From: Synergistaceae bacterium
GTDB lineage: Bacteria; Synergistota; Synergistia; Synergistales; Aminobacteriaceae
NCBI GenBank assembly: GCA_031272145.1
Contig: JAISUL010000078.1
Span: 1 to 55,538, forward strand
Reading direction: 5' to 3'
DNA length: 55,538 nucleotides
A program made the translations under genes and the position numbers. Positions within the stretch are counted from its first letter, which is position 1; every line of letters begins with the position of its first letter. Positions 1 through 55,538 of the stretch are shown here, in pieces. The notes below the pieces were generated by a model. The model did not search any database. It was not told where the DNA came from and was given only the letters and a program-made list of their open reading frames with translations.

Positions 1-86
1 CGGCGAGTCCGGCGAAGAGCTCCCGCCTGCCGTCCTTGTACATGTCCGCTCTGTATGCCCAGCGGCAGGCGCGGCAGCTTAGTCAT
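1..86 (-). pseudogene. 5' remnant of an AAA-ATPase-like/PD-(D/E)XK (DUF1703-type) gene
   Basis: The minus strand carries a good ribosome binding site (AAAAGGAG) followed by ATG at 86. The first residues, MTKLPRLPLGIQS, resemble the conserved start of AAA-ATPase-like proteins of the DUF1703 type. The same frame then becomes HVQGRQAGALRRTR, which matches nothing I know. The +1 frame of those bases reads DMYKDGRRELFAGL, similar to a segment that lies about 50 residues further into such proteins (pattern ExxKxLFxGL). I infer an internal deletion that removed the Walker A region and shifted the frame. The rest lies outside the window. The family assignment is from memory of the motif and is moderate at best. 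Confidence 0.4.
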
Positions 87-102
87 GCCGATCTCTCCTT
101 TT

Positions 103-143
103 GGAACGACCGTGGAACGACGGAAATAAAAAAGGTTCGGAGG
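103..143. repeat. Direct repeat copy 1 (terminator-flank sequence)
   Basis: About 40 bases here match 2110-2149 with only a few differences: GGAACGACCGTGG, then GAAATAAAA, then GGTTCGGAGG. In the second copy this block is the poly-U side of a minus-strand terminator. Here the matching second stem arm is missing, so this copy looks like a decayed terminator. Confidence 0.7.
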
Positions 144-727
144 GGGGCTCGAAGTCCATTTCCATTGGGTATGGGGCGGTCACCGGCGGGGAGAATGTTC
201 GTAGTGGGGGTGGAGGTGGAGGGTGTGATGCCTTTGCCTTTGGAGTAGGGGGGCTTGTGGGGGTGTTTGGGCTTTGGCTCTGGGGGGTAAGAGAGGGAGG
301 TAGTTTGAGGGTGTTCAGGGGGTCGGGGAACCGGCCTCCTGATTTTTTGTGGGGTGGGTTCCCTGATATGCGTTGGGGGTTGGGGGAGGGGAAGGGTGTC
401 GGTGGAGCGCAGGGCGAGGAGAGAAGGACGGGCGCATGGGTGAGGGTGGAGCAAGTAGGCTGGACGTCGGGGGTTGAGAGGAACGTTGAGGGCGAGGCGA
501 GCTTTTTGATGAGGGGCGCAGAGGCATGGGCTGAGGAAAGAGTTTGTGGTCAAGATACTGAGGAGGAGGTGGTGGGGGTGAATCTAGTGCGGAAAGGGGG
601 TGTTTTGAAAAATGATGTAGCTCTATAGCTATAGCGATCATTTTGATCTTACTTTCGTGTTATGATTTGTTTATTCTTGCTAGTGTACATCCTTAAGAAA
701 ATCGAGGTCAATGTCATTGCGCAGTGA
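144..727. other. Non-coding stretch with strong G bias on the plus strand
   Basis: No convincing gene is visible. From about 150 to 605 the plus strand is extremely G-rich with many runs of 3-6 G. Frames open across it translate to glycine- or proline-rich low-complexity sequence without domain features or a convincing ribosome binding site. From about 610 to 727 composition becomes AT-rich, continuing into the downstream gene pair. It may be decayed DNA at an island edge. Confidence 0.5.
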
Positions 728-1177
728 TTAATTTTGGTTTTCGAGATATGCTACATACGCATCGATTACTTGCTCTCTTAATTTCGTTAGCGCCTTGAAC
801 GTTGGTTCGCTTTTTGTTTTAGCGTCACTGTGGGTATAGATGGTTAGGGGGATTACCACGTATGGAACGACAACATTAGCTATCCATATTCTGGGTGATT
901 CACTACTGCCTTTCCCTTGAGCCTTCACCCTGATTTTGCTAATGCTGCATGCGTTGTCTTTATCGATGTGTACTGTTGTTGCACACGAAATCACCTTGAT
1001 ATATTTTGACCTCCATTCTTCATTGGATACAACCATATAGTCCATTAAGAAATTGCGCACGGTTTTATCGTACACGTTCTTAAATGACGGGTCTTTTTTG
1101 CACACCGTCCGTAGCTCGTTGACGAAACGAGGATTAACCTCGTCGAAATCTAGAACGACTGGAACTTTTGTGTCCAC
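728..1177 (-). CDS. Hypothetical protein, second gene of an AT-rich pair
   Basis: A 149-residue protein with no family I recognise. It has an alternating charged and hydrophobic pattern, a central beta-like segment (WIANVVVPYVVIPLTIY) and a helical C-terminus. No signal peptide or membrane segment is visible. The start is a GTG at 1177, lying inside the last codons of the upstream gene with a 28-base overlap, so the two are probably translated together. Base composition is clearly poorer in GC than the flanking housekeeping genes, suggesting acquisition. The C-terminal third loosely recalls small RelE-like folds, but that is speculation. Confidence 0.6.
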   Translation of the reverse strand: MDTKVPVVLDFDEVNPRFVNELRTVCKKDPSFKNVYDKTVRNFLMDYMVVSNEEWRSKYIKVISCATTVHIDKDNACSISKIRVKAQGKGSSESPRIWIANVVVPYVVIPLTIYTHSDAKTKSEPTFKALTKLREQVIDAYVAYLENQN

Positions 1178-1755
1178 TTTGCCAATTTTGCCGCAAATTC
1201 AGCGTCCAGCGCTTCAATTTCATCTCGCTCTGGCCCATACAAAAAGCTTAGGGCAGTGCGAACATCCGTCAACGGCTCTATTATATCGTAGTCGATCTGG
1301 TCAAGCGCGTCCCTAAAATACTGGCGTAGCTTTACCGCTCGTGCATGGTTGCCCTTGATTTGCTCCATAGGCACAGAAAAACAACGTTCTAAGGAGGAAA
1401 CGTCGTTTTCTAGCGAGGCATCTATAAAAGCAATGAGAGCCCTACCAGTATCGTCTCCTAGCGCCCTGCATTGCTCGGCAAGCTTGAGCATAGGATACGT
1501 TAGATCGATGCCGAATTTCCGAAACTCGGCTCGGTATCGCCTGAGCTCCTTTTGAATCATAAAACGCGTAAGCAAACTTAGCGCTCCCTTCAATGCCCAA
1601 ACTTGCGCCCTTGCAAAAAACCGTGCATTGCCTAGGCGGATATTATTTATTCGCGTAAGCGATGCAGCTGTTTTTACCCCTGCCGTCTTGAGCAGGGCAA
1701 AACCCGTTGTGTACGGCTTGCCCGTCTGTAACCACGTTCTGGCTTGCGTCGCCAT
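1150..1755 (-). CDS. Hypothetical helical protein, first gene of an AT-rich pair
   Basis: A 201-residue protein predicted to be mostly alpha-helical, with a basic first 80 residues and a more acidic C-terminus. I do not recognise the family. The ATG at 1755 has a GGAGG ribosome binding site 7 bases upstream. A near-consensus promoter lies at 1819-1847. It overlaps the following gene by 28 bases, forming a two-gene transcript on the minus strand. Lower GC than the surroundings and a position beside a tRNA array suggest a small acquired module. Function unknown; a toxin-antitoxin or defence role is only one possibility. Confidence 0.65.
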   Translation of the reverse strand: MATQARTWLQTGKPYTTGFALLKTAGVKTAASLTRINNIRLGNARFFARAQVWALKGALSLLTRFMIQKELRRYRAEFRKFGIDLTYPMLKLAEQCRALGDDTGRALIAFIDASLENDVSSLERCFSVPMEQIKGNHARAVKLRQYFRDALDQIDYDIIEPLTDVRTALSFLYGPERDEIEALDAEFAAKLAKWTQKFQSF

Positions 1756-1818
1756 GTTGCCACCTCCGTTAAACGAAATTTTTGCCGCCGAACCGCTCGG
1801 CGAAATATCAGCGGAGGA

Positions 1819-1847
1819 AGTATAGCACCGCGGAACGGATTTGCCAA
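1819..1847 (-). promoter_or_regulatory. Sigma70-type promoter for the AT-rich gene pair
   Basis: On the minus strand TTGGCA (1842-1847) and TATACT (1819-1824) are separated by 17 bases, followed by about 60 bases of leader before the ATG at 1755. Confidence 0.75.
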
Positions 1848-2129
1848 GCTTGTTTTCTGGGAGCGGAGGAGAAAAAGGAGCTTGCGACGAGGCTTGTCGC
1901 GATACGCTCCGTACTGGAGGTCATTTAGAAGGTCTCGAATTTCATGATGGGCGTTCGGGCGTTCGTATGGACGTCCACATGGGCGTTCACATGGACGAGG
2001 GACGAGGATGGGAATGGGGATGGCGCGAGGGAAGAGGGGGGCTTCCGTGGGGGAATAGGGGTGAAGCCGCAGGCCATTCCAGAGCCTGGCCGCGCTCGGT
2101 GGTCAGCTCGGAACAACCGTGGAATAACA
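1848..2129. other. Intergenic stretch without recognised genes
   Basis: Between the promoter of the gene pair and the tRNA terminator I see no supported gene. Short G-rich runs and repeated GGGCGTTC/CATGGACG words occur at 1945-2000. The last 20 bases begin the second copy of the 40-base direct repeat. Confidence 0.45.
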
Positions 2130-2149
2130 GAAATAAAAAGGTTCGGAGG
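2110..2149. repeat. Direct repeat copy 2
   Basis: Second copy of the 40-base block found at 103-143. Here it forms the U-tract and one arm of the minus-strand terminator of the tRNA array. Confidence 0.7.
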
Positions 2150-2163
2150 GAATCCTCCGAACC
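2130..2163 (-). terminator. Intrinsic terminator of the tRNA array
   Basis: On the minus strand a perfect 10-bp stem (GGTTCGGAGG/CCTCCGAACC) with a 4-base loop is followed by TTTTTATTT. It sits 11 bases beyond the 3' end of tRNA-Gly. Confidence 0.85.
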
Positions 2164-2174
2164 TGCTATTTTAC

Positions 2175-2250
2175 TGGAGCGGAAGACGGGATTTGAACCC
2201 GCGACCCCAACCTTGGCAAGGTTGTGCTCTACCCCTGAGCTACTTCCGCA
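2175..2250 (-). tRNA. tRNA-Gly (GCC)
   Basis: Complete cloverleaf on the minus strand with anticodon loop TTGCCAA, a standard T-loop and an encoded 3' CCA. It is the last of four tRNA genes transcribed together. Confidence 0.95.
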
Positions 2251-2257
2251 TATACCC

Positions 2258-2333
<76 letters not shown>

Positions 2334-2341
2334 CCCTAAAA

Positions 2342-2418
2342 TGGCGGGGCCGACGAGACTCGAACTCGCGACCTTCGGCGTGACAGGCCGACACTCTAAC
2401 CGACTGAGCTACGACCCC
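2342..2418 (-). tRNA. tRNA-Asp (GTC)
   Basis: Complete cloverleaf with acceptor stem GGGGTCG/CGGCCCC, anticodon loop CTGTCAC and encoded CCA. It is separated from the upstream tRNA-Val by a 95-base spacer rich in short palindromes. Confidence 0.95.
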
Positions 2419-2513
2419 CGCTCGCTTCAGAGGCTCAGACCCCTCAGGGCCTTTATGCCCCTTCGGGTTCCAGCCCCCTGGGGTATCACAGCCCCCTGGG
2501 GTGCTAGCCCCTT
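2419..2513. repeat. Palindrome-rich spacer between tRNA-Asp and tRNA-Val
   Basis: The spacer contains two copies of CCCCCTGGGGT plus the palindromic words CCCTTCGGG and CCCCTCAGGG. These can form a series of short hairpins in the precursor RNA and may act in processing. No gene is present. Confidence 0.5.
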
Positions 2514-2588
2514 TGGTGGGCGAAACAGGGTTCGAACCTGTGACCCCCTGCGTGTAAGGCAGGTGTTCTACCGCTGAACTATCCGCCC
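2514..2588 (-). tRNA. tRNA-Val (TAC)
   Basis: Complete cloverleaf with anticodon stem CCTGC/GCAGG, loop CTTACAC and encoded CCA. It is the first tRNA of the four-gene array, just downstream of the promoter at 2602-2630. Confidence 0.95.
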
Positions 2589-2601
2589 CCAGCGCCTATG
2601 C

Positions 2602-2630
2602 AGTATAGAGTATTTGGCAGGGTATGTCAA
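2602..2630 (-). promoter_or_regulatory. Promoter of the four-tRNA array
   Basis: On the minus strand a perfect TTGACA (2625-2630), a 17-base spacer and TATACT (2602-2607) lie directly upstream of tRNA-Val. Confidence 0.9.
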
Positions 2631-2653
2631 GCTCTTTTTACCCCAGACACGAG

Positions 2654-2678
2654 AAAAAATGGGGGCAAAATGCCCCCA
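2654..2678 (-). terminator. Intrinsic terminator after the peptide-binding protein gene
   Basis: The 8-bp stem TGGGGGCA/TGCCCCCA with a 3-base loop is followed on the minus strand by six T. It ends the transcript of the gene at 2717-4258 and separates it from the tRNA promoter. Confidence 0.85.
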
Positions 2679-2716
2679 CTATATCTCCTCGGGATAACCG
2701 GCTTCGGCAGACCCCC

Positions 2717-4258
2717 TTAGCGAGCTACTCCGACTCCCCAGAACTTCGGCCAGATCAGCGACGAGTCCGACAGGCCGGTCACCTTGGGCGAGTAGATGTC
2801 GTAATTGAACCAGTCCCCCACCTTCGCGACCGGGACTTCCTCGTAGACCAGGGCCTGGATGGCGTCCCAGACGGCCTTGCGCGCGGCAGGGTCCATCGTC
2901 GCAACGAACTTGGCCCGCAGCTCCGTCTTCGCGTCGCTGGCCCACCAGCCGGGGTATGTGTCGCTCATGAAGCTGAACAGGATCGGGTCGGGCACGAAGC
3001 CGTGGTGCGTGAAGAAGATGTCCCACTGCGTCGGGTCGGAGCGCTTCGAGGCGAGCGTGGCCCAGTCAAAAATCTGGTGGTCTACGTTGAAGCCGGCGCT
3101 CTTGAGCTGCTCGACCAGCACCGTCGTGATGTCGAAGTGCGTCTTGTACGACGTCGAGGCCATGAAGACGATCTTCTCGCCCTTGTAGCCGGCCTCGGCC
3201 GCCAGCTTCTTCGCCTCGGCAGGGTCGTTGCGGCTGTAGTTCTCCGTGCCGGCCTTCGAGTACCAGCTCGTCGTGTCGCTCATCAGCGAGCCGTCGGCCT
3301 TCCAGAGGGCGCTGCTGCCTATGGCTGCCTGAAGCGCCGGCTTCATGTTCATCGCCGTCTCCAGAGCGCGGCGCAGCGCGTAGTTGTCCTTGAAAATCCC
3401 GGCCTTCGAGTTGAAGAACATCAGGCCGGCGTTCGCACCCTGGCTGACCGCTATCTTCACGTCCGCGTCCTTCTGCAGCGAGTCGAACAGGTCTCCCGGC
3501 ATCTGCTCGGCGTAGTCGTAGTCGCCCGCCTTGACCCCGTTGACCCTCGTGCCCACGTCCGGAACCGGAATGAACAGAATCTCATCCAGCAGCGCCTCGC
3601 GCTTGCCGAAATAGCCGTTCGGCTCCTCCGTCCTCGAGGCGTAGTCGGGGAAGCGCACCAGCTTCGTGTAGCGCCCGACGTTGCGCTCGGCGAACTTGTA
3701 GGGGCCTGTGCCGATGTACTTGGACGGGTCGATGGGGGTCTTGTCCGCGGTCTCGATGACCTCCTTGGGGTAGATGACCGGGCCGCCGTTTATGAAGGCG
3801 AGGAGGTTCTTCCAAGGGGCAAAGGGGGCCTTGAAGGTGATGACTATTTCGAGGTCGTTCACCGCCTCGATCTTCTCGATGTTGGAGAAGAGCACGCTGC
3901 CGCGCGCACCCCACTCGCCCCAGCGGTTCAGCGACGCCAGGACGTCGCCCGCGTCGAGGTCCGAGCCATCGTGAAACTTGACGCCCTTCCGCAGCGTCAG
4001 GGACACGACCTTCCCTCCGTCGCGGATCTCCTCCTTATCGACCAGCATCGGCGCAGGGTCGTACTTCGAGTCGAACGTGTAGAGCCCCTCGAAGACGTGC
4101 TGAGCGATCATGGTCGCCACGTCGGCGGTCGCGACCTGCTGGTCTAGCGTGGGAGGCTCGTCGATCACCGCAACGCGGATAGTCCCCGCCGCCAACGCCT
4201 CCGATACCCCCAAAACGCAGATCACGCAGGCCAGCAAAAGTAAAACGCCTTTCCTCAT
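2717..4258 (-). CDS. ABC transporter substrate-binding protein, family 5 (peptide/nickel type)
   Basis: A 513-residue extracytoplasmic solute-binding protein of the DppA/OppA family, which captures oligopeptides or similar solutes for an ABC importer. Residues 1-23 form a Sec signal peptide (MRKGVLLLLACVICVLG, cleavage after ALA). Family features include VFEGLYTFD, LRKGVKFHDG and the cluster SKYIGTGPYKF; length is typical. The gene stands alone: no permease or ATPase genes are adjacent, so its membrane partners must be elsewhere. It is divergent from purH and ends at a strong terminator. Substrate cannot be predicted. Confidence 0.9.
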   Translation of the reverse strand: MRKGVLLLLACVICVLGVSEALAAGTIRVAVIDEPPTLDQQVATADVATMIAQHVFEGLYTFDSKYDPAPMLVDKEEIRDGGKVVSLTLRKGVKFHDGSDLDAGDVLASLNRWGEWGARGSVLFSNIEKIEAVNDLEIVITFKAPFAPWKNLLAFINGGPVIYPKEVIETADKTPIDPSKYIGTGPYKFAERNVGRYTKLVRFPDYASRTEEPNGYFGKREALLDEILFIPVPDVGTRVNGVKAGDYDYAEQMPGDLFDSLQKDADVKIAVSQGANAGLMFFNSKAGIFKDNYALRRALETAMNMKPALQAAIGSSALWKADGSLMSDTTSWYSKAGTENYSRNDPAEAKKLAAEAGYKGEKIVFMASTSYKTHFDITTVLVEQLKSAGFNVDHQIFDWATLASKRSDPTQWDIFFTHHGFVPDPILFSFMSDTYPGWWASDAKTELRAKFVATMDPAARKAVWDAIQALVYEEVPVAKVGDWFNYDIYSPKVTGLSDSSLIWPKFWGVGVAR

Positions 4259-4287
4259 GTCTCTATCCCCTTTCTTATTTTAGGGAC

Positions 4288-4345
4288 TGTGCGGCGTCCC
4301 GTTATATAATTAAGTCTAATACATTTTGGAGTCTCAGACTCCTTC
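4288..4345. promoter_or_regulatory. Divergent control region between the binding-protein gene and purH
   Basis: A TATAAT at 4305-4310 reads toward purH, although the -35 is weak, and the same AT-rich core could serve the minus-strand gene. A perfect palindrome, GGAGTCTCAGACTCC, lies at 4329-4343 and could be an operator or a short hairpin in the purH leader. Confidence 0.4.
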
Positions 4346-4381
4346 GCCGCCACCGAAACCATAAAAAAGGGGAGCGTCATC

Positions 4382-5938
4382 ATGTCGGAATGTGTGGTCA
4401 AGCGCGCGCTGATCAGCGTGTCGGACAAAACCGGTGCCGTGGAGTTCGCCCGCGGGCTCAGGGAGCTTGGGGCGGAGATCATATCGACCTCCAGCACAGC
4501 GGCCCGTCTGTCGGAAGCAGGAGTGCCGGTCACGCGCGTGTCGGACGTCACGGGCTTTCCCGAGATCCTCGGCGGGCGCGTGAAGACCCTTCACCCCGCG
4601 ATACACGGGGGCATCCTGGCTCGCCGGGAAGACGCGGAGCACATGAAGACCATCGGCGACCTCGGCATAGCGCCGATAGACCTCGTGGCCGTGAACCTCT
4701 ACCCGTTCCGCGAGGCGGCAGCTAAGAAGCTGCCGTTCGAGTCGCTCATCGAGGAGATAGACATAGGCGGCCCGTCGCTTGTGCGGAGCGCGGCTAAGAA
4801 CCACGAGGACGTTATCGTGATCGTCAACCCGTCGGACTACGCCCCCGTGCTGGCTGCCCTCCGCCGCGACGGGGACTGCCCGTCCAAGGAGAGGAGGAGG
4901 CTGGCCGGGGCGGCGTTCCGTCACACGGCCGAGTACGACGCGTGCATAGCCAAGGTCATGGACGCGTCGTTCGAGGCGCTCTTCGCGGAGAAGGTATCCG
5001 ACCTCCGATACGGCGAGAACCCCGGCCAAAGCGCCGCCCTGTACGCGAGGGGCGAGGGCGACTCGTTCATCAGATCGCGGCAGCTTCAGGGGAAGGAGCT
5101 CTCCTACAACAACTGGCTCGACGCGGACGGGGCGTTCCGAGTGGCGCGCGAGCTCAAAATATGCGGCCTCGGCAAGCCAGCTGCCGTGATCGTGAAGCAC
5201 GCGAACCCCTGCGGCGCGGCGTTCGGCCTCACCGCACAGGAGGCGTTCGAGAGGGCATACGCGTGCGACGAGCGCTCGGCCTTCGGCGGCATAGCGGCGT
5301 TCACCGACCCGGTGAACGGCCAGCTGGCGGAGAGGCTGGCCGAGATATTCCTGGAGGTGATACTGGCCCCCTCCTTTGACGACGACGCGAGGGCAGCCCT
5401 GTTGCGCAAGACGAACCTCCGCCTTCTGGAGGTGGACGACGACGCGTGGGACAAGATGGACGAGGACGAGTGGCGCTCGATCGAGGGCGGATTCCTCGTT
5501 CAGGGGCGCGACGCCCAGGAAGAGGGGAGCAACGCAGCTCTGGCCGCCCGATGGCGGGAGAGGGTCGTGACGCGGCGCGTGCCGTCGGCCTCGGAGATGG
5601 CGGACTTGCTGTTCGCGTGGAGGCTGGTGAAGTACGTCAAGTCGAACGCGATAGTCTTGGCTAGGGACGGGGCGACGGTCGGGATAGGCACGGGACAGCC
5701 AAGCAGACTGGGGAGCGCGGAGATAGCCCTGCGCCACGCCGGGATGAAGGCCGCTGGGGCGGTCATGGCGTCGGACGCCTTTTTCCCGTTCGGCGACGTG
5801 GTCAAGTACGCCGGCGAAGCGGGTGTCACGGCGGTCGTCCAGTCCGGAGGCTCGATCAGGGACGCCGAGTCCACAGCCGCCGCCGACGAGCACGGCATGG
5901 CCATGATCCACACCGGCACGCGGCACTTCCGACACTAG
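4382..5938 (+). CDS. purH: Bifunctional AICAR transformylase/IMP cyclohydrolase
   Basis: Catalyses the last two steps of de novo IMP synthesis: formylation of AICAR with 10-formyl-THF, then ring closure. The 518-residue length is normal. The N-terminal cyclohydrolase domain shows ISVSDKTG, GGRVKTLHPAIHGG, VNLYPF and IDIGGPSLVRSAAKNHEDV. The C-terminal transformylase domain shows LRYGENPGQ, KHANPCG with the catalytic Lys-His, RSAFGGI and KSNAIVLA. The usual STGGTA in the first domain reads STSSTA. The ATG at 4382 follows a GGGGAG ribosome binding site. No other purine genes are adjacent; the next gene encodes a secreted protein 17 bases downstream. Confidence 0.97.
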   Translation: MSECVVKRALISVSDKTGAVEFARGLRELGAEIISTSSTAARLSEAGVPVTRVSDVTGFPEILGGRVKTLHPAIHGGILARREDAEHMKTIGDLGIAPIDLVAVNLYPFREAAAKKLPFESLIEEIDIGGPSLVRSAAKNHEDVIVIVNPSDYAPVLAALRRDGDCPSKERRRLAGAAFRHTAEYDACIAKVMDASFEALFAEKVSDLRYGENPGQSAALYARGEGDSFIRSRQLQGKELSYNNWLDADGAFRVARELKICGLGKPAAVIVKHANPCGAAFGLTAQEAFERAYACDERSAFGGIAAFTDPVNGQLAERLAEIFLEVILAPSFDDDARAALLRKTNLRLLEVDDDAWDKMDEDEWRSIEGGFLVQGRDAQEEGSNAALAARWRERVVTRRVPSASEMADLLFAWRLVKYVKSNAIVLARDGATVGIGTGQPSRLGSAEIALRHAGMKAAGAVMASDAFFPFGDVVKYAGEAGVTAVVQSGGSIRDAESTAAADEHGMAMIHTGTRHFRH

Positions 5939-5955
5939 GGGGAGAGTATATATAG

Positions 5956-6480
5956 ATGAAGAAACTTTTCACATTCGCTCTGCTCGCGCTGAGCTTGTCC
6001 CTTCTGACTTTTCCTCCTACTGCGGCTGCGTCGCCGGACTCGGAGCGTTACGCGGCCGTCGCCGTCGACGTCCGGCCCGGCGTGACCTCCGGCCTGACCA
6101 TGCGCGAGGCCGCGGCGGTCGGGGACGTCCTTGCCGATATGCTCGCCGCCGCGCCGCACGTCCGCCTCGTTGCGCCCGACGTGGCCGACTACACCGTCGT
6201 CGTGCGCCTTCGCCGCCGGCGAGGGCAGGCGGACTACTTCGCCGTCGGGGTGATAGCCGCCGACGCGCTGGTCTTCTCGGTGCGAGCCCCAGCGCCCGAT
6301 ATTGACCCGGACAAAATGGCCAAGGCCAGGTCGAGCGACGAGGTCGACGCCATGATGGCCGAGTCCGCGGCCCGAACAACGCGGGAGCTCGCAAGAGAGG
6401 TGCGCCGCTGGTTCGTCGAGAGCTTCTCCGCGCCCCCGGAGGAAGGGACTCAGTACGAGCAATGGGTGGAGCAGCTATGA
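5956..6480 (+). CDS. Secreted hypothetical protein
   Basis: A 174-residue protein with a clear signal peptide (MKKLFTFALLALSLSLLTF, cleavage near AAAS), so it is exported. The mature part alternates short beta-like strands and an Arg-rich turn (VVVRLRRRRGQADYF) and ends in a helical region. I do not recognise a domain. GGGGGAGAG precedes the ATG. Its TGA overlaps the ATG of the next gene (ATGA), so both are co-translated and probably function together at the cell surface or in the periplasm. Confidence 0.75.
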   Translation: MKKLFTFALLALSLSLLTFPPTAAASPDSERYAAVAVDVRPGVTSGLTMREAAAVGDVLADMLAAAPHVRLVAPDVADYTVVVRLRRRRGQADYFAVGVIAADALVFSVRAPAPDIDPDKMAKARSSDEVDAMMAESAARTTRELAREVRRWFVESFSAPPEEGTQYEQWVEQL

Positions 6481-6962
6481 GAATCCGAGTTGTGCTTGTT
6501 ATGCTTCTCCTGATCTTCGCCATCCCGTCGGCCAGCGAGGGGTATTATCTATCGCTTGAGGGACACGTCGATCAGTTCTACAGCGGGGTAGACCTTATCT
6601 TCTACGCCTACCGCGACGGCGAGCCGGCGAAGGACGTCAGGATAAACGTCTTTTTGGACTATGAATGGATAGACACGGTCACCACCGACGGGGAGGGCAT
6701 GGCTATGTGCTCGATCTACGACCTGGTCGATGGACGGAGGTACTACTGGCAGGCCGAGGCCACGGATTATAACTACGGCGAAACCGCTTCGGCCAGGGGA
6801 TACTTCACGTTCGGCAGCTCCGCCGGCGGGGGGTGCGACGCGCATGGGCTCGGCGCTCTGGCCGCGGCTGTGCTTCTCATACCCTGTCTCTTAAAAACTC
6901 GGAGACCCTCCTCAGGCCAGCCTCGACGCGCTGGGGCGTCTCGCGGCCGCAGCCGACCCTGA
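6477..6962 (+). CDS. Small exported protein with Synergist-CTERM-like sorting signal
   Basis: A 161-residue protein with an N-terminal signal peptide (MRIRVVLVMLLLIFAIPSASEG). A beta-rich middle contains a DGEG turn and many aromatic residues. Near the C-terminus GGGCDAHGLGALAAAVLLIP is followed by CLLKTRR. That is a GGC motif, a hydrophobic helix and basic residues: the layout of the Synergist-CTERM sorting domain, found in Synergistota surface proteins and thought to be cut by a dedicated processing enzyme. Unusually, the frame runs another 18 residues (PSSGQPRR...) past the basic cluster into the opposite strand of the aminotransferase gene; such signals normally end there. The ATG at 6477 is preferred because GGTGGAG precedes it and it overlaps the upstream stop. 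Confidence 0.75.
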   Translation: MRIRVVLVMLLLIFAIPSASEGYYLSLEGHVDQFYSGVDLIFYAYRDGEPAKDVRINVFLDYEWIDTVTTDGEGMAMCSIYDLVDGRRYYWQAEATDYNYGETASARGYFTFGSSAGGGCDAHGLGALAAAVLLIPCLLKTRRPSSGQPRRAGASRGRSRP

Positions 6963-8016
6963 AGCAGCCCTGCATCTCGAAGCACTCGCCCGGCGCCAGG
7001 AGCACGCTCTTCTCGCGGACGAGCGCCTCGCAGACTTGCTCCATGCCCCCTACTCCTACGGCTGGGTATACTAATGGGTATACTAACGCGATGGTTCCGG
7101 CGGCGGGGGGCAGGCAGGACACGCGCGGCTCGCCGTCCAGCCATCGCCGGAGCACCTCGGTTCCGCGGCGCACCATCTCTATGTTGCGCGCCCGGACGCG
7201 GTCGACGTTCCCCTTGGCGAGGGCCAGCGACGCGACGTGCTCGTCGAGCGAGGCGCAGCTTATAATGCAGTAGTCGCGGTGGGTGATCACTGCCTCCATC
7301 GCGGCGGCGTTCCGCGTGGCCAGCCAGCCTAGGCGCAGCCCGGCGAGCGCGAAGGACTTCGACATGCTGCCGAGGCTCACGGCGTTGGTGCAGATGTCGG
7401 CCACGGAGGCGCAGTCGTTTGTCAGGCCCCTGTAGGACTCGTCGCATATCAGGTAGAACCCGCGCTCGTCGGCCAGGGCCGCCAGGCGGCGCAGCGTTTC
7501 GTTTGGGAGAACCTGCCCCGTGGGGTTGTTGGGGTTGATTAGGCAAACGGCCTTTGTACGCTGGGTGAGCCGCGACTCGAGTTCGTCCATGTCGAGGGCG
7601 AAACCCTGCTCCCGCCTGAGAAAAACCCGCTCGACCGAGGCCCCGATGGACTCCGGTATCGAGTACATCTGCTGGTACGCCGGCAGCACGGACACCACAT
7701 GGTCGCCCCTGTCCACGAGCGCGCGGATGGCTAGGTCAACTGCCCCGACGCCCCCGTGAGTCGAGAGCACGTCCTCCGGCGAGACGGTCTCGTACAGTGC
7801 CGCCACCCCCTCGCGGTAGGCCGACGAGCCGCGGATGGCGCCGTAGTTCAGCCTCTTCCCCAGCAGAGCGGCCAGCACTTCCTGCTCGTCACTCCCCGTG
7901 ACCTCGATGAGTTCGCGCAGCGTGAACGGCGGCAGGGACGTGCTGGTCAGGTTGAACTCAACGCAGTTCTCGTAGCGGTCGAGCCAGCGTTCGACCTTGA
8001 ACGGTTCAATATGCAT
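6877..8016 (-). CDS. PLP-dependent aminotransferase, class I/II
   Basis: A 379-residue fold-type I aminotransferase. Visible motifs are GGVGAVDLAIRAL, the substrate/PLP loop NPNNPTG, the Asp of CDESYRG, and SMSKSFALAGLRLGW, whose Lys forms the Schiff base with PLP. It is the last gene of the minus-strand amino-acid ABC transporter operon, 11 bases after the ATPase gene, so it probably acts on an imported amino acid. A 12-bp tandem duplication at 7068-7091 (GGGTATACTAAT/C) adds VYPLVYP in the C-terminal domain. Its 3' end overlaps the convergent sorting-signal gene by 86 bases. Substrate is unknown. Confidence 0.9.
   Translation of the reverse strand: MHIEPFKVERWLDRYENCVEFNLTSTSLPPFTLRELIEVTGSDEQEVLAALLGKRLNYGAIRGSSAYREGVAALYETVSPEDVLSTHGGVGAVDLAIRALVDRGDHVVSVLPAYQQMYSIPESIGASVERVFLRREQGFALDMDELESRLTQRTKAVCLINPNNPTGQVLPNETLRRLAALADERGFYLICDESYRGLTNDCASVADICTNAVSLGSMSKSFALAGLRLGWLATRNAAAMEAVITHRDYCIISCASLDEHVASLALAKGNVDRVRARNIEMVRRGTEVLRRWLDGEPRVSCLPPAAGTIALVYPLVYPAVGVGGMEQVCEALVREKSVLLAPGECFEMQGCFRVGCGRETPQRVEAGLRRVSEFLRDRV
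7068..7091. repeat. 12-bp in-frame tandem duplication
   Basis: GGGTATACTAAT followed directly by GGGTATACTAAC. It lies inside the aminotransferase gene and repeats VYP without changing the frame. Confidence 0.8.
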
Positions 8017-8027
8017 AGTCTTGTTTT

Positions 8028-8753
8028 TTACCGAAGCACCTTGCTCAAAAAATCCACGGTGCGCGGGTGCTGCGGGCGCTCGAATATGTCGCCCGGCGTG
8101 CCCTCCTCGATTATGACTCCCTCGTCCATGAAGAGGATTCGGCTGCCCACCTCACGCGCGAAGCCCATCTCGTGGGTGACTATGACCATCGTCATGCCGT
8201 CCTCCACGAGCTCCTCCATGACCTTCAGCACCTCGCCGACCATTTCGGGGTCCAGCGCGGAGGTCGGCTCGTCGAAGAGCATCACGTCGGGCCTCATGGC
8301 CAGCGCTCTGGCTATCGCTATCCTCTGCTGCTGCCCGCCGGAGAGGGACGACGGGTAAGCGTTCCTCTTCTCAGCGAGGCCGACCCGTTTCAGGAGCGAC
8401 TCGGCCAGGGCCTCTACCTCCTCTTTTGTCCCCTTTTTCAGCTTCAGCGGCGCTAGGGTGATGTTCTCGAAGACCGTCCTGTGCGGGAAGAGGTTGAACT
8501 GCTGAAAGACCATCCCCATCTTCTCGCGGAGCCTTGAGACGTTCACCCTTGGGGCCGTCATGTCCTCGCCCTTGAACACCACGCGCCCGGCCGTGGGGGG
8601 CTCGAGCATGTTCAGGCAGCGCAGCAACGTGCTCTTGCCCGACCCCGACGGCCCGATGATGACCACGACCTCTCCCGCTTCGACGTGGTTCGTTATGCCG
8701 CGCAGAACCTCGTGCTTCCCGAAGGACTTCCTGACGTCCTCCACACTTATCAC
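8028..8753 (-). CDS. Polar amino acid ABC transporter ATP-binding protein (GlnQ family)
   Basis: A 241-residue ATPase that powers amino-acid uptake. It has Walker [10 protein letters not shown], the Q-loop in [11 protein letters not shown] (typical of the GlnQ/HisP branch), signature [15 protein letters not shown], Walker [15 protein letters not shown] and the H-loop VTHEMGFA. The start is a GTG at 8753, one base after the permease stop. It lies between the permease and aminotransferase genes of the same operon. Confidence 0.96.
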
Positions 8754-8754
8754 G

Positions 8755-9429
8755 CTATCTCCACCCCCGCGCCAAGCGCTTCTCCAAGTACGCCAAGGCC
8801 GCCGACACGCAGCAGGTCAGGGTGAAGTAGATGGCCGCCGCGACGTACAGTGGCTCCATTATAAGGTAGCTGCTGGCCTGGATGTTGCTGGCCACGAACA
8901 GCAGATCCTGAATGGCGATGACGGACAGCAGGGATGTCTCCTTTATGACGGAGATGAACTCGTTGCCCAGCGCTGGCAGGATGTTCCTAACGGCCTGAGG
9001 GAGGACTATCTCCCTCATGGTCATGGCCTTGGTCAGCCCAAGCGAGTAGCCCGCCTCGGTCTGTCCGATCGGCACGGCGTTTATGCCAGCCCTGACTATC
9101 TCCGCCGTGTAGGCGCTGGAGTTTATCGCGAGGGCAGCGCAGCCCGGAATGAACCGCGCCAGGTTGACCGTGCCGATGTAGACGGACGGGATGTGGACGA
9201 GGCGCGAGATTCCGAAGTAGAATATCATCACCTGCAGCAGAGCCGGCGTCCCCCGCAGCACCTGAACGTACAAGTTTGCCGGAGCGCTGAGCAGGGGGTT
9301 GCGCGACAGGCGGAACAGCGACACGAAGACGCCTATGATCGTGCCGAAGAATACGGTGATGACGGCGATGCAAAGCGTCGCGACCGTGCCGCTTATATAG
9401 AACGGGTAGTACCGTGCGATGAACTCCAT
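8755..9429 (-). CDS. Polar amino acid ABC transporter permease (HisM/GlnP family)
   Basis: A 224-residue inner-membrane permease with several hydrophobic helices and the EAA loop ([34 protein letters not shown] region) that contacts the ATPase. The N-terminal [10 protein letters not shown]...[14 protein letters not shown] is typical of the HisMQ group. The ATG at 9429 shares one base with the stop of the preceding binding-protein gene (TGATG), giving tight coupling. A degenerate copy of its first codons, with ATG changed to ATT, remains between the two binding-protein genes. Confidence 0.95.
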
Positions 9430-10268
9430 CAATTTTGACCGGCTTCGCGGGCCAGGGCTATGTTCTTCTCGAGCAGCTGCGTTATCTCGCCCTTGGCCTT
9501 CATATCGGCCAGTATGTCGTTGACCTTGTCGACCAGGGCATGGCTGTCCTTTGGAAAGACTATGGCCTGTCCGGTCTTGTCCTCAGGCACAACGATATCG
9601 ATGTCGGCGACGGTGAGTTCTGGGTAGTTGTGCATGTAGTTCTGCGCGGTGAGCCAGCCGACCAGAGCGGCGTCGATCGTGCCCTCGTTGAGCTCCATTA
9701 TGACCTCGGGCAGCTTGCCGAGGGCTATTTTGCGGCACCGGGGCACGTATTCGTCGAGGATTTTTTCCTGCGTCGAGCCCATCTGAACCCCGACGCTCTT
9801 GCCGTCGAGGGACGAGACGGACGTGAGCGAGTCCGCCATGTCCTTGCGCGCGAGCAGCACAAACGGCAGCACGTGGTAGGAGTGTGAGAAGGCGACGACC
9901 CTCTTGCGCTCCTCCGTTGGGTTGAAGCCGGCCATAGCCATGTCGAACTCGCCGTTTCGTATCGAGGGCACTATGCCCTTGAACTGCATGTCGGTAATCT
10001 CCAGCCTGACGCCGAGGCTTTCGGCTATGTGTTTGGCGATGTCGATGTCGAAGCCGACGATCTCGTCCTTTCCGTCGCGCATGAGGTGAAACTCCTTAGG
10101 CGGGTTGTCCGCCGCCGTGACGACGCGCAAGACGCCGCTCTTCAGAACCCGCTGGAGAGAGTCGTCTTTGGCGAGCACTGGCCGCACAAAAACTGAACTG
10201 CATACGACAAGCACCGAGGCGATGGCAATCCAAGCAAAAAGCTTTCTCATAGTCGCGTCTCCTTTTTT
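9409..10268. repeat. Tandem duplication unit, copy 2
   Basis: This roughly 860-base block matches 10309-11168 at a constant offset of 900 bases. It includes a binding-protein gene, its ribosome binding site, and the first codons of the permease gene. Confidence 0.9.
9429..10250 (-). CDS. Amino acid ABC transporter substrate-binding protein, copy 2
   Basis: A 273-residue family 3 solute-binding protein with a signal peptide (MRKLFAWIAIASVLVVCSS). The binding domain includes NPPKEFHLM, IVGFDIDIAKHIAESLGV, MQFKGIVPSIRNGEFDMAM and VGVQMGSTQEKILDEY. I chose the ATG at 10250 because AAGGAGACG precedes it; an upstream in-frame extension comes from duplicated junction DNA. It is nearly identical to the gene directly upstream, offset by exactly 900 bases. 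It feeds the permease and ATPase downstream. Confidence 0.95.
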   Translation of the reverse strand: MRKLFAWIAIASVLVVCSSVFVRPVLAKDDSLQRVLKSGVLRVVTAADNPPKEFHLMRDGKDEIVGFDIDIAKHIAESLGVRLEITDMQFKGIVPSIRNGEFDMAMAGFNPTEERKRVVAFSHSYHVLPFVLLARKDMADSLTSVSSLDGKSVGVQMGSTQEKILDEYVPRCRKIALGKLPEVIMELNEGTIDAALVGWLTAQNYMHNYPELTVADIDIVVPEDKTGQAIVFPKDSHALVDKVNDILADMKAKGEITQLLEKNIALAREAGQN

Positions 10269-10308
10269 ATGGCACCCTGTCTCCGCCGTGTAGTCGGTGG
10301 GTTGAGTG

Positions 10309-11168
10309 GTACCGTGCGATGAACTCAATCAATTTTGACCGGCTTCGCGAGCCAGAGCGATGTTCTTTTCGAGCAGCTGCGTTATCTCGCCCTTTGCCTT
10401 CATATCGGCCAGTATGTCGTTGACCTTGTCGACCAGGGCATTGCTGCCCTTGGGGAAGACTATGGCCTGTCCGGTCTTGTCCTCGGGCACAACGATGGTG
10501 ATGTTGGCGATGGTGAGTTCGGGGTAGCTGTACATGTAGTTCTGGGCGGTGAGCCAGCCGACCAGAGCGGCGTCGATCGTGCCCTCGATGACCTCCATTA
10601 TGACCTCGGGCAGCTTGCCGAGGGCGACTTTGCGGCAGTTGGGAACGTATTCGTCAAGGATTTTTTCCTGAGTCGAGCCCGTCTGAACCCCTATATCCTT
10701 GCCGTATAGGGACGAGATGGACGTGAGCTGGTCGGCCTTGTCCTTGCGCACGAGCACCACGAACGGCAGCACGTGGTAGGAGTTGGAGAAGGCGACGATC
10801 TTCTTACGCGCCTCCGTTGGGTTGAAGCCGGCCACTGCCATGTCGAACTCGTGGTTCCGTATCGCGGGCACTATGCCCTTGAACTGCATGTCGGTGATAT
10901 TCAGCCTGACGCCGAGGTGTTCGGCTATGCGTTTGGCGATGTCGATGTCGAAGCCGACGATCTCGTCCTTCCCGTCGCGCACGATGTGAAACTCCTTAGG
11001 CGGGTTGTCCGCCGCCGTGGCGACGCGCAAGACGCCGCTCTTCAGAACCCGCTGGAGCGAGTCGTCGAGGGCGAGCGCCGGCCAGGCAAAAAACGAACCA
11101 CATAAAACAAGCACAGAGGCGAGGGTAAGCCAAGCAAAAAGCTTTCTCATGATCACGTCTCCTTTTTC
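10309..11168. repeat. Tandem duplication unit, copy 1
   Basis: Partner of 9409-10268. At 10309-10330 it ends with a relic of the permease start region (GTACCGTGCGATGAACT...), which shows that the duplicated segment reached into the permease gene. Confidence 0.9.
10329..11150 (-). CDS. Amino acid ABC transporter substrate-binding protein, copy 1
   Basis: A 273-residue family 3 solute-binding protein with signal peptide (MRKLFAWLTLASVLVLCGS), first gene of the operon. Differences from copy 2 cluster at scattered positions, for example RNHEFDMAVAGFNPTEARKK and ANITIVVPEDKTGQ. That allows altered ligand preference, but it may equally be drift. The ATG at 11150 is preferred over a GTG at 11156, which would sit too close to the GGAG ribosome binding site. 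Both copies keep intact frames, so a dosage or specificity benefit is plausible. Confidence 0.94.
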   Translation of the reverse strand: MRKLFAWLTLASVLVLCGSFFAWPALALDDSLQRVLKSGVLRVATAADNPPKEFHIVRDGKDEIVGFDIDIAKRIAEHLGVRLNITDMQFKGIVPAIRNHEFDMAVAGFNPTEARKKIVAFSNSYHVLPFVVLVRKDKADQLTSISSLYGKDIGVQTGSTQEKILDEYVPNCRKVALGKLPEVIMEVIEGTIDAALVGWLTAQNYMYSYPELTIANITIVVPEDKTGQAIVFPKGSNALVDKVNDILADMKAKGEITQLLEKNIALAREAGQN

Positions 11169-11169
11169 G

Positions 11170-11188
11170 GGTACGTAAGTATCGTACC
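11170..11188. promoter_or_regulatory. Inverted repeat upstream of the amino-acid ABC operon
   Basis: GGTACG (11170-11175) and CGTACC (11183-11188) are perfect inverted repeats separated by 7 bases, 20 bases upstream of the first binding-protein gene and close to a TATCGTACC/GATACT-like -10. It may be an operator; no specific regulator can be named. Confidence 0.4.
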
Positions 11189-11262
11189 GCGTGCTTTTGA
11201 AAAAACTTCGAGGTCTCAGACCCCAAATTTATTTTAGAGGTGATGCAGGCAGGTGTCAATAT

Positions 11263-11954
11263 ATAGAGAAGCTAACTTTAAGAAAATTTCTGTTGACCTA
11301 TCAGCCCCATGGTGTAGAATACCTTTTGAAATGCTTTTATTTGAAGCAGGGAGGAGTATTCCCCCGCATAGTGAATATTGAGACGATCAATAGATGCAAT
11401 AACACATGTCCTTTTTGCGGCGCGAACCGAAACGTCGACAAGAGGAAGACGCGTTTGATGGACTACTCCGGCAGCTGGCGCCGTTCGTAGACGTCATGAC
11501 CATCAACAGCTACTCCCCTGAGCCGAAGCTGCCGGACAACATAGCGCGAATCGCACGGGAGGCGCCGGGGGACTGGGCGCTGTCGCAATACGATTTGGAC
11601 TTGACCATCCAGATGCGCTACGCCGGCGAAGTCCTCTCCAACCGAGGCATGACGGCCCCGAACAACCGAACGCCGCGCCACTTCAACGTACCCTGCTATT
11701 ATCCCTTCACGGATCTGAGCATCATACCGGACGGCGAGGTCGCCCTATGCTGCGCGGATCTGAACGCGGCAAACCACCTCGGCAACGCAGCCCGGAGCAG
11801 CCTGAGCGAAATATGGCAGGGGGAACGCGCCACGGAGATACGGAGCGCAATACGGACTGGCCGCGAAAATCACCCGTTTTGCGTTGGCTGTGACTTTCTG
11901 CCGCTCAGCATACACCACGACATATGCGCCGCGGCGCTGCGGGCGCAGCGCTAG
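11263..11954 (+). pseudogene. Radical SAM/SPASM protein gene broken by internal deletion and frameshift
   Basis: Frame 1 reads ...NIETINRCNNTCPFCGANRN with the radical SAM CxxxCxxC motif, then runs into a stop at 11490 after MDYSGSWRRS. A different frame from about 11466 continues APFVDVMTINSYSPEPKLPDN and a SPASM-like end with CCADLNAANHLGN, EIWQGE and HPFCVGCD. Only about 20 residues separate motifs normally separated by most of a TIM barrel, so a deletion around 11460-11475 removed barrel strands and shifted frame. The likely original start is now ATA at 11263, about 10 bases after GGCAGG. The product was probably a peptide- or carbohydrate-modifying enzyme; it cannot work as it stands. 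Confidence 0.8.
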
Positions 11955-11989
11955 TTCATGGCGGAAGGCCTCAGACTTTCAAGCTGACC

Positions 11990-12280
11990 TTATTTCATGG
12001 CGGCCTGCACGCATACGACGTCGGCTTCGTCGAGTACCTTCTTCGCGCGGAGCGCGTGCGCGAGCTTCATTATCCCAGCCGACATCCTGCGCTCGACATC
12101 GGCAATCTCGGCTCTGAGCTTCGCGACCTCGGTCTTGACGAGGTGGCGCGTGTAGAGCATCTGCGCCGCGCTCAGCAGCACTATGGCGGCGAGCAGGACG
12201 ATCTCCCCAGGTGTAACCCCCCAGCCCGCCAGAGTCTCGGCGGCCTTCCCGGCAAACGTTATTCCTTCTCCTACGGTCAT
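11990..12280 (-). CDS. Small membrane protein with coiled coil
   Basis: A 96-residue protein with one clear membrane segment (about residues 25-43, IVLLAAIVLLSAAQMLY) followed by a charged helix likely to form a coiled coil (VKTEVAKLRAEIADVERRM). The ATG at 12280 has GGAGGGGAG upstream, and a TATACT (12321-12326) could be its -10. Small single-span proteins of this layout occur as holin-like or scaffold proteins, but no family is recognised. Confidence 0.65.
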   Translation of the reverse strand: MTVGEGITFAGKAAETLAGWGVTPGEIVLLAAIVLLSAAQMLYTRHLVKTEVAKLRAEIADVERRMSAGIMKLAHALRAKKVLDEADVVCVQAAMK

Positions 12281-12404
12281 TTTGCTCCCCTCCCTCGGAC
12301 AGCCTCGCTATCTCGAACAGAGTATAGCACGCCTCCCCGTCTCGTCATGGGGAACGAGGCGAGAATTGTGCACAACAGGAGTCGGGGTGAAATGAAATGA
12401 GTGA

Positions 12405-12479
12405 TGGAGCCGGAGGGCGGATTTGAACCGCCGGCCTGCGCATTACGAGTGCGCTGCTCTACCCCTGAGCCACTCCGGC
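12405..12479 (-). tRNA. tRNA-Thr (CGT)
   Basis: Complete cloverleaf, acceptor GCCGGAG/CTCCGGC, anticodon loop CTCGTAA, CCA encoded. Co-transcribed with tRNA-Glu upstream. Confidence 0.94.
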
Positions 12480-12498
12480 CTGCCTCCCAATCTTTTTA

Positions 12499-12576
12499 TG
12501 GCGGCCCCAGCGGGGTTCGAACCCGCGCCGCAGCCTTGAAAGGGCTGTGTCCTAGGCCCCTAGACGATGGGGCCGC
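12499..12576 (-). tRNA. tRNA-Glu (TTC)
   Basis: Complete cloverleaf with acceptor GCGGCCC paired to GGGCCGC, anticodon loop CTTTCAA and encoded CCA. First of a two-tRNA transcript. Confidence 0.94.
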
Positions 12577-12598
12577 ACAAGATCAAGAAAGCTTCATA

Positions 12599-12627
12599 TT
12601 TATATCACTCGGCGAACGGAATGTCAA
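12599..12627 (-). promoter_or_regulatory. Promoter of tRNA-Glu/tRNA-Thr
   Basis: Minus-strand TTGACA (12622-12627), 17-base spacer and TATAAA (12599-12604), ending 22 bases before tRNA-Glu. The -35 overlaps the last codons of the flavodiiron gene. Confidence 0.88.
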
Positions 12628-13829
12628 CCTTTAAATTCACTAATACCGTCCGCAACGCTCGAACCCAGATCAGCGCAGCGCTCAAGGTCAGCGTCGGTCG
12701 GCGCGGCGAAGACCTCCACTTCGGGCGCCACCGCGTCGAGCTTGACGGCGTCTGCGAACTTCTTCAGGGCCGCCAGGGCGCCGCCGCTCCAGCTGTAGCT
12801 CCCGGCCAGACCCAGGACGCGGCGCTTCAGCATGCTGTTCGCCAGCTTCTCGCAGAGGCTCGCCATCGGCGGGTAGAGCGCCGTGTTGTAGGTGCAGCTC
12901 AGAAGGACAAGGCCGCGGCTCGCCCATATGTCGGCGAGAACCTGGCTCCTGTCCGAGCGGGACGCGTCGTGCAGGCGCACGTCGGAGACGCGGTGCGGCC
13001 CGGTGCTCAGGCCACGGCACACAGCCTCGGCCATCCTCCGCGTGTGACCGTACATCGAGCCGTAAACCACCACCGCGCCGCCATCCGCGTCCTGTTTGCT
13101 CCAGCGGTCGTAGAGCGACACCACAAGGCCCGGGTCTTTGCGGAAGAGCGTGCCGTGCGCGGGGTAGATATGCTTGATGCTCAGGCCGCCAAGCTTCCTC
13201 AAGGCCGCCTGAACCGAGCCGGAGTACCGGGCAACGATCGTCGCGTAATACCGCAGCATCTCGCCCTCCCAGCGCTCCCTCGGCCTCTCGTCGTCGAACA
13301 GGCCACCCTCGTGGGCGCCGTAGCCGCCGAAAGCGTCGTTCGAGAACAGAGTGCCGGTCGTCTCGTCGAACGTCACCATACTCTCCGGCCAGTGCACCAT
13401 CGGAATCGTGTGGAACGACAGGACGTGCCCGCCGATGTCCAGCTTCTCCCCGTCCTTGACCTCGACGACCCCGTCCTCGATCCCGTGGTAGCCCTTCAGC
13501 ATCGGGACGGTCTTCGCGTTGCCTATCAGAGTCAGCGACGGGTACAAGCGGCGGAGGCGCCTTACGACGCCGGCGTGGTCCGGCTCCATGTGGTTGACCA
13601 CTAGGTAGTCCAGAGGGCGATCGCCAAGGACTTCCCTCAGCTTCGCCTCGTACTCGCCGCCCCCCTTCACCGTGTCAATCGCGGCGGTCTTTGCACCGAC
13701 CAGCAGGTAGGCGTTGTAGGCCACGCCGCGGGGCAGAGTCCACAGGCCCTCGAACAGGTCGGTCTCGCGGTCGTTCACCCCGACCCACCATGTGCCCTGG
13801 CCTGGCAGAACTTCGACGGCTTTATACAT
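12624..13829 (-). CDS. FprA-type flavodiiron protein (A-type flavoprotein)
   Basis: A 401-residue cytoplasmic flavodiiron protein that reduces O2 (or NO) to harmless products in anaerobes. The N-terminal metallo-beta-lactamase-like domain holds the diiron ligands in NHMEPDHAG, the Asp of FSNDAFGG and His of YPAHGTLFRK. The C-terminal flavodoxin domain starts near residue 255 with VVVYGSMYGHTRRMA for FMN. No rubredoxin domain is fused. I chose the ATG at 13829, with AGGAG 7 bases upstream, overlapping the end of serS by 8 bases. Role: protection against oxygen or nitrosative stress. Confidence 0.93.
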   Translation of the reverse strand: MYKAVEVLPGQGTWWVGVNDRETDLFEGLWTLPRGVAYNAYLLVGAKTAAIDTVKGGGEYEAKLREVLGDRPLDYLVVNHMEPDHAGVVRRLRRLYPSLTLIGNAKTVPMLKGYHGIEDGVVEVKDGEKLDIGGHVLSFHTIPMVHWPESMVTFDETTGTLFSNDAFGGYGAHEGGLFDDERPRERWEGEMLRYYATIVARYSGSVQAALRKLGGLSIKHIYPAHGTLFRKDPGLVVSLYDRWSKQDADGGAVVVYGSMYGHTRRMAEAVCRGLSTGPHRVSDVRLHDASRSDRSQVLADIWASRGLVLLSCTYNTALYPPMASLCEKLANSMLKRRVLGLAGSYSWSGGALAALKKFADAVKLDAVAPEVEVFAAPTDADLERCADLGSSVADGISEFKG

Positions 13830-15117
13830 TGCATTGCTCCTTTCCACCCATGTAGGGGCGCAGAGGCACGGGTACCGCCACGCTTCCGTCAGCCCTCAGG
13901 TTGTTCTCGAGGAGGGCTATCAGCATCCTCGGCGGGGCTGTCACCGTGTTGTTCAGCGTGTGGGGGAAGTAGTTTTCCTTCCTCTTGTCATCGCCGCCCG
14001 GCCTGACCCGTATGCCGAGGCGCCGCGCTTGAGCGTCTCCGAGGTTCGAGCAGCTGCCGACCTCGAAGTACTTCTTTTGCCTCGGCGACCACGCCTCCAC
14101 GTCCACGCTCTTGACCTTCAAGTCCGCTAGGTCGCCCGAGCAGCACTCCAGCGTCCGCACCGGAATGTCGAGCGACCTGAAGAAGTCCACCGTGTTGCGG
14201 TAGAGCTTGACGAACCACTCCGCGCTGTCCTCTGGCCGGCAGACCACTATCATCTCCTGCTTCTCGAACTGGTGGATGCGGTAGACGCCGCGCTCCTCGA
14301 TGCCGTGGGCTCCGACCTCCTTGCGGAAGCAGGGTGAGTAGCTCGTCCAGGTCTGGGGCAGGGTGTCCTCGTCGAGGATCGTGTCGATGAACTTCCCTAT
14401 CATGGAGTGCTCGCTCGTTCCTATAAGGTAGAGGTCTTCGCCCTCGATTTTGTACATCATGTTCTCCATCTCGGTGAAGCTCATGACCCCGCTGACCACT
14501 CCGCCGCGGATCATGAAGGGCGGCACGCAGTAGGTGAAGCCCCTGTCTATCATGAAGTCCCGCGCGTAGGACAGCACCGCCGAGTGAAGCCGCGCCACGT
14601 CGCCGCAGAGGTAGTAAAAGCCTGCCCCGCTGGTCTTTCGGGCGCTGTCAAGGTCTATCCCCTTGAGGCGCTCCATTATGTCGATGTGGTACGGAACCTC
14701 GAAGTCCGGCACAGCCGGCTCGCCGAAGCGCTCCACCTCGACGTTGTCCGCGTCGCTCCTGCCTATCGGCACGGACGGGTCGATGATGTTCGGTATGAAC
14801 ATCATCTTCTCGCGCAGCTCGGCGGCCAGGCTCTCCTCCAGCGCCTCGAGCGACTCCAGTTCGCGCGAAATCTCCCCGACCTCGGCTTTCCCGGCCTCAG
14901 CCTCGTCCTTGCGCCCCTTGCCCATGAGGGCGCCTATCTCGCGGCTGACGGCGTTGCGCCGCGCCCGGAGCGTGTCGGCCTTCGTCTTCGACTCCCTCAG
15001 GCGGCTGTCCAGATCAATGGCCTCGTCCACCAAGGGGAGCCTCTGCTCCTGAAACTTCTTCCGCAGGTTCTCGCGGACGAGCTCGGGGTTCGTCCGTATT
15101 ATCTTAACGTCTATCAT
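13822..15117 (-). CDS. serS: Seryl-tRNA synthetase
   Basis: Class II synthetase charging tRNA-Ser. The 431 residues comprise an N-terminal tRNA-binding coiled coil (about 1-105) and a catalytic domain. Motif 2 lies around TSYSPCFRKEVGAHGIEERGVYRIHQFEKQEM, and motif 3 near NNTVTAPPRMLIALLENN. I chose MIDVKIIRTN at 15117 as start because it matches the conserved N-terminus and GGAGG precedes it. It lies 25 bases after the CDC48-type gene and overlaps the flavodiiron gene. Confidence 0.96.
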   Translation of the reverse strand: MIDVKIIRTNPELVRENLRKKFQEQRLPLVDEAIDLDSRLRESKTKADTLRARRNAVSREIGALMGKGRKDEAEAGKAEVGEISRELESLEALEESLAAELREKMMFIPNIIDPSVPIGRSDADNVEVERFGEPAVPDFEVPYHIDIMERLKGIDLDSARKTSGAGFYYLCGDVARLHSAVLSYARDFMIDRGFTYCVPPFMIRGGVVSGVMSFTEMENMMYKIEGEDLYLIGTSEHSMIGKFIDTILDEDTLPQTWTSYSPCFRKEVGAHGIEERGVYRIHQFEKQEMIVVCRPEDSAEWFVKLYRNTVDFFRSLDIPVRTLECCSGDLADLKVKSVDVEAWSPRQKKYFEVGSCSNLGDAQARRLGIRVRPGGDDKRKENYFPHTLNNTVTAPPRMLIALLENNLRADGSVAVPVPLRPYMGGKEQCNV

Positions 15118-15142
15118 GCCTGTCGCGCCTCCGTACGATGTC

Positions 15143-17221
15143 TTAGACACCGATATGTCTTAACTCTATAACCAAAACGTCGCCGTTTTTGTTCTCCCTG
15201 AGGGCGTTTCTGGCAGCGCGGCGGCATATTGACGCTATGTCCGCGCCGCTGCGCCCCTCCGTCGCAGCCGCCAGCGCCGCTATGTCGACGTCCGGCGCCA
15301 GGGCCTTGCCGCGGAGCGCTATCTCGAAGATGTCCCGCCGCGCCTTCGCGTCCGGCATGGGTATCTCCAGAAGGAGCTCGAAGCGCGACGCAGACAGAAG
15401 CGCCCCGTCCACGAGGTCGAGGCGGTTCGTCGTGGCCACCACCACCACTCCGGCGGCGCGGGCCGACGAGAGCTCCTCGATGCCGCTCATCTCGGCTAGG
15501 AACTGGCTTATGACGCGGTCGGCGAACGCCCCGGCGCCCCCCTCGCCCCCGCGCGCCGGGGTTAGGGACTCTATCTCGTCGAAATAGAGTATGGACGGCG
15601 ACGCCAGGCGCGCCGTCCGGAAGACCTCGCGCACTGCCCGCTCCGACTCGCCGACGTACTTGGACATCAGAGTCGGCCCCTTGACCGGGATGAAGTTCAC
15701 CCCGCTCTCCTTCGCGAGCGCCTTCACGAGCAGCGTCTTGCCGGTGCCGGAGGGTCCGTGGATCATAACTCCGCGCACGGGCTTTATGCCGAAGCGCTCG
15801 AAGGTCTCCGGCTCGCGGAACGGCCACACGACCGCGTCGATGAGCGCGCCCTTCGCCGCGTCAAGCCCGCCAACGTCCGCCCAGGTCACGTCCGGCACCT
15901 CGACGAACACCTCGCGGACGGCGGACGGCTGTATCTCCATCATCGCCGACATGAAATGCCCCATGCCGACCTCAAGAGATGCCACCTTTTCGTAGGGTAT
16001 CTCCTGAGTTTGGAGGTTGACGTAGGGCAGGACGTCGCGGACGCAGCTCATGGCCGACTCGCGCGCGAGGGCCTCGAGGTCGGCGCCGACGAAGCCGTGG
16101 GACATGTCCGCCACGCGTTTGAGGTCCACGTCGGCGGCGAGGGGCATGCCGCGCGTGTGGATGCGAAGGATCTCCAGGCGCCCGCGGCGGTCCGGGATGG
16201 GGATCGCTATCTCGCGGTCGAAGCGCCCTGGCCTCCTGAGGGCAGGGTCAAGGGAGTTGGGGATGTTCGTGGCGCCTATGACCACGACCTGCCCTCTGGC
16301 CTCAAGCCCGTCCATCAGGGCGAGCAGCTGGGCCACCACGCGGCGCTCGACCTGCTTTTCGCCGCCCATGTCCTCGCGTTTGGGGGCTATCGCGTCGATC
16401 TCGTCGATAAATATTATGGAAGGGGCACGAGTCTGAGCCTCCTCGAATATCGCCCGCAGCCGCTCCTCGCTCTCGCCGTAGAACTTGCCTATTATCTCCG
16501 GGCCGGAGATGTGAGTGAACCATGCGTCGGTCTCGTTCGCCACGGCGCGGGCTATGACGGTCTTCCCCGTGCCAGGCGGCCCGTAGAGCAGGACGCCCTT
16601 CGGCGGCTGTATGCCGAGCCTCTCGAACACCTGAGGAAAGCGCAGCGGGAGCTCTATCATCTCGCGTATGCGGCGAATCTGCGAGCCGAGGCCGCCTATG
16701 TCCTCGTAGGTGATCTTCTTGGGCTGGGCGACGCGGGAGTTCTTGAGGATGTTAAGGTAGGTGTCCGGCCCCACGACGACGGCGCCAGATGGAGTGGTGT
16801 CCGTCACGCGGAAGTCGAGCGCGCGCGTGCCGAAGAGGTTCAGCCTGAGCCTGTCGCCCGACGTGACCGGCAGCCCCTCAAGCAGCGGCAGGATGTGGGC
16901 GCGCTCCTTGTCGGTGATGGACAGAGTGAGCGGCTGAATAGACACGCTTCCCGCGAAGTGGTGGGACGCACGTCTGACGTCCACGGAGTCCTCAAGGAGC
17001 ACCGCGGCGTTTTCGCGTATGAGCCCATCCACTCGGAGGATATGCCCGCTGTTTTCGTTCCCCTCGTCGTCCAGTGCGCGGGCGCGGGCGGCGGTGGTTT
17101 TTTTGCCGACTATCTCAACGACGTCGCCTTCGGAGAGGCCGAGTATCTCCATGTCCCCTCTGCCGATGCGTGCAATGCCCTTGTTGGCGTCGCCTGGGTC
17201 GGCTTCCTTAACCGTGAACAA
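15143..17221 (-). CDS. CDC48/VAT-family AAA+ ATPase
   Basis: A 692-residue double AAA+ unfoldase of the CDC48/p97/VAT group, common in archaea and eukaryotes and found in only some bacteria. Residues 1-170 resemble the CDC48 N-domain (GDANKGIARIGRGDMEILGLSEGDVVEI). D1 has Walker A GPPGTGKT at about 214-221 and Walker B IIFIDEIDAIAPKR; D2 has GPSGTGKT near 489-496 and ILYFDEIESLTPARGG. Arginine-finger regions (RRPGRFDREI, SASRFELLLE) are visible; D2 lacks the usual RPGR wording. The start is TTG at 17221, bounded by an in-frame stop 6 bases upstream, with GGAGG 12 bases away. Likely unfolds substrates for proteolysis or complex remodelling. Confidence 0.93.
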   Translation of the reverse strand: MFTVKEADPGDANKGIARIGRGDMEILGLSEGDVVEIVGKKTTAARARALDDEGNENSGHILRVDGLIRENAAVLLEDSVDVRRASHHFAGSVSIQPLTLSITDKERAHILPLLEGLPVTSGDRLRLNLFGTRALDFRVTDTTPSGAVVVGPDTYLNILKNSRVAQPKKITYEDIGGLGSQIRRIREMIELPLRFPQVFERLGIQPPKGVLLYGPPGTGKTVIARAVANETDAWFTHISGPEIIGKFYGESEERLRAIFEEAQTRAPSIIFIDEIDAIAPKREDMGGEKQVERRVVAQLLALMDGLEARGQVVVIGATNIPNSLDPALRRPGRFDREIAIPIPDRRGRLEILRIHTRGMPLAADVDLKRVADMSHGFVGADLEALARESAMSCVRDVLPYVNLQTQEIPYEKVASLEVGMGHFMSAMMEIQPSAVREVFVEVPDVTWADVGGLDAAKGALIDAVVWPFREPETFERFGIKPVRGVMIHGPSGTGKTLLVKALAKESGVNFIPVKGPTLMSKYVGESERAVREVFRTARLASPSILYFDEIESLTPARGGEGGAGAFADRVISQFLAEMSGIEELSSARAAGVVVVATTNRLDLVDGALLSASRFELLLEIPMPDAKARRDIFEIALRGKALAPDVDIAALAAATEGRSGADIASICRRAARNALRENKNGDVLVIELRHIGV

Positions 17222-17293
17222 TTTTCATCGATGCCTCCTGGGGCCGGTTCTTTTTCTTGAGGCATATTATACCCTTCCGGAGGCGAAACAAAA

Positions 17294-17326
17294 GCTCGTA
17301 CTAGCCCTCGAAAAGCTAGTACGAGC
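17294..17326. promoter_or_regulatory. Perfect 12-bp inverted repeat upstream of the CDC48-type gene
   Basis: GCTCGTACTAGC (17294-17305) and GCTAGTACGAGC (17315-17326) flank a 9-base loop. There is no T-run, so it is unlikely to be a terminator. It lies 73 bases upstream of the TTG start, where an operator or a stable 5' UTR hairpin could sit. Confidence 0.6.
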
Positions 17327-17390
17327 CATCGCCGAACTTCTCCGGCTTTTCAAAGCGTGATTTATAACTTCCACTATATATAATATCCCC

Positions 17391-17423
17391 TGCCGCTAAC
17401 TCGCCGCTAACTCGCCGCTAACT
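17391..17423. repeat. Three tandem 11-bp repeats
   Basis: CGCCGCTAACT is present three times in a row (the first copy has T in place of the leading C). The array sits just after a TATAAT (17379-17384) and before GGAGG at 17425, so it would lie in the leader of any rightward transcript. Confidence 0.75.
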
Positions 17424-17440
17424 CGGAGGTCGCGTACTAG

Positions 17441-17729
17441 ATGATGAACTACACCAACATGAAGGTCTTGCTCAACCTGATCCTTCAGGGGAAACACGAC
17501 GCTTTCTGGCAGCTGGTTCGGGGGGGCCGGCGCGTCTACACGCTGATATTCGCCCTGCCCGTGGTTAGCAGGGGCGGGTACATCGTGATAGAGGACATAG
17601 CGGAAATGAGTCTCGCAGCGTGGCAGCTAGCGCAAACCATGACCGACTTGATTCGGCTTTTCAGGGCGATTTTTGTGTTGACAAACGGGCGCCAAAAGTC
17701 GATAGTCATATTGGGAGGCGTCGGACGTT
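17441..17729 (+). other. Possible small or decayed gene upstream of ispH
   Basis: An open frame starts at ATG 17441 (GGAGG 11 bases upstream) with a plausible helical, hydrophobic product (MKVLLNLILQGKHDAFWQLV...SLAAWQLAQTMTDLIRLF). It runs about 120 bases into ispH in another frame, which is unlikely to be functional. Bases 17624-17672 resemble 17311-17358, which read KLVRAIAELLRLFKA and then stop. The segment may therefore be one of two decayed copies of a short gene. I see no known domain. Confidence 0.3.
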
Positions 17730-18626
17730 ATGGAAATCAGGGAGATCATCGTTGCCGAGCACGCGGGGTTCTGCTTCGGGGTCAAGCGGGCGGTGGACGG
17801 CATAACCGCGGCGCTCGAAGGGGCCGAGGGACGTCCCGTCGGGGATAGGCCTTCGGTGTGGTCGATCGGGATGCCGATTCACAACCAGGGCGAGGTGGCC
17901 AGGCTCTGCGGCATGGGGCTCCACATCGCGGACGACGCCGACGGAGTGCCCGACGGAGCGCGGGTTTTCATACGCGCACACGGCGAGTCCCTCGCGGTTA
18001 TACAGGCGCTGCGGGACAGGGGCGCCGAGGTTAGCGACATGACCTGCCCGTTCGTTCGGCGCGCCCAGGACTACGCGGCCGAGTTTTCATCTCCCTCGGT
18101 CGGTTATCACGTTGTGCTGCTCGGCGACGTGAGGCATCCTGAAATACGTTCCATAATAGGACACGTCGAGGACGACGAAGCGAGGGGCAGGATCGACGTC
18201 GTGTCCGGCGTGGAGGACGCTCTGAACCTGCCGGACGACTCAGTGGCGCGCCGCGTGGCCCTCATCTCGCAGACCACGCAGAGGGAGGGGCTGCTGGCCG
18301 CCGTGGCGTCGGCGCTCGTCCTCCGCACCAAGGAGCTTCACGTCTGCAACACTATATGCCGCGCGACGGTCGACAGACAGAACGCCGTCCGGAGACTCGC
18401 AGGCAGGGTTGACGGACTTGTTGTCATAGGTGGCCGCGAAAGCGCCAATACCGCGAAGCTCAGCGATATAGGCGCCGAGGCCGGGATGGACGTCCTGCGC
18501 ATCGAGGACGTAGGGGAGCTGGACTGGGGGTGGCTTTCGGGGAAACACAGAATAGGAATAGCCGCGGGGGCGAGCACGCCTCAGGGGCTCATCACGGAAC
18601 TTCGCAACAAAATCGCGAGATCGTAG
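17730..18626 (+). CDS. ispH: 4-hydroxy-3-methylbut-2-enyl diphosphate reductase
   Basis: A 298-residue iron-sulfur enzyme for the last step of the MEP isoprenoid pathway, making IPP and DMAPP from HMBPP. The three cluster cysteines are in [17 protein letters not shown] and [12 protein letters not shown]. The catalytic Glu region is QTTQREGL and the substrate-binding [11 protein letters not shown] and GASTPQ motifs are present. GGGAGG precedes the ATG. It lies 23 bases before rpsA; in some Firmicutes these two genes are fused, and here they are separate but adjacent. Confidence 0.96.
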
Positions 18627-18649
18627 GCAGTCAAGGGGGATATGTGGTA

Positions 18650-20503
18650 ATGGAGCAGCTTGTTGAGAACGGCGCGGAGGCTTTGGAGGTTCTTGGGTCA
18701 CACGAGAGCGCCATAGCCGAGAACGACGACGCCGAGGCCGCTAAAGCGTACGACGAGTACGAGGCGACCGTGGCGGACAGCGGGGACGAGGAGTCCATGG
18801 AGAGTATGGAGGAAATGATGGCGCAGATAGCGCTGTCTGAACTCCATAAGGGCGAGATCAAGACGGGCACGATCGTCGGGGAGGTGGAAGGCGGCTGGCT
18901 CGTCGACGTGGGCTACAAGTGCGAGGGGATTCTCCCCATGAAGGAGTGGTCGCACCGCGTTCTTGTGGGAGACCTCCCGAAGCCGTCCCTAGGTGACGAA
19001 GTTCAGGTTCAGGTCGTCAGCCTGAGAGAGGGCGAGGAAGCTCAGCTCCTTCTCAGCCGCTGGCGGCACGAGTTCGACCGCCGATGGGCCGACTTCGAGA
19101 ACGCCCTGTCCAGGAACGAGACCATTCGCGTCCGCGCCCTCCGCAAGGTCAAGGGAGGACTGGTTGTCGACTGCTACGGGCTTGAGGGTTTCATACCGAT
19201 CTCCCACTTCGCCGCCGACGGCCGAGGTGCCGGCCTCGACAAGTTCATGGGCGCATCGTTCGAGGTGAAGCTGCTCGACAAGGACCGCCGCAAGCACAAG
19301 GTGCTGCTCTCCCGCAGATCCATTATGGAAAAGGAGCTGGCCGAGTCCCGCGCCGAGTTCTACGAAAGGGTCAAGGAGGGCGACGTGCTCGAGGGCAAGG
19401 TCAGCAGCCTCACCGACTTCGGCATCTTCGTGAACCTTGGCGCCATGGACGGCCTCGTCCACATGACCGAGATCTCGTGGAAGCGCAGCGTCCGCATCAA
19501 AGACACATTCCACCGGAACGACACGGTCAAGGTCAAGGTCATCGGCATCGACCGCGAGAAGAACAAGATCTCCCTGAGCATCCGCCAGGTCGCGGGCAAC
19601 CCTTGGGACACCGTGACCGAGCGCCTTCACAAAGGCGACGTGATCACCGGCCCTGTCACCAACGTGACGGACTTCGGCGCGTTCGTCGAGATAGAGCCAG
19701 GCATCGAAGGCCTCGTGCACATCGGCGACATCAGCTGGTCGAAGACCCAGCATCCACGAGAGACCTTCCGCAAAGGCCAGGAGGTCAAGGTGCAGATCCT
19801 GGACATCGAGCCGGAGAAGCGCCGCGTCAGCCTCGGCTACAAGCAGCTGAACGACCCTTGGAGGGACATCGACAAGCGCTACAAGAAGGACCAGGACGTC
19901 CAGGTCAAGGTCGTTCGCCTGGCGGACTTCGGGGCCTTCGTGGCGGTGGAGGACGGCGTCGAGGGCCTGATACACATCTCGCAGCTGAGCTCCAAGCGCG
20001 TCGAGAAGCCCAGCGACGCCCTGAAGGAGGGCCAGGAGGTCACGGTTCGCATCATCGAGGTCAACCCCGAAACGCGGCGGATGCGCCTCTCCATACGCGC
20101 GCTCGAGAAGCCCGCTGACAGAGAGCCGCGCAGCGAACGCAGTGACCGGGGCGAGCGCAGCGAACGAAGCGACAGAGGCGAGCGCAGCGACAAGGGCGAA
20201 CGCGGCGGCGACCAAGGCGACCGTGGCGAGCGCAGCGACCGGGGCGACAGGGGCGAGCGCGGCGAACGCGGTGAACGCGGCGAGCGTGGTGAACGAGGTG
20301 AACGCGGCGGACGCGGTGAACGCGGCGGCGAACGCCGGGGCCGAGGCGACAAGGGCGAACGCGGCGACAAGGGCGAGCGCGGCGAGCGAGGCGGACGCGG
20401 TGACAGAGGCGGCGAACGCGAGCGCATACCGCGCGCAGCCAGAGACGACGCCCCCAACTACACGATCGGCGACTTCTGGAAGGACGAGAACATCGGCGGT
20501 TAA
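18650..20503 (+). CDS. rpsA: 30S ribosomal protein S1 homologue with Arg-Gly-Glu-rich tail
   Basis: A 617-residue RNA-binding protein with an acidic N-terminus (about 20-60) and five S1-type OB folds starting near residues 67, 155, 244, 329 and 414. The later repeats carry the typical DFGIFV/DFGAFV and [10 protein letters not shown] signatures. It recruits mRNA to the ribosome. From about 487 to 602 it carries a low-complexity tail of [12 protein letters not shown] and GDKGER repeats, ending in [15 protein letters not shown]. Such a tail is not part of classical S1 and resembles RGG-type RNA-binding disordered regions. The start is ATG 18650 behind AAGGGGGA. Confidence 0.9.
20130..20430. repeat. 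Degenerate GC-rich repeats encoding the S1 tail
   Basis: Dozens of imperfect copies of GGCGAGCGCGGCGA and GACAAGGGCGAACGC-type words encode GER/GDR/GDK triplets. All three plus-strand frames stay open across this stretch, which explains long spurious frames on both strands. Confidence 0.85.
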
Positions 20504-20552
20504 CGCAGTAGGGACAGTAAGCGCGGGGAAGAAAAATGCCTTACCCGCGCTT

Positions 20553-21371
20553 TTGCCCGTCGTCAAGTGGGTCGGGGGCAAGAGGCAGCTTCTGGATCGC
20601 CTCCTGCCCCTTTTGCCATCGCGCCGTATCGCCCAATACTGCGAGCCGTTCGTCGGCGGCGGGGCAATGCTCTTCAGCCTGCAGCCGAATATTGCCTACG
20701 TGAACGACGTGAACGACGCGCTCATGGGCGTATACCGCGTCATACGGGACGACGTGGAGGCCATCATAGCCGAGCTCGGAGTCCACCGCAACGAGGCCGG
20801 GTACTTTTACGAGGTCAGGAGCTGGGACAGGGATCGGGAGCGCTACGCGTCCATGTCGGACGTGCAGAAGGCCGCGCGGATAATCTACCTCAACAGGACA
20901 TGCTACAACGGCCTCTTCCGCGTTAACAGCGCGGGGGAGTTCAACTCGCCCTTCGGAAATTACAAAAACCCAAGCATAGTCAACGCGCCCCTTCTGCGGG
21001 CGGTGAGCCAGTACCTAAACAAGAGCGGCGTGCACCTGTCCTGCGCGGACTACGCGGAGGTCTTGGGCAGAATCCCAGGCGGCACGTTCGTCTACCTGGA
21101 CCCGCCCTACGACCCTGTGTCGGACACGGCGAGCTTCACCGGCTACGACAAAGGCGGCTTCGGCAGGGAGGAGCAGGAGCGCCTGCGCTCGGAATGCGAC
21201 CGGCTGAGCGGCAGAGGCATAAGGTTCATGCTCTCCAACTCCGCCACGGACTTCATCCGCGGCCTTTACGCGGCGTACAGCGTGACGGTCATTCGGGCGC
21301 GGCGGGCGGTGAACTCCAACCCTGCCGGACGCGGCGAGGTCGAGGAAGTGGTGGTCAGGAACTATGAGTAG
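20553..21371 (+). CDS. Dam-type (D12 class) adenine-specific DNA methyltransferase
   Basis: A 272-residue N6-adenine methyltransferase of the class alpha D12 family. It shows VKWVGGKRQLLDRLLPLLP and CEPFVGGGAMLF for SAM binding and the catalytic YLDPPYDP. The family resembles Dam (GATC), but specificity cannot be read from sequence. There is no in-frame ATG or GTG between the rpsA stop and the conserved N-terminus; TTG at 20553 gives MPVVKWVGGKRQ, the usual family start. No restriction endonuclease gene is adjacent, so it is probably an orphan methylase or a partner of a distant enzyme. It converges on the next gene with a 10-base overlap. Confidence 0.88.
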   Translation: MPVVKWVGGKRQLLDRLLPLLPSRRIAQYCEPFVGGGAMLFSLQPNIAYVNDVNDALMGVYRVIRDDVEAIIAELGVHRNEAGYFYEVRSWDRDRERYASMSDVQKAARIIYLNRTCYNGLFRVNSAGEFNSPFGNYKNPSIVNAPLLRAVSQYLNKSGVHLSCADYAEVLGRIPGGTFVYLDPPYDPVSDTASFTGYDKGGFGREEQERLRSECDRLSGRGIRFMLSNSATDFIRGLYAAYSVTVIRARRAVNSNPAGRGEVEEVVVRNYE

Positions 21372-22150
21372 ACCACTCCCCACTCCGCCCTTATGACGCT
21401 CATCGTCTCCTTGCCGCCCAGGCCGCCTAGGTTCTCGACCACCCCGAAGCCCATCGACCTCATATACTCCTCCATCGCGTCCATCCCCATGCCGAAGCGC
21501 AGCTGCTCGTCCTTGCGCGTGACCTTGGCATTCCACTCGGCAGGGTTCACGTTCAGATAATCGAACGCTATCACGCCATAGGCGGAGGTTTCCCTCACGG
21601 CCGTCAGCGTCCGCTCGAAGGCGTCAGGGGAGAGGTACAGGGTGACTCCCTCCCATATAAACGCCACCGACGAGCCGTCGAGCAGCGCGATGCAGCCGAG
21701 CAGAGGCGCGCCATGCTCGAAGTCCATCGGCACGAACTGAGTCTCCCCGGCGTCGATGCCGTTCGCCGCGAGTATGGCGCGCTTGCGCTCCTGCGTCGGC
21801 GCTGCGTCAAGCTCGAACACCCTCGCCCCAGCCTCCCTCACGCGCTCGGCAAACCTGTACGCCCTCGTGTCATAACCGGCGCCGAGCAGGACGACCTGCC
21901 CTACCGACAGGCACTCGGCAAACACCCGGTCGAAGTACCGTGTGCGCGCGACGATGTAAGGATATATGCCGCCGGCTCGCTCCTTCACCGCCTCGCGCCA
22001 CGCCCCGTTGTCCAGCTTCGCTCGCATGTCCTCCGGAAGGAAAAGCCTCGCCAGAGTGTCGGCACCATCATGGTCATCCTCTAAGCACGACACAGCCCTC
22101 ATGAGCGCCGTCGTCTCGGCCGTTGACGACGGAGACCGCGGATCTAGCAC
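21362..22150 (-). CDS. Class I SAM-dependent methyltransferase (leucine carboxyl methyltransferase-like)
   Basis: A 262-residue methyltransferase resembling the TIGR00027/LCMT-like family often annotated as O-methyltransferase. Visible are RTRYFDRVF, the SAM loop VVLLGAGYDTRAYRF, the acidic residue of VFELDAAPTQERKR, VPMDFEHG, and FIWEGVTLYLSPDAF. The GTG at 22150 has GGGGAGG 8 bases upstream. No pathway genes are nearby; the substrate is probably a small carboxylate or polyketide-like compound but unknown. Confidence 0.85.
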   Translation of the reverse strand: MLDPRSPSSTAETTALMRAVSCLEDDHDGADTLARLFLPEDMRAKLDNGAWREAVKERAGGIYPYIVARTRYFDRVFAECLSVGQVVLLGAGYDTRAYRFAERVREAGARVFELDAAPTQERKRAILAANGIDAGETQFVPMDFEHGAPLLGCIALLDGSSVAFIWEGVTLYLSPDAFERTLTAVRETSAYGVIAFDYLNVNPAEWNAKVTRKDEQLRFGMGMDAMEEYMRSMGFGVVENLGGLGGKETMSVIRAEWGVVYS

Positions 22151-22238
22151 GCAAAACGCCTCCCCTAACGCGAATTTTATGAGAAAATGAAGCTCTACCT
22201 AGTGCCTCATATTATCTATGCTTTGGGGGAAGAAAAGT

Positions 22239-23207
22239 ATGAACAAGCGATTTTTTTTGGTCATCGCGCTCCTTTTTGCCGCGTATGTCGGCTGCGCACC
22301 GGTTCAGTCTGAGCCTGCTCACGCTGCACCTACGCAGGCTAAGCCCGTCAAGGTAGGGTTCGTGGCGACGAACTTCTCGGCCGAGTCTCAGGCGCGCGTC
22401 GCCGGACGGTTCGAGGCCGCCGCCAAGGAGAAGGGCTGGGATTCGCAGATACTGAACTCCGCCGGAGACATCAACACTCAGGCCTCGCAGCTCGAGAACC
22501 TCCTTCAGATGAAGGTGGACGCGGTCGTCCTCGCCATGGCACACCCGCTCGACGTCAAGCCCGCGCTCGACAAGCTGGTCGAGGCCGGGGTCCACGTCAT
22601 CACGATCGACTCTGGCTACGTCGACGGAGTCGTCGCGGACATCACCTCGGACAACTTCGGGGTCGGGGCCAAGATGTCCACCTACCTCGTGGACACGCTT
22701 GGGGGCTCCGGCAACGTCGTCGTCATCAAGTTCGAGAAGCACCAGGGCAGCCGCAGGCGCGGCAAGGTGCTCGACGCGGTGCTCAGCGAGTACACGGGCG
22801 TGAAGGTGCTCGACTCGTTCAGCGTCAACGCCACGAAGCGCTTCATGGACGACACGCGGGACGCGATGGAGACCTTCGTGACCAAGCACGGCGACAAGAT
22901 CGACGGGGTGTGGTGCGCGTTTGACCAGCTCGCCTACGTCGCGGGCGACGTGATAGCCGACAAGCTCAAGGGGAAGAAGGTCGTCATAGTCGCGGCCGAC
23001 GGCAACAGGGAGACCTTCCGCCGCATAGCAGCCGGCAGCATGACCGCCACGGTGGCCCAGCCCTTCGAGGCCATGGCGGACATGGCCGTCAGCATGGTCG
23101 AACAGCTGACCTCCGGCAAGACCCAGGCCGAGGTCACGGGAGGCAAGAAGATCGTCTACGTCGACACGCCCCTCTATGACGCCTCCAACCTGCCGGAGGT
23201 GAAGTAG
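22239..23207 (+). CDS. Sugar-type ABC transporter substrate-binding lipoprotein
   Basis: A 322-residue periplasmic-binding-protein-like (LacI/RbsB-type) protein. The N-terminus MNKRFFLVIALLFAAYVGC ends in a lipobox (YVGC), so it should be a lipoprotein. Ligand-binding fold motifs are VKVGFVATNFSAESQARV, the SQLENLLQMKVDAVVLA segment, and IDSGYVDGVVADITSDNFGVGA. The ATG at 22239 follows GGGGGAAG. No permease or ATPase for import is adjacent; the next gene is an ABC-F-like ATPase, which does not pair with binding proteins. It may supply a remote transporter or sense a ligand. Confidence 0.9.
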   Translation: MNKRFFLVIALLFAAYVGCAPVQSEPAHAAPTQAKPVKVGFVATNFSAESQARVAGRFEAAAKEKGWDSQILNSAGDINTQASQLENLLQMKVDAVVLAMAHPLDVKPALDKLVEAGVHVITIDSGYVDGVVADITSDNFGVGAKMSTYLVDTLGGSGNVVVIKFEKHQGSRRRGKVLDAVLSEYTGVKVLDSFSVNATKRFMDDTRDAMETFVTKHGDKIDGVWCAFDQLAYVAGDVIADKLKGKKVVIVAADGNRETFRRIAAGSMTATVAQPFEAMADMAVSMVEQLTSGKTQAEVTGGKKIVYVDTPLYDASNLPEVK

Positions 23208-24467
23208 CTGCCCATAACCCTGCGCGGCGTGTCATACGTCTTGCCGGACGGACGGACGCTCTTCGAGGGACTAAGCGAGAGCTTCTTCTCAGACGCCTCG
23301 GCTCTGACTGCCCTAGTCGGGCGCAACGGCGCCGGAAAGACCGTCCTAGCGAAGATCATGGCCGGCCTTCTAACTCCGTCCTCCGGCGAGGTCAAGAGGA
23401 GCGGAAAAGTATTCTACCTCCCTCAGACCACGGACGCGCTCCCCTCTATGAACAAGAGCGGCGGGGAGCACACGCGGGCGCTCCTGACCCAGGCGTTTTT
23501 CTCGGACGCCGAGTTCCTGATCCTAGACGAGCCGACCAACCACCTCGACGCGCCGAGCCGCCGCTCCCTAGTCAGCTACATGCTGGCGAGGAACCGCGAT
23601 CGGGCGAAAGGGATGCTGGTGATAACGCACGACCGCTCGGTTCTGGCGCACGCGGACAGAATAGTGGAGCTGTCGGGCTCTGGCCTGAAAAGCTACGGGG
23701 GAAACTACGAGGTCTACCGCGAGTGCAAGGAGCGTGAACTCGCCGCGGGCCAGGCCAGGCTGGAGCGGGCCAAAACGGACCGCAAGCGCGCAGCCGCGGA
23801 GCTGCGCGCGTCGGTCGAGCGCCAGGAGCACCGCATGGCTCAGGGAGCAAGGCGATCGGCAAAGCTAGGCGCTCCGAGGGCGCTGCTCCACCTCATGAGG
23901 CAGTCGGCTGAGAGGACGATGGGCAAGCGCCGCGGCAACATGGACGAGAAGACCTCCGAACTGGCCGAGGCCGAGAAAGAGGCGTTCTTCAGCCTAGCCC
24001 AGGCCGACCCCGTCGTGATGATCCCGCCGGCCTGCTCCGTCCACGCGGCCAAGATCGTAGCGACGATCGACGGGATTATCCTGCCCTTCGGCTCGCACAA
24101 GGAGGCCATCGACCTGACGATGACCGGCCCCGAGCGCGTCGCGGTAGAGGGCGCAAACGGCAGCGGCAAGACCACCCTGCCGCGCGGCGAGGCGGGGACG
24201 CGCCTGGCCCAGATAGGCGTCAGGCTGCTATGCCCCACCGACGCCCTAAGCGGAGGCGAACGCCTAAAGACCGCCCTGCTCTGCGCGCTGCACCGCTCGC
24301 CCCCGCCGATGCTGCTGATTCTGGACGAGCCGACGAACCACCTAGACCTTGAGTCCGTGGAGTCCGTAGAAAAGGTGCTGAACGCCTACACCGGCGCCCT
24401 GCTGGTCGTGTCGCACGACGCGGCGTTCTTGGAGAGGATCGGGGTGGGAAGGCGGGTCAGCCTTTGA
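23208..24467 (+). CDS. Shortened ABC-F-type double ATPase, possible degenerate gene
   Basis: Two ABC domains without membrane segments, as in ABC-F translation factors: Walker A GRNGAGKT and GANGSGKTT, Walker B LILDEPTNHLD twice, and H-loops ITHDRS and VSHDAAFL, with a linker helix rich in Arg and Glu. At 419 residues it is about 100 shorter than usual. Both domains lack the segment between the first strands and the signature: GKVFYLPQTTDALPSMNKSGGE, and KTTLPRGEAGTRLAQIGVRLL just before SGGE. The conserved N-terminus (PITLRGVSYVLPDGR) begins before the first ATG/GTG. A CTG at 23208, 8 bases after GGAGGT, is the best start; GTG at 23229 would cut off the first strand. Confidence 0.75.
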   Translation: MPITLRGVSYVLPDGRTLFEGLSESFFSDASALTALVGRNGAGKTVLAKIMAGLLTPSSGEVKRSGKVFYLPQTTDALPSMNKSGGEHTRALLTQAFFSDAEFLILDEPTNHLDAPSRRSLVSYMLARNRDRAKGMLVITHDRSVLAHADRIVELSGSGLKSYGGNYEVYRECKERELAAGQARLERAKTDRKRAAAELRASVERQEHRMAQGARRSAKLGAPRALLHLMRQSAERTMGKRRGNMDEKTSELAEAEKEAFFSLAQADPVVMIPPACSVHAAKIVATIDGIILPFGSHKEAIDLTMTGPERVAVEGANGSGKTTLPRGEAGTRLAQIGVRLLCPTDALSGGERLKTALLCALHRSPPPMLLILDEPTNHLDLESVESVEKVLNAYTGALLVVSHDAAFLERIGVGRRVSL

Positions 24468-24508
24468 CCTGAGGAGCGACGAGGAACAAGAATCCTAGCG
24501 AGACGGCC

Positions 24509-24535
24509 TTGATTTTTTGGTTTGTGTGGTATAAT
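24509..24535 (+). promoter_or_regulatory. Extended -10 promoter of RNA unit A
   Basis: TTGATT (24509-24514), 15-base spacer and TATAAT (24530-24535) preceded by TGG, making an extended -10 (TGnTATAAT). Transcription should begin near 24542. Confidence 0.65.
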
Positions 24536-24541
24536 ACATGT

Positions 24542-24618
24542 AGACATGCGTGAGGTCACCCCCTTCCGCTCTCGGCGTCGCTCAACGCTGAGGCACACAG
24601 GAAGGGGGCTCTTTTTTA
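24542..24618 (+). ncRNA. Putative short RNA A, promoter to terminator
   Basis: From the predicted start near 24542, only about 75 bases separate the promoter from an intrinsic terminator. The outer stem is CCCCCTTCC/GGAAGGGGG, the inner stem CTCGGCGT/ACGCTGAG, and CTCTTTTTT follows. The 5' end (24543-24565) is complementary to the ribosome binding site and ATG of the small ORF at 24773, with 22 of 23 positions pairing. A related unit lies at 25062-25176. It could be a stand-alone RNA or an attenuating leader. Confidence 0.5.
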
Positions 24619-24777
24619 TCCCGTTGATCGTACAATATACGTACCGTCTCAGCCGAGGCATGGTGAGGGACCGCTTTCCGCGCCGAACTACGTGCGCGGC
24701 AACGGCTACGCCGGAGCCGGTCGTCCATGGGAGCGGGGCGACACCTTTTTGTGAAAGGAGGTGACCTCACGCATGTC
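24543..24777. repeat. Inverted repeats of 23 bp flanking the RNA A region
   Basis: Arms 24543-24565 and 24755-24777 match at 22 of 23 positions, including an unbroken run of 18 (GACATGCGTGAGGTCACC). The right arm covers the ribosome binding site and start codon of the 34-codon ORF. Confidence 0.8.
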
Positions 24778-24877
24778 CATCAAAAGGTTGAGCGGCCTAA
24801 GTTGCATGTTTTTTTTGCGACTGGGACGATGGCTGAAAGCTGGTTTTAGCCTGACGGTCACGTTCCGCCCGCGGTAG
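24773..24877 (+). CDS. Very small basic ORF with strong ribosome binding site (34 codons)
   Basis: AAAGGAGGTGA lies 8 bases before an ATG at 24773. The 34-residue product begins MSIKRLSGLSCMFFLRLGRW and ends GFSLTVTFRPR. It is strongly basic with a hydrophobic middle and no recognised family. The start region is the right arm of the inverted repeat and is complementary to the 5' end of RNA A, so translation could be blocked by base pairing. A hairpin terminator follows at 24894-24935. Alternatives are a leader peptide or a chance ORF. Confidence 0.4.
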   Translation: MSIKRLSGLSCMFFLRLGRWLKAGFSLTVTFRPR

Positions 24878-24893
24878 CACCGGCAGGTTAGGC

Positions 24894-24935
24894 AACGGGA
24901 GGGGGCGTCGGTGTAAAAACCGGCGCTCCCGTTTT
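24894..24935 (+). terminator. Terminator-like hairpin after the 34-codon ORF
   Basis: Outer stem ACGGGAG/CTCCCGT and an inner CGGT/ACCG stem are followed by TTTTCC. Confidence 0.6.
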
Positions 24936-25061
24936 CCTGCCATCACCACTCACTGCTTGTTCCTCGTATCGCACGCGCCCACAGCGAGGATAGGACGAAC
25001 AGGCCAGCAGGAGGCTGCGGCATAGAAGAGCAAGAAGGGGCAAGAAACTAGCTACACCGTC

Positions 25062-25089
25062 TTGATTTTTGGGGAGTTATGGGCATAAT
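25062..25089 (+). promoter_or_regulatory. Promoter of RNA unit B
   Basis: TTGATT (25062-25067), 16-base spacer and CATAAT (25084-25089). The -35 and flanking CTTGATTTTT match unit A. Confidence 0.55.
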
Positions 25090-25095
25090 AGAGAT

Positions 25096-25176
25096 ACAGG
25101 CATTTTGGGGTACCCCCTTCTCCGCCCTCAGCGACGCTCAACGCTGGGGCTCTTGCGGGAAGGGGGCTCTTTTTTA
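25096..25176 (+). ncRNA. Putative short RNA B, related to RNA A
   Basis: Same layout as unit A: short transcript ending in an intrinsic terminator with outer stem CCCCCTTC/GAAGGGGG, inner stem CCTCAGCG/CGCTGGGG and CTCTTTTTT. The inner stem differs from that of A at positions that keep pairing (for example G-U changed to A-U), which supports a selected RNA structure. Similarity to A continues for about 30 bases past the terminator (GTGCAATATTC versus GTACAATATAC). The anti-ribosome-binding-site stretch of A is not conserved here. Confidence 0.5.
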
Positions 25177-25363
25177 CCCTTGTATCCAGCGTGCAATATT
25201 CCCGACGGAGCTGGGGAAAAGCGACGCGCGAGTAAAAACACACCCCCAAATACGTCCGCGTATGATAAAATCAAACTAGGAAAGGCGTCTGTGGAAGTCA
25301 GAGGCTTCCGAATCAAAAGCAGATGAGCTTTTCCTGAGCCCCCTGAGCCGGGAGGTGATTAGC

Positions 25364-25486
25364 TTGCGAAAGCGAAAACCTAAGAAGGGCAAGGGGGGCG
25401 AAAAGCTCGTTGCTATCGAGTTATCCTTCGCCCCCTTTGATCGGACGGTGCTGAAACTTCGTTACCTCAAACGCACCAAAGATTGA
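25364..25486 (+). CDS. Small basic ORF with strong ribosome binding site (40 codons)
   Basis: GGGAGGTGAT lies just before TTG at 25364. The 40-residue product starts MRKRKPKKGKGGEKLVAIEL and continues FAPFDRTVLKLRYLKRTKD: very basic ends and an amphipathic middle. No family is recognised. Its codons also hold a long hairpin (about 25388-25438: AAGGGGGGCGAA with TTCGCCCCCTT, inner CTCG/CGAG), so the RNA itself may matter more than the peptide. It stands in the same relative place as the 34-codon ORF of unit A. Confidence 0.4.
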   Translation: MRKRKPKKGKGGEKLVAIELSFAPFDRTVLKLRYLKRTKD

Positions 25487-25604
25487 CGCCCAGTATAAGA
25501 GGCTTTCGGGTCGGCTGACCTTTCCCTCCAGCCGGCCCATAATATATCACGCGGTGCGTTTTAGTCAAGCCCTTCCCCGCGGCGGACGGGGCCATACCGC
25601 GCCC

Positions 25605-26843
<1,239 letters not shown>

Positions 26844-26912
26844 ACCTGTACCTCCCGCGAAAAGTTTTGTAGCGGCGCTATTATATAATCATTTCCGGAG
26901 GTGTTGTCAGCT

Positions 26913-28340
26913 TTGCGATTCTATCTCGGCGTGGACATGGGCACGTCATCGATAAAGGCCTCGCTCGTGGACGAGACGGGGCTGTGCGTGGAGAGCTTCC
27001 GGCGTCCGGCCTCGGTGATGAACCCGCGCGAAGGGTTCTTCGAGGTCGACCCGGAGGCCGTGTGGTGGAGTGGGTTCGTCTCGGTCTGCCGCGAGGCCCT
27101 GTCCGTCGTGGACGCGGCAGACATATCCGCCCTCTGCGTCTCCTCCGTGTGCGGGTCGTTCGTGCCAGTGACCCCCTCCACGTACCCACTGCCGCTGCGC
27201 AGCGCGATACTCTACGGCATAGACAGGCGCTCGGCCTCGATAGCCTCGGAGCTGAACTCCCTCTGGGGCGAGGATTTCCTTAAGAAGAAGCTCGGAGGGG
27301 CGTTCACCACTCACTCGATATTCCCGAAGATACTTTGGCTGAAGCGCAACGAGCCAGACATCTACGAGGCGGCGCGCTTCGTGTCGAGCTTCAACTTCGT
27401 CAGCGCGCGTCTGACCGGCGTGGCCTCTTGGGACTACCCGACGGCGTTCGGCGGCCTGATGCTAGACGCCGAGACCCTGTCGTACCCGGAGTGGTTCCTG
27501 CGCCGCCACGGGATAGATTTGGAGAAGCTGCCTCCGCTTGGGCCGGGCGTCGGAGTCCTTGGCGCCGTGACGGCGGCGGCGTCAATGGAGACCGGGCTCC
27601 GCGAGGGGACGAGGGTCATGCGCGGGGCGTGCGACGTGAACGCCGAGGCCATGGCGGTAGGGGCAGTTGCACCTGGAACCGCGGCGGCGGTCTTCGGCTC
27701 GACTATGTCGCTTCTGCTGAACACGGAGCAGCCTGTGCCGGTGGACGGCTTCGTACCGGGCGTGTCGCTTATGCCGGGCGTGTGGAGGGTCGGGGCCGCG
27801 ACCGCGTCGGGCGGCTTGACTATGGACTGGATCAGGAAGATCGTGGGGGACAGAGTAGTTAAAGACGGGGCTCCGACGGGCATCATGTTCATTCCGTACC
27901 TCGACGGGGCGCGGACGCCGTTCAACGACCCGGCGGCGTCGGGCGCGTTCCTCGGCCTGAGGAGCAGCCACGGGCCGGACGACCTGGCGCGGGCCGTCGG
28001 CGAGTCCCTCGGATACGAGCTGGCGATGCTGATAGAGATCATAGAGAGGTCTTACTCGTTTCCCGAAATACTCGACGTTTCGGGCGGGCTGACTCATATA
28101 AACTGGCTGATGCGCGTCGTGGCCGACGTCACGGGGAGGACGCTTAGGGTTCACGAGCACGACGCGTCGTTCGGCGACGCTCGGATCGCCATGCTTGCCG
28201 ACACAAGCGCCGGCCTTCTGCCCAGCCCAGTCCCAGCTGCGACGGTCGAGCCTGGGCCTCGCTCCTCCGAGTATAGGCCCTACAGGAGCGAGTTCGCCCG
28301 CAGCTCCTTCATGTACTCCCGCAGGAACCTCGGCGTGTAG
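26913..28340 (+). CDS. FGGY-family carbohydrate kinase
   Basis: A 475-residue ATP-dependent sugar kinase (xylulokinase/gluconokinase-like family). The N-terminal phosphate-binding motif is YLGVDMGTSSIKASLVDETG. The second domain has the ASGGLTMDW region, LDGARTPFNDPAASG and VSGGLTHINWLMRVVADVTGR (adenosine motif). TTG at 26913 is the likely start: GGAGGTG lies about 11 bases before it and this gives the conserved MRFYLGVD. TATAAT at 26884-26889 may be its -10. The 3' end overlaps the convergent uvrA by 61 bases. The substrate is undetermined. Confidence 0.9.
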   Translation: MRFYLGVDMGTSSIKASLVDETGLCVESFRRPASVMNPREGFFEVDPEAVWWSGFVSVCREALSVVDAADISALCVSSVCGSFVPVTPSTYPLPLRSAILYGIDRRSASIASELNSLWGEDFLKKKLGGAFTTHSIFPKILWLKRNEPDIYEAARFVSSFNFVSARLTGVASWDYPTAFGGLMLDAETLSYPEWFLRRHGIDLEKLPPLGPGVGVLGAVTAAASMETGLREGTRVMRGACDVNAEAMAVGAVAPGTAAAVFGSTMSLLLNTEQPVPVDGFVPGVSLMPGVWRVGAATASGGLTMDWIRKIVGDRVVKDGAPTGIMFIPYLDGARTPFNDPAASGAFLGLRSSHGPDDLARAVGESLGYELAMLIEIIERSYSFPEILDVSGGLTHINWLMRVVADVTGRTLRVHEHDASFGDARIAMLADTSAGLLPSPVPAATVEPGPRSSEYRPYRSEFARSSFMYSRRNLGV

Positions 28341-31162
28341 CCGGCCCGCGACCTCGCGACCTTCTCCGGAGTCCCCTCGGACACGACGCGCCCGCCTTCC
28401 TCGCCTCCCTCCGGGCCTAAATCTATGATGTAGTCCGCCGACAGGAGCACGTCCATGTTGTGCTCGATGAAGATGACCGTGCTGCCGTGGTCGACCATGC
28501 GGTGGACTATCTCAAGGAGCTTGCGCACGTCCGTGTAAAATAATCCGGTGGTCGGCTCGTCCAGCAGGTAGAGGGTGCTGCCGCCGAAGCGCTTCGAGAG
28601 CTCCTTGGATAGCTTCACCCTCTGGGCCTCGCCGCCGGAGAGGGTCAGAGCGGACTGGCCTAGCTTTATGTATCCGAGGCCGGCGTCCTGGATCAGGCGC
28701 AGCTTCGGCGCGATCTTCGGCACGTCGGCGAAGAACCCCACCGCCTCGTCGACCGTCATAGCCAGCACGTCGGCGATGTTCTTCTCCTTGAAGCGCACTT
28801 CGAGGGTCTCGCGGTTGTACCTCGTGCCGCCGCATACCTCGCAGTCGACGTATATGTCCGGCAGGAACAGCATGGACACCCGAACCGACCCGGCACCGCC
28901 GCAGGCCTCGCACCTTCCTCCCTTGACGTTGAAGCTGAACCGGCCAGGCGCGTAGCCGCGTATCTTGGCCTCGGGCATCTCGGAGAAGAACTCCCTTATA
29001 GTGGAGAAGACCCCCGTGTAGGTCGCGGGGTTCGAGCGCGGCGTGCGGCCTATCGGGCTTTGGTCGACCAGGGCGACGTTGTCGAAGTCAGCTCCCTCGA
29101 TGGCGGAGTGCTTGCCGGGCCGCTCGCGGAAGTCCCTGTCGATAAGGCGCCTCACGCCCTTGTAGAGCACGTCGTAGACCAGGCTGCTCTTGCCCGACCC
29201 GGACACGCCGCTTATGCATGTGAACACGCCCTTGGGGATGCTGACGTCGATGCGCTTCAGGTTGTTGTGCTCTGCGCCCCTCACGGTGAGCCAGCCCTTT
29301 GGAGCGCGGCGCTCCGGCCCTCTGACTATCCCCGTGGCCGAGCCGCGCAGGTATGGGCCGGTCAGCCCGTCGGTCTTCAGGACGTCGGCGTAGCTCCCCG
29401 CGTGCAGCACCTCGCCGCCCGACTCGCCTGCGCCTGGCCCCATCTCTATCAGGGCGTCGGCTGCCTTCATCGTCTCGCGGTCGTGCTCGACCACCACGAC
29501 CGTGTTGCCGAGGTCGCGGATGGACGTGAGGGTCTTCACTAACCGCTCGGTGTCGCGAGAGTGGAGGCCAATCGTGGGCTCGTCAAGGACGTAGAGCACT
29601 CCGCTGAGCTTGGAGCCTATCTGAGTCGCCAGGCGTATCCTCTGGCTCTCGCCGCCCGAAAGCGTGTCGGCCCGGCGCAGCAGGGACAGGTACCCGACCC
29701 CCACGTCGACCAAGAAGTCCAGCCTCTTATGAATCTCGATCATCACCTGCTCGACTATGTGGGCGTCCGTGGTTCCGAGGCTGAGAGCTCTCACCGTCTT
29801 TGCCAGCCGGTCGACCGGCATGACCATGAGGTCCCCTATTCCGAAGCCGTCCACCTTGACGTTCAGGGCCTCGGGCCTGAGGCGAAGCCCTCCGCATGAC
29901 TGGCAGACGTCCTCCACGCGGTAGCGGGCCAGGTCCTCGGACACGGCCTCGGACTCCGTCTCCTTCCAGCGCGCGTCCAGCCAGTGCAGCAGGCCCTCGT
30001 AGCGCCCCATGTAGGCCCGCTCGCCTCCGTCCATGCGGAAGAGCATCGGGGTGCGGTCGTCCGTGCCGTTCAGGATGAAGTCCTTGATGTTGGCCGGGAG
30101 CTCGCCGTACTTTGGGGAGACGTCCCAGCCGTATTTTTTTGCGAACCGGACGATCTTCTCGACGAAGTAGGGCTTGGTCTTCCAGGGGAGTATCGCGCCG
30201 TCGAGGATGGAGCGGTCGGGGTCTATGGCGAGCTCCTCGGAGAAGTGCTCGTGGCTGCCGAGGCCGGCGCAGTCCGGGCAGGCGCCGATGGGGTTGTTGA
30301 ACGAGAACAGGCGCGGCTCGATCTCCGGCATCGAGACGTCGCAGTCCGGGCAGACGTACTTCTCCGTGAGGATGCGCTCGCCCTTGTCGGAGACGATGAG
30401 CACGTATCCCTCCGAGAGGGACAGGGCAGCCTCGACCGACTCGGCGACGCGGCTTCGGCGCTCCGACCCCGGGGCTCCGTCGGAGGCCGCGACCTTCAGC
30501 CTGTCCACGACGACCTCGATGTTGTGGCGCTTGTTCTTGTCGAGCGTGATGTCCTCCTCTAGCCATAGCACCTCTCCGTCGATTCGGACGCGGGAGTAGC
30601 CCTTCTCCCTGGTCTTGGCGAGGAGGTTGCGGAACTCGCCCTTCTTGCCTCGGACGAGCGGGGCCAGTATTTCAAGCCTGGCCTCTTTCTTCTGGCCTTC
30701 CGCGGCCCCGTACTCGCGGAAGATGAAGGCCACGATCTCGTCGATGGAGTAGCGCGCGACTGGCTTGCCGCAGTTTGGGCAGTACGGAACCCCGATGCGT
30801 CCGTAGAGCAGGCGGAAGTAGTCGTAAATCTCGGTGACCGTCCCGACGATGGAGCGTGGGTTGTGCCCCGTGCCCTTCTGCTCGATGGAGATGGCCGGAG
30901 ACAGCCCGGAGATGTCGTCGACGTCGGGCTTTTTCTGGACGCCGAGGAACTGCCGCGCGTACGCCGATAGTGACTCGACGTAGCGCCGCTGCCCCTCGGC
31001 GTAGAGCGTATCGAAAGCCAGCGAGGACTTCCCCGACCCCGACGGCCCCGTGATGACGACGATCTTCCCCCGCGGAATGTCGAGGCTGACGTTCTTGAGG
31101 TTATGCTCCCTAGCCCCCCTGATGCCGATGACCGGAGCAGGGGGAGAAAAATGTTCCGACAA
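28280..31162 (-). CDS. uvrA: Excinuclease ABC subunit A
   Basis: A 960-residue damage-recognition ATPase of nucleotide excision repair; works with UvrB and UvrC. Two ABC modules: Walker [15 protein letters not shown] near residue 40 and GVSGSGKSSLVYDVLYKG in the second half; signatures LSGGESQRIRLA and LSGGEAQRVKLS. Zinc-binding CxxC pairs appear in YVCPDCD...CPDC and GGRCEACGG...CEVCGG. The start is TTG at 31162, with AGGAG 9 bases upstream. Length is normal. Confidence 0.97.
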   Translation of the reverse strand: MSEHFSPPAPVIGIRGAREHNLKNVSLDIPRGKIVVITGPSGSGKSSLAFDTLYAEGQRRYVESLSAYARQFLGVQKKPDVDDISGLSPAISIEQKGTGHNPRSIVGTVTEIYDYFRLLYGRIGVPYCPNCGKPVARYSIDEIVAFIFREYGAAEGQKKEARLEILAPLVRGKKGEFRNLLAKTREKGYSRVRIDGEVLWLEEDITLDKNKRHNIEVVVDRLKVAASDGAPGSERRSRVAESVEAALSLSEGYVLIVSDKGERILTEKYVCPDCDVSMPEIEPRLFSFNNPIGACPDCAGLGSHEHFSEELAIDPDRSILDGAILPWKTKPYFVEKIVRFAKKYGWDVSPKYGELPANIKDFILNGTDDRTPMLFRMDGGERAYMGRYEGLLHWLDARWKETESEAVSEDLARYRVEDVCQSCGGLRLRPEALNVKVDGFGIGDLMVMPVDRLAKTVRALSLGTTDAHIVEQVMIEIHKRLDFLVDVGVGYLSLLRRADTLSGGESQRIRLATQIGSKLSGVLYVLDEPTIGLHSRDTERLVKTLTSIRDLGNTVVVVEHDRETMKAADALIEMGPGAGESGGEVLHAGSYADVLKTDGLTGPYLRGSATGIVRGPERRAPKGWLTVRGAEHNNLKRIDVSIPKGVFTCISGVSGSGKSSLVYDVLYKGVRRLIDRDFRERPGKHSAIEGADFDNVALVDQSPIGRTPRSNPATYTGVFSTIREFFSEMPEAKIRGYAPGRFSFNVKGGRCEACGGAGSVRVSMLFLPDIYVDCEVCGGTRYNRETLEVRFKEKNIADVLAMTVDEAVGFFADVPKIAPKLRLIQDAGLGYIKLGQSALTLSGGEAQRVKLSKELSKRFGGSTLYLLDEPTTGLFYTDVRKLLEIVHRMVDHGSTVIFIEHNMDVLLSADYIIDLGPEGGEEGGRVVSEGTPEKVARSRAGYTPRFLREYMKELRANSLL

Positions 31163-31186
31163 ATTTATGAACTCCTGTCAGCTAAT

Positions 31187-31235
31187 AAAAAAAATAAAGC
31201 CAGTAGCGCGGGGGCCTAAGGCGTGACCCCCGCGC
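31187..31235 (-). terminator. Intrinsic terminator between the DinB-like gene and uvrA
   Basis: Nine-bp stem GCGCGGGGG/CCCCCGCGC (31206-31214 with 31227-31235) followed on the minus strand by TATTTTTTTTA. It ends the DinB-like transcript, so uvrA needs its own promoter. Confidence 0.8.
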
Positions 31236-31243
31236 GACGCCCC

Positions 31244-31717
31244 CTAGTACACGCCGGGGTGGTTATGCTCCCTCAGGGTCGTGTCGCAGCAGCCGATGTG
31301 GTAGAAGATGTGCGTCACCAGGTTCGACACGGCCATGAGGTTCGTGATCTCGGCGCTCTTCCTCGCCGACCAGCCCTCGTGCTGCGCGCTCATGGCCTCG
31401 TCGGAGAGGCCGTCGAGCCAGCGGTTGGCCCTGTCCCTCTGAACCTTGCCGTAGGCGCGGACGGTCTCCTTGGAGAGGGTCTCGCTGGGGGTCTCCTTGA
31501 AGAACGCCCACTCCGTCTTGCCGGGGCCGGGGTCGGGGTTCTGGCCAGCCGGGAGCAGGCATATGTCCACGCACACGAACGTGTGGTAGATGTGCTGCCA
31601 GTAGTACCACTTGCCCGCCTTGGACGTCCACACGTCGTCCGTGGCCTCGTCGATCTGCTTGAACAGAAAGTCGAAGCCCCTGTCGCAGTTTGCGCGAAGA
31701 TTGCTCGCAATGCTCAT
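31244..31717 (-). CDS. DinB-like protein
   Basis: A 157-residue predicted four-helix bundle similar to the DinB/YfiT-like metal-binding superfamily. Candidate ligands are His in WYYWQHIYHTFVC and the pair in THIFYHIGCCD. Proteins of this type include thiol-dependent transferases and stress proteins; exact activity is not predictable. ATG at 31717 is chosen with GGAGG 10 bases upstream; an in-frame extension to 31777 lacks a ribosome binding site. It is monocistronic, ending at a strong terminator. Confidence 0.65.
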   Translation of the reverse strand: MSIASNLRANCDRGFDFLFKQIDEATDDVWTSKAGKWYYWQHIYHTFVCVDICLLPAGQNPDPGPGKTEWAFFKETPSETLSKETVRAYGKVQRDRANRWLDGLSDEAMSAQHEGWSARKSAEITNLMAVSNLVTHIFYHIGCCDTTLREHNHPGVY

Positions 31718-31799
31718 CTTACAAATCCCTCCGTTTAAGGCTGAAAATTCACGGCGAAAGCAAACCCATTTTAACACCCACCGAGGCTATAGTATCTTC

Positions 31800-31829
31800 A
31801 GGCCCCAGGTCTTCTGATATAATGGGCCT
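31800..31829 (+). promoter_or_regulatory. Promoter region of the YjfB-like gene with inverted repeat
   Basis: A TATAAT-type -10 (GATATAATG) lies between the inverted arms AGGCCC and GGGCCT, a possible operator. GGAGGTGAT follows just before the ATG. Confidence 0.5.
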
Positions 31830-31845
31830 CAGGAGGTGATTTCAC

Positions 31846-32016
31846 ATGGATGTAACTATGGGTATTGCGAAGCTTTCCATGGATATGGCGGCCCAGAAGA
31901 CCGCCACGGAGTCTCAGACGGCTGTCCTCAAACAGTCTATGGACGTGCAGAAGGAAAGTATGGCCATTCTTCTTCAGTCCCTCGGAGTAGGCCGCAATCT
32001 CAGCGTTCAAGCCTGA
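31846..32016 (+). CDS. YjfB-like putative motility protein
   Basis: A 56-residue peptide, MDVTMGIAKLSMDMAAQKTA..., Met- and Gln-rich and helical, with no signal peptide. It resembles the small YjfB family annotated as putative motility proteins in Firmicutes and some other flagellated bacteria; the function is not established. AGGAGGTGAT lies ideally before the ATG. No flagellar genes are nearby. A GC-rich hairpin follows at 32028-32053. Confidence 0.65.
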   Translation: MDVTMGIAKLSMDMAAQKTATESQTAVLKQSMDVQKESMAILLQSLGVGRNLSVQA

Positions 32017-32027
32017 GCTTTTTCGCC

Positions 32028-32053
32028 CCCCGCCCCTTGCTCTTGGGGCGGGG
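32028..32053 (+). terminator. GC-rich hairpin after the YjfB-like gene
   Basis: CCCCGCCCC/GGGGCGGGG with an 8-base loop. Only a weak T-rich tail follows, so termination may be partial. Confidence 0.5.
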
Positions 32054-32182
32054 CTTGTGTAAGCTGTTGTTCGCTGTGCGGGCGGCCATGCGCTCCGGCC
32101 GGCGACCACGCTTCTGAATGAAGATGCGCGAGAGGGGGAAGCACCGCCCTAGGCGTCTCGGCGCACGGCGGGGGAACGAGCA

Positions 32183-33868
32183 ATGCGTCTAATAGTTTTG
32201 GCTTTGTCTATGGGGTCGGTGATCATGTCGCTGATCCACATGGTGTTCATTATGATGGTCTCCTCCGGGTCGGGACGGGCCCCGGCTGGCCTCGGGGCGT
32301 TCACGACTCTGACCGCCGGACTGCTCGTCGCCTCGCTGGTCTTGGCCTTCGCGGGAGGCGTCATGGCCTTCAACGGGCGTCGCGGCGGTGGGCTCCTGCT
32401 CCTGATCTCGGCGGCGATATGCTTCTTTGCCCACGCACAAACGCGCATATACGGGGGAATATACCTGCTGGCCGGCCTGCTGGCCCTGTTCTATCCAAAA
32501 TTTTCACGCAAAAACACCGATGATTACGATGACGACGAAGAAGAAGCGGAAGCGGAGGACGAGGAGGAAGCGGAATACGAAGAGGAGGACGACGACCGCC
32601 CTCGCCGCCCCTCGGCAAATGGCGCCGTCGTCAGGCTCGGAGTCTCGCGCATAAACGCGCCCGTCAGGGTGCGCTCCTCCAAGGTCTGCCCGTCCTGCGG
32701 CGCCATCGTCGACATAGACCACAAGTTCTGCCACGAGTGCGGCGAGACTCTGAGAGGCCCGATACGCGGCCCTGGCGAGATGCCGGACTTCGCGAATGAC
32801 CTCGGCATGCCGCCGCCCGACGAGGCCCAGCCCAACGCGGACAGCGGCAGCCAGCGCAGCGCGGAAAGCAGCCCGTGGGAGCCCGACGTCCCCACGTACG
32901 GTGGCGATGATGAGGAAGAAGAAGAAGAGCAGGAGGCGACCGGAACCCACAGGGTCTTCGTGAGCCCGGCCCGCGACGATCAGCCAATACCGAGGCTGCC
33001 GATCGACATAAGCCCGGACAGCTCCTACCAGACCTTCTCGAGCTACGCACGCCGGCGCAAGCGCAAGAGCCAGCGCTCCGTCGTGCGGCGCGTCTTCGGC
33101 CTGCTGGCCGTCCTGCTGGTGCTTGGGGGAGCCGGCTGGTTCCTGTTCAGCCTCGACAAGACGCCGATGCCCCCGGTCCCGGTGCCGACGCCTCCGCCCC
33201 CCATCGAGAACGAGCCCCCGAAGGAGGCCAAGCCCACGGCAGACGTCCTGTCCGCGCTGATCCCATCCCCCCCTATGCGCGGCACGATCCTGGGCTCGAA
33301 CGTCAACATCCGGCCCGACCACTCCGCCACCGGCTCGGTCGTCATGAAGATGAACAAGGGGACGCAGGTGGACGTGCTCGACAAATGGACGGGCGGGAGC
33401 GGCTCCCAGTCCGGGCCGTGGTACAAGATCCGATCGGGCGACGGGCGCGAGGGCTGGATATACGGGCAGTACATACAGCCCATGTCGTCGCGCGAGACGC
33501 GGCTTCCGACCGGATACACCGCGGCTTTGCTTAGAACCTTCGGCTCCGACAGGGCGGAGCTCGTGAGGCACTTCGGCGACCCAGTGCGGCAGACGCCGGT
33601 CACCCTCTCGTGGCAGGGCCTGAGCGTGAACCTGCGAGGCGACGTGGAGGTCACGCGCATGCAGATAACGAGCGCCCGCTACATCCTCCAGAACGGCGTG
33701 GCGGTCGGAGTGACGGACGAGAGGCTCTACGAGACGATGGGCTACCCTGTGGAGTACCAGCCAAGCCCGGCGGCCCGCCTGATATACCGCGAGGCCGGGA
33801 ACAAGCTCGGCGTGGCGGTGCAGATTCAAAACGGCAAGGTTCAAAGCCTTACGCTCGGAGATATGTAG
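32183..33868 (+). CDS. Membrane protein with zinc ribbon and SH3-type domain
   Basis: A 561-residue multi-domain protein. Order: three predicted membrane helices (about 1-105), acidic linker (DDYDDDEEEAEAEDEEEAEYEEE, about 112-134), a zinc ribbon with Cys169/172 and Cys183/186 (CPSCG, CHECG), a second acidic run (EEEEEEQE), a basic stretch and one more membrane helix (about 305-328). A Pro-rich linker leads to a bacterial SH3 domain (about 370-435: VNIRPDHSATGSVV, KGTQVDVLDKW, WYKIRSG, GWIYGQYI), then an unassigned C-terminal domain. Zinc ribbon and SH3 would face opposite sides of the membrane. Possibly an envelope sensor; function unknown. The next gene follows after 26 bases. Confidence 0.75.
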   Translation: MRLIVLALSMGSVIMSLIHMVFIMMVSSGSGRAPAGLGAFTTLTAGLLVASLVLAFAGGVMAFNGRRGGGLLLLISAAICFFAHAQTRIYGGIYLLAGLLALFYPKFSRKNTDDYDDDEEEAEAEDEEEAEYEEEDDDRPRRPSANGAVVRLGVSRINAPVRVRSSKVCPSCGAIVDIDHKFCHECGETLRGPIRGPGEMPDFANDLGMPPPDEAQPNADSGSQRSAESSPWEPDVPTYGGDDEEEEEEQEATGTHRVFVSPARDDQPIPRLPIDISPDSSYQTFSSYARRRKRKSQRSVVRRVFGLLAVLLVLGGAGWFLFSLDKTPMPPVPVPTPPPPIENEPPKEAKPTADVLSALIPSPPMRGTILGSNVNIRPDHSATGSVVMKMNKGTQVDVLDKWTGGSGSQSGPWYKIRSGDGREGWIYGQYIQPMSSRETRLPTGYTAALLRTFGSDRAELVRHFGDPVRQTPVTLSWQGLSVNLRGDVEVTRMQITSARYILQNGVAVGVTDERLYETMGYPVEYQPSPAARLIYREAGNKLGVAVQIQNGKVQSLTLGDM

Positions 33869-33894
33869 CCGACGTTACTTCTTGAGGTGAGATT

Positions 33895-34959
33895 TTGTCT
33901 TCGGAAAATAGCAACAAAGAAAAGCGGCGGCTGTCCACTGCGGAGGTACGCAAGCTGCCGCGGGACTCCGCGTTTTACGTCTTGGGCGTCGTCTCGCGTT
34001 GCGTGCGGCGCAAGGACAAGAACGACAACCCCTTCTGGGACATGACCGTCATGGACGCGGAGGGGCAGATCGACGGGAAGGTCTGGGGCAGCTCCGAGTG
34101 GCAGAACTTAGACGGCGACCTGCAGTACAGGATCGACCCCCTCTCGGACGAAAGAGTGGTCAAGCTCGAGGGCAAGACCATCGGCCTTCAGGGCAAGGTC
34201 GTGGCATACCGCGACCAGAACCAGTACAACTTCAACACGGTCTATTACGTCGACCAGGAGAAGTACCCGCCGCACAGCTTCGTCCGGCGGTCGCCCGTCC
34301 CGTTCGAGGCGATGGAGAGGGAGTTCCGCTCTATGGTGGACTCCTGCGGCGAGCCGGTGCGCGGCTTTCTGGACTTCATATTTTTCAAGAAAAACGTTTG
34401 GAAGGAGTTCAGCGTCCAGCCGGCTGCCGTCGCGCTCCACCACGCCTACGTGAACGGCCTGCTGGAGCACTCTCTGTGCGTGGCGCGGTCGGCAGTCGCG
34501 ATAGCCCGGAGCTACGTCCCCGAGTCGGACTTCGACGTCGGCATGGACATCGACGCGGACGTCGTCCTTGCCGGCGCCCTGCTCCACGACCTCGGCAAGC
34601 TGGAGGCCTACCGCCTCTCGCCCGTGCCGGAGGTCACTCTGGAGGGCAACACCGCCGAGCACATCGTCCTCGGCTACCACAAGTTCATGAAGCTGGCCGA
34701 CGAGTACTGCAAATCCGACGGCGCGATCGACAAGAGGACGGTCACGGCCATAGGCCACATCATAGTCAGCCACCACGGGAGCCGCGAGTTCGGCTCGCCG
34801 GTGCTGCCCGAGACGCCGGAGGCGATGATCGTGGCAGCGGCGGACGACCTCGACTTCAAGCTCTACTCATGGCGCGAGCACGTCTCGCAGCTCGAGGGCG
34901 ACAAGGAGATGACCGATTTCGTGAACTCCCTGCAGCGCCGCCTCTGGAAAGTCCACTAG
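33895..34959 (+). CDS. YhaM-like 3'-5' exoribonuclease (OB fold plus HD domain)
   Basis: A 354-residue protein resembling YhaM: an N-terminal OB-type nucleic-acid-binding domain (AFYVLGVVSRCVRRKDKNDN...TVMDAEGQIDGKVW) and a C-terminal HD hydrolase domain with His of GLLEHSLCVARS, the HD pair in LLHDLGKLEAY and HHGSREFGSP. It would degrade RNA or single-stranded DNA from the 3' end. The start is TTG at 33895 with GAGGTGA upstream. It is followed after 2 bases by a pseudouridine synthase gene. Confidence 0.88.
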   Translation: MSSENSNKEKRRLSTAEVRKLPRDSAFYVLGVVSRCVRRKDKNDNPFWDMTVMDAEGQIDGKVWGSSEWQNLDGDLQYRIDPLSDERVVKLEGKTIGLQGKVVAYRDQNQYNFNTVYYVDQEKYPPHSFVRRSPVPFEAMEREFRSMVDSCGEPVRGFLDFIFFKKNVWKEFSVQPAAVALHHAYVNGLLEHSLCVARSAVAIARSYVPESDFDVGMDIDADVVLAGALLHDLGKLEAYRLSPVPEVTLEGNTAEHIVLGYHKFMKLADEYCKSDGAIDKRTVTAIGHIIVSHHGSREFGSPVLPETPEAMIVAAADDLDFKLYSWREHVSQLEGDKEMTDFVNSLQRRLWKVH

Positions 34960-34961
34960 CC

Positions 34962-35906
34962 GTGCCCGACAGGGTGCTCCTGCCCAAGGACCACAACGGG
35001 CGAAGGCTCGACCACGCGATACGCTCCATATGGCCGAACGTTCCAATATCGGCTGTGATGCGCTCCCTTCGCAAGGGCGGGGTCAGGATCGACGGGGTCA
35101 GAGTTCGATCGGGCGGCTTCCGGGTGGAGACTGGGCAGGAGATCATCGTCCCATGGGAGGCCGCCCCCCCGCCCGATAGACCCCGCACCGCTCGCTCCGT
35201 CCCGATCCTGTGGCGCGGCGAGAACGTCCTAGTGGTGGACAAGCCCGCCCGCCTTCTAGTCCAGCCCGACGTAAAGGACGGCGACAGCGTAATAACCCGA
35301 GTATGGGGCATGGTTGGGAGCACTAGGGAAACAACGGGGTTTGCGCCGGCTGCGGTTCACCGTCTTGACCGCAACACCACCGGCGTCCTGGCCGTCGCCC
35401 TCGACGGGGAGGCACTGCGCGAGCTGCTGCGCCTCTTCCGCGAGAGGGCGGTGTCGAAGCGCTACCTCGCCGTCGTCGTCGGAGTCCCGGTAGCAAGAGG
35501 CGTTATTGACGCACCCCTGCTCAAAACGGACGACGGCGTTGTCCGCGTCGACAAGAACGGGCGCAGCGCCGAGACGAGGTACGAGCGCATTTCAACGGCC
35601 AGAGTGGATGGCTTTGACCTATCCCTGGTCGAGATGGAGCTCCTGACGGGGCGCACGCACCAGGCCCGCGTCCACATGGCGCACATCGGCCACCCGGTGC
35701 TGGGCGACGGGAAGTACGCGGATATGGGGAGAAGCAAAGACGGCATCGAGGCGAACCGCAGGCTCAAGTCGGCTCGGCCATTGCTACACGCCCTGTCGCT
35801 CGGCTTCCCCGAGGGGCTCACCGGCCCCCTGCTCGAGGTGTCTGGGCGGACGTTCCGATCTCCTCCGCCGGAGGAGTTTTCCATATACATGGCCTATATC
35901 AGATGA
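34962..35906 (+). CDS. RluA/RluD-family pseudouridine synthase
   Basis: A 314-residue RNA-modifying enzyme. An N-terminal S4-like domain (about 1-70: RLDHAIRSIWPNVPISAVMRSLRKGGVRID) is followed by the catalytic domain with VVDKPARLLVQP, HRLDRNTTG carrying the catalytic Asp, SKRYLAVV and LTGRTHQARVHMAHIGHPVLGD. The likely target is 23S rRNA uridines, but RluC versus RluD cannot be decided. The start is GTG at 34962, two bases after the upstream stop; the TGA overlaps the ATG of sbcC. Confidence 0.92.
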   Translation: MPDRVLLPKDHNGRRLDHAIRSIWPNVPISAVMRSLRKGGVRIDGVRVRSGGFRVETGQEIIVPWEAAPPPDRPRTARSVPILWRGENVLVVDKPARLLVQPDVKDGDSVITRVWGMVGSTRETTGFAPAAVHRLDRNTTGVLAVALDGEALRELLRLFRERAVSKRYLAVVVGVPVARGVIDAPLLKTDDGVVRVDKNGRSAETRYERISTARVDGFDLSLVEMELLTGRTHQARVHMAHIGHPVLGDGKYADMGRSKDGIEANRRLKSARPLLHALSLGFPEGLTGPLLEVSGRTFRSPPPEEFSIYMAYIR

Positions 35907-38092
35907 AGCCCACCAAGCTCGTGCTTGAGGCCTTCGGCCCTTTCGCCGAGCGGCAGACTATCGACTTCTCGCGCGTCTATGACTCGGAGGGGAACGGGAT
36001 ATACCTGATCTCCGGCGAGACCGGCGCGGGCAAGACCACCATCTTCGACGCCATCTCATACGCGCTCTTCGGCGAGTCCAGCGGCGGCGTGCGCGACGGG
36101 GCCATGCTGCGAAGCGACTTCGTCGACTCGGCCAAGAAGACCTTCGTCAGGCTTGAGTTCGAGCACAGGGGGAAGGCCTACGCCATAGAGCGCGGAGGGG
36201 ACCGCCCCTTCGCCCGCATGGAGAGCCTGTCAGCCCTCTCTCCCATAGTCGACGGAGTCCGAGCAGTAACGCACGCGGTCGAGGAGCTGCTCGGCATCAA
36301 CCGCGACCAGTTCTCCCAGATAGTGATGATAGCTCAGGGGGACTTCCAGCGCTTTCTGCTCAGCGGCACAGACGGGAGGTCGGAGATACTGCGCCGCGTC
36401 TTCGGCACGGAGCGGTTCGAGAGGTTCCAAAGGCGCCTGAAGGAGCGGGCAGTGACCTGCGCCGGCGTCCTGCGCGACGCGGAAAGGAGCTTCCGCCAGT
36501 ACGCGGACGGCCTGCGCTGCGACGCCTCGTCGCCCATCGCCCTGTGGCAGAACGAGGAGCGCAGCAGCAAAGAGGCCGCCCTCTCGGTGGCCCGCGCGGA
36601 CGAGCTCATCGCCTCCCTCGAGCTCGCCCTAGCAGTTGACAAGGAGGCGCTGCGCAACGGCGAGGCGGCCCTGGCGGAGGCGGCAGCCGAGCACAGCGGC
36701 CTCACGCTCCGCATGGCCGAGGCGGATCGGAGCAACAAGGTTCTGGATGAACTGGCGGCGAAGCGCGGCGAGCGAGCCAAGCTCATGGCAGCCGAGTCAG
36801 AGGCAGCCGAGAAAGAAAAATCCAAGCGCTGCGAGCGGGGCAGAGCCGCCCTCCGAAAAGTAAAGCCCATAGCGGACAGGCTCGCGGCGATAACCGCCTC
36901 CCTCGCCTCCGCAGGCGACACCGCCGCTGCCCTCGCCATCGCGTCAGAGAAGCTCAAAGCGGTCGAGAGGGCGTTCTTCATGGGGCAGGCGAGCGCCCTG
37001 GCGGAGGAGCTTAAGCCTGGCTCCCCTTGCCCCGTGTGCGGGTCTCTCGACCACCCGGCCCCAGCCCAGAGGGCCGACGGCGTCTCGCGCGCCGCCCTCG
37101 ACAAGGCCCGGGCCGACGCGGAGAGGGCAGCCCATGCCGAGGGGATGAGGGCGGCGCTGGCGCGCGAGAGGGACGCAGTGCTCGGCGCTTTTCAGCTAGC
37201 GCTTACCGAAGAGGGTTTCAAATCCGAGGCAGAGTACCGAGCAGCACTCATGACCGAGGCGGAGATCGCGGCCATAGAGAACGAGCTCGCGATGCGGGCA
37301 CGGAAGATCGACCTCATCGCCCACGACATCGAGCGCCTCGAAAGGGACGCCGAGGTGATAGAGAAAAACGGCGGGCGAATCGACACCGCCCTGCTGGCCT
37401 CGTCCCTAGCGGCGGCGGAGGCCAGGCGGAGCGAGCTCAGCCGATCCGCCGCCTCGCTTCGGAGCAGGGGCGAGGCGAACGAGGCCCTGTTGGGCCGGCT
37501 GGCCGAGACGCGGGAGCTTTTGGCCCGCTCCGAGGCCGAGTACATGAACGTCAAGGCGCTGTCGGACGCGGCGAACGGCGACGTCAAGGGCAGGGCACGG
37601 GTGGCGTTCGAGACGTACCTTCAGGCGGAGTACTTCAACATGGTCTTGGGGGCGGCGAACCGGCGCTTCTCGGACATGAGCGACGGGCGCTACGCCCTCC
37701 GGCGGCGCGGCGGGGCAGATGGAATAATAGAGAGGCAAGGGCTCAAAAAGGTCGGGCTCGACCTCGACGTGTTCGACCGCTACACGTGCAAGACGCGGGA
37801 CGTCAGGTCGCTCTCCGGCGGCGAGTCCTTCAACGCGGCTCTGGCCTTGGCGCTCGGCCTGTCGGACGTGATTCAGAACGTGTCGGGCGGCGCCGGCATG
37901 GAGGCCGTGTTCGTGGACGAGGGCTTCGGCTCGCTGGACTCCGAGGCGCTGGACGCGGCGATCCGCACCCTAATGGACATGTCGGGCCACAGAACCGTCG
38001 GAGTGATCTCCCACGTCGCGGAGCTAGGAAATCGAATAGATAGAAAGATTTTCGTCCGGCGAACTCCCGAAGGAAGCAAGATAGAGATATAA
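35903..38092 (+). CDS. sbcC: SbcC-like SMC-family exonuclease subunit (compact)
   Basis: A 729-residue Rad50/SbcC-type ATPase. Walker A is in ISGETGAGKTTIFDAISYALFG; the Q-loop lies in FSQIVMIAQGDFQRFLLS. Two coiled-coil arms meet at the zinc hook CPVCG (near residue 378). Signature RSLSGGESFNAALALALG and Walker B AVFVDEGFGSLD complete the head. It is much shorter than the ~1,050 residues of E. coli SbcC, mainly because of short coiled coils. The partner nuclease SbcD is not adjacent. ATG at 35903 overlaps the preceding stop (ATGA). Confidence 0.92.
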   Translation: MKPTKLVLEAFGPFAERQTIDFSRVYDSEGNGIYLISGETGAGKTTIFDAISYALFGESSGGVRDGAMLRSDFVDSAKKTFVRLEFEHRGKAYAIERGGDRPFARMESLSALSPIVDGVRAVTHAVEELLGINRDQFSQIVMIAQGDFQRFLLSGTDGRSEILRRVFGTERFERFQRRLKERAVTCAGVLRDAERSFRQYADGLRCDASSPIALWQNEERSSKEAALSVARADELIASLELALAVDKEALRNGEAALAEAAAEHSGLTLRMAEADRSNKVLDELAAKRGERAKLMAAESEAAEKEKSKRCERGRAALRKVKPIADRLAAITASLASAGDTAAALAIASEKLKAVERAFFMGQASALAEELKPGSPCPVCGSLDHPAPAQRADGVSRAALDKARADAERAAHAEGMRAALARERDAVLGAFQLALTEEGFKSEAEYRAALMTEAEIAAIENELAMRARKIDLIAHDIERLERDAEVIEKNGGRIDTALLASSLAAAEARRSELSRSAASLRSRGEANEALLGRLAETRELLARSEAEYMNVKALSDAANGDVKGRARVAFETYLQAEYFNMVLGAANRRFSDMSDGRYALRRRGGADGIIERQGLKKVGLDLDVFDRYTCKTRDVRSLSGGESFNAALALALGLSDVIQNVSGGAGMEAVFVDEGFGSLDSEALDAAIRTLMDMSGHRTVGVISHVAELGNRIDRKIFVRRTPEGSKIEI

Positions 38093-38105
38093 TGCGCAAG
38101 GCAAC

Positions 38106-38186
38106 GCGAGCGTGGCGGAACGGCAGACGCGCCGGACTTAGGATCCGGAGCCATAAGGCGTGGGGGTTCGAGTCCCCCCGCTCGCA
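38106..38186 (+). tRNA. tRNA-Leu (TAG)
   Basis: Acceptor GCGAGCG/CGCTCGC, anticodon loop CTTAGGA and a short variable arm. Unlike the other tRNA genes in this window, CCA is not encoded (the discriminator A is followed by GTA). A TATAAT at 38088-38093 overlaps the sbcC stop and may be its -10. Confidence 0.9.
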
Positions 38187-38275
38187 GTAATAAAACCGAA
38201 GCAGCATTGCCTCCCCGCGACTTCGAGGGCGCGGGATTCGTTGCGGACGTACATCGCAGGGCTGCCCTAAAAGCC

Positions 38276-38320
38276 AAAAAAGCGCCCGTGCAGGCCAAAA
38301 TCCTGCGCGGGCGCTTTTGC
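38276..38320. terminator. Bidirectional terminator
   Basis: Stem GCGCCCG-t-GCAGG / CCTGC-g-CGGGCGC with a 7-base loop, flanked by A-run on the left and TTTT on the right. It can stop both tRNA-Leu and the minus-strand CoA-transferase transcripts. Confidence 0.85.
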
Positions 38321-38324
38321 TTTA

Positions 38325-39824
38325 CTACTGCTTCATCGTGCCCTGGGTGCCGAGCCTGACGTGGAAGGAGAAGGCCTCGGCTAGGAGGTGGGGCTCATGT
38401 CCGCCGGCGCTCTCGGCCCTCGTCCGGTAGTCGGTCAGAGCCTCGCGGTAGTCCGGGTGGGCGCACTTCTTGATGATCTCGATCGACCTCTCCCTCGGAG
38501 AGAGCCCGCGCAGGTCAGCTACGCCGTGCTCGGTGACGATGATGTCGACGTCGTGCTCCGTGTGGTCGATGTGCGAGCAGAAGGGAACGACCTTCGATAT
38601 TTTGCCGCCGCCGGACTCCGACGGGCAGAGGAACGCCGTCAGGTACGCGTTGCGGGCGAAGTCACCGGAGCCGCCGATGCCGTTCAGCATCTTCGTGCCC
38701 CCTGCCATCGTGGAGTTCACGTGCCCGTAGATGTCGACCTCGACGGCGGTGTTCATCGCGATGATGCCGAGCCTGCGGATGACCTCCGGGTTGTTGCTGA
38801 TCTCCTGCGGGCGGAGGACGATGCGGTCGCGGAACTCCTTCATGCGCGGGTAGTACTTCGCGGCCCCGTCGGGGCTGGGCGTGAGGGCAGTGCTCGAAGC
38901 GAAGGCCACCTTGCCCTTATCCAGCAGGCCGAAGACCGCGTCCTGCAGCACCTCGGTGTAGACCGTCAGGCCGTCGGTCGGCCACTCGTCAAGCCCGACC
39001 AGGACGGCGTTCGCGACGTTCCCCACGCCGGACTGAAGCGGCAGCAGCTGCTTCGGCAGCCGCCCGGCCTTGACCTCCACGCTCAGGAAGTCCAGCAGGT
39101 TGGACGCCATCTTGCTGCTGATCTCGTCCACAGGGTCGAGCGCGCGCTGGCCGTCCTTCACGTCCGAGGCCACGACTGCGACGATCTTCGAGGGCGGGCA
39201 GGGGATGGCCGTCGTGCCCACGCGGGCGTTCACCTTCTCTATCGGTATGGCCTCGCGGTTCGGCGGGTTCTTCGGGGAATATATGTCGTGGATTCCGTCC
39301 AGTTCGGCTGGCTGGGCGGTGTTGACCTCGACTATGACCTTATCCGCCATCTCGACAAAGGCGTTGGAGTTGCCCACGGACGTGGTTGGGACTATGCCGC
39401 CGTCCTCCGTGATCCTGAGGGCCTCGATGATGGCGACGTCGATCTTGCCGAAGAAGCCGTAGCGGATGTTCTGGGCGCAGTGCGACAGGTGCAGGTCGGC
39501 GTAGGCCACCTTGCCGGAGTTGATAGCCTTGCGGATGACCTCGTTGGTCTGGTAGGGAAAGCGCCTTGTCACGCAGCCGGCCTCGACCAGGGCGCCGTCA
39601 AGCTCCTTCCCGACAGACGCGCCGGTCCACAGGGTGATCGGGACAGGCCCCTCGGCCTTCGCCCTATCGGCCAATGCCTGAGGCACCACCTTCGGATAGC
39701 CCGACGGGGTGAAGCCGCTTGTCCCGACCGTCATGCCGGGTTTGATAAGCTTCGCCGCCTCGGCGGGCGAAACGATCTTCCCGTGAAGCTCCTTGCAGCC
39801 GACGAGTTCCTTTATGTCAGCCAT
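38325..39824 (-). CDS. Acetyl-CoA hydrolase/transferase family protein (succinyl-CoA:acetate CoA-transferase-like)
   Basis: A 499-residue CoA-transferase that moves CoA between short-chain acyl groups, most likely succinyl-CoA or propionyl-CoA and acetate. Motifs: GTSGFTPSGYPK, LWTGASVGKELDG, VGNVANAVLVG, VYTEVLQD with the probable catalytic Glu, NSTMAGGTKMLNGIGGSGDFARN and VTEHGVADLRG. Length and motifs fit the Cat1/SucC branch. GGAGGGG precedes ATG 39824. It lies downstream of both fumarase genes on the same strand, which suggests a shared role in C4-dicarboxylate fermentation with substrate-level energy saving. Confidence 0.93.
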   Translation of the reverse strand: MADIKELVGCKELHGKIVSPAEAAKLIKPGMTVGTSGFTPSGYPKVVPQALADRAKAEGPVPITLWTGASVGKELDGALVEAGCVTRRFPYQTNEVIRKAINSGKVAYADLHLSHCAQNIRYGFFGKIDVAIIEALRITEDGGIVPTTSVGNSNAFVEMADKVIVEVNTAQPAELDGIHDIYSPKNPPNREAIPIEKVNARVGTTAIPCPPSKIVAVVASDVKDGQRALDPVDEISSKMASNLLDFLSVEVKAGRLPKQLLPLQSGVGNVANAVLVGLDEWPTDGLTVYTEVLQDAVFGLLDKGKVAFASSTALTPSPDGAAKYYPRMKEFRDRIVLRPQEISNNPEVIRRLGIIAMNTAVEVDIYGHVNSTMAGGTKMLNGIGGSGDFARNAYLTAFLCPSESGGGKISKVVPFCSHIDHTEHDVDIIVTEHGVADLRGLSPRERSIEIIKKCAHPDYREALTDYRTRAESAGGHEPHLLAEAFSFHVRLGTQGTMKQ

Positions 39825-39856
39825 TTGTATAACCCCTCCTTATATAAAAAAGCCCC

Positions 39857-40414
39857 CTACAGTCCGGCGAGGTACTCCTTTACGCCGGTCTCGTAGAGGT
39901 TGTTGCCAAGGGAGTCTATGACCACGGTCACGGGGAAGTCCTTGACCGTCAGCCTGTTTATGGCCTCGGCGCCCAGGTCCTCGTAGCACACGGGCTCACA
40001 CGCCGTTATGCGCTTGGCTATCAGAGCCGCTGCCCCGCCGATCGCGCCGAAGTACACGGCCCCGTACTTCTTCATGCTGTCGACGACCTCCTGAGAGCGC
40101 TTGCCCTTGCCTATCATCCCGGTCATGCCGAGCTCGATCAGGCGCGGGGCGTATGCGTCCATCCGGTAGCTCGTGGTAGGCCCTGCCGAGCCTATCACGT
40201 GGCCGGGCTTCGCCGGGGTGGGGCCGACGTAGTATATAACCGAGTCCTTTATCTCAAACGGCATGGCGCCGCCCTTAGCGTCGAGCTCGATAAGCCTCGC
40301 GTGGGCAGCGTCGCGCGCCGTGTAGATGTACCCGCTCAGCAGCACCGCGTCCCCGGCCCGAAGGGAACGGGCAACGTCCCTAGTTATCGGGGCAGTTACG
40401 TTCTTGACGGACAT
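39857..40414 (-). CDS. Class I fumarate hydratase, beta subunit
   Basis: A 185-residue C-terminal-domain subunit of the iron-sulfur fumarase (or L-tartrate dehydratase-like) enzyme, pairing with the alpha subunit encoded 20 bases upstream. Signature features: GDAVLLSGYIYTARDAAH, YYVGPTPAKPGHVIGSAGPTTSYRMD and GMIGKGKRS. The ATG at 40414 is chosen; GTG at 40423 would sit directly on the GGGGAG. It catalyses reversible hydration of fumarate to malate. Confidence 0.93.
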   Translation of the reverse strand: MSVKNVTAPITRDVARSLRAGDAVLLSGYIYTARDAAHARLIELDAKGGAMPFEIKDSVIYYVGPTPAKPGHVIGSAGPTTSYRMDAYAPRLIELGMTGMIGKGKRSQEVVDSMKKYGAVYFGAIGGAAALIAKRITACEPVCYEDLGAEAINRLTVKDFPVTVVIDSLGNNLYETGVKEYLAGL

Positions 40415-40434
40415 CTTTCTCACGCTCCCCTCTC

Positions 40435-41277
40435 CTAGAGCACGGCGGTTACGTGCCGCGCAACGTGGCAGTTGATGTTCACCGCGACGGGCAGGCAGGC
40501 TATGTGGGTCGGCCAGGTCTCGATGTTCACGGCGAGCGCCGTGGTCTTCCCGCCGAAGCCCTGAGGCCCTATGCCGAGCGCGTTGACCCTGTCGAGCAGC
40601 TCCGCCTCCATCGCGGCGTAGTACGGGTCGCCGCTGCGGACGTCCACCGGGCGCATGACCGCCTTCTTGGCCAGCAGAGCCACCTTGTCGAACGTGCCGC
40701 CTATCCCCACGCCAACCACTATCGGAGGACACGGGTTCGGCCCCGCTATGGCCACGCTCTCGACGACGAACTCCTTGACGCCCTTCTCCCCCTTGGAGGG
40801 TGGGAACATGGCGATGCGGCTCATGTTCTCGGAGCCGGCGCCCTTGGGCCCGACCGTGATGGCCAGCTTGTCGCCTGGCACGATCTCGACGCTGATCACG
40901 GCCGGGGTGTTGTCCCCGGTGTTCTTGCGGCGCAGGGGGTCGGCCACGACGGACTTGCGGAGGTAGCCCTCGACGTAGCCCCGGCGGACTCCCTCGTTTA
41001 TCGCGTCGTAAAGGCCGCCGCCTACGACGTGCGCGTCCTGCCCAAGCTCGACCCCGACCCAGGTCAGGCCGGTGTCCTGGCATATGGGGACGCTGTCCTC
41101 CCTCGCTATGTTCATGTTCTCGATCAGCTTCGCGAGCGTGTCCTTGGCGCCCGGCCACGGCTCGGAGTCATGGCATGCCTTGATGCGGGCCGAAACGTCC
41201 CCCGGAAGGACGACGTTCGCCGAGATGCACATCTCGCGCACTTTGTCGGTGATCGACGACGCCTGTATCTCCCTCAA
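40435..41277 (-). CDS. Class I fumarate hydratase, alpha subunit
   Basis: A 280-residue subunit carrying the [4Fe-4S] cluster that binds fumarate/malate. Cluster cysteines are expected in PICQDTGLTW and AGPNPCPP, with a third near the C-terminus (CHVARHV or CLPV). GAGSENMSR and ALGIGPQGFGGKTTALAV are characteristic. The start TTG at 41277 overlaps the stop of the preceding frame (TTGA) and is preceded by AAGGGGG. Tartrate dehydratase is the main alternative identity. Confidence 0.93.
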   Translation of the reverse strand: MREIQASSITDKVREMCISANVVLPGDVSARIKACHDSEPWPGAKDTLAKLIENMNIAREDSVPICQDTGLTWVGVELGQDAHVVGGGLYDAINEGVRRGYVEGYLRKSVVADPLRRKNTGDNTPAVISVEIVPGDKLAITVGPKGAGSENMSRIAMFPPSKGEKGVKEFVVESVAIAGPNPCPPIVVGVGIGGTFDKVALLAKKAVMRPVDVRSGDPYYAAMEAELLDRVNALGIGPQGFGGKTTALAVNIETWPTHIACLPVAVNINCHVARHVTAVL

Positions 41278-42326
41278 CTAGACAACCCCCTTCGATACTC
41301 GAATGATAGCGGCATAAGCCAGCCGTAAGCCATAATATCACAAAGCCTTGTCACGAAGCACAAAGCTTGGCCTGTCATCGGCGTCAAAGCCGGTAAGGTA
41401 CGCGTGTTCGTTCGTCCGTGACTTTTGCCGCTCCTCCAAAGGCAGAGCTTCCTTCTGCTCATAGGGCAGGTGCAGCCAGCCCACGATCCCGCCAACTTCG
41501 GGCACGATTCGGTGAAAATAGTGGGGCCTCCGGTCAGCCGGAGCACCTCAGAGGCCAGGATGAAACGCGCCGAGATGCAGAACTCCATCGGCCACTGCCC
41601 GTCGTACCTGATCGCTGCCGAGGTCACATCATCATAACTCGACGCCGCGGCCAGGACGTCCGGGTCTGGGTTCACGAGCAGGAGGAATATACCTGCGTCC
41701 GCGCACTGCTCGCGCAAAGAGCTCAGAAACCGGCCTCCGTAGGCTCGGAAGTACGCCGAGTCGCACAGGGTACAGACCGTGAACGGAACATGACGAGCGC
41801 TCCGTTTAATGACCTCTAACTGCGGCTTGGGGAAGCGCCTGGGGCTTGGCCGGCTCACGTTGTCGAGCAGGTAGACGCAGCACAGGTGGGCCGTGAAGTT
41901 GGGGGCTTTCGCCCAGGGGAACTTCTGCTGGAATTCAAAGCACAGGCGCATGGCGTGGCGAAACAGGGGCTCGCCGGCCTCCACGTCGAAGTCCGCGAAG
42001 TAGAGCAGCGCCCGACCCATGCAGTATGCCCACCTGAGCGGGTCGCTCTCGTCAGAGGACTCGTAGAGCGAAATGAGATAGGCTCGTGATGAACTATCTT
42101 TTTCCGAACTGCGCGTTCGGTTGAGCATTTCGTCGATGACGCCGATTGTCAGGGCTGACGTGTTGATCAGCTTTGCCGCGTGGCATTTGGCGGCTAGGTT
42201 GATGAACTCTTTGGCGTCGGTGCGCTCGGCGAACTTCATGAGCTCGGCGTAGATCTTGTCGGCGTCGGGCTTGCCGCTCCGTATCTGGCTGCCGATGAAG
42301 TTGATTAGTCCGTTTGCCTTCAGCAT
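41274..42326 (-). pseudogene. Glycosyltransferase-like gene broken by deletion and frameshift
   Basis: The first about 265 codons encode a helical N-terminal part and a sugar-transferase-like segment (VCTLCDSAYFRAYGGRFLSSLREQC, LLLVNPDPDV, SARFILASEVLRLTGGP). After about 41525 the frame reads improbable Cys/Arg-rich sequence. The neighbouring frame instead gives YFHRIVPEVGGIVGWLHLPY, then TNEHAYLTGFDADDRPSFVLRDKAL, and a stop at 41338-41340. The expected metal-binding DxD part is missing between the two. I infer an internal deletion that changed the frame. The ATG at 42326 has GAAGGG upstream and overlaps the MFS gene end. Confidence 0.7.
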
Positions 42327-43600
42327 GAGCAACCCTTCTTTATCGCGGGCACGGCGAACGTTGTCATCACCGCCGTGGCCAGGAATATGTGCGGTATCGA
42401 GAGCCCCGCGGCAAGCATGCCGCTCGTCGCCAGGGCAGACAGCACCATCATAAGCGAATCCGTCACGTTTGCGCAGGCTATAACGCCGGCCATCGACCGC
42501 TCCTCAGTCCTGTGCTGTATGAGGGCGTAGAGTGGCACGATGTAGATGCCGCCGGAGAACGAGACGGCGAAGAGGCAGGCGAGCACGGCTGCGTTGCGCC
42601 ACGAGGAGACGAACTCGGCGATCCCGATGGAGCCGGACGCGGCGGGGGCGCGCAGGCTCGCCAGAAAGAGCAGGAAGGCCGCGGCAGACATCGTGACGGC
42701 GGCGGTCGGAACCCACTTGGTCGTGACCTCCCCCTTGAGGAGCCGGTCGCACGCCATAGACCCGGCCCCTATGCCCACCGAGAAGACCGCGAGGAAGAGC
42801 GTGGCGACCTTCTCGTCGGCCCCGAGGACGAGCTTGGCGTAGGCCGGAAACTGGGACAGGAACGCGGCCCCGACGAACCAGAACCAGGATATGGACAGGA
42901 CGGCTGGAAAGACGTCCCGCCTCGGAGCGACGTTGGCCACGACCCTGAGCGTGTCCCTTATTAGATGGAAGGAAATTTTCATGCCCGGGTTCACCGGGGT
43001 AGTGCTCGGTATGTAGCGGCTGGCGAACCACCCCGCCGCGGCGATGAACACCACGAAGAAGCTGGCTACGCTCACCCCGCCGGACACGGAGAGGCCGCCG
43101 AATATCGTCCCGGTCAGGATGGCCAGGAACGTCCCCATCTGGACTAGGCCGTTGCCCGCGACGAGCTCGTCGGGCGCTAGGTGCTGGGGGAGGATGCTGT
43201 ACTTGAGGGGGCCGAAGAACGCCGACTGCGCCCCCATAAGGAACAGCACGGCCATCAGAAGGCCGACGCTCTCCGTGTAGAACCCGACCACGGCCAGCGA
43301 CATCACGGCCACCTCGGCGACCTTGACCCAGCGCGAGAGGGACGCCCTCTCGTACCGGTCGGCCAGCTGCCCCGCGAGCGCCGAGAACAGGAAGAACGGC
43401 AGGATGTAGACCCCGCCGGCGAGGTTCACGAGTATGCGCGGGTCGTAGCCGACCCGGTCGGCCAGGCCGTAGGTTATGAGCATCACCATCGCGCTCTTGA
43501 AGAAGTTGTCGTTGAACGCTCCGAGGAACTGCGTCATGAAAAGCGGCGCGAAACGCCGCGACGTGAAAAGCGAAAACTGTCCGCCGCGCAAAGACTTCAT
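42320..43600 (-). CDS. MFS transporter, lysophospholipid transporter-like (LplT-type)
   Basis: A 426-residue membrane transporter with 12 predicted helices. Motifs include RFAPLFMTQFLGAFNDNFFKSAMVM, the loop FSALAGQLADRYERASLSRW (MFS motif A), and FFGPLKYSILPQHLAPDELVAGNGLVQMG, typical of LplT-like flippases that take up lysophospholipids. ATG 43600 gives the family-like N-terminus; an in-frame GTG at 43666 would add 22 residues and directly follows a TATAAT, so the start is uncertain. No acyltransferase gene is adjacent, unlike the E. coli aas arrangement. Confidence 0.85.
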   Translation of the reverse strand: MKSLRGGQFSLFTSRRFAPLFMTQFLGAFNDNFFKSAMVMLITYGLADRVGYDPRILVNLAGGVYILPFFLFSALAGQLADRYERASLSRWVKVAEVAVMSLAVVGFYTESVGLLMAVLFLMGAQSAFFGPLKYSILPQHLAPDELVAGNGLVQMGTFLAILTGTIFGGLSVSGGVSVASFFVVFIAAAGWFASRYIPSTTPVNPGMKISFHLIRDTLRVVANVAPRRDVFPAVLSISWFWFVGAAFLSQFPAYAKLVLGADEKVATLFLAVFSVGIGAGSMACDRLLKGEVTTKWVPTAAVTMSAAAFLLFLASLRAPAASGSIGIAEFVSSWRNAAVLACLFAVSFSGGIYIVPLYALIQHRTEERSMAGVIACANVTDSLMMVLSALATSGMLAAGLSIPHIFLATAVMTTFAVPAIKKGCSC

Positions 43601-43715
43601 CTCCTGATCTCTGGCACTATTGACAACTGGTTCATAGCGACGAGTACATTTAAAAAATTGTTTCACCCATTATATCTGAGATTGGAGGCTGTTTTGAAAT
43701 GAGTTCGGATTTACG
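43577..43715. repeat. Duplicated divergent region, copy 1
   Basis: MFS start, promoter region and AbgT start, repeated at 43920-44066 with scattered differences. Landmarks in both copies: GAAAACTGTCCGCCGCGCAAA, CACTATTGACAACTGGTTCATAG, AAAAAATTGTTTCACCCATT and TGGAGGCTGTTTTGAAATGAG. Confidence 0.9.
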
Positions 43716-43986
43716 TGCAAAGCGCGGCGGACTGTGCGTCGTGGCAGTGCTGGGCACGGGCGTCGCGGATAAGAGCGGCTTCCTCGCGGTCATGATGCGC
43801 CGCATGCTGGTCGGGGTGCCGCCGTTCCTCGTGACCCTGATCTTGGTCTTCGTCTGCATCAACGGCAACGTCGCCGGGGACCCGGCGGCAGGATATTCCT
43901 CCGCTAAGCTCCAAAATGGCGAAAACTGTCCGCCGCGCAAAAACTTCATTTCCCGGCCTCTGACACTATTGACAACTGGTTCATAG
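43699..43986 (+). pseudogene. Truncated AbgT-family transporter gene (partial duplicate)
   Basis: The first 12 codons (MSSDLRAKRGGL) match the intact gene at 44050. They then jump in frame to a segment matching intact residues 95-143 (VVAVLGTGVADKSGFLAVMMRRMLVG...NGNVAGD), removing 82 codons. After that the frame crosses about 30 bases of unknown origin and then the reverse strand of a duplicated MFS gene start. Only one or two membrane segments remain; it cannot form a transporter. Confidence 0.9.
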
Positions 43987-44066
43987 TGAAGAGTATAATT
44001 AAAAAATTGTTTCACCCATTATTCATCTGAAATTGGAGGCTGTTTTGAAATGAGTTCGGATCTACA
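43920..44066. repeat. Duplicated divergent region, copy 2
   Basis: Second copy of the region at 43577-43715, now serving the intact AbgT gene. It still contains an orphan start of the MFS gene on the minus strand (GGGAAATGAAGTTTTTGC). The -10 is TATAAT here versus TACATT in copy 1. Confidence 0.9.
43975..44005 (+). promoter_or_regulatory. Promoter of the intact AbgT gene
   Basis: TTGACA followed 19 bases later by TATAAT (17 bases to AGTATA), with about 45 bases of leader before the ATG. Confidence 0.6.
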
Positions 44067-45606
44067 GGCAAAGCGCGGAGGACTGTTTGAGGCGTTCCTC
44101 GCGTGGATTGAGCGGGTGGGCAACAAGCTGCCTGACCCCATCACGCTCTTTCTTCTCTTGGCCATCATCGTGGTCATCGCGTCGTGGCTCTGCGCCATCT
44201 TCGGGGTGAGTGCGGTGCACCCTGGCACGGGCAAGACCATTGAGGTGGTCAACCTCCTGTCCAAGTCGGGCATCCGCATGATCTGGAGCAAGGCCGTCAC
44301 GAACTTCTCCAACTTTGCCCCGATGGCGTTGGTTCTCGTGGCCGTGCTGGGCACGGGCGTCGCGGAGAAGAGCGGCTTCCTCGCGGCCCTGATGCGCCGC
44401 ATGCTGGTCGGGGTGCCGCCGTTCCTCGTGACCCTGATCTTGGTCTTCGTCTGCATCAACGGCAACGTCGCCGGGGACTCGGCGTTCGTCATCATGCCGC
44501 CCCTCGCCGCGTCCATCTACCTGAGCATGGGGCGCAACCCGATGGTCGGCATGTTCACGGCGTTCGCCTGCGTCGCGGCAGGCTTCTGCGCCGAGGTGAT
44601 CCTCGCCCTGAACGACACCCTGGCCTACGGCTTCACCGAGGCAGCCGCCCGCCTGATAGACCCGGACTGGGCAGCCTCGCCTGTCATCAACTTCTACTTC
44701 CTGTTCGTCTCCGCCATCCTGCTGACCATCGTCGGCACCTGGGTCTCAGAGAAGCTCATCGCCCCCCGCTACGCCCACATAGACGTCAAGGTCTACGGCA
44801 AGGTGGACAGCAGCCCCCTCTCGCCTGAGGAGGCCAAGGGGGTCAAGCGCGCCCTCATCGCTCTGGCTATAGGCGTCGTGGTGATAATCCTTATGTGCCT
44901 CGGCTCCGACCCGCTGCTCGGCGACCCGAACCAGGGCGGCTCCCTGACGTCCCCCGCCGCGCCGTTCATGAGCGGGATAATCGTCACGGTGGCCGTGCTG
45001 TTCTTCATCCCCGGCGCGGTCTACGGCTTCGCGAGTGGCAAGTACCACAACGACAAGGAGATGTTCGCGGACATAGTCGCGTCCTTCCGCGACATGGCAC
45101 CGTACATCGTGCTGTGCTTCTTCTGCGCGCAGTTCACGAGCTACTTCGGCTGGAGCAACCTTGGCATCATCATCGCCGTCAAGGGCGCGGAGGTGCTCAG
45201 GGCCATGCACTTCACGGGCTTGCCGCTCCTGATCGGGGTCGTGTTCGCCTCCTGCATCGTGAACCTGTTCATCGGCTCGGCCTCGGCCAAGTGGGCCATC
45301 CTCGCGCCGGTCTTCGTCCCGATGCTCATGCTCCTGAACCTCGACCCGGCGGTCACGCAGATAGCCTACCGCATCGGGGACTCCATCACGAACCCGCTGT
45401 CGCCGCTGTTCTACTACATCCCGCTGATCTTCGGGTTCGCGGCTCGCTACGACAAGGACGCCGGCATGCACACGGGGATGGGGACGGTCATCGCGAACAT
45501 GATCCCGTTCTCCATGTGCTTCACGGTCGTGTGGATTATCCAGCTCTGCGTGTGGGTGCTGCTCGACCTTCCGCTTGGGCCTGGCGGAGGGATATTCCTC
45601 GGCTAA
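44050..45606 (+). CDS. AbgT-family transporter
   Basis: A 518-residue inner-membrane protein with about 11 helices, of the AbgT family (p-aminobenzoyl-glutamate uptake AbgT; drug/antimetabolite export MtrF). Features: GNKLPDPITLFLLLAIIV, NFAPMALVLVAVLGTGVAEKSGF, GNVAGDSAFVIMPPLAA, FIGSASAKWAILAPVFVPM and GDSITNPLSPLFYYIP. GGAGG precedes the ATG. In amino-acid fermenters such proteins may carry peptides or aromatic acids; direction and substrate are not determined. It ends before a strong terminator. Confidence 0.95.
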   Translation: MSSDLQAKRGGLFEAFLAWIERVGNKLPDPITLFLLLAIIVVIASWLCAIFGVSAVHPGTGKTIEVVNLLSKSGIRMIWSKAVTNFSNFAPMALVLVAVLGTGVAEKSGFLAALMRRMLVGVPPFLVTLILVFVCINGNVAGDSAFVIMPPLAASIYLSMGRNPMVGMFTAFACVAAGFCAEVILALNDTLAYGFTEAAARLIDPDWAASPVINFYFLFVSAILLTIVGTWVSEKLIAPRYAHIDVKVYGKVDSSPLSPEEAKGVKRALIALAIGVVVIILMCLGSDPLLGDPNQGGSLTSPAAPFMSGIIVTVAVLFFIPGAVYGFASGKYHNDKEMFADIVASFRDMAPYIVLCFFCAQFTSYFGWSNLGIIIAVKGAEVLRAMHFTGLPLLIGVVFASCIVNLFIGSASAKWAILAPVFVPMLMLLNLDPAVTQIAYRIGDSITNPLSPLFYYIPLIFGFAARYDKDAGMHTGMGTVIANMIPFSMCFTVVWIIQLCVWVLLDLPLGPGGGIFLG

Positions 45607-45628
45607 GAGTTATTGAAACTAGCTAAAA

Positions 45629-45660
45629 CAAGGGGGGTGTTTTGCCCCCCTTGACTTTTA
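45629..45660 (+). terminator. Terminator after the AbgT gene
   Basis: Stem CAAGGGGGG/CCCCCCTTG with loop TGTTTTG followed by ACTTTT. The right arm includes the -35 of the next promoter. Confidence 0.75.
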
Positions 45661-45680
45661 GTTCTCCCTGGGGCGATAAT
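45651..45680 (+). promoter_or_regulatory. Promoter of tRNA-Gln/glmU
   Basis: TTGACT (45651-45656), 18-base spacer and GATAAT (45675-45680), 13 bases before tRNA-Gln. Confidence 0.7.
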
Positions 45681-45693
45681 CTACGTATGGCGT

Positions 45694-45767
45694 TGGGGTG
45701 TCGCCAAGAGGCAAGGCAGCGGACTTTGGCTCCGTTATCGTTGGTTCGAATCCAGCCACCCCAGCCA
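45694..45767 (+). tRNA. tRNA-Gln (TTG)
   Basis: Acceptor TGGGGTG/CACCCCA, anticodon loop CTTTGGC, CCA encoded. It is only 32 bases before glmU and probably shares its transcript. Confidence 0.93.
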
Positions 45768-45799
45768 ATGAGGCGCAATCGGCCACAGAGGTGAACGAA

Positions 45800-47182
45800 G
45801 TGGACAACGAAACCCCCGTGCTGGGTACGCTCGTTCTGGCGGCGGGCAAGGGAAAGCGGATGAACAGTTCGCTCCCCAAGGTCATGCATACCGTTCTGGG
45901 CAGACCCATGTTGGGTTACGCGCTTGCTGCCGCGCCGGATGGCAGTCCCGTCGCGGCGGTGGTGGGGCATGGATGGGAGAGGCTGCGGGACTACCTGTCA
46001 TCGTCGTTCCCATCTGCGGCGCTCATCCGTCAGGAAGAGCAGCGGGGCACCGGGCACGCCGTCAAAGTTGCCCGACCATGGTGGGAGAAGTTCAAGAGCG
46101 TTTTGGTGCTCAACGGCGACCTCCCTCTCCTCAGACGCGCAACGGTTCAATCCCTTGTCGAATTTCAAGCGTCGTCCGGCGCGGCCTGCGTCCTGCTCAG
46201 CTTCACGATGCCAAGCCCGCGGGGCTACGGCCACGTCGTCCGATCAGGCGAAACTCTCTCCATAGTCGAGGATAAGGACGCGACGCCAGCGCAGCGGAAG
46301 ATACAGGAGGTCAACGGCGGCTGCTACGTGTTCGACGCGCGTGCCCTCGCCTCGGTCATAGACGGCCTGAGCGACGACAACGCCCAGAACGAGTACTATC
46401 TGCCGGACGCGGTGAACGCCATATCGGCGGGCGGAGGCGCGGTCGCGGCCATAGAGGTGGACTCCTGCGAGTGCCTAGGGGTGAACACTCAGGCCGACCT
46501 CGCCAAGGTGACGCGGCTGATGAGGGGCAGGATTTTGTCCTCGCTGATGGAGATGGGCGTCAGGTTCATGGACGCGGACTCAGCGTGGGTGGGGCCCGAC
46601 GCCGAGGTCGAGCCGGACGTTGAGATAATGTCTGGCGCTGTGATCCTAGGGAAATCCTTCGTCGGGCGGGGGAGCGTGGTCGGCGTCGGCTGCGTGCTGA
46701 ACAACGCGCGGCTCGGGGCCGGAGTCAGGCTCGCGCCCTACGTCGTCGTCGAGGACAGCGAGCTAAAGGACGGAGCGTCGGCTGGGCCCTTCGCGTACGT
46801 AAGGGGGGGCTCGGTGCTGAGCGAGGAGGCGTTCGCCGGGAAGTTCGTCGAGCTCAAGAACACGGCCGTGGGCCGGGGGAGCAAGGTCGCGCACCTGTCC
46901 TACATGGGTGACGCGGTCATAGGCGAGCTTGCCAACGTGGGCGCGGGTACGATAACCTGCAACTACGACGGCGTCTCCAAGCTGCCGACTAAGATAGGGG
47001 ATCGCTGCTTTGTAGGCAGCGACACGATGCTGGTCGCGCCCGTGTCCCTCGGGGCTGACTCGACGACCGCCGCCGGCTCGGCCATAACCGCGGACGTGCC
47101 GGATGGCGCCTTAGCCGTGGGGCGGGCGCGGCAGAGGAACATAGAGGGCTGGGCATCCAGAAAAACCGCGCGAGAAGCGTAG
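45800..47182 (+). CDS. glmU: Bifunctional UDP-GlcNAc pyrophosphorylase/GlcN-1-P acetyltransferase
   Basis: Makes UDP-N-acetylglucosamine, precursor of peptidoglycan and LPS. The N-terminal uridyltransferase domain has VLAAGKGKRMNSSLPKVMH, QRGTGHAV and NGDLPLL. The C-terminal left-handed beta-helix has hexapeptide repeats, FAYVRGG, FVELKNTAVGRGSKVAHLSYMGDA and GAGTITCNYDG. 460 residues is normal. GTG 45800 is the likely start, with GAGGTG just upstream. It is followed 12 bases later by prs. Confidence 0.95.
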   Translation: MDNETPVLGTLVLAAGKGKRMNSSLPKVMHTVLGRPMLGYALAAAPDGSPVAAVVGHGWERLRDYLSSSFPSAALIRQEEQRGTGHAVKVARPWWEKFKSVLVLNGDLPLLRRATVQSLVEFQASSGAACVLLSFTMPSPRGYGHVVRSGETLSIVEDKDATPAQRKIQEVNGGCYVFDARALASVIDGLSDDNAQNEYYLPDAVNAISAGGGAVAAIEVDSCECLGVNTQADLAKVTRLMRGRILSSLMEMGVRFMDADSAWVGPDAEVEPDVEIMSGAVILGKSFVGRGSVVGVGCVLNNARLGAGVRLAPYVVVEDSELKDGASAGPFAYVRGGSVLSEEAFAGKFVELKNTAVGRGSKVAHLSYMGDAVIGELANVGAGTITCNYDGVSKLPTKIGDRCFVGSDTMLVAPVSLGADSTTAAGSAITADVPDGALAVGRARQRNIEGWASRKTAREA

Positions 47183-47194
47183 GGGGTGGGCGTT

Positions 47195-48163
47195 GTGTCG
47201 GGCGTGAAAGATCTTAAAATTTTTTCAGGTACGGCGCATCCTGATTTTGCCAAACGCGTTTGCGACGAGCTGAGTCTGGGGCTTTCGTCCGCGCGGCACT
47301 ATCGTTTTTCGGACGGAGAGATGGGCCTTTCCATAGACGAAAGCGTTAGGGGTTCGGACGTGTTCGTCATCCAGCCCACCTCGTCTCCGGCGAACGACAA
47401 CCTGATGGAGCTGCTTATAATGGTAGACGCCTTCAAGAGGGCGTCGGCCAACAGGGTGAACGTAGTTATGCCGTACTTCGGCTACGCCCGTCAGGACAGG
47501 AAGAGCAAGCCGAGGGAGCCGATAACGGCCAAGCTGGTAGCGAATCTGCTGGCCAACAGCGGCGCGGACAGGGTCATCACAGCCGACCTTCACGCCGGGC
47601 AGATTCAGGGATTTTTCGACATACCGGTGGACCACCTGACGGGGATGCCGCTTCTGGCCTCCTACGTCAAGGAGAAGTACGAGGCGGACTTGAAGCGCGG
47701 CGACGTGGTGGTCGTCTCGCCCGACGTCGGCGGCATGGTGAGGGCCAGGAGGGTAGCGGTAGCGCTGAAGTCCGACCTGGCCGTGGTGGACAAGCGCCGG
47801 TCTTACGAGGTGGCGAACTTCTGCGAGGCCATGGACATAATCGGCGAGGTCAAGGGCAAGACAGCCGTCATAGTCGACGACATCGTGGACACCGCCGGCA
47901 CAGTGTGCAACGCCGCGAACGCCCTGAAGGAGCGAGGCTGCCGCTCCGTGGTGGTGTGTGCGACTCACTCGGTGCTCTCCGGCCCAGCGATGAAGCGCAT
48001 AGGTGCGTCCGCAATAGACGGCATGATTTTTGCGGACACGGTGCCGCTCCAGGAGCACAAGCGCTCCGACCGCATCACCAGAATATCGATGGCGCCGCTC
48101 TTCGCCGAGGCGATCCTGAGAGTGCACAGCGACAGGTCGGTAAGCAGCCTGTTCGAGGGGTGA
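47195..48163 (+). CDS. prs: Ribose-phosphate pyrophosphokinase
   Basis: Forms PRPP from ribose-5-phosphate and ATP, feeding purine (purH in this window), pyrimidine, His and Trp synthesis. 322 residues, with YFGYARQDRKSKPREPI, DLHAGQIQGFFDIPVDHL, VVSPDVGGMVRARRVA and the PRPP loop VDDIVDTAGT. GTG at 47195 follows AGGGGGTGG; GTG at 47186 would overlap that site. The glmU-prs pair is a common bacterial arrangement. Confidence 0.96.
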   Translation: MSGVKDLKIFSGTAHPDFAKRVCDELSLGLSSARHYRFSDGEMGLSIDESVRGSDVFVIQPTSSPANDNLMELLIMVDAFKRASANRVNVVMPYFGYARQDRKSKPREPITAKLVANLLANSGADRVITADLHAGQIQGFFDIPVDHLTGMPLLASYVKEKYEADLKRGDVVVVSPDVGGMVRARRVAVALKSDLAVVDKRRSYEVANFCEAMDIIGEVKGKTAVIVDDIVDTAGTVCNAANALKERGCRSVVVCATHSVLSGPAMKRIGASAIDGMIFADTVPLQEHKRSDRITRISMAPLFAEAILRVHSDRSVSSLFEG

Positions 48164-48167
48164 TAAC

Positions 48168-48362
48168 ATGACCACCGTCACAAAGCCCCGCGCAGCCCGC
48201 GGCTTCGGAGGAGTCAGCCTAGCGCCGCGAAAAGACGCCGAGCCGGAGTTCGACGAGCTTTACCAGCCAAACGAGGAAACCCTCGCCGCCTTCGCCGAAG
48301 CGGAGGGCTTGAGCAAACTGACGGCGTGTTCCGACCTGCGGAAATGCGGACTCGACCGCTGA
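48168..48362 (+). CDS. Small protein, antitoxin-like N-terminus
   Basis: A 64-residue protein starting 4 bases after prs, with GAGGGGTGA before its ATG. The central FDELYQPNEETLAAFAEAEG resembles the NEETLxAxxEAE stretch often seen in RelB/DinJ-type antitoxin proteins of related anaerobes. The C-terminus (CSDLRKCGLDR) does not match such proteins and may be frameshifted. No toxin gene follows. It is either a solitary or decayed antitoxin or an unrelated small protein. Confidence 0.4.
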   Translation: MTTVTKPRAARGFGGVSLAPRKDAEPEFDELYQPNEETLAAFAEAEGLSKLTACSDLRKCGLDR

Positions 48363-48472
48363 CGCTGCGCTTCACGGCGGCGTATGCTAGGGACATTCGG
48401 CGAATCCCTGGTTTTGTACCGCACGGGAAGCCACGCCGATGTGGCTAAAGTATAGGTTAAGGAGCTGTTTTC

Positions 48473-49120
48473 ATGTCCGATATTGTAAAGATCGAGATGG
48501 AGCCGCGGGACGTGGCTGGGAAGAGCGCTAACAGGGCGCTGCGGCGGGAGGGGTATACTCCTTGTGTGTTTTATGGGCCGGAGCTTCCCGCGCCGGTCGC
48601 GGGCAAGGTCAGCCATGACAAGATAACCAGGCTGCTCGGGTCGGGGCGGTGGGAGAGCGCTCGGCTGCTCATCACGCTGCCGGGCGGCGGCGAGGAGATG
48701 TGCATCGTGCGCGCGGCGCAGCGCGACCCGCTCAGCGGGCGTGTTATTCACATCGACTTCATGCGCCTGCTCAAGGACCGCAAGATCACCGTGAACACTC
48801 AGGTGAGGGTCCTTGGCCGCGAGGCATGCCAGGGCATCAAGGACGGAGGGGTGCTCGAAAACCTCCGCGAGATCGAGATAGAGACCCTGCCAGTCAACAT
48901 ACCGGAGTTCATCGACGTGGACGTCTCGGCGCTCGAGCTCGGCGGCGTCATCCACGTCTCCGACCTGAAGCCGGGCGAGGGCATAGAGATACTCGCAGAC
49001 CCCGAGGAGGTCGTGGCCATAGTCGCAGCGCCCAAGGCCGAGGAGGAGGCAGCCGAGGCGGAGGAGAAGGAGGTCGAGGTCGTGGGCAAGGGCAAGAAGG
49101 CCGAGGCCGACGACAGCTAG
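48473..49120 (+). CDS. rplY: 50S ribosomal protein L25/general stress protein CTC
   Basis: A 215-residue 5S rRNA-binding protein. The N-terminal L25 domain (DVAGKSANRALRREGYTPCVFYG, HIDFMRL) is followed by the C-terminal beta-domain of the CTC form (IPEFIDVDVSALELGGVIHVSDL, ILADPEEVVAIVAAP) and an acidic Glu/Lys-rich tail. Upstream, at 48363-48472, are short hairpins (AGGGA...TCCCT and GCCAC...GTGGC) and a TATAG that might be a promoter. Followed by pth after 17 bases. Confidence 0.94.
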   Translation: MSDIVKIEMEPRDVAGKSANRALRREGYTPCVFYGPELPAPVAGKVSHDKITRLLGSGRWESARLLITLPGGGEEMCIVRAAQRDPLSGRVIHIDFMRLLKDRKITVNTQVRVLGREACQGIKDGGVLENLREIEIETLPVNIPEFIDVDVSALELGGVIHVSDLKPGEGIEILADPEEVVAIVAAPKAEEEAAEAEEKEVEVVGKGKKAEADDS

Positions 49121-49137
49121 ACCGGACGTAAAGCGGC

Positions 49138-49710
49138 ATGAGGCTGGTAGTCGGGCTCGGCAACCCAGGTCAGGAGTACGTCTACACGCGCCACAACATG
49201 GGCTGGGCAGTCATAGACCACATGGCGCGGGATTTGGGGCGAGCGTCGGAGAAGTTCCGAGGGGAGTTCTGGCGCCTTAGCTCCGACTGCGTGCTGTTGA
49301 AGCCCACGACCTTCATGAACCTCAGCGGGTTTGCCGTGCGCGACGTGTTCGACTTCTACAAGCTTGACGTCTCCGACGTGCTGGTCGTGTGCGACGAGAC
49401 GGCGCTGCCGTTTGGGAAGCTCCGGCTCCGCGCCAAGGGCAGCGCCGGCGGACACAAGGGGCTCGCCTCGGTGCTGGCCTGCCTCGGTTCGCTCGCCGTC
49501 CCGCGCCTGCGCATAGGCGTAGGCGACGGGGCCAACAAAATAAGCTGGGTGCTTGGACACCTGTCCTCGGACGAGATGTCTCTGTTTCCCGACATCATGG
49601 ACAGGGCGGAAAAGGGCGTCTACTCATGGCTGACGCTCGGTTCGGAAAGGGCAATGAACGTGATAAACGCGCCCCCAGTGGACGCTGCAAAAAACGGAAG
49701 TGATATGTAA
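49138..49710 (+). CDS. pth: Peptidyl-tRNA hydrolase
   Basis: Releases tRNA from stalled peptidyl-tRNA. 190 residues, with VVGLGNPGQEYVYTRHNMGW (catalytic His in TRHN), LLKPTTFMNLSG, VVCDETALPFGKLRLRAKGSAGGHKGL and RLRIGVGDG. The usual DD pair reads CDET. The rplY-pth order is conserved in many bacteria. Its TAA is directly followed by the mutS start. Confidence 0.95.
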   Translation: MRLVVGLGNPGQEYVYTRHNMGWAVIDHMARDLGRASEKFRGEFWRLSSDCVLLKPTTFMNLSGFAVRDVFDFYKLDVSDVLVVCDETALPFGKLRLRAKGSAGGHKGLASVLACLGSLAVPRLRIGVGDGANKISWVLGHLSSDEMSLFPDIMDRAEKGVYSWLTLGSERAMNVINAPPVDAAKNGSDM

Positions 49711-52263
49711 TTGACGATTCCTGACGGGGTGAAGCTCACCCCGTGGCTGGCTCAATACAAGCAGTGGAAGGATGAATACCCCGACGCTCTGCTGCTGTTC
49801 CGCATGGGGGATTTTTACGAGTGCTTCTTCGACGACGCCCGCGTCGTCTCGTCAACGCTCGGCATTGCGCTGACCAGCAGGGATCCGGAGAAGAGCATAC
49901 CTATGGCGGGCATACCAAGGCACGCGCTGCAGGGCTACCTCGCACGGCTTATTCGCGCCGGCCATAGGGCAGCAATATGCGAACAAATAGAGGGGCAAGG
50001 CGCCGAACAAGGGCCGGGGCCAGGGCAAGGGCCAGGAAAAATTGTGGCGCGCCGCGTCGTGAGAGTCATAACGCCAGGCACCTGGGTGCCCGACGCCGAG
50101 AACTCCGACGAAGGCCGCTCCGGCGGCGACAGCGCCGGACGCCTCGCCGCGGTCATGCTCGTGAAGGGCGGCGGCGGGGAGGCGCGCATGGCCGTGGCGC
50201 TTCTCGTCTCCGGAACCGGGCGTCTGGAGGCTGGGACTCTCTCCGTGCCAGAGGGAGCCGCGTTCGTGTCGGCGTTCAACCCAGGCGAGCTCCTCCACCC
50301 GGCTAGCCTCAAGCCCGACGACCTCCCCCCGTCCCTGCGAACCTTCGCGGCCCTGGCGCAGCCGAACGAGATATTCCGAGCCTCCTCCGCAGCCGAGCAC
50401 CTGAAGTCAGTCATCGGAACGCGAAGCCTTGAGGGCATCGGACTTGGCCGCGCCTCCGAGGAAGACCCCTGCGTAGGCCCCGCGTGGGCTGTCTTGAACT
50501 ACCTTTCGTCGACCCAGTTCAGCGCCGTCCGGCACGTCCTCAAAATCACCAAGCTCAAATCGCTAGAGTATATGTACCTGGACGAGGCCACTATAAAGAA
50601 CCTAGAGATACTGCCGGAGGCCGGCGACTCGCGGAACGGCTCCCTCTTCGCGGCGCTGAACCGGTGCCGCACGCCTATGGGCCGCAGGTCTCTGAGGGAC
50701 TGGCTCCTCCGCCCCCTGATGGACGTGGCTGCCATAGCCAAGCGCCAAGATTACATCGGCTGCCTTGTGTCAGACCCGGCGGTGCTCGCTGCGCTTCAGG
50801 ACGCGCTGGCGGAGTGCCGCGACGTGGAGAGGGCCTGCGCGCGCCTGGCGATGGGGACCGGGACGCCGGGAGACGTCCGCGCCATCCGCGACACGCTCAG
50901 GCTCATGCCGAGGCTGCGCAGTATGACGCTAGCCGAGCCCTTGGCCGAGGTGCTGCGCGCATTTCCCGACCTGTCATTATTACTCGGGTACCTCGACGAA
51001 GCTTTGGAGGAAATTTTGCCGAACGCTCTGGGGCAGGGGCCGGTAATTAGATCGTCGTTCGACGCCCAGCTGGCGTCGTGGCGCGAGATGAGCGAGAACG
51101 GCACTACGCGGCTCGACGAGTACCTGGAGCACGAGCGCGCCGAAACCGGCGTGCGCCTGAAGATCGGACACAACAGCGTCTTCGGCTACTACCTTGAGGC
51201 GAGCAGAACCGCGGCTTTACCTGATAGGTTCGTCCGGCGCCAAACTCTGGCGAACGCGCAGCGCTTCACGACGCCGCAGCTTCGCGAGTTCGAGGACAAG
51301 CTGAACCGCGCCGCCTCGGAGATAGAGCGAATAGAGGCGGAGATTTTCAAATCAATAGTCGAGCGGGTGCTGGACGACGGGATGAACGTGCAGCTTCTTG
51401 GGAGGCTCGCCGGGCTTCTGGACTGCGTCGCATCTCTGGCTCGGGCCGCTCTGGAGCGCGGCTACGTGAGGCCGGTTGTGAACGGCGGCAGCGGCCTGAC
51501 GATACGCGGCGCCCGGCACCCCGTTCTGGAGGCCATGCTGCCCTTCGTGCCAAACGACGTCGACCTCTCCACGATGGGCGGGTCGCGCATAATCATCCTG
51601 ACGGGGCCGAACATGGCTGGGAAGTCGACGTGGCTCAGGATGACCGCGCTTTTGGCCGTGATGGCTCAGGCCGGCTCGTGGATTCCGGCGGATTCGGGCG
51701 AGTTCGGAATTATAGACCGCGTGTTCACTCGAATAGGCGCAAGGGACGACCTCACGCGGGGCAACAGCACGTTCATGGTCGAGATGCTGGAGACCGCTGA
51801 CATCCTGAACAACGTGACGCCGCGCAGCCTGGTCATCCTTGACGAGGTAGGGCGGGGCACCGCGACTTGGGACGGAATGAGCATAGCGTGGGCCGTGCTG
51901 GAGTACCTGTGCGAGGGGGACAGCCCTAGCTGGACGGCGCCGCGCGTCCTGTTCGCGACTCACTATCACGAGCTGACGCAGATGGAGGAGCACATCGACG
52001 GAGTCCATAACTACAGCATGTCGGTGTCGGAGGACAGCAACGGGATACACTTCCTCCACCAAGTGGTGCGCGGCGCGGCGGACAAGTCCTACGGAATCGA
52101 GGTCGCGCGTCTGGCCGGTCTGCCAAAGCCTGTGCTGCGCCGCGCCCAAGAGCTTCTTAAAATCTTCGAGGAGGAGGGGGTGGAAAGGTCGTCTCTGTCG
52201 CGCCTTCTGGAGGAGCGCAAGTCACAGGGGACAAACGCACCGGAGCAGCTGCGCCTCTACTAA
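49711..52263 (+). CDS. mutS: DNA mismatch repair protein MutS
   Basis: An 850-residue mismatch-recognition ATPase. Mismatch-binding FYE motif at residues 35-37 (MGDFYECF); Walker A TGPNMAGKST near 631-640; later STFMVEMLETADILNN, LVILDEVGRGTATWDGMSIAWAVLEYL, FATHYHELT. A short GPGPGQGPG insertion near residue 100 is encoded by GGGCCAGGGC-type repeats and looks like a local expansion. The start is TTG at 49711, abutting the pth stop. No mutL follows; the downstream gene is on the other strand, with a 4-base overlap. Confidence 0.96.
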   Translation: MTIPDGVKLTPWLAQYKQWKDEYPDALLLFRMGDFYECFFDDARVVSSTLGIALTSRDPEKSIPMAGIPRHALQGYLARLIRAGHRAAICEQIEGQGAEQGPGPGQGPGKIVARRVVRVITPGTWVPDAENSDEGRSGGDSAGRLAAVMLVKGGGGEARMAVALLVSGTGRLEAGTLSVPEGAAFVSAFNPGELLHPASLKPDDLPPSLRTFAALAQPNEIFRASSAAEHLKSVIGTRSLEGIGLGRASEEDPCVGPAWAVLNYLSSTQFSAVRHVLKITKLKSLEYMYLDEATIKNLEILPEAGDSRNGSLFAALNRCRTPMGRRSLRDWLLRPLMDVAAIAKRQDYIGCLVSDPAVLAALQDALAECRDVERACARLAMGTGTPGDVRAIRDTLRLMPRLRSMTLAEPLAEVLRAFPDLSLLLGYLDEALEEILPNALGQGPVIRSSFDAQLASWREMSENGTTRLDEYLEHERAETGVRLKIGHNSVFGYYLEASRTAALPDRFVRRQTLANAQRFTTPQLREFEDKLNRAASEIERIEAEIFKSIVERVLDDGMNVQLLGRLAGLLDCVASLARAALERGYVRPVVNGGSGLTIRGARHPVLEAMLPFVPNDVDLSTMGGSRIIILTGPNMAGKSTWLRMTALLAVMAQAGSWIPADSGEFGIIDRVFTRIGARDDLTRGNSTFMVEMLETADILNNVTPRSLVILDEVGRGTATWDGMSIAWAVLEYLCEGDSPSWTAPRVLFATHYHELTQMEEHIDGVHNYSMSVSEDSNGIHFLHQVVRGAADKSYGIEVARLAGLPKPVLRRAQELLKIFEEEGVERSSLSRLLEERKSQGTNAPEQLRLY

Positions 52264-54131
52264 GACTCGGCCTTTCGCGCCGCCTTCCTGCGCTCGCGCT
52301 CGTCCAGCACCGCCTTTCTCAGGCGCACCGACTGCGGCGTGACCTCCACCAGCTCGTCGTCCTCGATCCACTCCATGGCCTTCTCCAAGGACATTCGGCG
52401 CGGGACGTCCAGCTTGGTCGTGAGCTCCTTCGTCGCCGAGCGGTGGTTCGTCTGCTGCTTTTTCTTCGTGGGGTTGCACGGGATGTCGCCTGGCCTGGCG
52501 CTCTCCCCGACGATCATTCCGGCGTAGACCCGCTCCAGAGGCGATATGAAAAGTACCCCCCTGTCCTGGAGGTTCTCCAGCTGGTACGCCGTGGCCTCGC
52601 CCGTGTCCAAGCTGACCAGGGCGCCCCTGCCCCTGCCGGACATCTCGCCCGCCCATGGGCCGTAGCCCGCGAAGCAGCTCGACATTATCCCGAGGCCGCG
52701 GGTGTCCGTCAAAAACTCCCCGCGATAGCCGATGAGCCCGCGCATGGGTATCTCGAACTCGATGCGCGACACGCCTCTGCCCTGGTTCGAGACGCTCTTG
52801 ACCTTGCCACGGCGCCGCGACAGCTTCTCGAACACCACCCCCTGGAACTCGTCCCCCACGTCGATGGTGAGCATCTCGTATGGCTCTGTCAGCTGGCCGT
52901 TCACCGTCTCCGTGATGACCTCGGGCTTGGAGACGCAGAACTCCATGCCCTCGCGGCGCATCTCCTCTATCAGAATGCCCAGCTGGAGCTCGCCCCTGCC
53001 GGAGACCTTCACCCCGTCGGGCCTGCCCAGGTCCTCCATGCGCAGCGACACGTTGACTCGCATCTCGCGCTCCAGCCGCGCCTTCAGCTGCCGCAGCGTC
53101 ACTGCCTGTCCCTCCTGCCCGGCGAAGGGGCCGGAGTTCACGAGAAAAAACATCGACACGGTGGGCTCCTCGATGGCCAGAGGGGGCAGTAATACAGCTT
53201 CTGCCGCTTCGGGGGCGGAGAACGTGTCGCCTATCTCTATCTCGGAGGGGCCTGTCAGCCAGACTATGTCGCCGGCGAAGACCTCGTCCACCTCAACTCG
53301 CTCAAGGCCGCGCGTTACCCAAAGCTGGGCGACCCTCGCAGTCTCGGTCGCCGTGACCTCCCAGCCGTCCTCGTGGGTGGGTGAGCGCCACCTCGTGGAC
53401 GTCCTTGTAAACGGCGCTCCCTTTTTGATGCTGCCCTGGAGTATCTTGCCGCAGCCTATGCGCCCGACGTACTCGTTCCACGCCAGGGTGCTCACCTGCA
53501 TGAGGAACGGCGCGTCCGGCTTCACGAGGGGCGCTGGGACGTGCTCGATTATCGTGCTGAAAAGGTCGTCCATACTGTCGCGCCGCGGGTCGGATAGGTC
53601 ACTCACAGCCCAGCCTGCCAAGCCGGAGCCGTAGAGCACGGGGAAGTCCGCCTGAGCGTCCGACGCTCCGAGCTCGAAAAACAAGTCGAACGTCGCGTTC
53701 AAAGCGCTGCGCGGGTCGGCCCCGGCTCTATCCACCTTGTTTATGAACAAAAGAGGCCTCATGCCTATGGACAGGGCGTGCTTGAGCACGTAGCGGGTCT
53801 GAGGCATTGGCCCCTCGTTCGCGTCCACGACGAGGATGACCGAGTCCACGGTCGAGAGGACTCGCTCGACCTCGCCGGAGAAGTCGGCGTGGCCCGGCGT
53901 GTCGATGATGTTTATCAGGTAGCCGCCCCACTCGACCGCGCAGGGCTTGGAGCGGATGGTTATCCCGCGCTCCCGCTCCAGAGCCCCCGAGTCCATCACC
54001 CGCTCCACGCCATGTTCGCGCGAGTGCTCGCCGAACGCGCGGGCCGCCTTGAAGATCGAGTCTATCAGCGTGGTCTTGCCGTGGTCTATGTGGGCTACGA
54101 TAGCCAAATTGCGGATCTTGTCGCTTTGCAA
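52260..54131 (-). CDS. typA: Translational GTPase TypA/BipA
   Basis: A 623-residue ribosome-associated GTPase that helps 50S assembly and stress adaptation. G motifs: [10 protein letters not shown] (G1), RGITI (G2), IDTPGHADF (G3), NKVDR (G4) and GSGLAGW (G5). TypA-type C-terminal features include [34 protein letters not shown] and [16 protein letters not shown] at 54131 behind GGGGGG gives [18 protein letters not shown]. It lies 23 bases after hslU on the same strand. Confidence 0.95.
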
Positions 54132-54154
54132 CTGCCAATTTCCCCCCAACGGAC

Positions 54155-55538
54155 TTAAAGCAGATAGCGGCGGATGTCGCGGTCTTCCACCAGGCTGTCC
54201 AGCTTCTCGTGGACAAACGCCGCGTCGATCTCCACGATCGGCTTGTCCTCGTCGCACACGGAGAAGCTGATGTCCTCCAGAAGCTGCTCCAGCATCGTGT
54301 GAAGCCTGCGGGCGCCGATGTCCTCCATCTCGGAGTTCATCTTGCTGGCGAGCACCGCTATCTCGGTCACGGCCTCGTCCGTCAGGCAGAGCTCCGTGCC
54401 CTCAGTGCCTATCAGGGCCTTGTACTGCTTGAGGAGGCTGTTCTCGGGCTCAAGGAGAATCTGCTTCAGGTTGTCCGCGCTCAGGGGCTGGAGCTCGACG
54501 CGTATGGGGAGGCGGCCCTGAAGCTCCGGTATCAGGTCGGCCGGCTTGACCCCCGAAAACGCCCCCGCCGCTATGAACAGCACGTGGTCGGTCTTCACGG
54601 GGCCATAGCGCGTCTGAACCACCGAACCCTCCACGATGGGCAGCAGGTCGCGCTGAACCCCCTCGCGGCTGACGTCGGGGCTTGACCCTCCCGACCCCTT
54701 CGCGACGATCTTGTCTATCTCGTCCAGGAAGATTATGCCGTCCTCCTGCGCCTTGTCGACGGCCTCCTTGGAGAGGGCCTCCGCGTCTATCAGCTTGTCG
54801 GCCTCCTCGGCTGTGAGTATCCGGCGCGCCTCGGAGATCTTCAGGCGGCGGCGCTTGGACTTCTTCGGGAGCATCCCGCCCAGCAGCTCGCTGAGGTTTA
54901 TCCCCATCGAGTCCATGGCCGAGCCGAAAATAGGCATGCCCACGACGGAGCTCTCCGCCACCTCCACGTCGACCTCGCGCTCCTCCAGCTTGCCGTCCCG
55001 AAGCATGCCCAGAAGCTTGGCGCGCGTGGCCTCGCTGCGGGAGGCGTCCTCGGTCTGCTGCTTCTCCTCGCCATCCGGCGCCTCGGCCCCGAACACGCGC
55101 ATCAGGTCGGGGATGATGTTGCGCTTCTCAGGCCGTGGCAGCATGGCGTCTATCAGGCGCTGCTCCGCGCGCTCCTTGGCCGGCTCCTGAACGTCCATCA
55201 GCATCCGTTTGCGCACCATGGACACGGCGGCCTCGACCAGGTCTCTGACCATAGCCTCGACGTCCCGCCCGACGTAGCCGACCTCGGTGAACTTCGTCGC
55301 CTCGACCTTGATAAACGGCGCCTCCACCAGCGAGGCCAGGCGCCTGGCTATCTCGGTCTTACCCACGCCGGTGGGGCCGACCATCAGGATGTTCTTCGGC
55401 GCTATCTCCCGCCGCATCTCCTCCGGCAGAGCCCTCCGCCGGACGCGGTTGCGCAGGGCTATGGCCACCGCGCGCTTGGCGTCGTCCTGCCCCACGACGT
55501 AGCGGTCGAGATAGGCCACCACGGAGCGCGGGGTCAGC
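54155..55538 (-). CDS. hslU: HslU, ATPase subunit of the HslVU protease (5' end outside window)
   Basis: AAA+ unfoldase that feeds proteins to the HslV peptidase. Walker A is VGPTGVGKTEIARRLA; Walker B is IIFLDEIDKIVAKG; the pore region is in TEVGYVGRDVEAM; sensor 2 is around DIGARRLHTMLEQLLED. The C-terminal RRYLL, which docks into HslV, is intact. The frame is open to the window edge (LTPRSVVAYLDRYVVGQ), a few residues short of the usual N-terminus, so the gene starts just outside. Confidence 0.96.
   Translation of the reverse strand, partial: LTPRSVVAYLDRYVVGQDDAKRAVAIALRNRVRRRALPEEMRREIAPKNILMVGPTGVGKTEIARRLASLVEAPFIKVEATKFTEVGYVGRDVEAMVRDLVEAAVSMVRKRMLMDVQEPAKERAEQRLIDAMLPRPEKRNIIPDLMRVFGAEAPDGEEKQQTEDASRSEATRAKLLGMLRDGKLEEREVDVEVAESSVVGMPIFGSAMDSMGINLSELLGGMLPKKSKRRRLKISEARRILTAEEADKLIDAEALSKEAVDKAQEDGIIFLDEIDKIVAKGSGGSSPDVSREGVQRDLLPIVEGSVVQTRYGPVKTDHVLFIAAGAFSGVKPADLIPELQGRLPIRVELQPLSADNLKQILLEPENSLLKQYKALIGTEGTELCLTDEAVTEIAVLASKMNSEMEDIGARRLHTMLEQLLEDISFSVCDEDKPIVEIDAAFVHEKLDSLVEDRDIRRYLL

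What the first reader, a model, noticed from the sequence alone, without database searches (positions are those of the whole stretch)
24509..24935. Short terminated RNA whose 5' end is complementary to the ribosome binding site of a downstream micro-ORF
An extended -10 promoter drives a transcript of about 75 bases ending in a strong intrinsic terminator. The RNA's first about 23 bases (24543-24565) are complementary at 22 of 23 positions to 24755-24777, which holds AAAGGAGGTGA-to-ATG of a 34-codon ORF for a basic, partly hydrophobic peptide. A second terminator follows. Seen directly: the repeats, promoter, terminators and ORF. Inference: the RNA (in trans, or in cis after readthrough) could mask translation of the peptide, as in type I toxin-antitoxin systems or attenuation. 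The same arm also forms the 5' side of the terminator stem, so pairing states would compete.
Basis: partly seen in the sequence, partly recalled or inferred. Interest (0 to 1): 0.72.

Follow-up and report, generated by a model that had tools for sequence, protein, structure and literature searches.

The report
Likely toxin peptide with antisense RNA
A gut-type bacterium of the phylum Synergistota carries a short RNA that matches, base for base, the translation start of a neighbouring gene for a tiny charged peptide; eleven diverged copies in five genomes all keep their own private match, as expected of a new family of RNA-silenced toxin genes.

Summary
A promoter, an approximately 77-nt terminated RNA, a second promoter, and an mRNA with its own terminator encode a 34-aa basic peptide; the RNA's 5' tail (24543-24565) pairs 22/23 with the SD-to-ATG region (24755-24777). 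Covariance and peptide searches of 188 Synergistota genomes found 11 complete units in five Synergistaceae genomes. In all 11 the sRNA tail matches its own start region better than any of the other ten (permutation 0/100000), although the tails are unrelated in sequence. Eleven further sRNAs have lost, or lie without, a peptide gene; no peptide gene was found without its sRNA. Up to four sRNAs stand in tandem. Both units of one genome lie on contigs with plasmid or phage-type genes. Best reading: a new family of type I toxin-antitoxin-like modules, co-directional in layout and working like par(pAD1). Transcription, pairing and toxicity are inferred, not shown.

The parts
24509..24535 (+). promoter P1 of the sRNA (TTGATT, 15 nt, TGg-TATAAT extended -10)
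   Evidence: sequence; same promoter type in the other sRNA copies
24542..24618 (+). predicted sRNA (antitoxin-like), about 77 nt, ends in intrinsic terminator
   Evidence: RNA model R3 match 24508-24625, E 2.5e-23 (model built partly on it)
24543..24565 (+). 5' tail of the sRNA, antisense to the SD/start codon region of the peptide mRNA
   Evidence: cognate-specific in 11 of 11 units
24578..24583 (+). apical loop of the sRNA hairpin (UCGCUC), second contact with the mRNA
   Evidence: weak in this unit: 6 bp with one G-U; strong in G004a/b, G035b, G035d, G006, G010
24559..24618 (+). terminator hairpin and T-run of the sRNA
   Evidence: fold, consensus fold with two-sided changes
24631..24636 (+). 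-10 box (TACAAT) of second promoter P2 for the peptide mRNA
   Evidence: a -10-like box just after the sRNA T-run in all 11 units
24643..24935 (+). predicted peptide mRNA (5'UTR, ORF, terminator)
   Evidence: alignment with the C5 paralogue begins at ACCGT
24720..24742 (+). 5'UTR hairpin whose loop side (GAGCGG 24731-24736) faces the sRNA loop
24742..24763 (+). hairpin CACCTTTTT-GTGA-AAGGAGGTG that hides the Shine-Dalgarno sequence
   Evidence: fold
24755..24777 (+). antisense target: SD, spacer, ATG
24773..24877 (+). ORF for the 34-aa peptide MSIKRLSGLSCMFFLRLGRWLKAGFSLTVTFRPR
   Evidence: pN/pS 0.43 against the C5 copy
24901..24930 (+). terminator of the peptide mRNA
25061..25183 (+). second, solo copy of the sRNA with promoter; tail reads in reverse complement as AAGGGGGTACCCCAAAATG; no target in the assembly

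Best explanation
The locus is one member of a new Synergistaceae family of type I toxin-antitoxin-like modules. A constitutive-looking promoter makes a short sRNA. Its terminator loop first touches ('kisses') the loop of a hairpin in the 5'UTR of the peptide mRNA, and its single-stranded 5' tail then zips over the SD, spacer and start codon, blocking translation of a 29-42 aa, mostly cationic amphipathic peptide that is probably toxic to the cell. An SD-hiding hairpin in the mRNA keeps it silent until the sRNA arrives. sRNA and mRNA are made one after the other from the same strand, so a read-through transcript silences itself. Shown from sequence: the parts, their conservation, and the covarying cognate-specific complementarity at both contacts. 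Inferred: transcription, pairing in the cell, repression, toxicity.
For: (1) The sRNA tail matches its own mRNA start best in 11/11 units; mean score 18.7 cognate versus 6.8 non-cognate; 0/100000 permutations. (2) Loop-loop complementarity at the same 5'UTR place (about -35 to -46) in 11/11, 0/100000 permutations, with compensatory changes such as CCCGCAAA/UUUGCGGG to CCCGUAAA/UUUACGGG. (3) Constant layout: sRNA terminator to start codon 143-161 nt in all 11; -10-like P2 box in all. (4) Peptide family with a conserved core; pN/pS 0.23-0.43 in four of five pairs. (5) Asymmetry of loss: 11 sRNAs without a peptide gene, 0 peptide genes without sRNA. (6) Both G004 units lie on contigs with plasmid or phage-type genes: a Rep_3 initiator upstream of one; primase-helicase and tyrosine recombinase with the other. 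(7) The same mechanics are established for par(pAD1) (PMC7472228).
Against: No expression or toxicity data. One peptide (G010) has net charge -1 and none is a clear transmembrane segment; the structure model is low confidence (pLDDT 68). G035c/d have pN/pS about 1.15 because the divergence sits in the pairing region. The loop contact is weak in the window's own unit and in G035a. The window's genome carries a solo sRNA whose target is absent, so at least some copies have no use today.
Confidence: 0.74

Rival explanations
1. Antisense-controlled small peptide that is not a toxin: for example a membrane-active regulator or a secreted bacteriocin-like peptide whose dose is limited by the sRNA.
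For: The RNA evidence proves nothing about what the peptide does; the peptides are mostly cationic and amphipathic.
Against: Loss is one-sided: the sRNA stays, the peptide goes. Units on plasmid-type contigs and specificity that diverges within one genome fit an addiction module better.
Confidence: 0.17
2. Cis-acting leader: the 5' arm works mainly inside one read-through transcript, as an attenuator or a safety lock, and a free sRNA matters little.
For: Same strand, fixed 143-161 nt spacing; read-through RNA could fold arm to SD.
Against: The sRNA ends in a strong terminator and the mRNA has its own promoter; solo sRNAs and tandem arrays keep promoters and terminators with no mRNA beside them.
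Confidence: 0.06
3. Mobile-element debris: inverted repeats of a small transposable element (MITE) that happen to lie over an RBS.
For: Several copies in one genome and tandem duplications.
Against: The arms differ between units yet stay complementary, the contact point is always the RBS or start codons, a second loop-loop contact covaries, and duplicated blocks do not end at the arms.
Confidence: 0.02

Closest known systems
par of plasmid pAD1 (Fst / RNA I / RNA II), Fst/Ldr family
   Same: Kissing contact between sRNA terminator loop and toxin RNA, then pairing over SD and start codon; intramolecular stem-loop hides the SD; small charged peptide; plasmid addiction (PMC7472228).
   Different: par has convergent promoters, a shared bidirectional terminator and overlapping RNAs; here sRNA and mRNA are tandem on one strand with separate terminators, the kissing partner is a 5'UTR hairpin, and the peptide is unrelated (no Pfam, NCBIfam or PHROG hit).
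zorO/orzO, zorP/orzP
   Same: sRNA with antisense stretch to an unlinked RNA, private pairing between duplicated loci that prevents crosstalk, frequent antitoxin-only loci (PMC11264685).
   Different: Divergent genes, pairing far upstream in the 5'UTR and not at the start site (PMC4147584).
dinQ / agrA, agrB
   Same: Two tandem sRNAs with 5' antisense tails (25 and 30 of 31 nt), one of them degenerate (PMC3567139).
   Different: Transcribed opposite to dinQ; the target is not the start site; two sRNAs, not three or four with different tails.
tisB/istR-1
   Same: Short sRNA with antisense stretch against the toxin mRNA plus terminator.
   Different: Divergent layout; [quoted passage not shown]

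Membership tests
type I toxin-antitoxin system | small peptide gene (under about 60 codons) with its own RBS | tested here: met
   29-42 aa in 11 units, SD present
type I toxin-antitoxin system | small RNA complementary to the peptide mRNA | tested here: met
   cognate-specific, covarying complementarity at two sites; physical pairing not tested
type I toxin-antitoxin system | peptide toxic on overexpression, sRNA neutralises | not testable with these tools
   needs an experiment
type I toxin-antitoxin system | hydrophobic membrane-spanning toxin | tested here: inconclusive
   mostly cationic amphipathic, max 15-residue Kyte-Doolittle mean 0.94-1.88; model pLDDT 68
type I toxin-antitoxin system | primary mRNA translationally locked by structure at the SD | tested here: met
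   SD at least partly paired in the local fold of all 11; prediction only
Fst/Ldr (par) family | convergent overlapping RNAs with shared bidirectional terminator | tested here: not met
   both RNAs on the + strand with separate terminators
Fst/Ldr (par) family | Fst/Ldr peptide homology | tested here: not met
   no Pfam or NCBIfam hit at E up to 1 for the five peptides scanned
IstR/Orz/AgrB group (divergent sRNA, 5'UTR target away from start) | divergent genes, target away from start codon | tested here: not met
   same strand, target at SD and start codon
any Rfam 15 family | covariance model match at gathering score | tested here: not met
   two sub-threshold matches only, E 0.51 and 2.2

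The most novel reading that the evidence does not exclude
The tandem sRNA arrays (three in G006, four in a Fretibacterium MAG) are kept as libraries of antitoxins with different tails, each able to silence the peptide of a different module, so that the cell tolerates loss or arrival of plasmids and elements carrying such modules: an RNA-based anti-addiction memory.
Probability: 0.15. Interest if true: 0.85.

Novelty: new variant of a known kind. Interest (0 to 1): 0.63.

Why it matters
A 2025 paper states that type I systems were known only from Proteobacteria, Firmicutes and Tenericutes before its own first cyanobacterial case (PMC12390103); this would add Synergistota. The units give a natural covariation data set for two-site antisense recognition: paralogues in one genome with nearly identical peptide bodies but fully different recognition parts (G035c/d: CDS body 99% identical, sRNA tail 35%, 5'UTR 39%). 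That makes it testable how orthogonal RNA specificity evolves and why orphan antitoxins accumulate in arrays.

Tried and rejected
Two-sequence peptide model over 188 genomes: beyond the own genome, the six weak hits inspected were chance. DNA search in 101 relatives: only chance hits outside the own genome. 5'UTR model R2: nothing convincing beyond the own units. Hairpin pattern TCGTC-N-GCGGGGCGA: mostly coding-region chance hits; only known units recovered. IMG/VR, phage and plasmid collections: nothing. Pfam, NCBIfam, PHROGs, PADLOC, PDB: nothing. Targets for the solo sRNAs of the own genome: no match with up to 3 mismatches apart from themselves and one chance-level 3-mismatch site. Weak R3 hits in G015, G017, G061 (second site) and G004:C45 show no unit. 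AlphaFold of the peptide: low confidence, not used. An attenuator for a downstream gene was rejected because no gene follows before the terminator.

Full report
What is there. The window holds, on the + strand: promoter P1 (TATAAT 24530-24535 with TGG before it), a predicted RNA of about 77 nt ending in a strong terminator (to 24618), a second -10 box (24631-24636), a 5'UTR, an SD inside a hairpin, ATG at 24773, a 34-codon ORF and a terminator at 24901-24930. The sRNA's first 23 nt (24543-24565) are complementary at 22 positions to 24755-24777. No other SD-preceded small ORF in the window comes near this score, and none of about 1,013 such ORFs in control loci does.

Copies in the same genome. 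A diverged complete copy lies on contig C5 (621-1058, minus strand): the peptide is MYIFRRLNSLSCALVVRLGRWLRASLSLTVTFRPR (65% identical), and the sRNA tail and RBS have changed together (AAAGGAGATGACCCAG-TATGTAT against its own tail). Two further copies have only the sRNA: window 25061-25183 and C5 2470-2589, the latter with the peptide gene deleted between sRNA and final terminator.

Relatives. A covariance model of the four sRNAs found related loci in other Synergistaceae. A model of nine sRNAs and a peptide profile of eleven then defined the family: 11 complete units in 5 of 188 Synergistota genomes, namely own A and C; G006; G035 with five, matched to a Fretibacterium sp. rumen-type MAG, Tb.RUG.11; G010, matched to Synergistaceae Th196P3bin106; and G004 with two, matched to Synergistales bacterium MS502-76 (names). 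The peptides share M-x-x-x-L-x-S-L-x-F-x-L-x-L-K-L-G-R-W/L-V/I and match no family library.

Contact 1, tail to start site. Scoring all 11 sRNA tails against all 11 start regions puts the cognate mRNA first for every sRNA, by score and by duplex energy; cognate mean 18.7 and -45 kcal/mol, non-cognate 6.8 and -24.7; no permutation in 100000 reaches the observed sum. The footprint varies: SD to ATG in own A, G035a and G035d; ATG and the first eight codons in G035b and G004a/b.

Contact 2, loop to loop. The apical loop of the sRNA terminator hairpin is complementary over 5-8 nt to a 5'UTR hairpin about 35-46 nt upstream of the start codon: CCCGCAAA/UUUGCGGG (G004a), CCCGUAAA/UUUACGGG (G004b), CCCGCGAA/UUCGCGGG (G035b), CCGUAAU/AUUACGG (G035d), UCCGCUAG/CUAGCGGG (G006), UCCGCUAA/UUAGCGGG (G010); 0/100000 permutations. 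The window's own unit has a weaker version (UCGCUC/GAGCGG). Several target loops carry a YUNR-like sequence, the U-turn motif described for the toxin RNA of par(pAD1); this resemblance was read by eye, not tested.

Coding and silencing. pN/pS is 0.23-0.43 in four of five pairs, though RNA-level constraint acts on the same bases. The SD is at least partly paired in the local fold of all 11 mRNAs. The distance from sRNA terminator to start codon is 143-161 nt in all.

Orphans and arrays. Eleven sRNAs have no peptide gene of their own (own B and D, two in G006, three in G035:C135, one each in G035:C262, G010:C58, G040:C50, G061:C20); a twelfth (G012) is cut by a contig end. Six of the twelve tails read in reverse complement as a strict SD-ATG, against 3.6% of random 46-mers, so they look like antisense RNAs to start sites no longer present. 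G006 has three and G035:C135 four sRNAs in a row before one peptide gene, the last of them cognate. No peptide gene lacked its sRNA. G035c and G035d share 99% of the CDS body but 35% of the tail and 39% of the 5'UTR: recognition parts change while the peptide stays.

Context. Both G004 units lie on contigs with plasmid or phage-type genes: a Rep_3 initiator upstream in one; a primase-helicase (DnaB_C, Toprim) and a tyrosine recombinase in the other. Circularity was not shown. The others, including the window's, look chromosomal.

Interpretation. This works like par(pAD1): kissing loop, start-site pairing, SD-hiding hairpin. It is not a member of that family: convergent layout, shared terminator and Fst homology fail. 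It also differs from the divergent tisB, zor and dinQ systems in layout and in target site. I file it as a new variant of type I toxin-antitoxin-like systems, with toxicity untested.

Limits. The genomes are largely draft assemblies; promoters and ends are predicted; only a fraction of public species is held; the loop windows and local-alignment settings were chosen after seeing some of the units, although the permutation tests compare cognate with non-cognate pairs under the same settings.

Noticed in passing
L158 (G004:C75) 1-430: A family-type sRNA hairpin (R3 partial match, E 2e-5) whose 5' side is a perfect 26-nt complement of the RBS and start of a Cas2/VapD-like gene (PF09827); the contig begins with a 54-nt repeat of that gene, so it may be an assembly join or a real RNA-controlled VapD.
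   Followed up: partly
window 26370-26460 and L021 6663-6705: Dinucleotide-type repeats encoding (RE)n runs inside a glycosyltransferase gene and a second gene on contig C5; possible slippage (phase-variation) sites.
   Followed up: no
L021 446-2643: Tandem partial duplications on contig C5 carrying the sRNA unit together with pieces of an AAA-ATPase-like gene.
   Followed up: no
L163 (G061:C20) 327-438: A solo sRNA of the family type in another family of the order (E 0.003) whose tail reads as AAGGAGGGGTCCCTCATG in reverse complement; suggests the family may reach beyond Synergistaceae.
   Followed up: partly
window 25355-25486: A 43-codon GTG ORF (or shorter from an inner TTG) with GGGAGGTGATTAGC before it, downstream of the solo sRNA; basic product; not complementary to the solo tail.
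   Followed up: no
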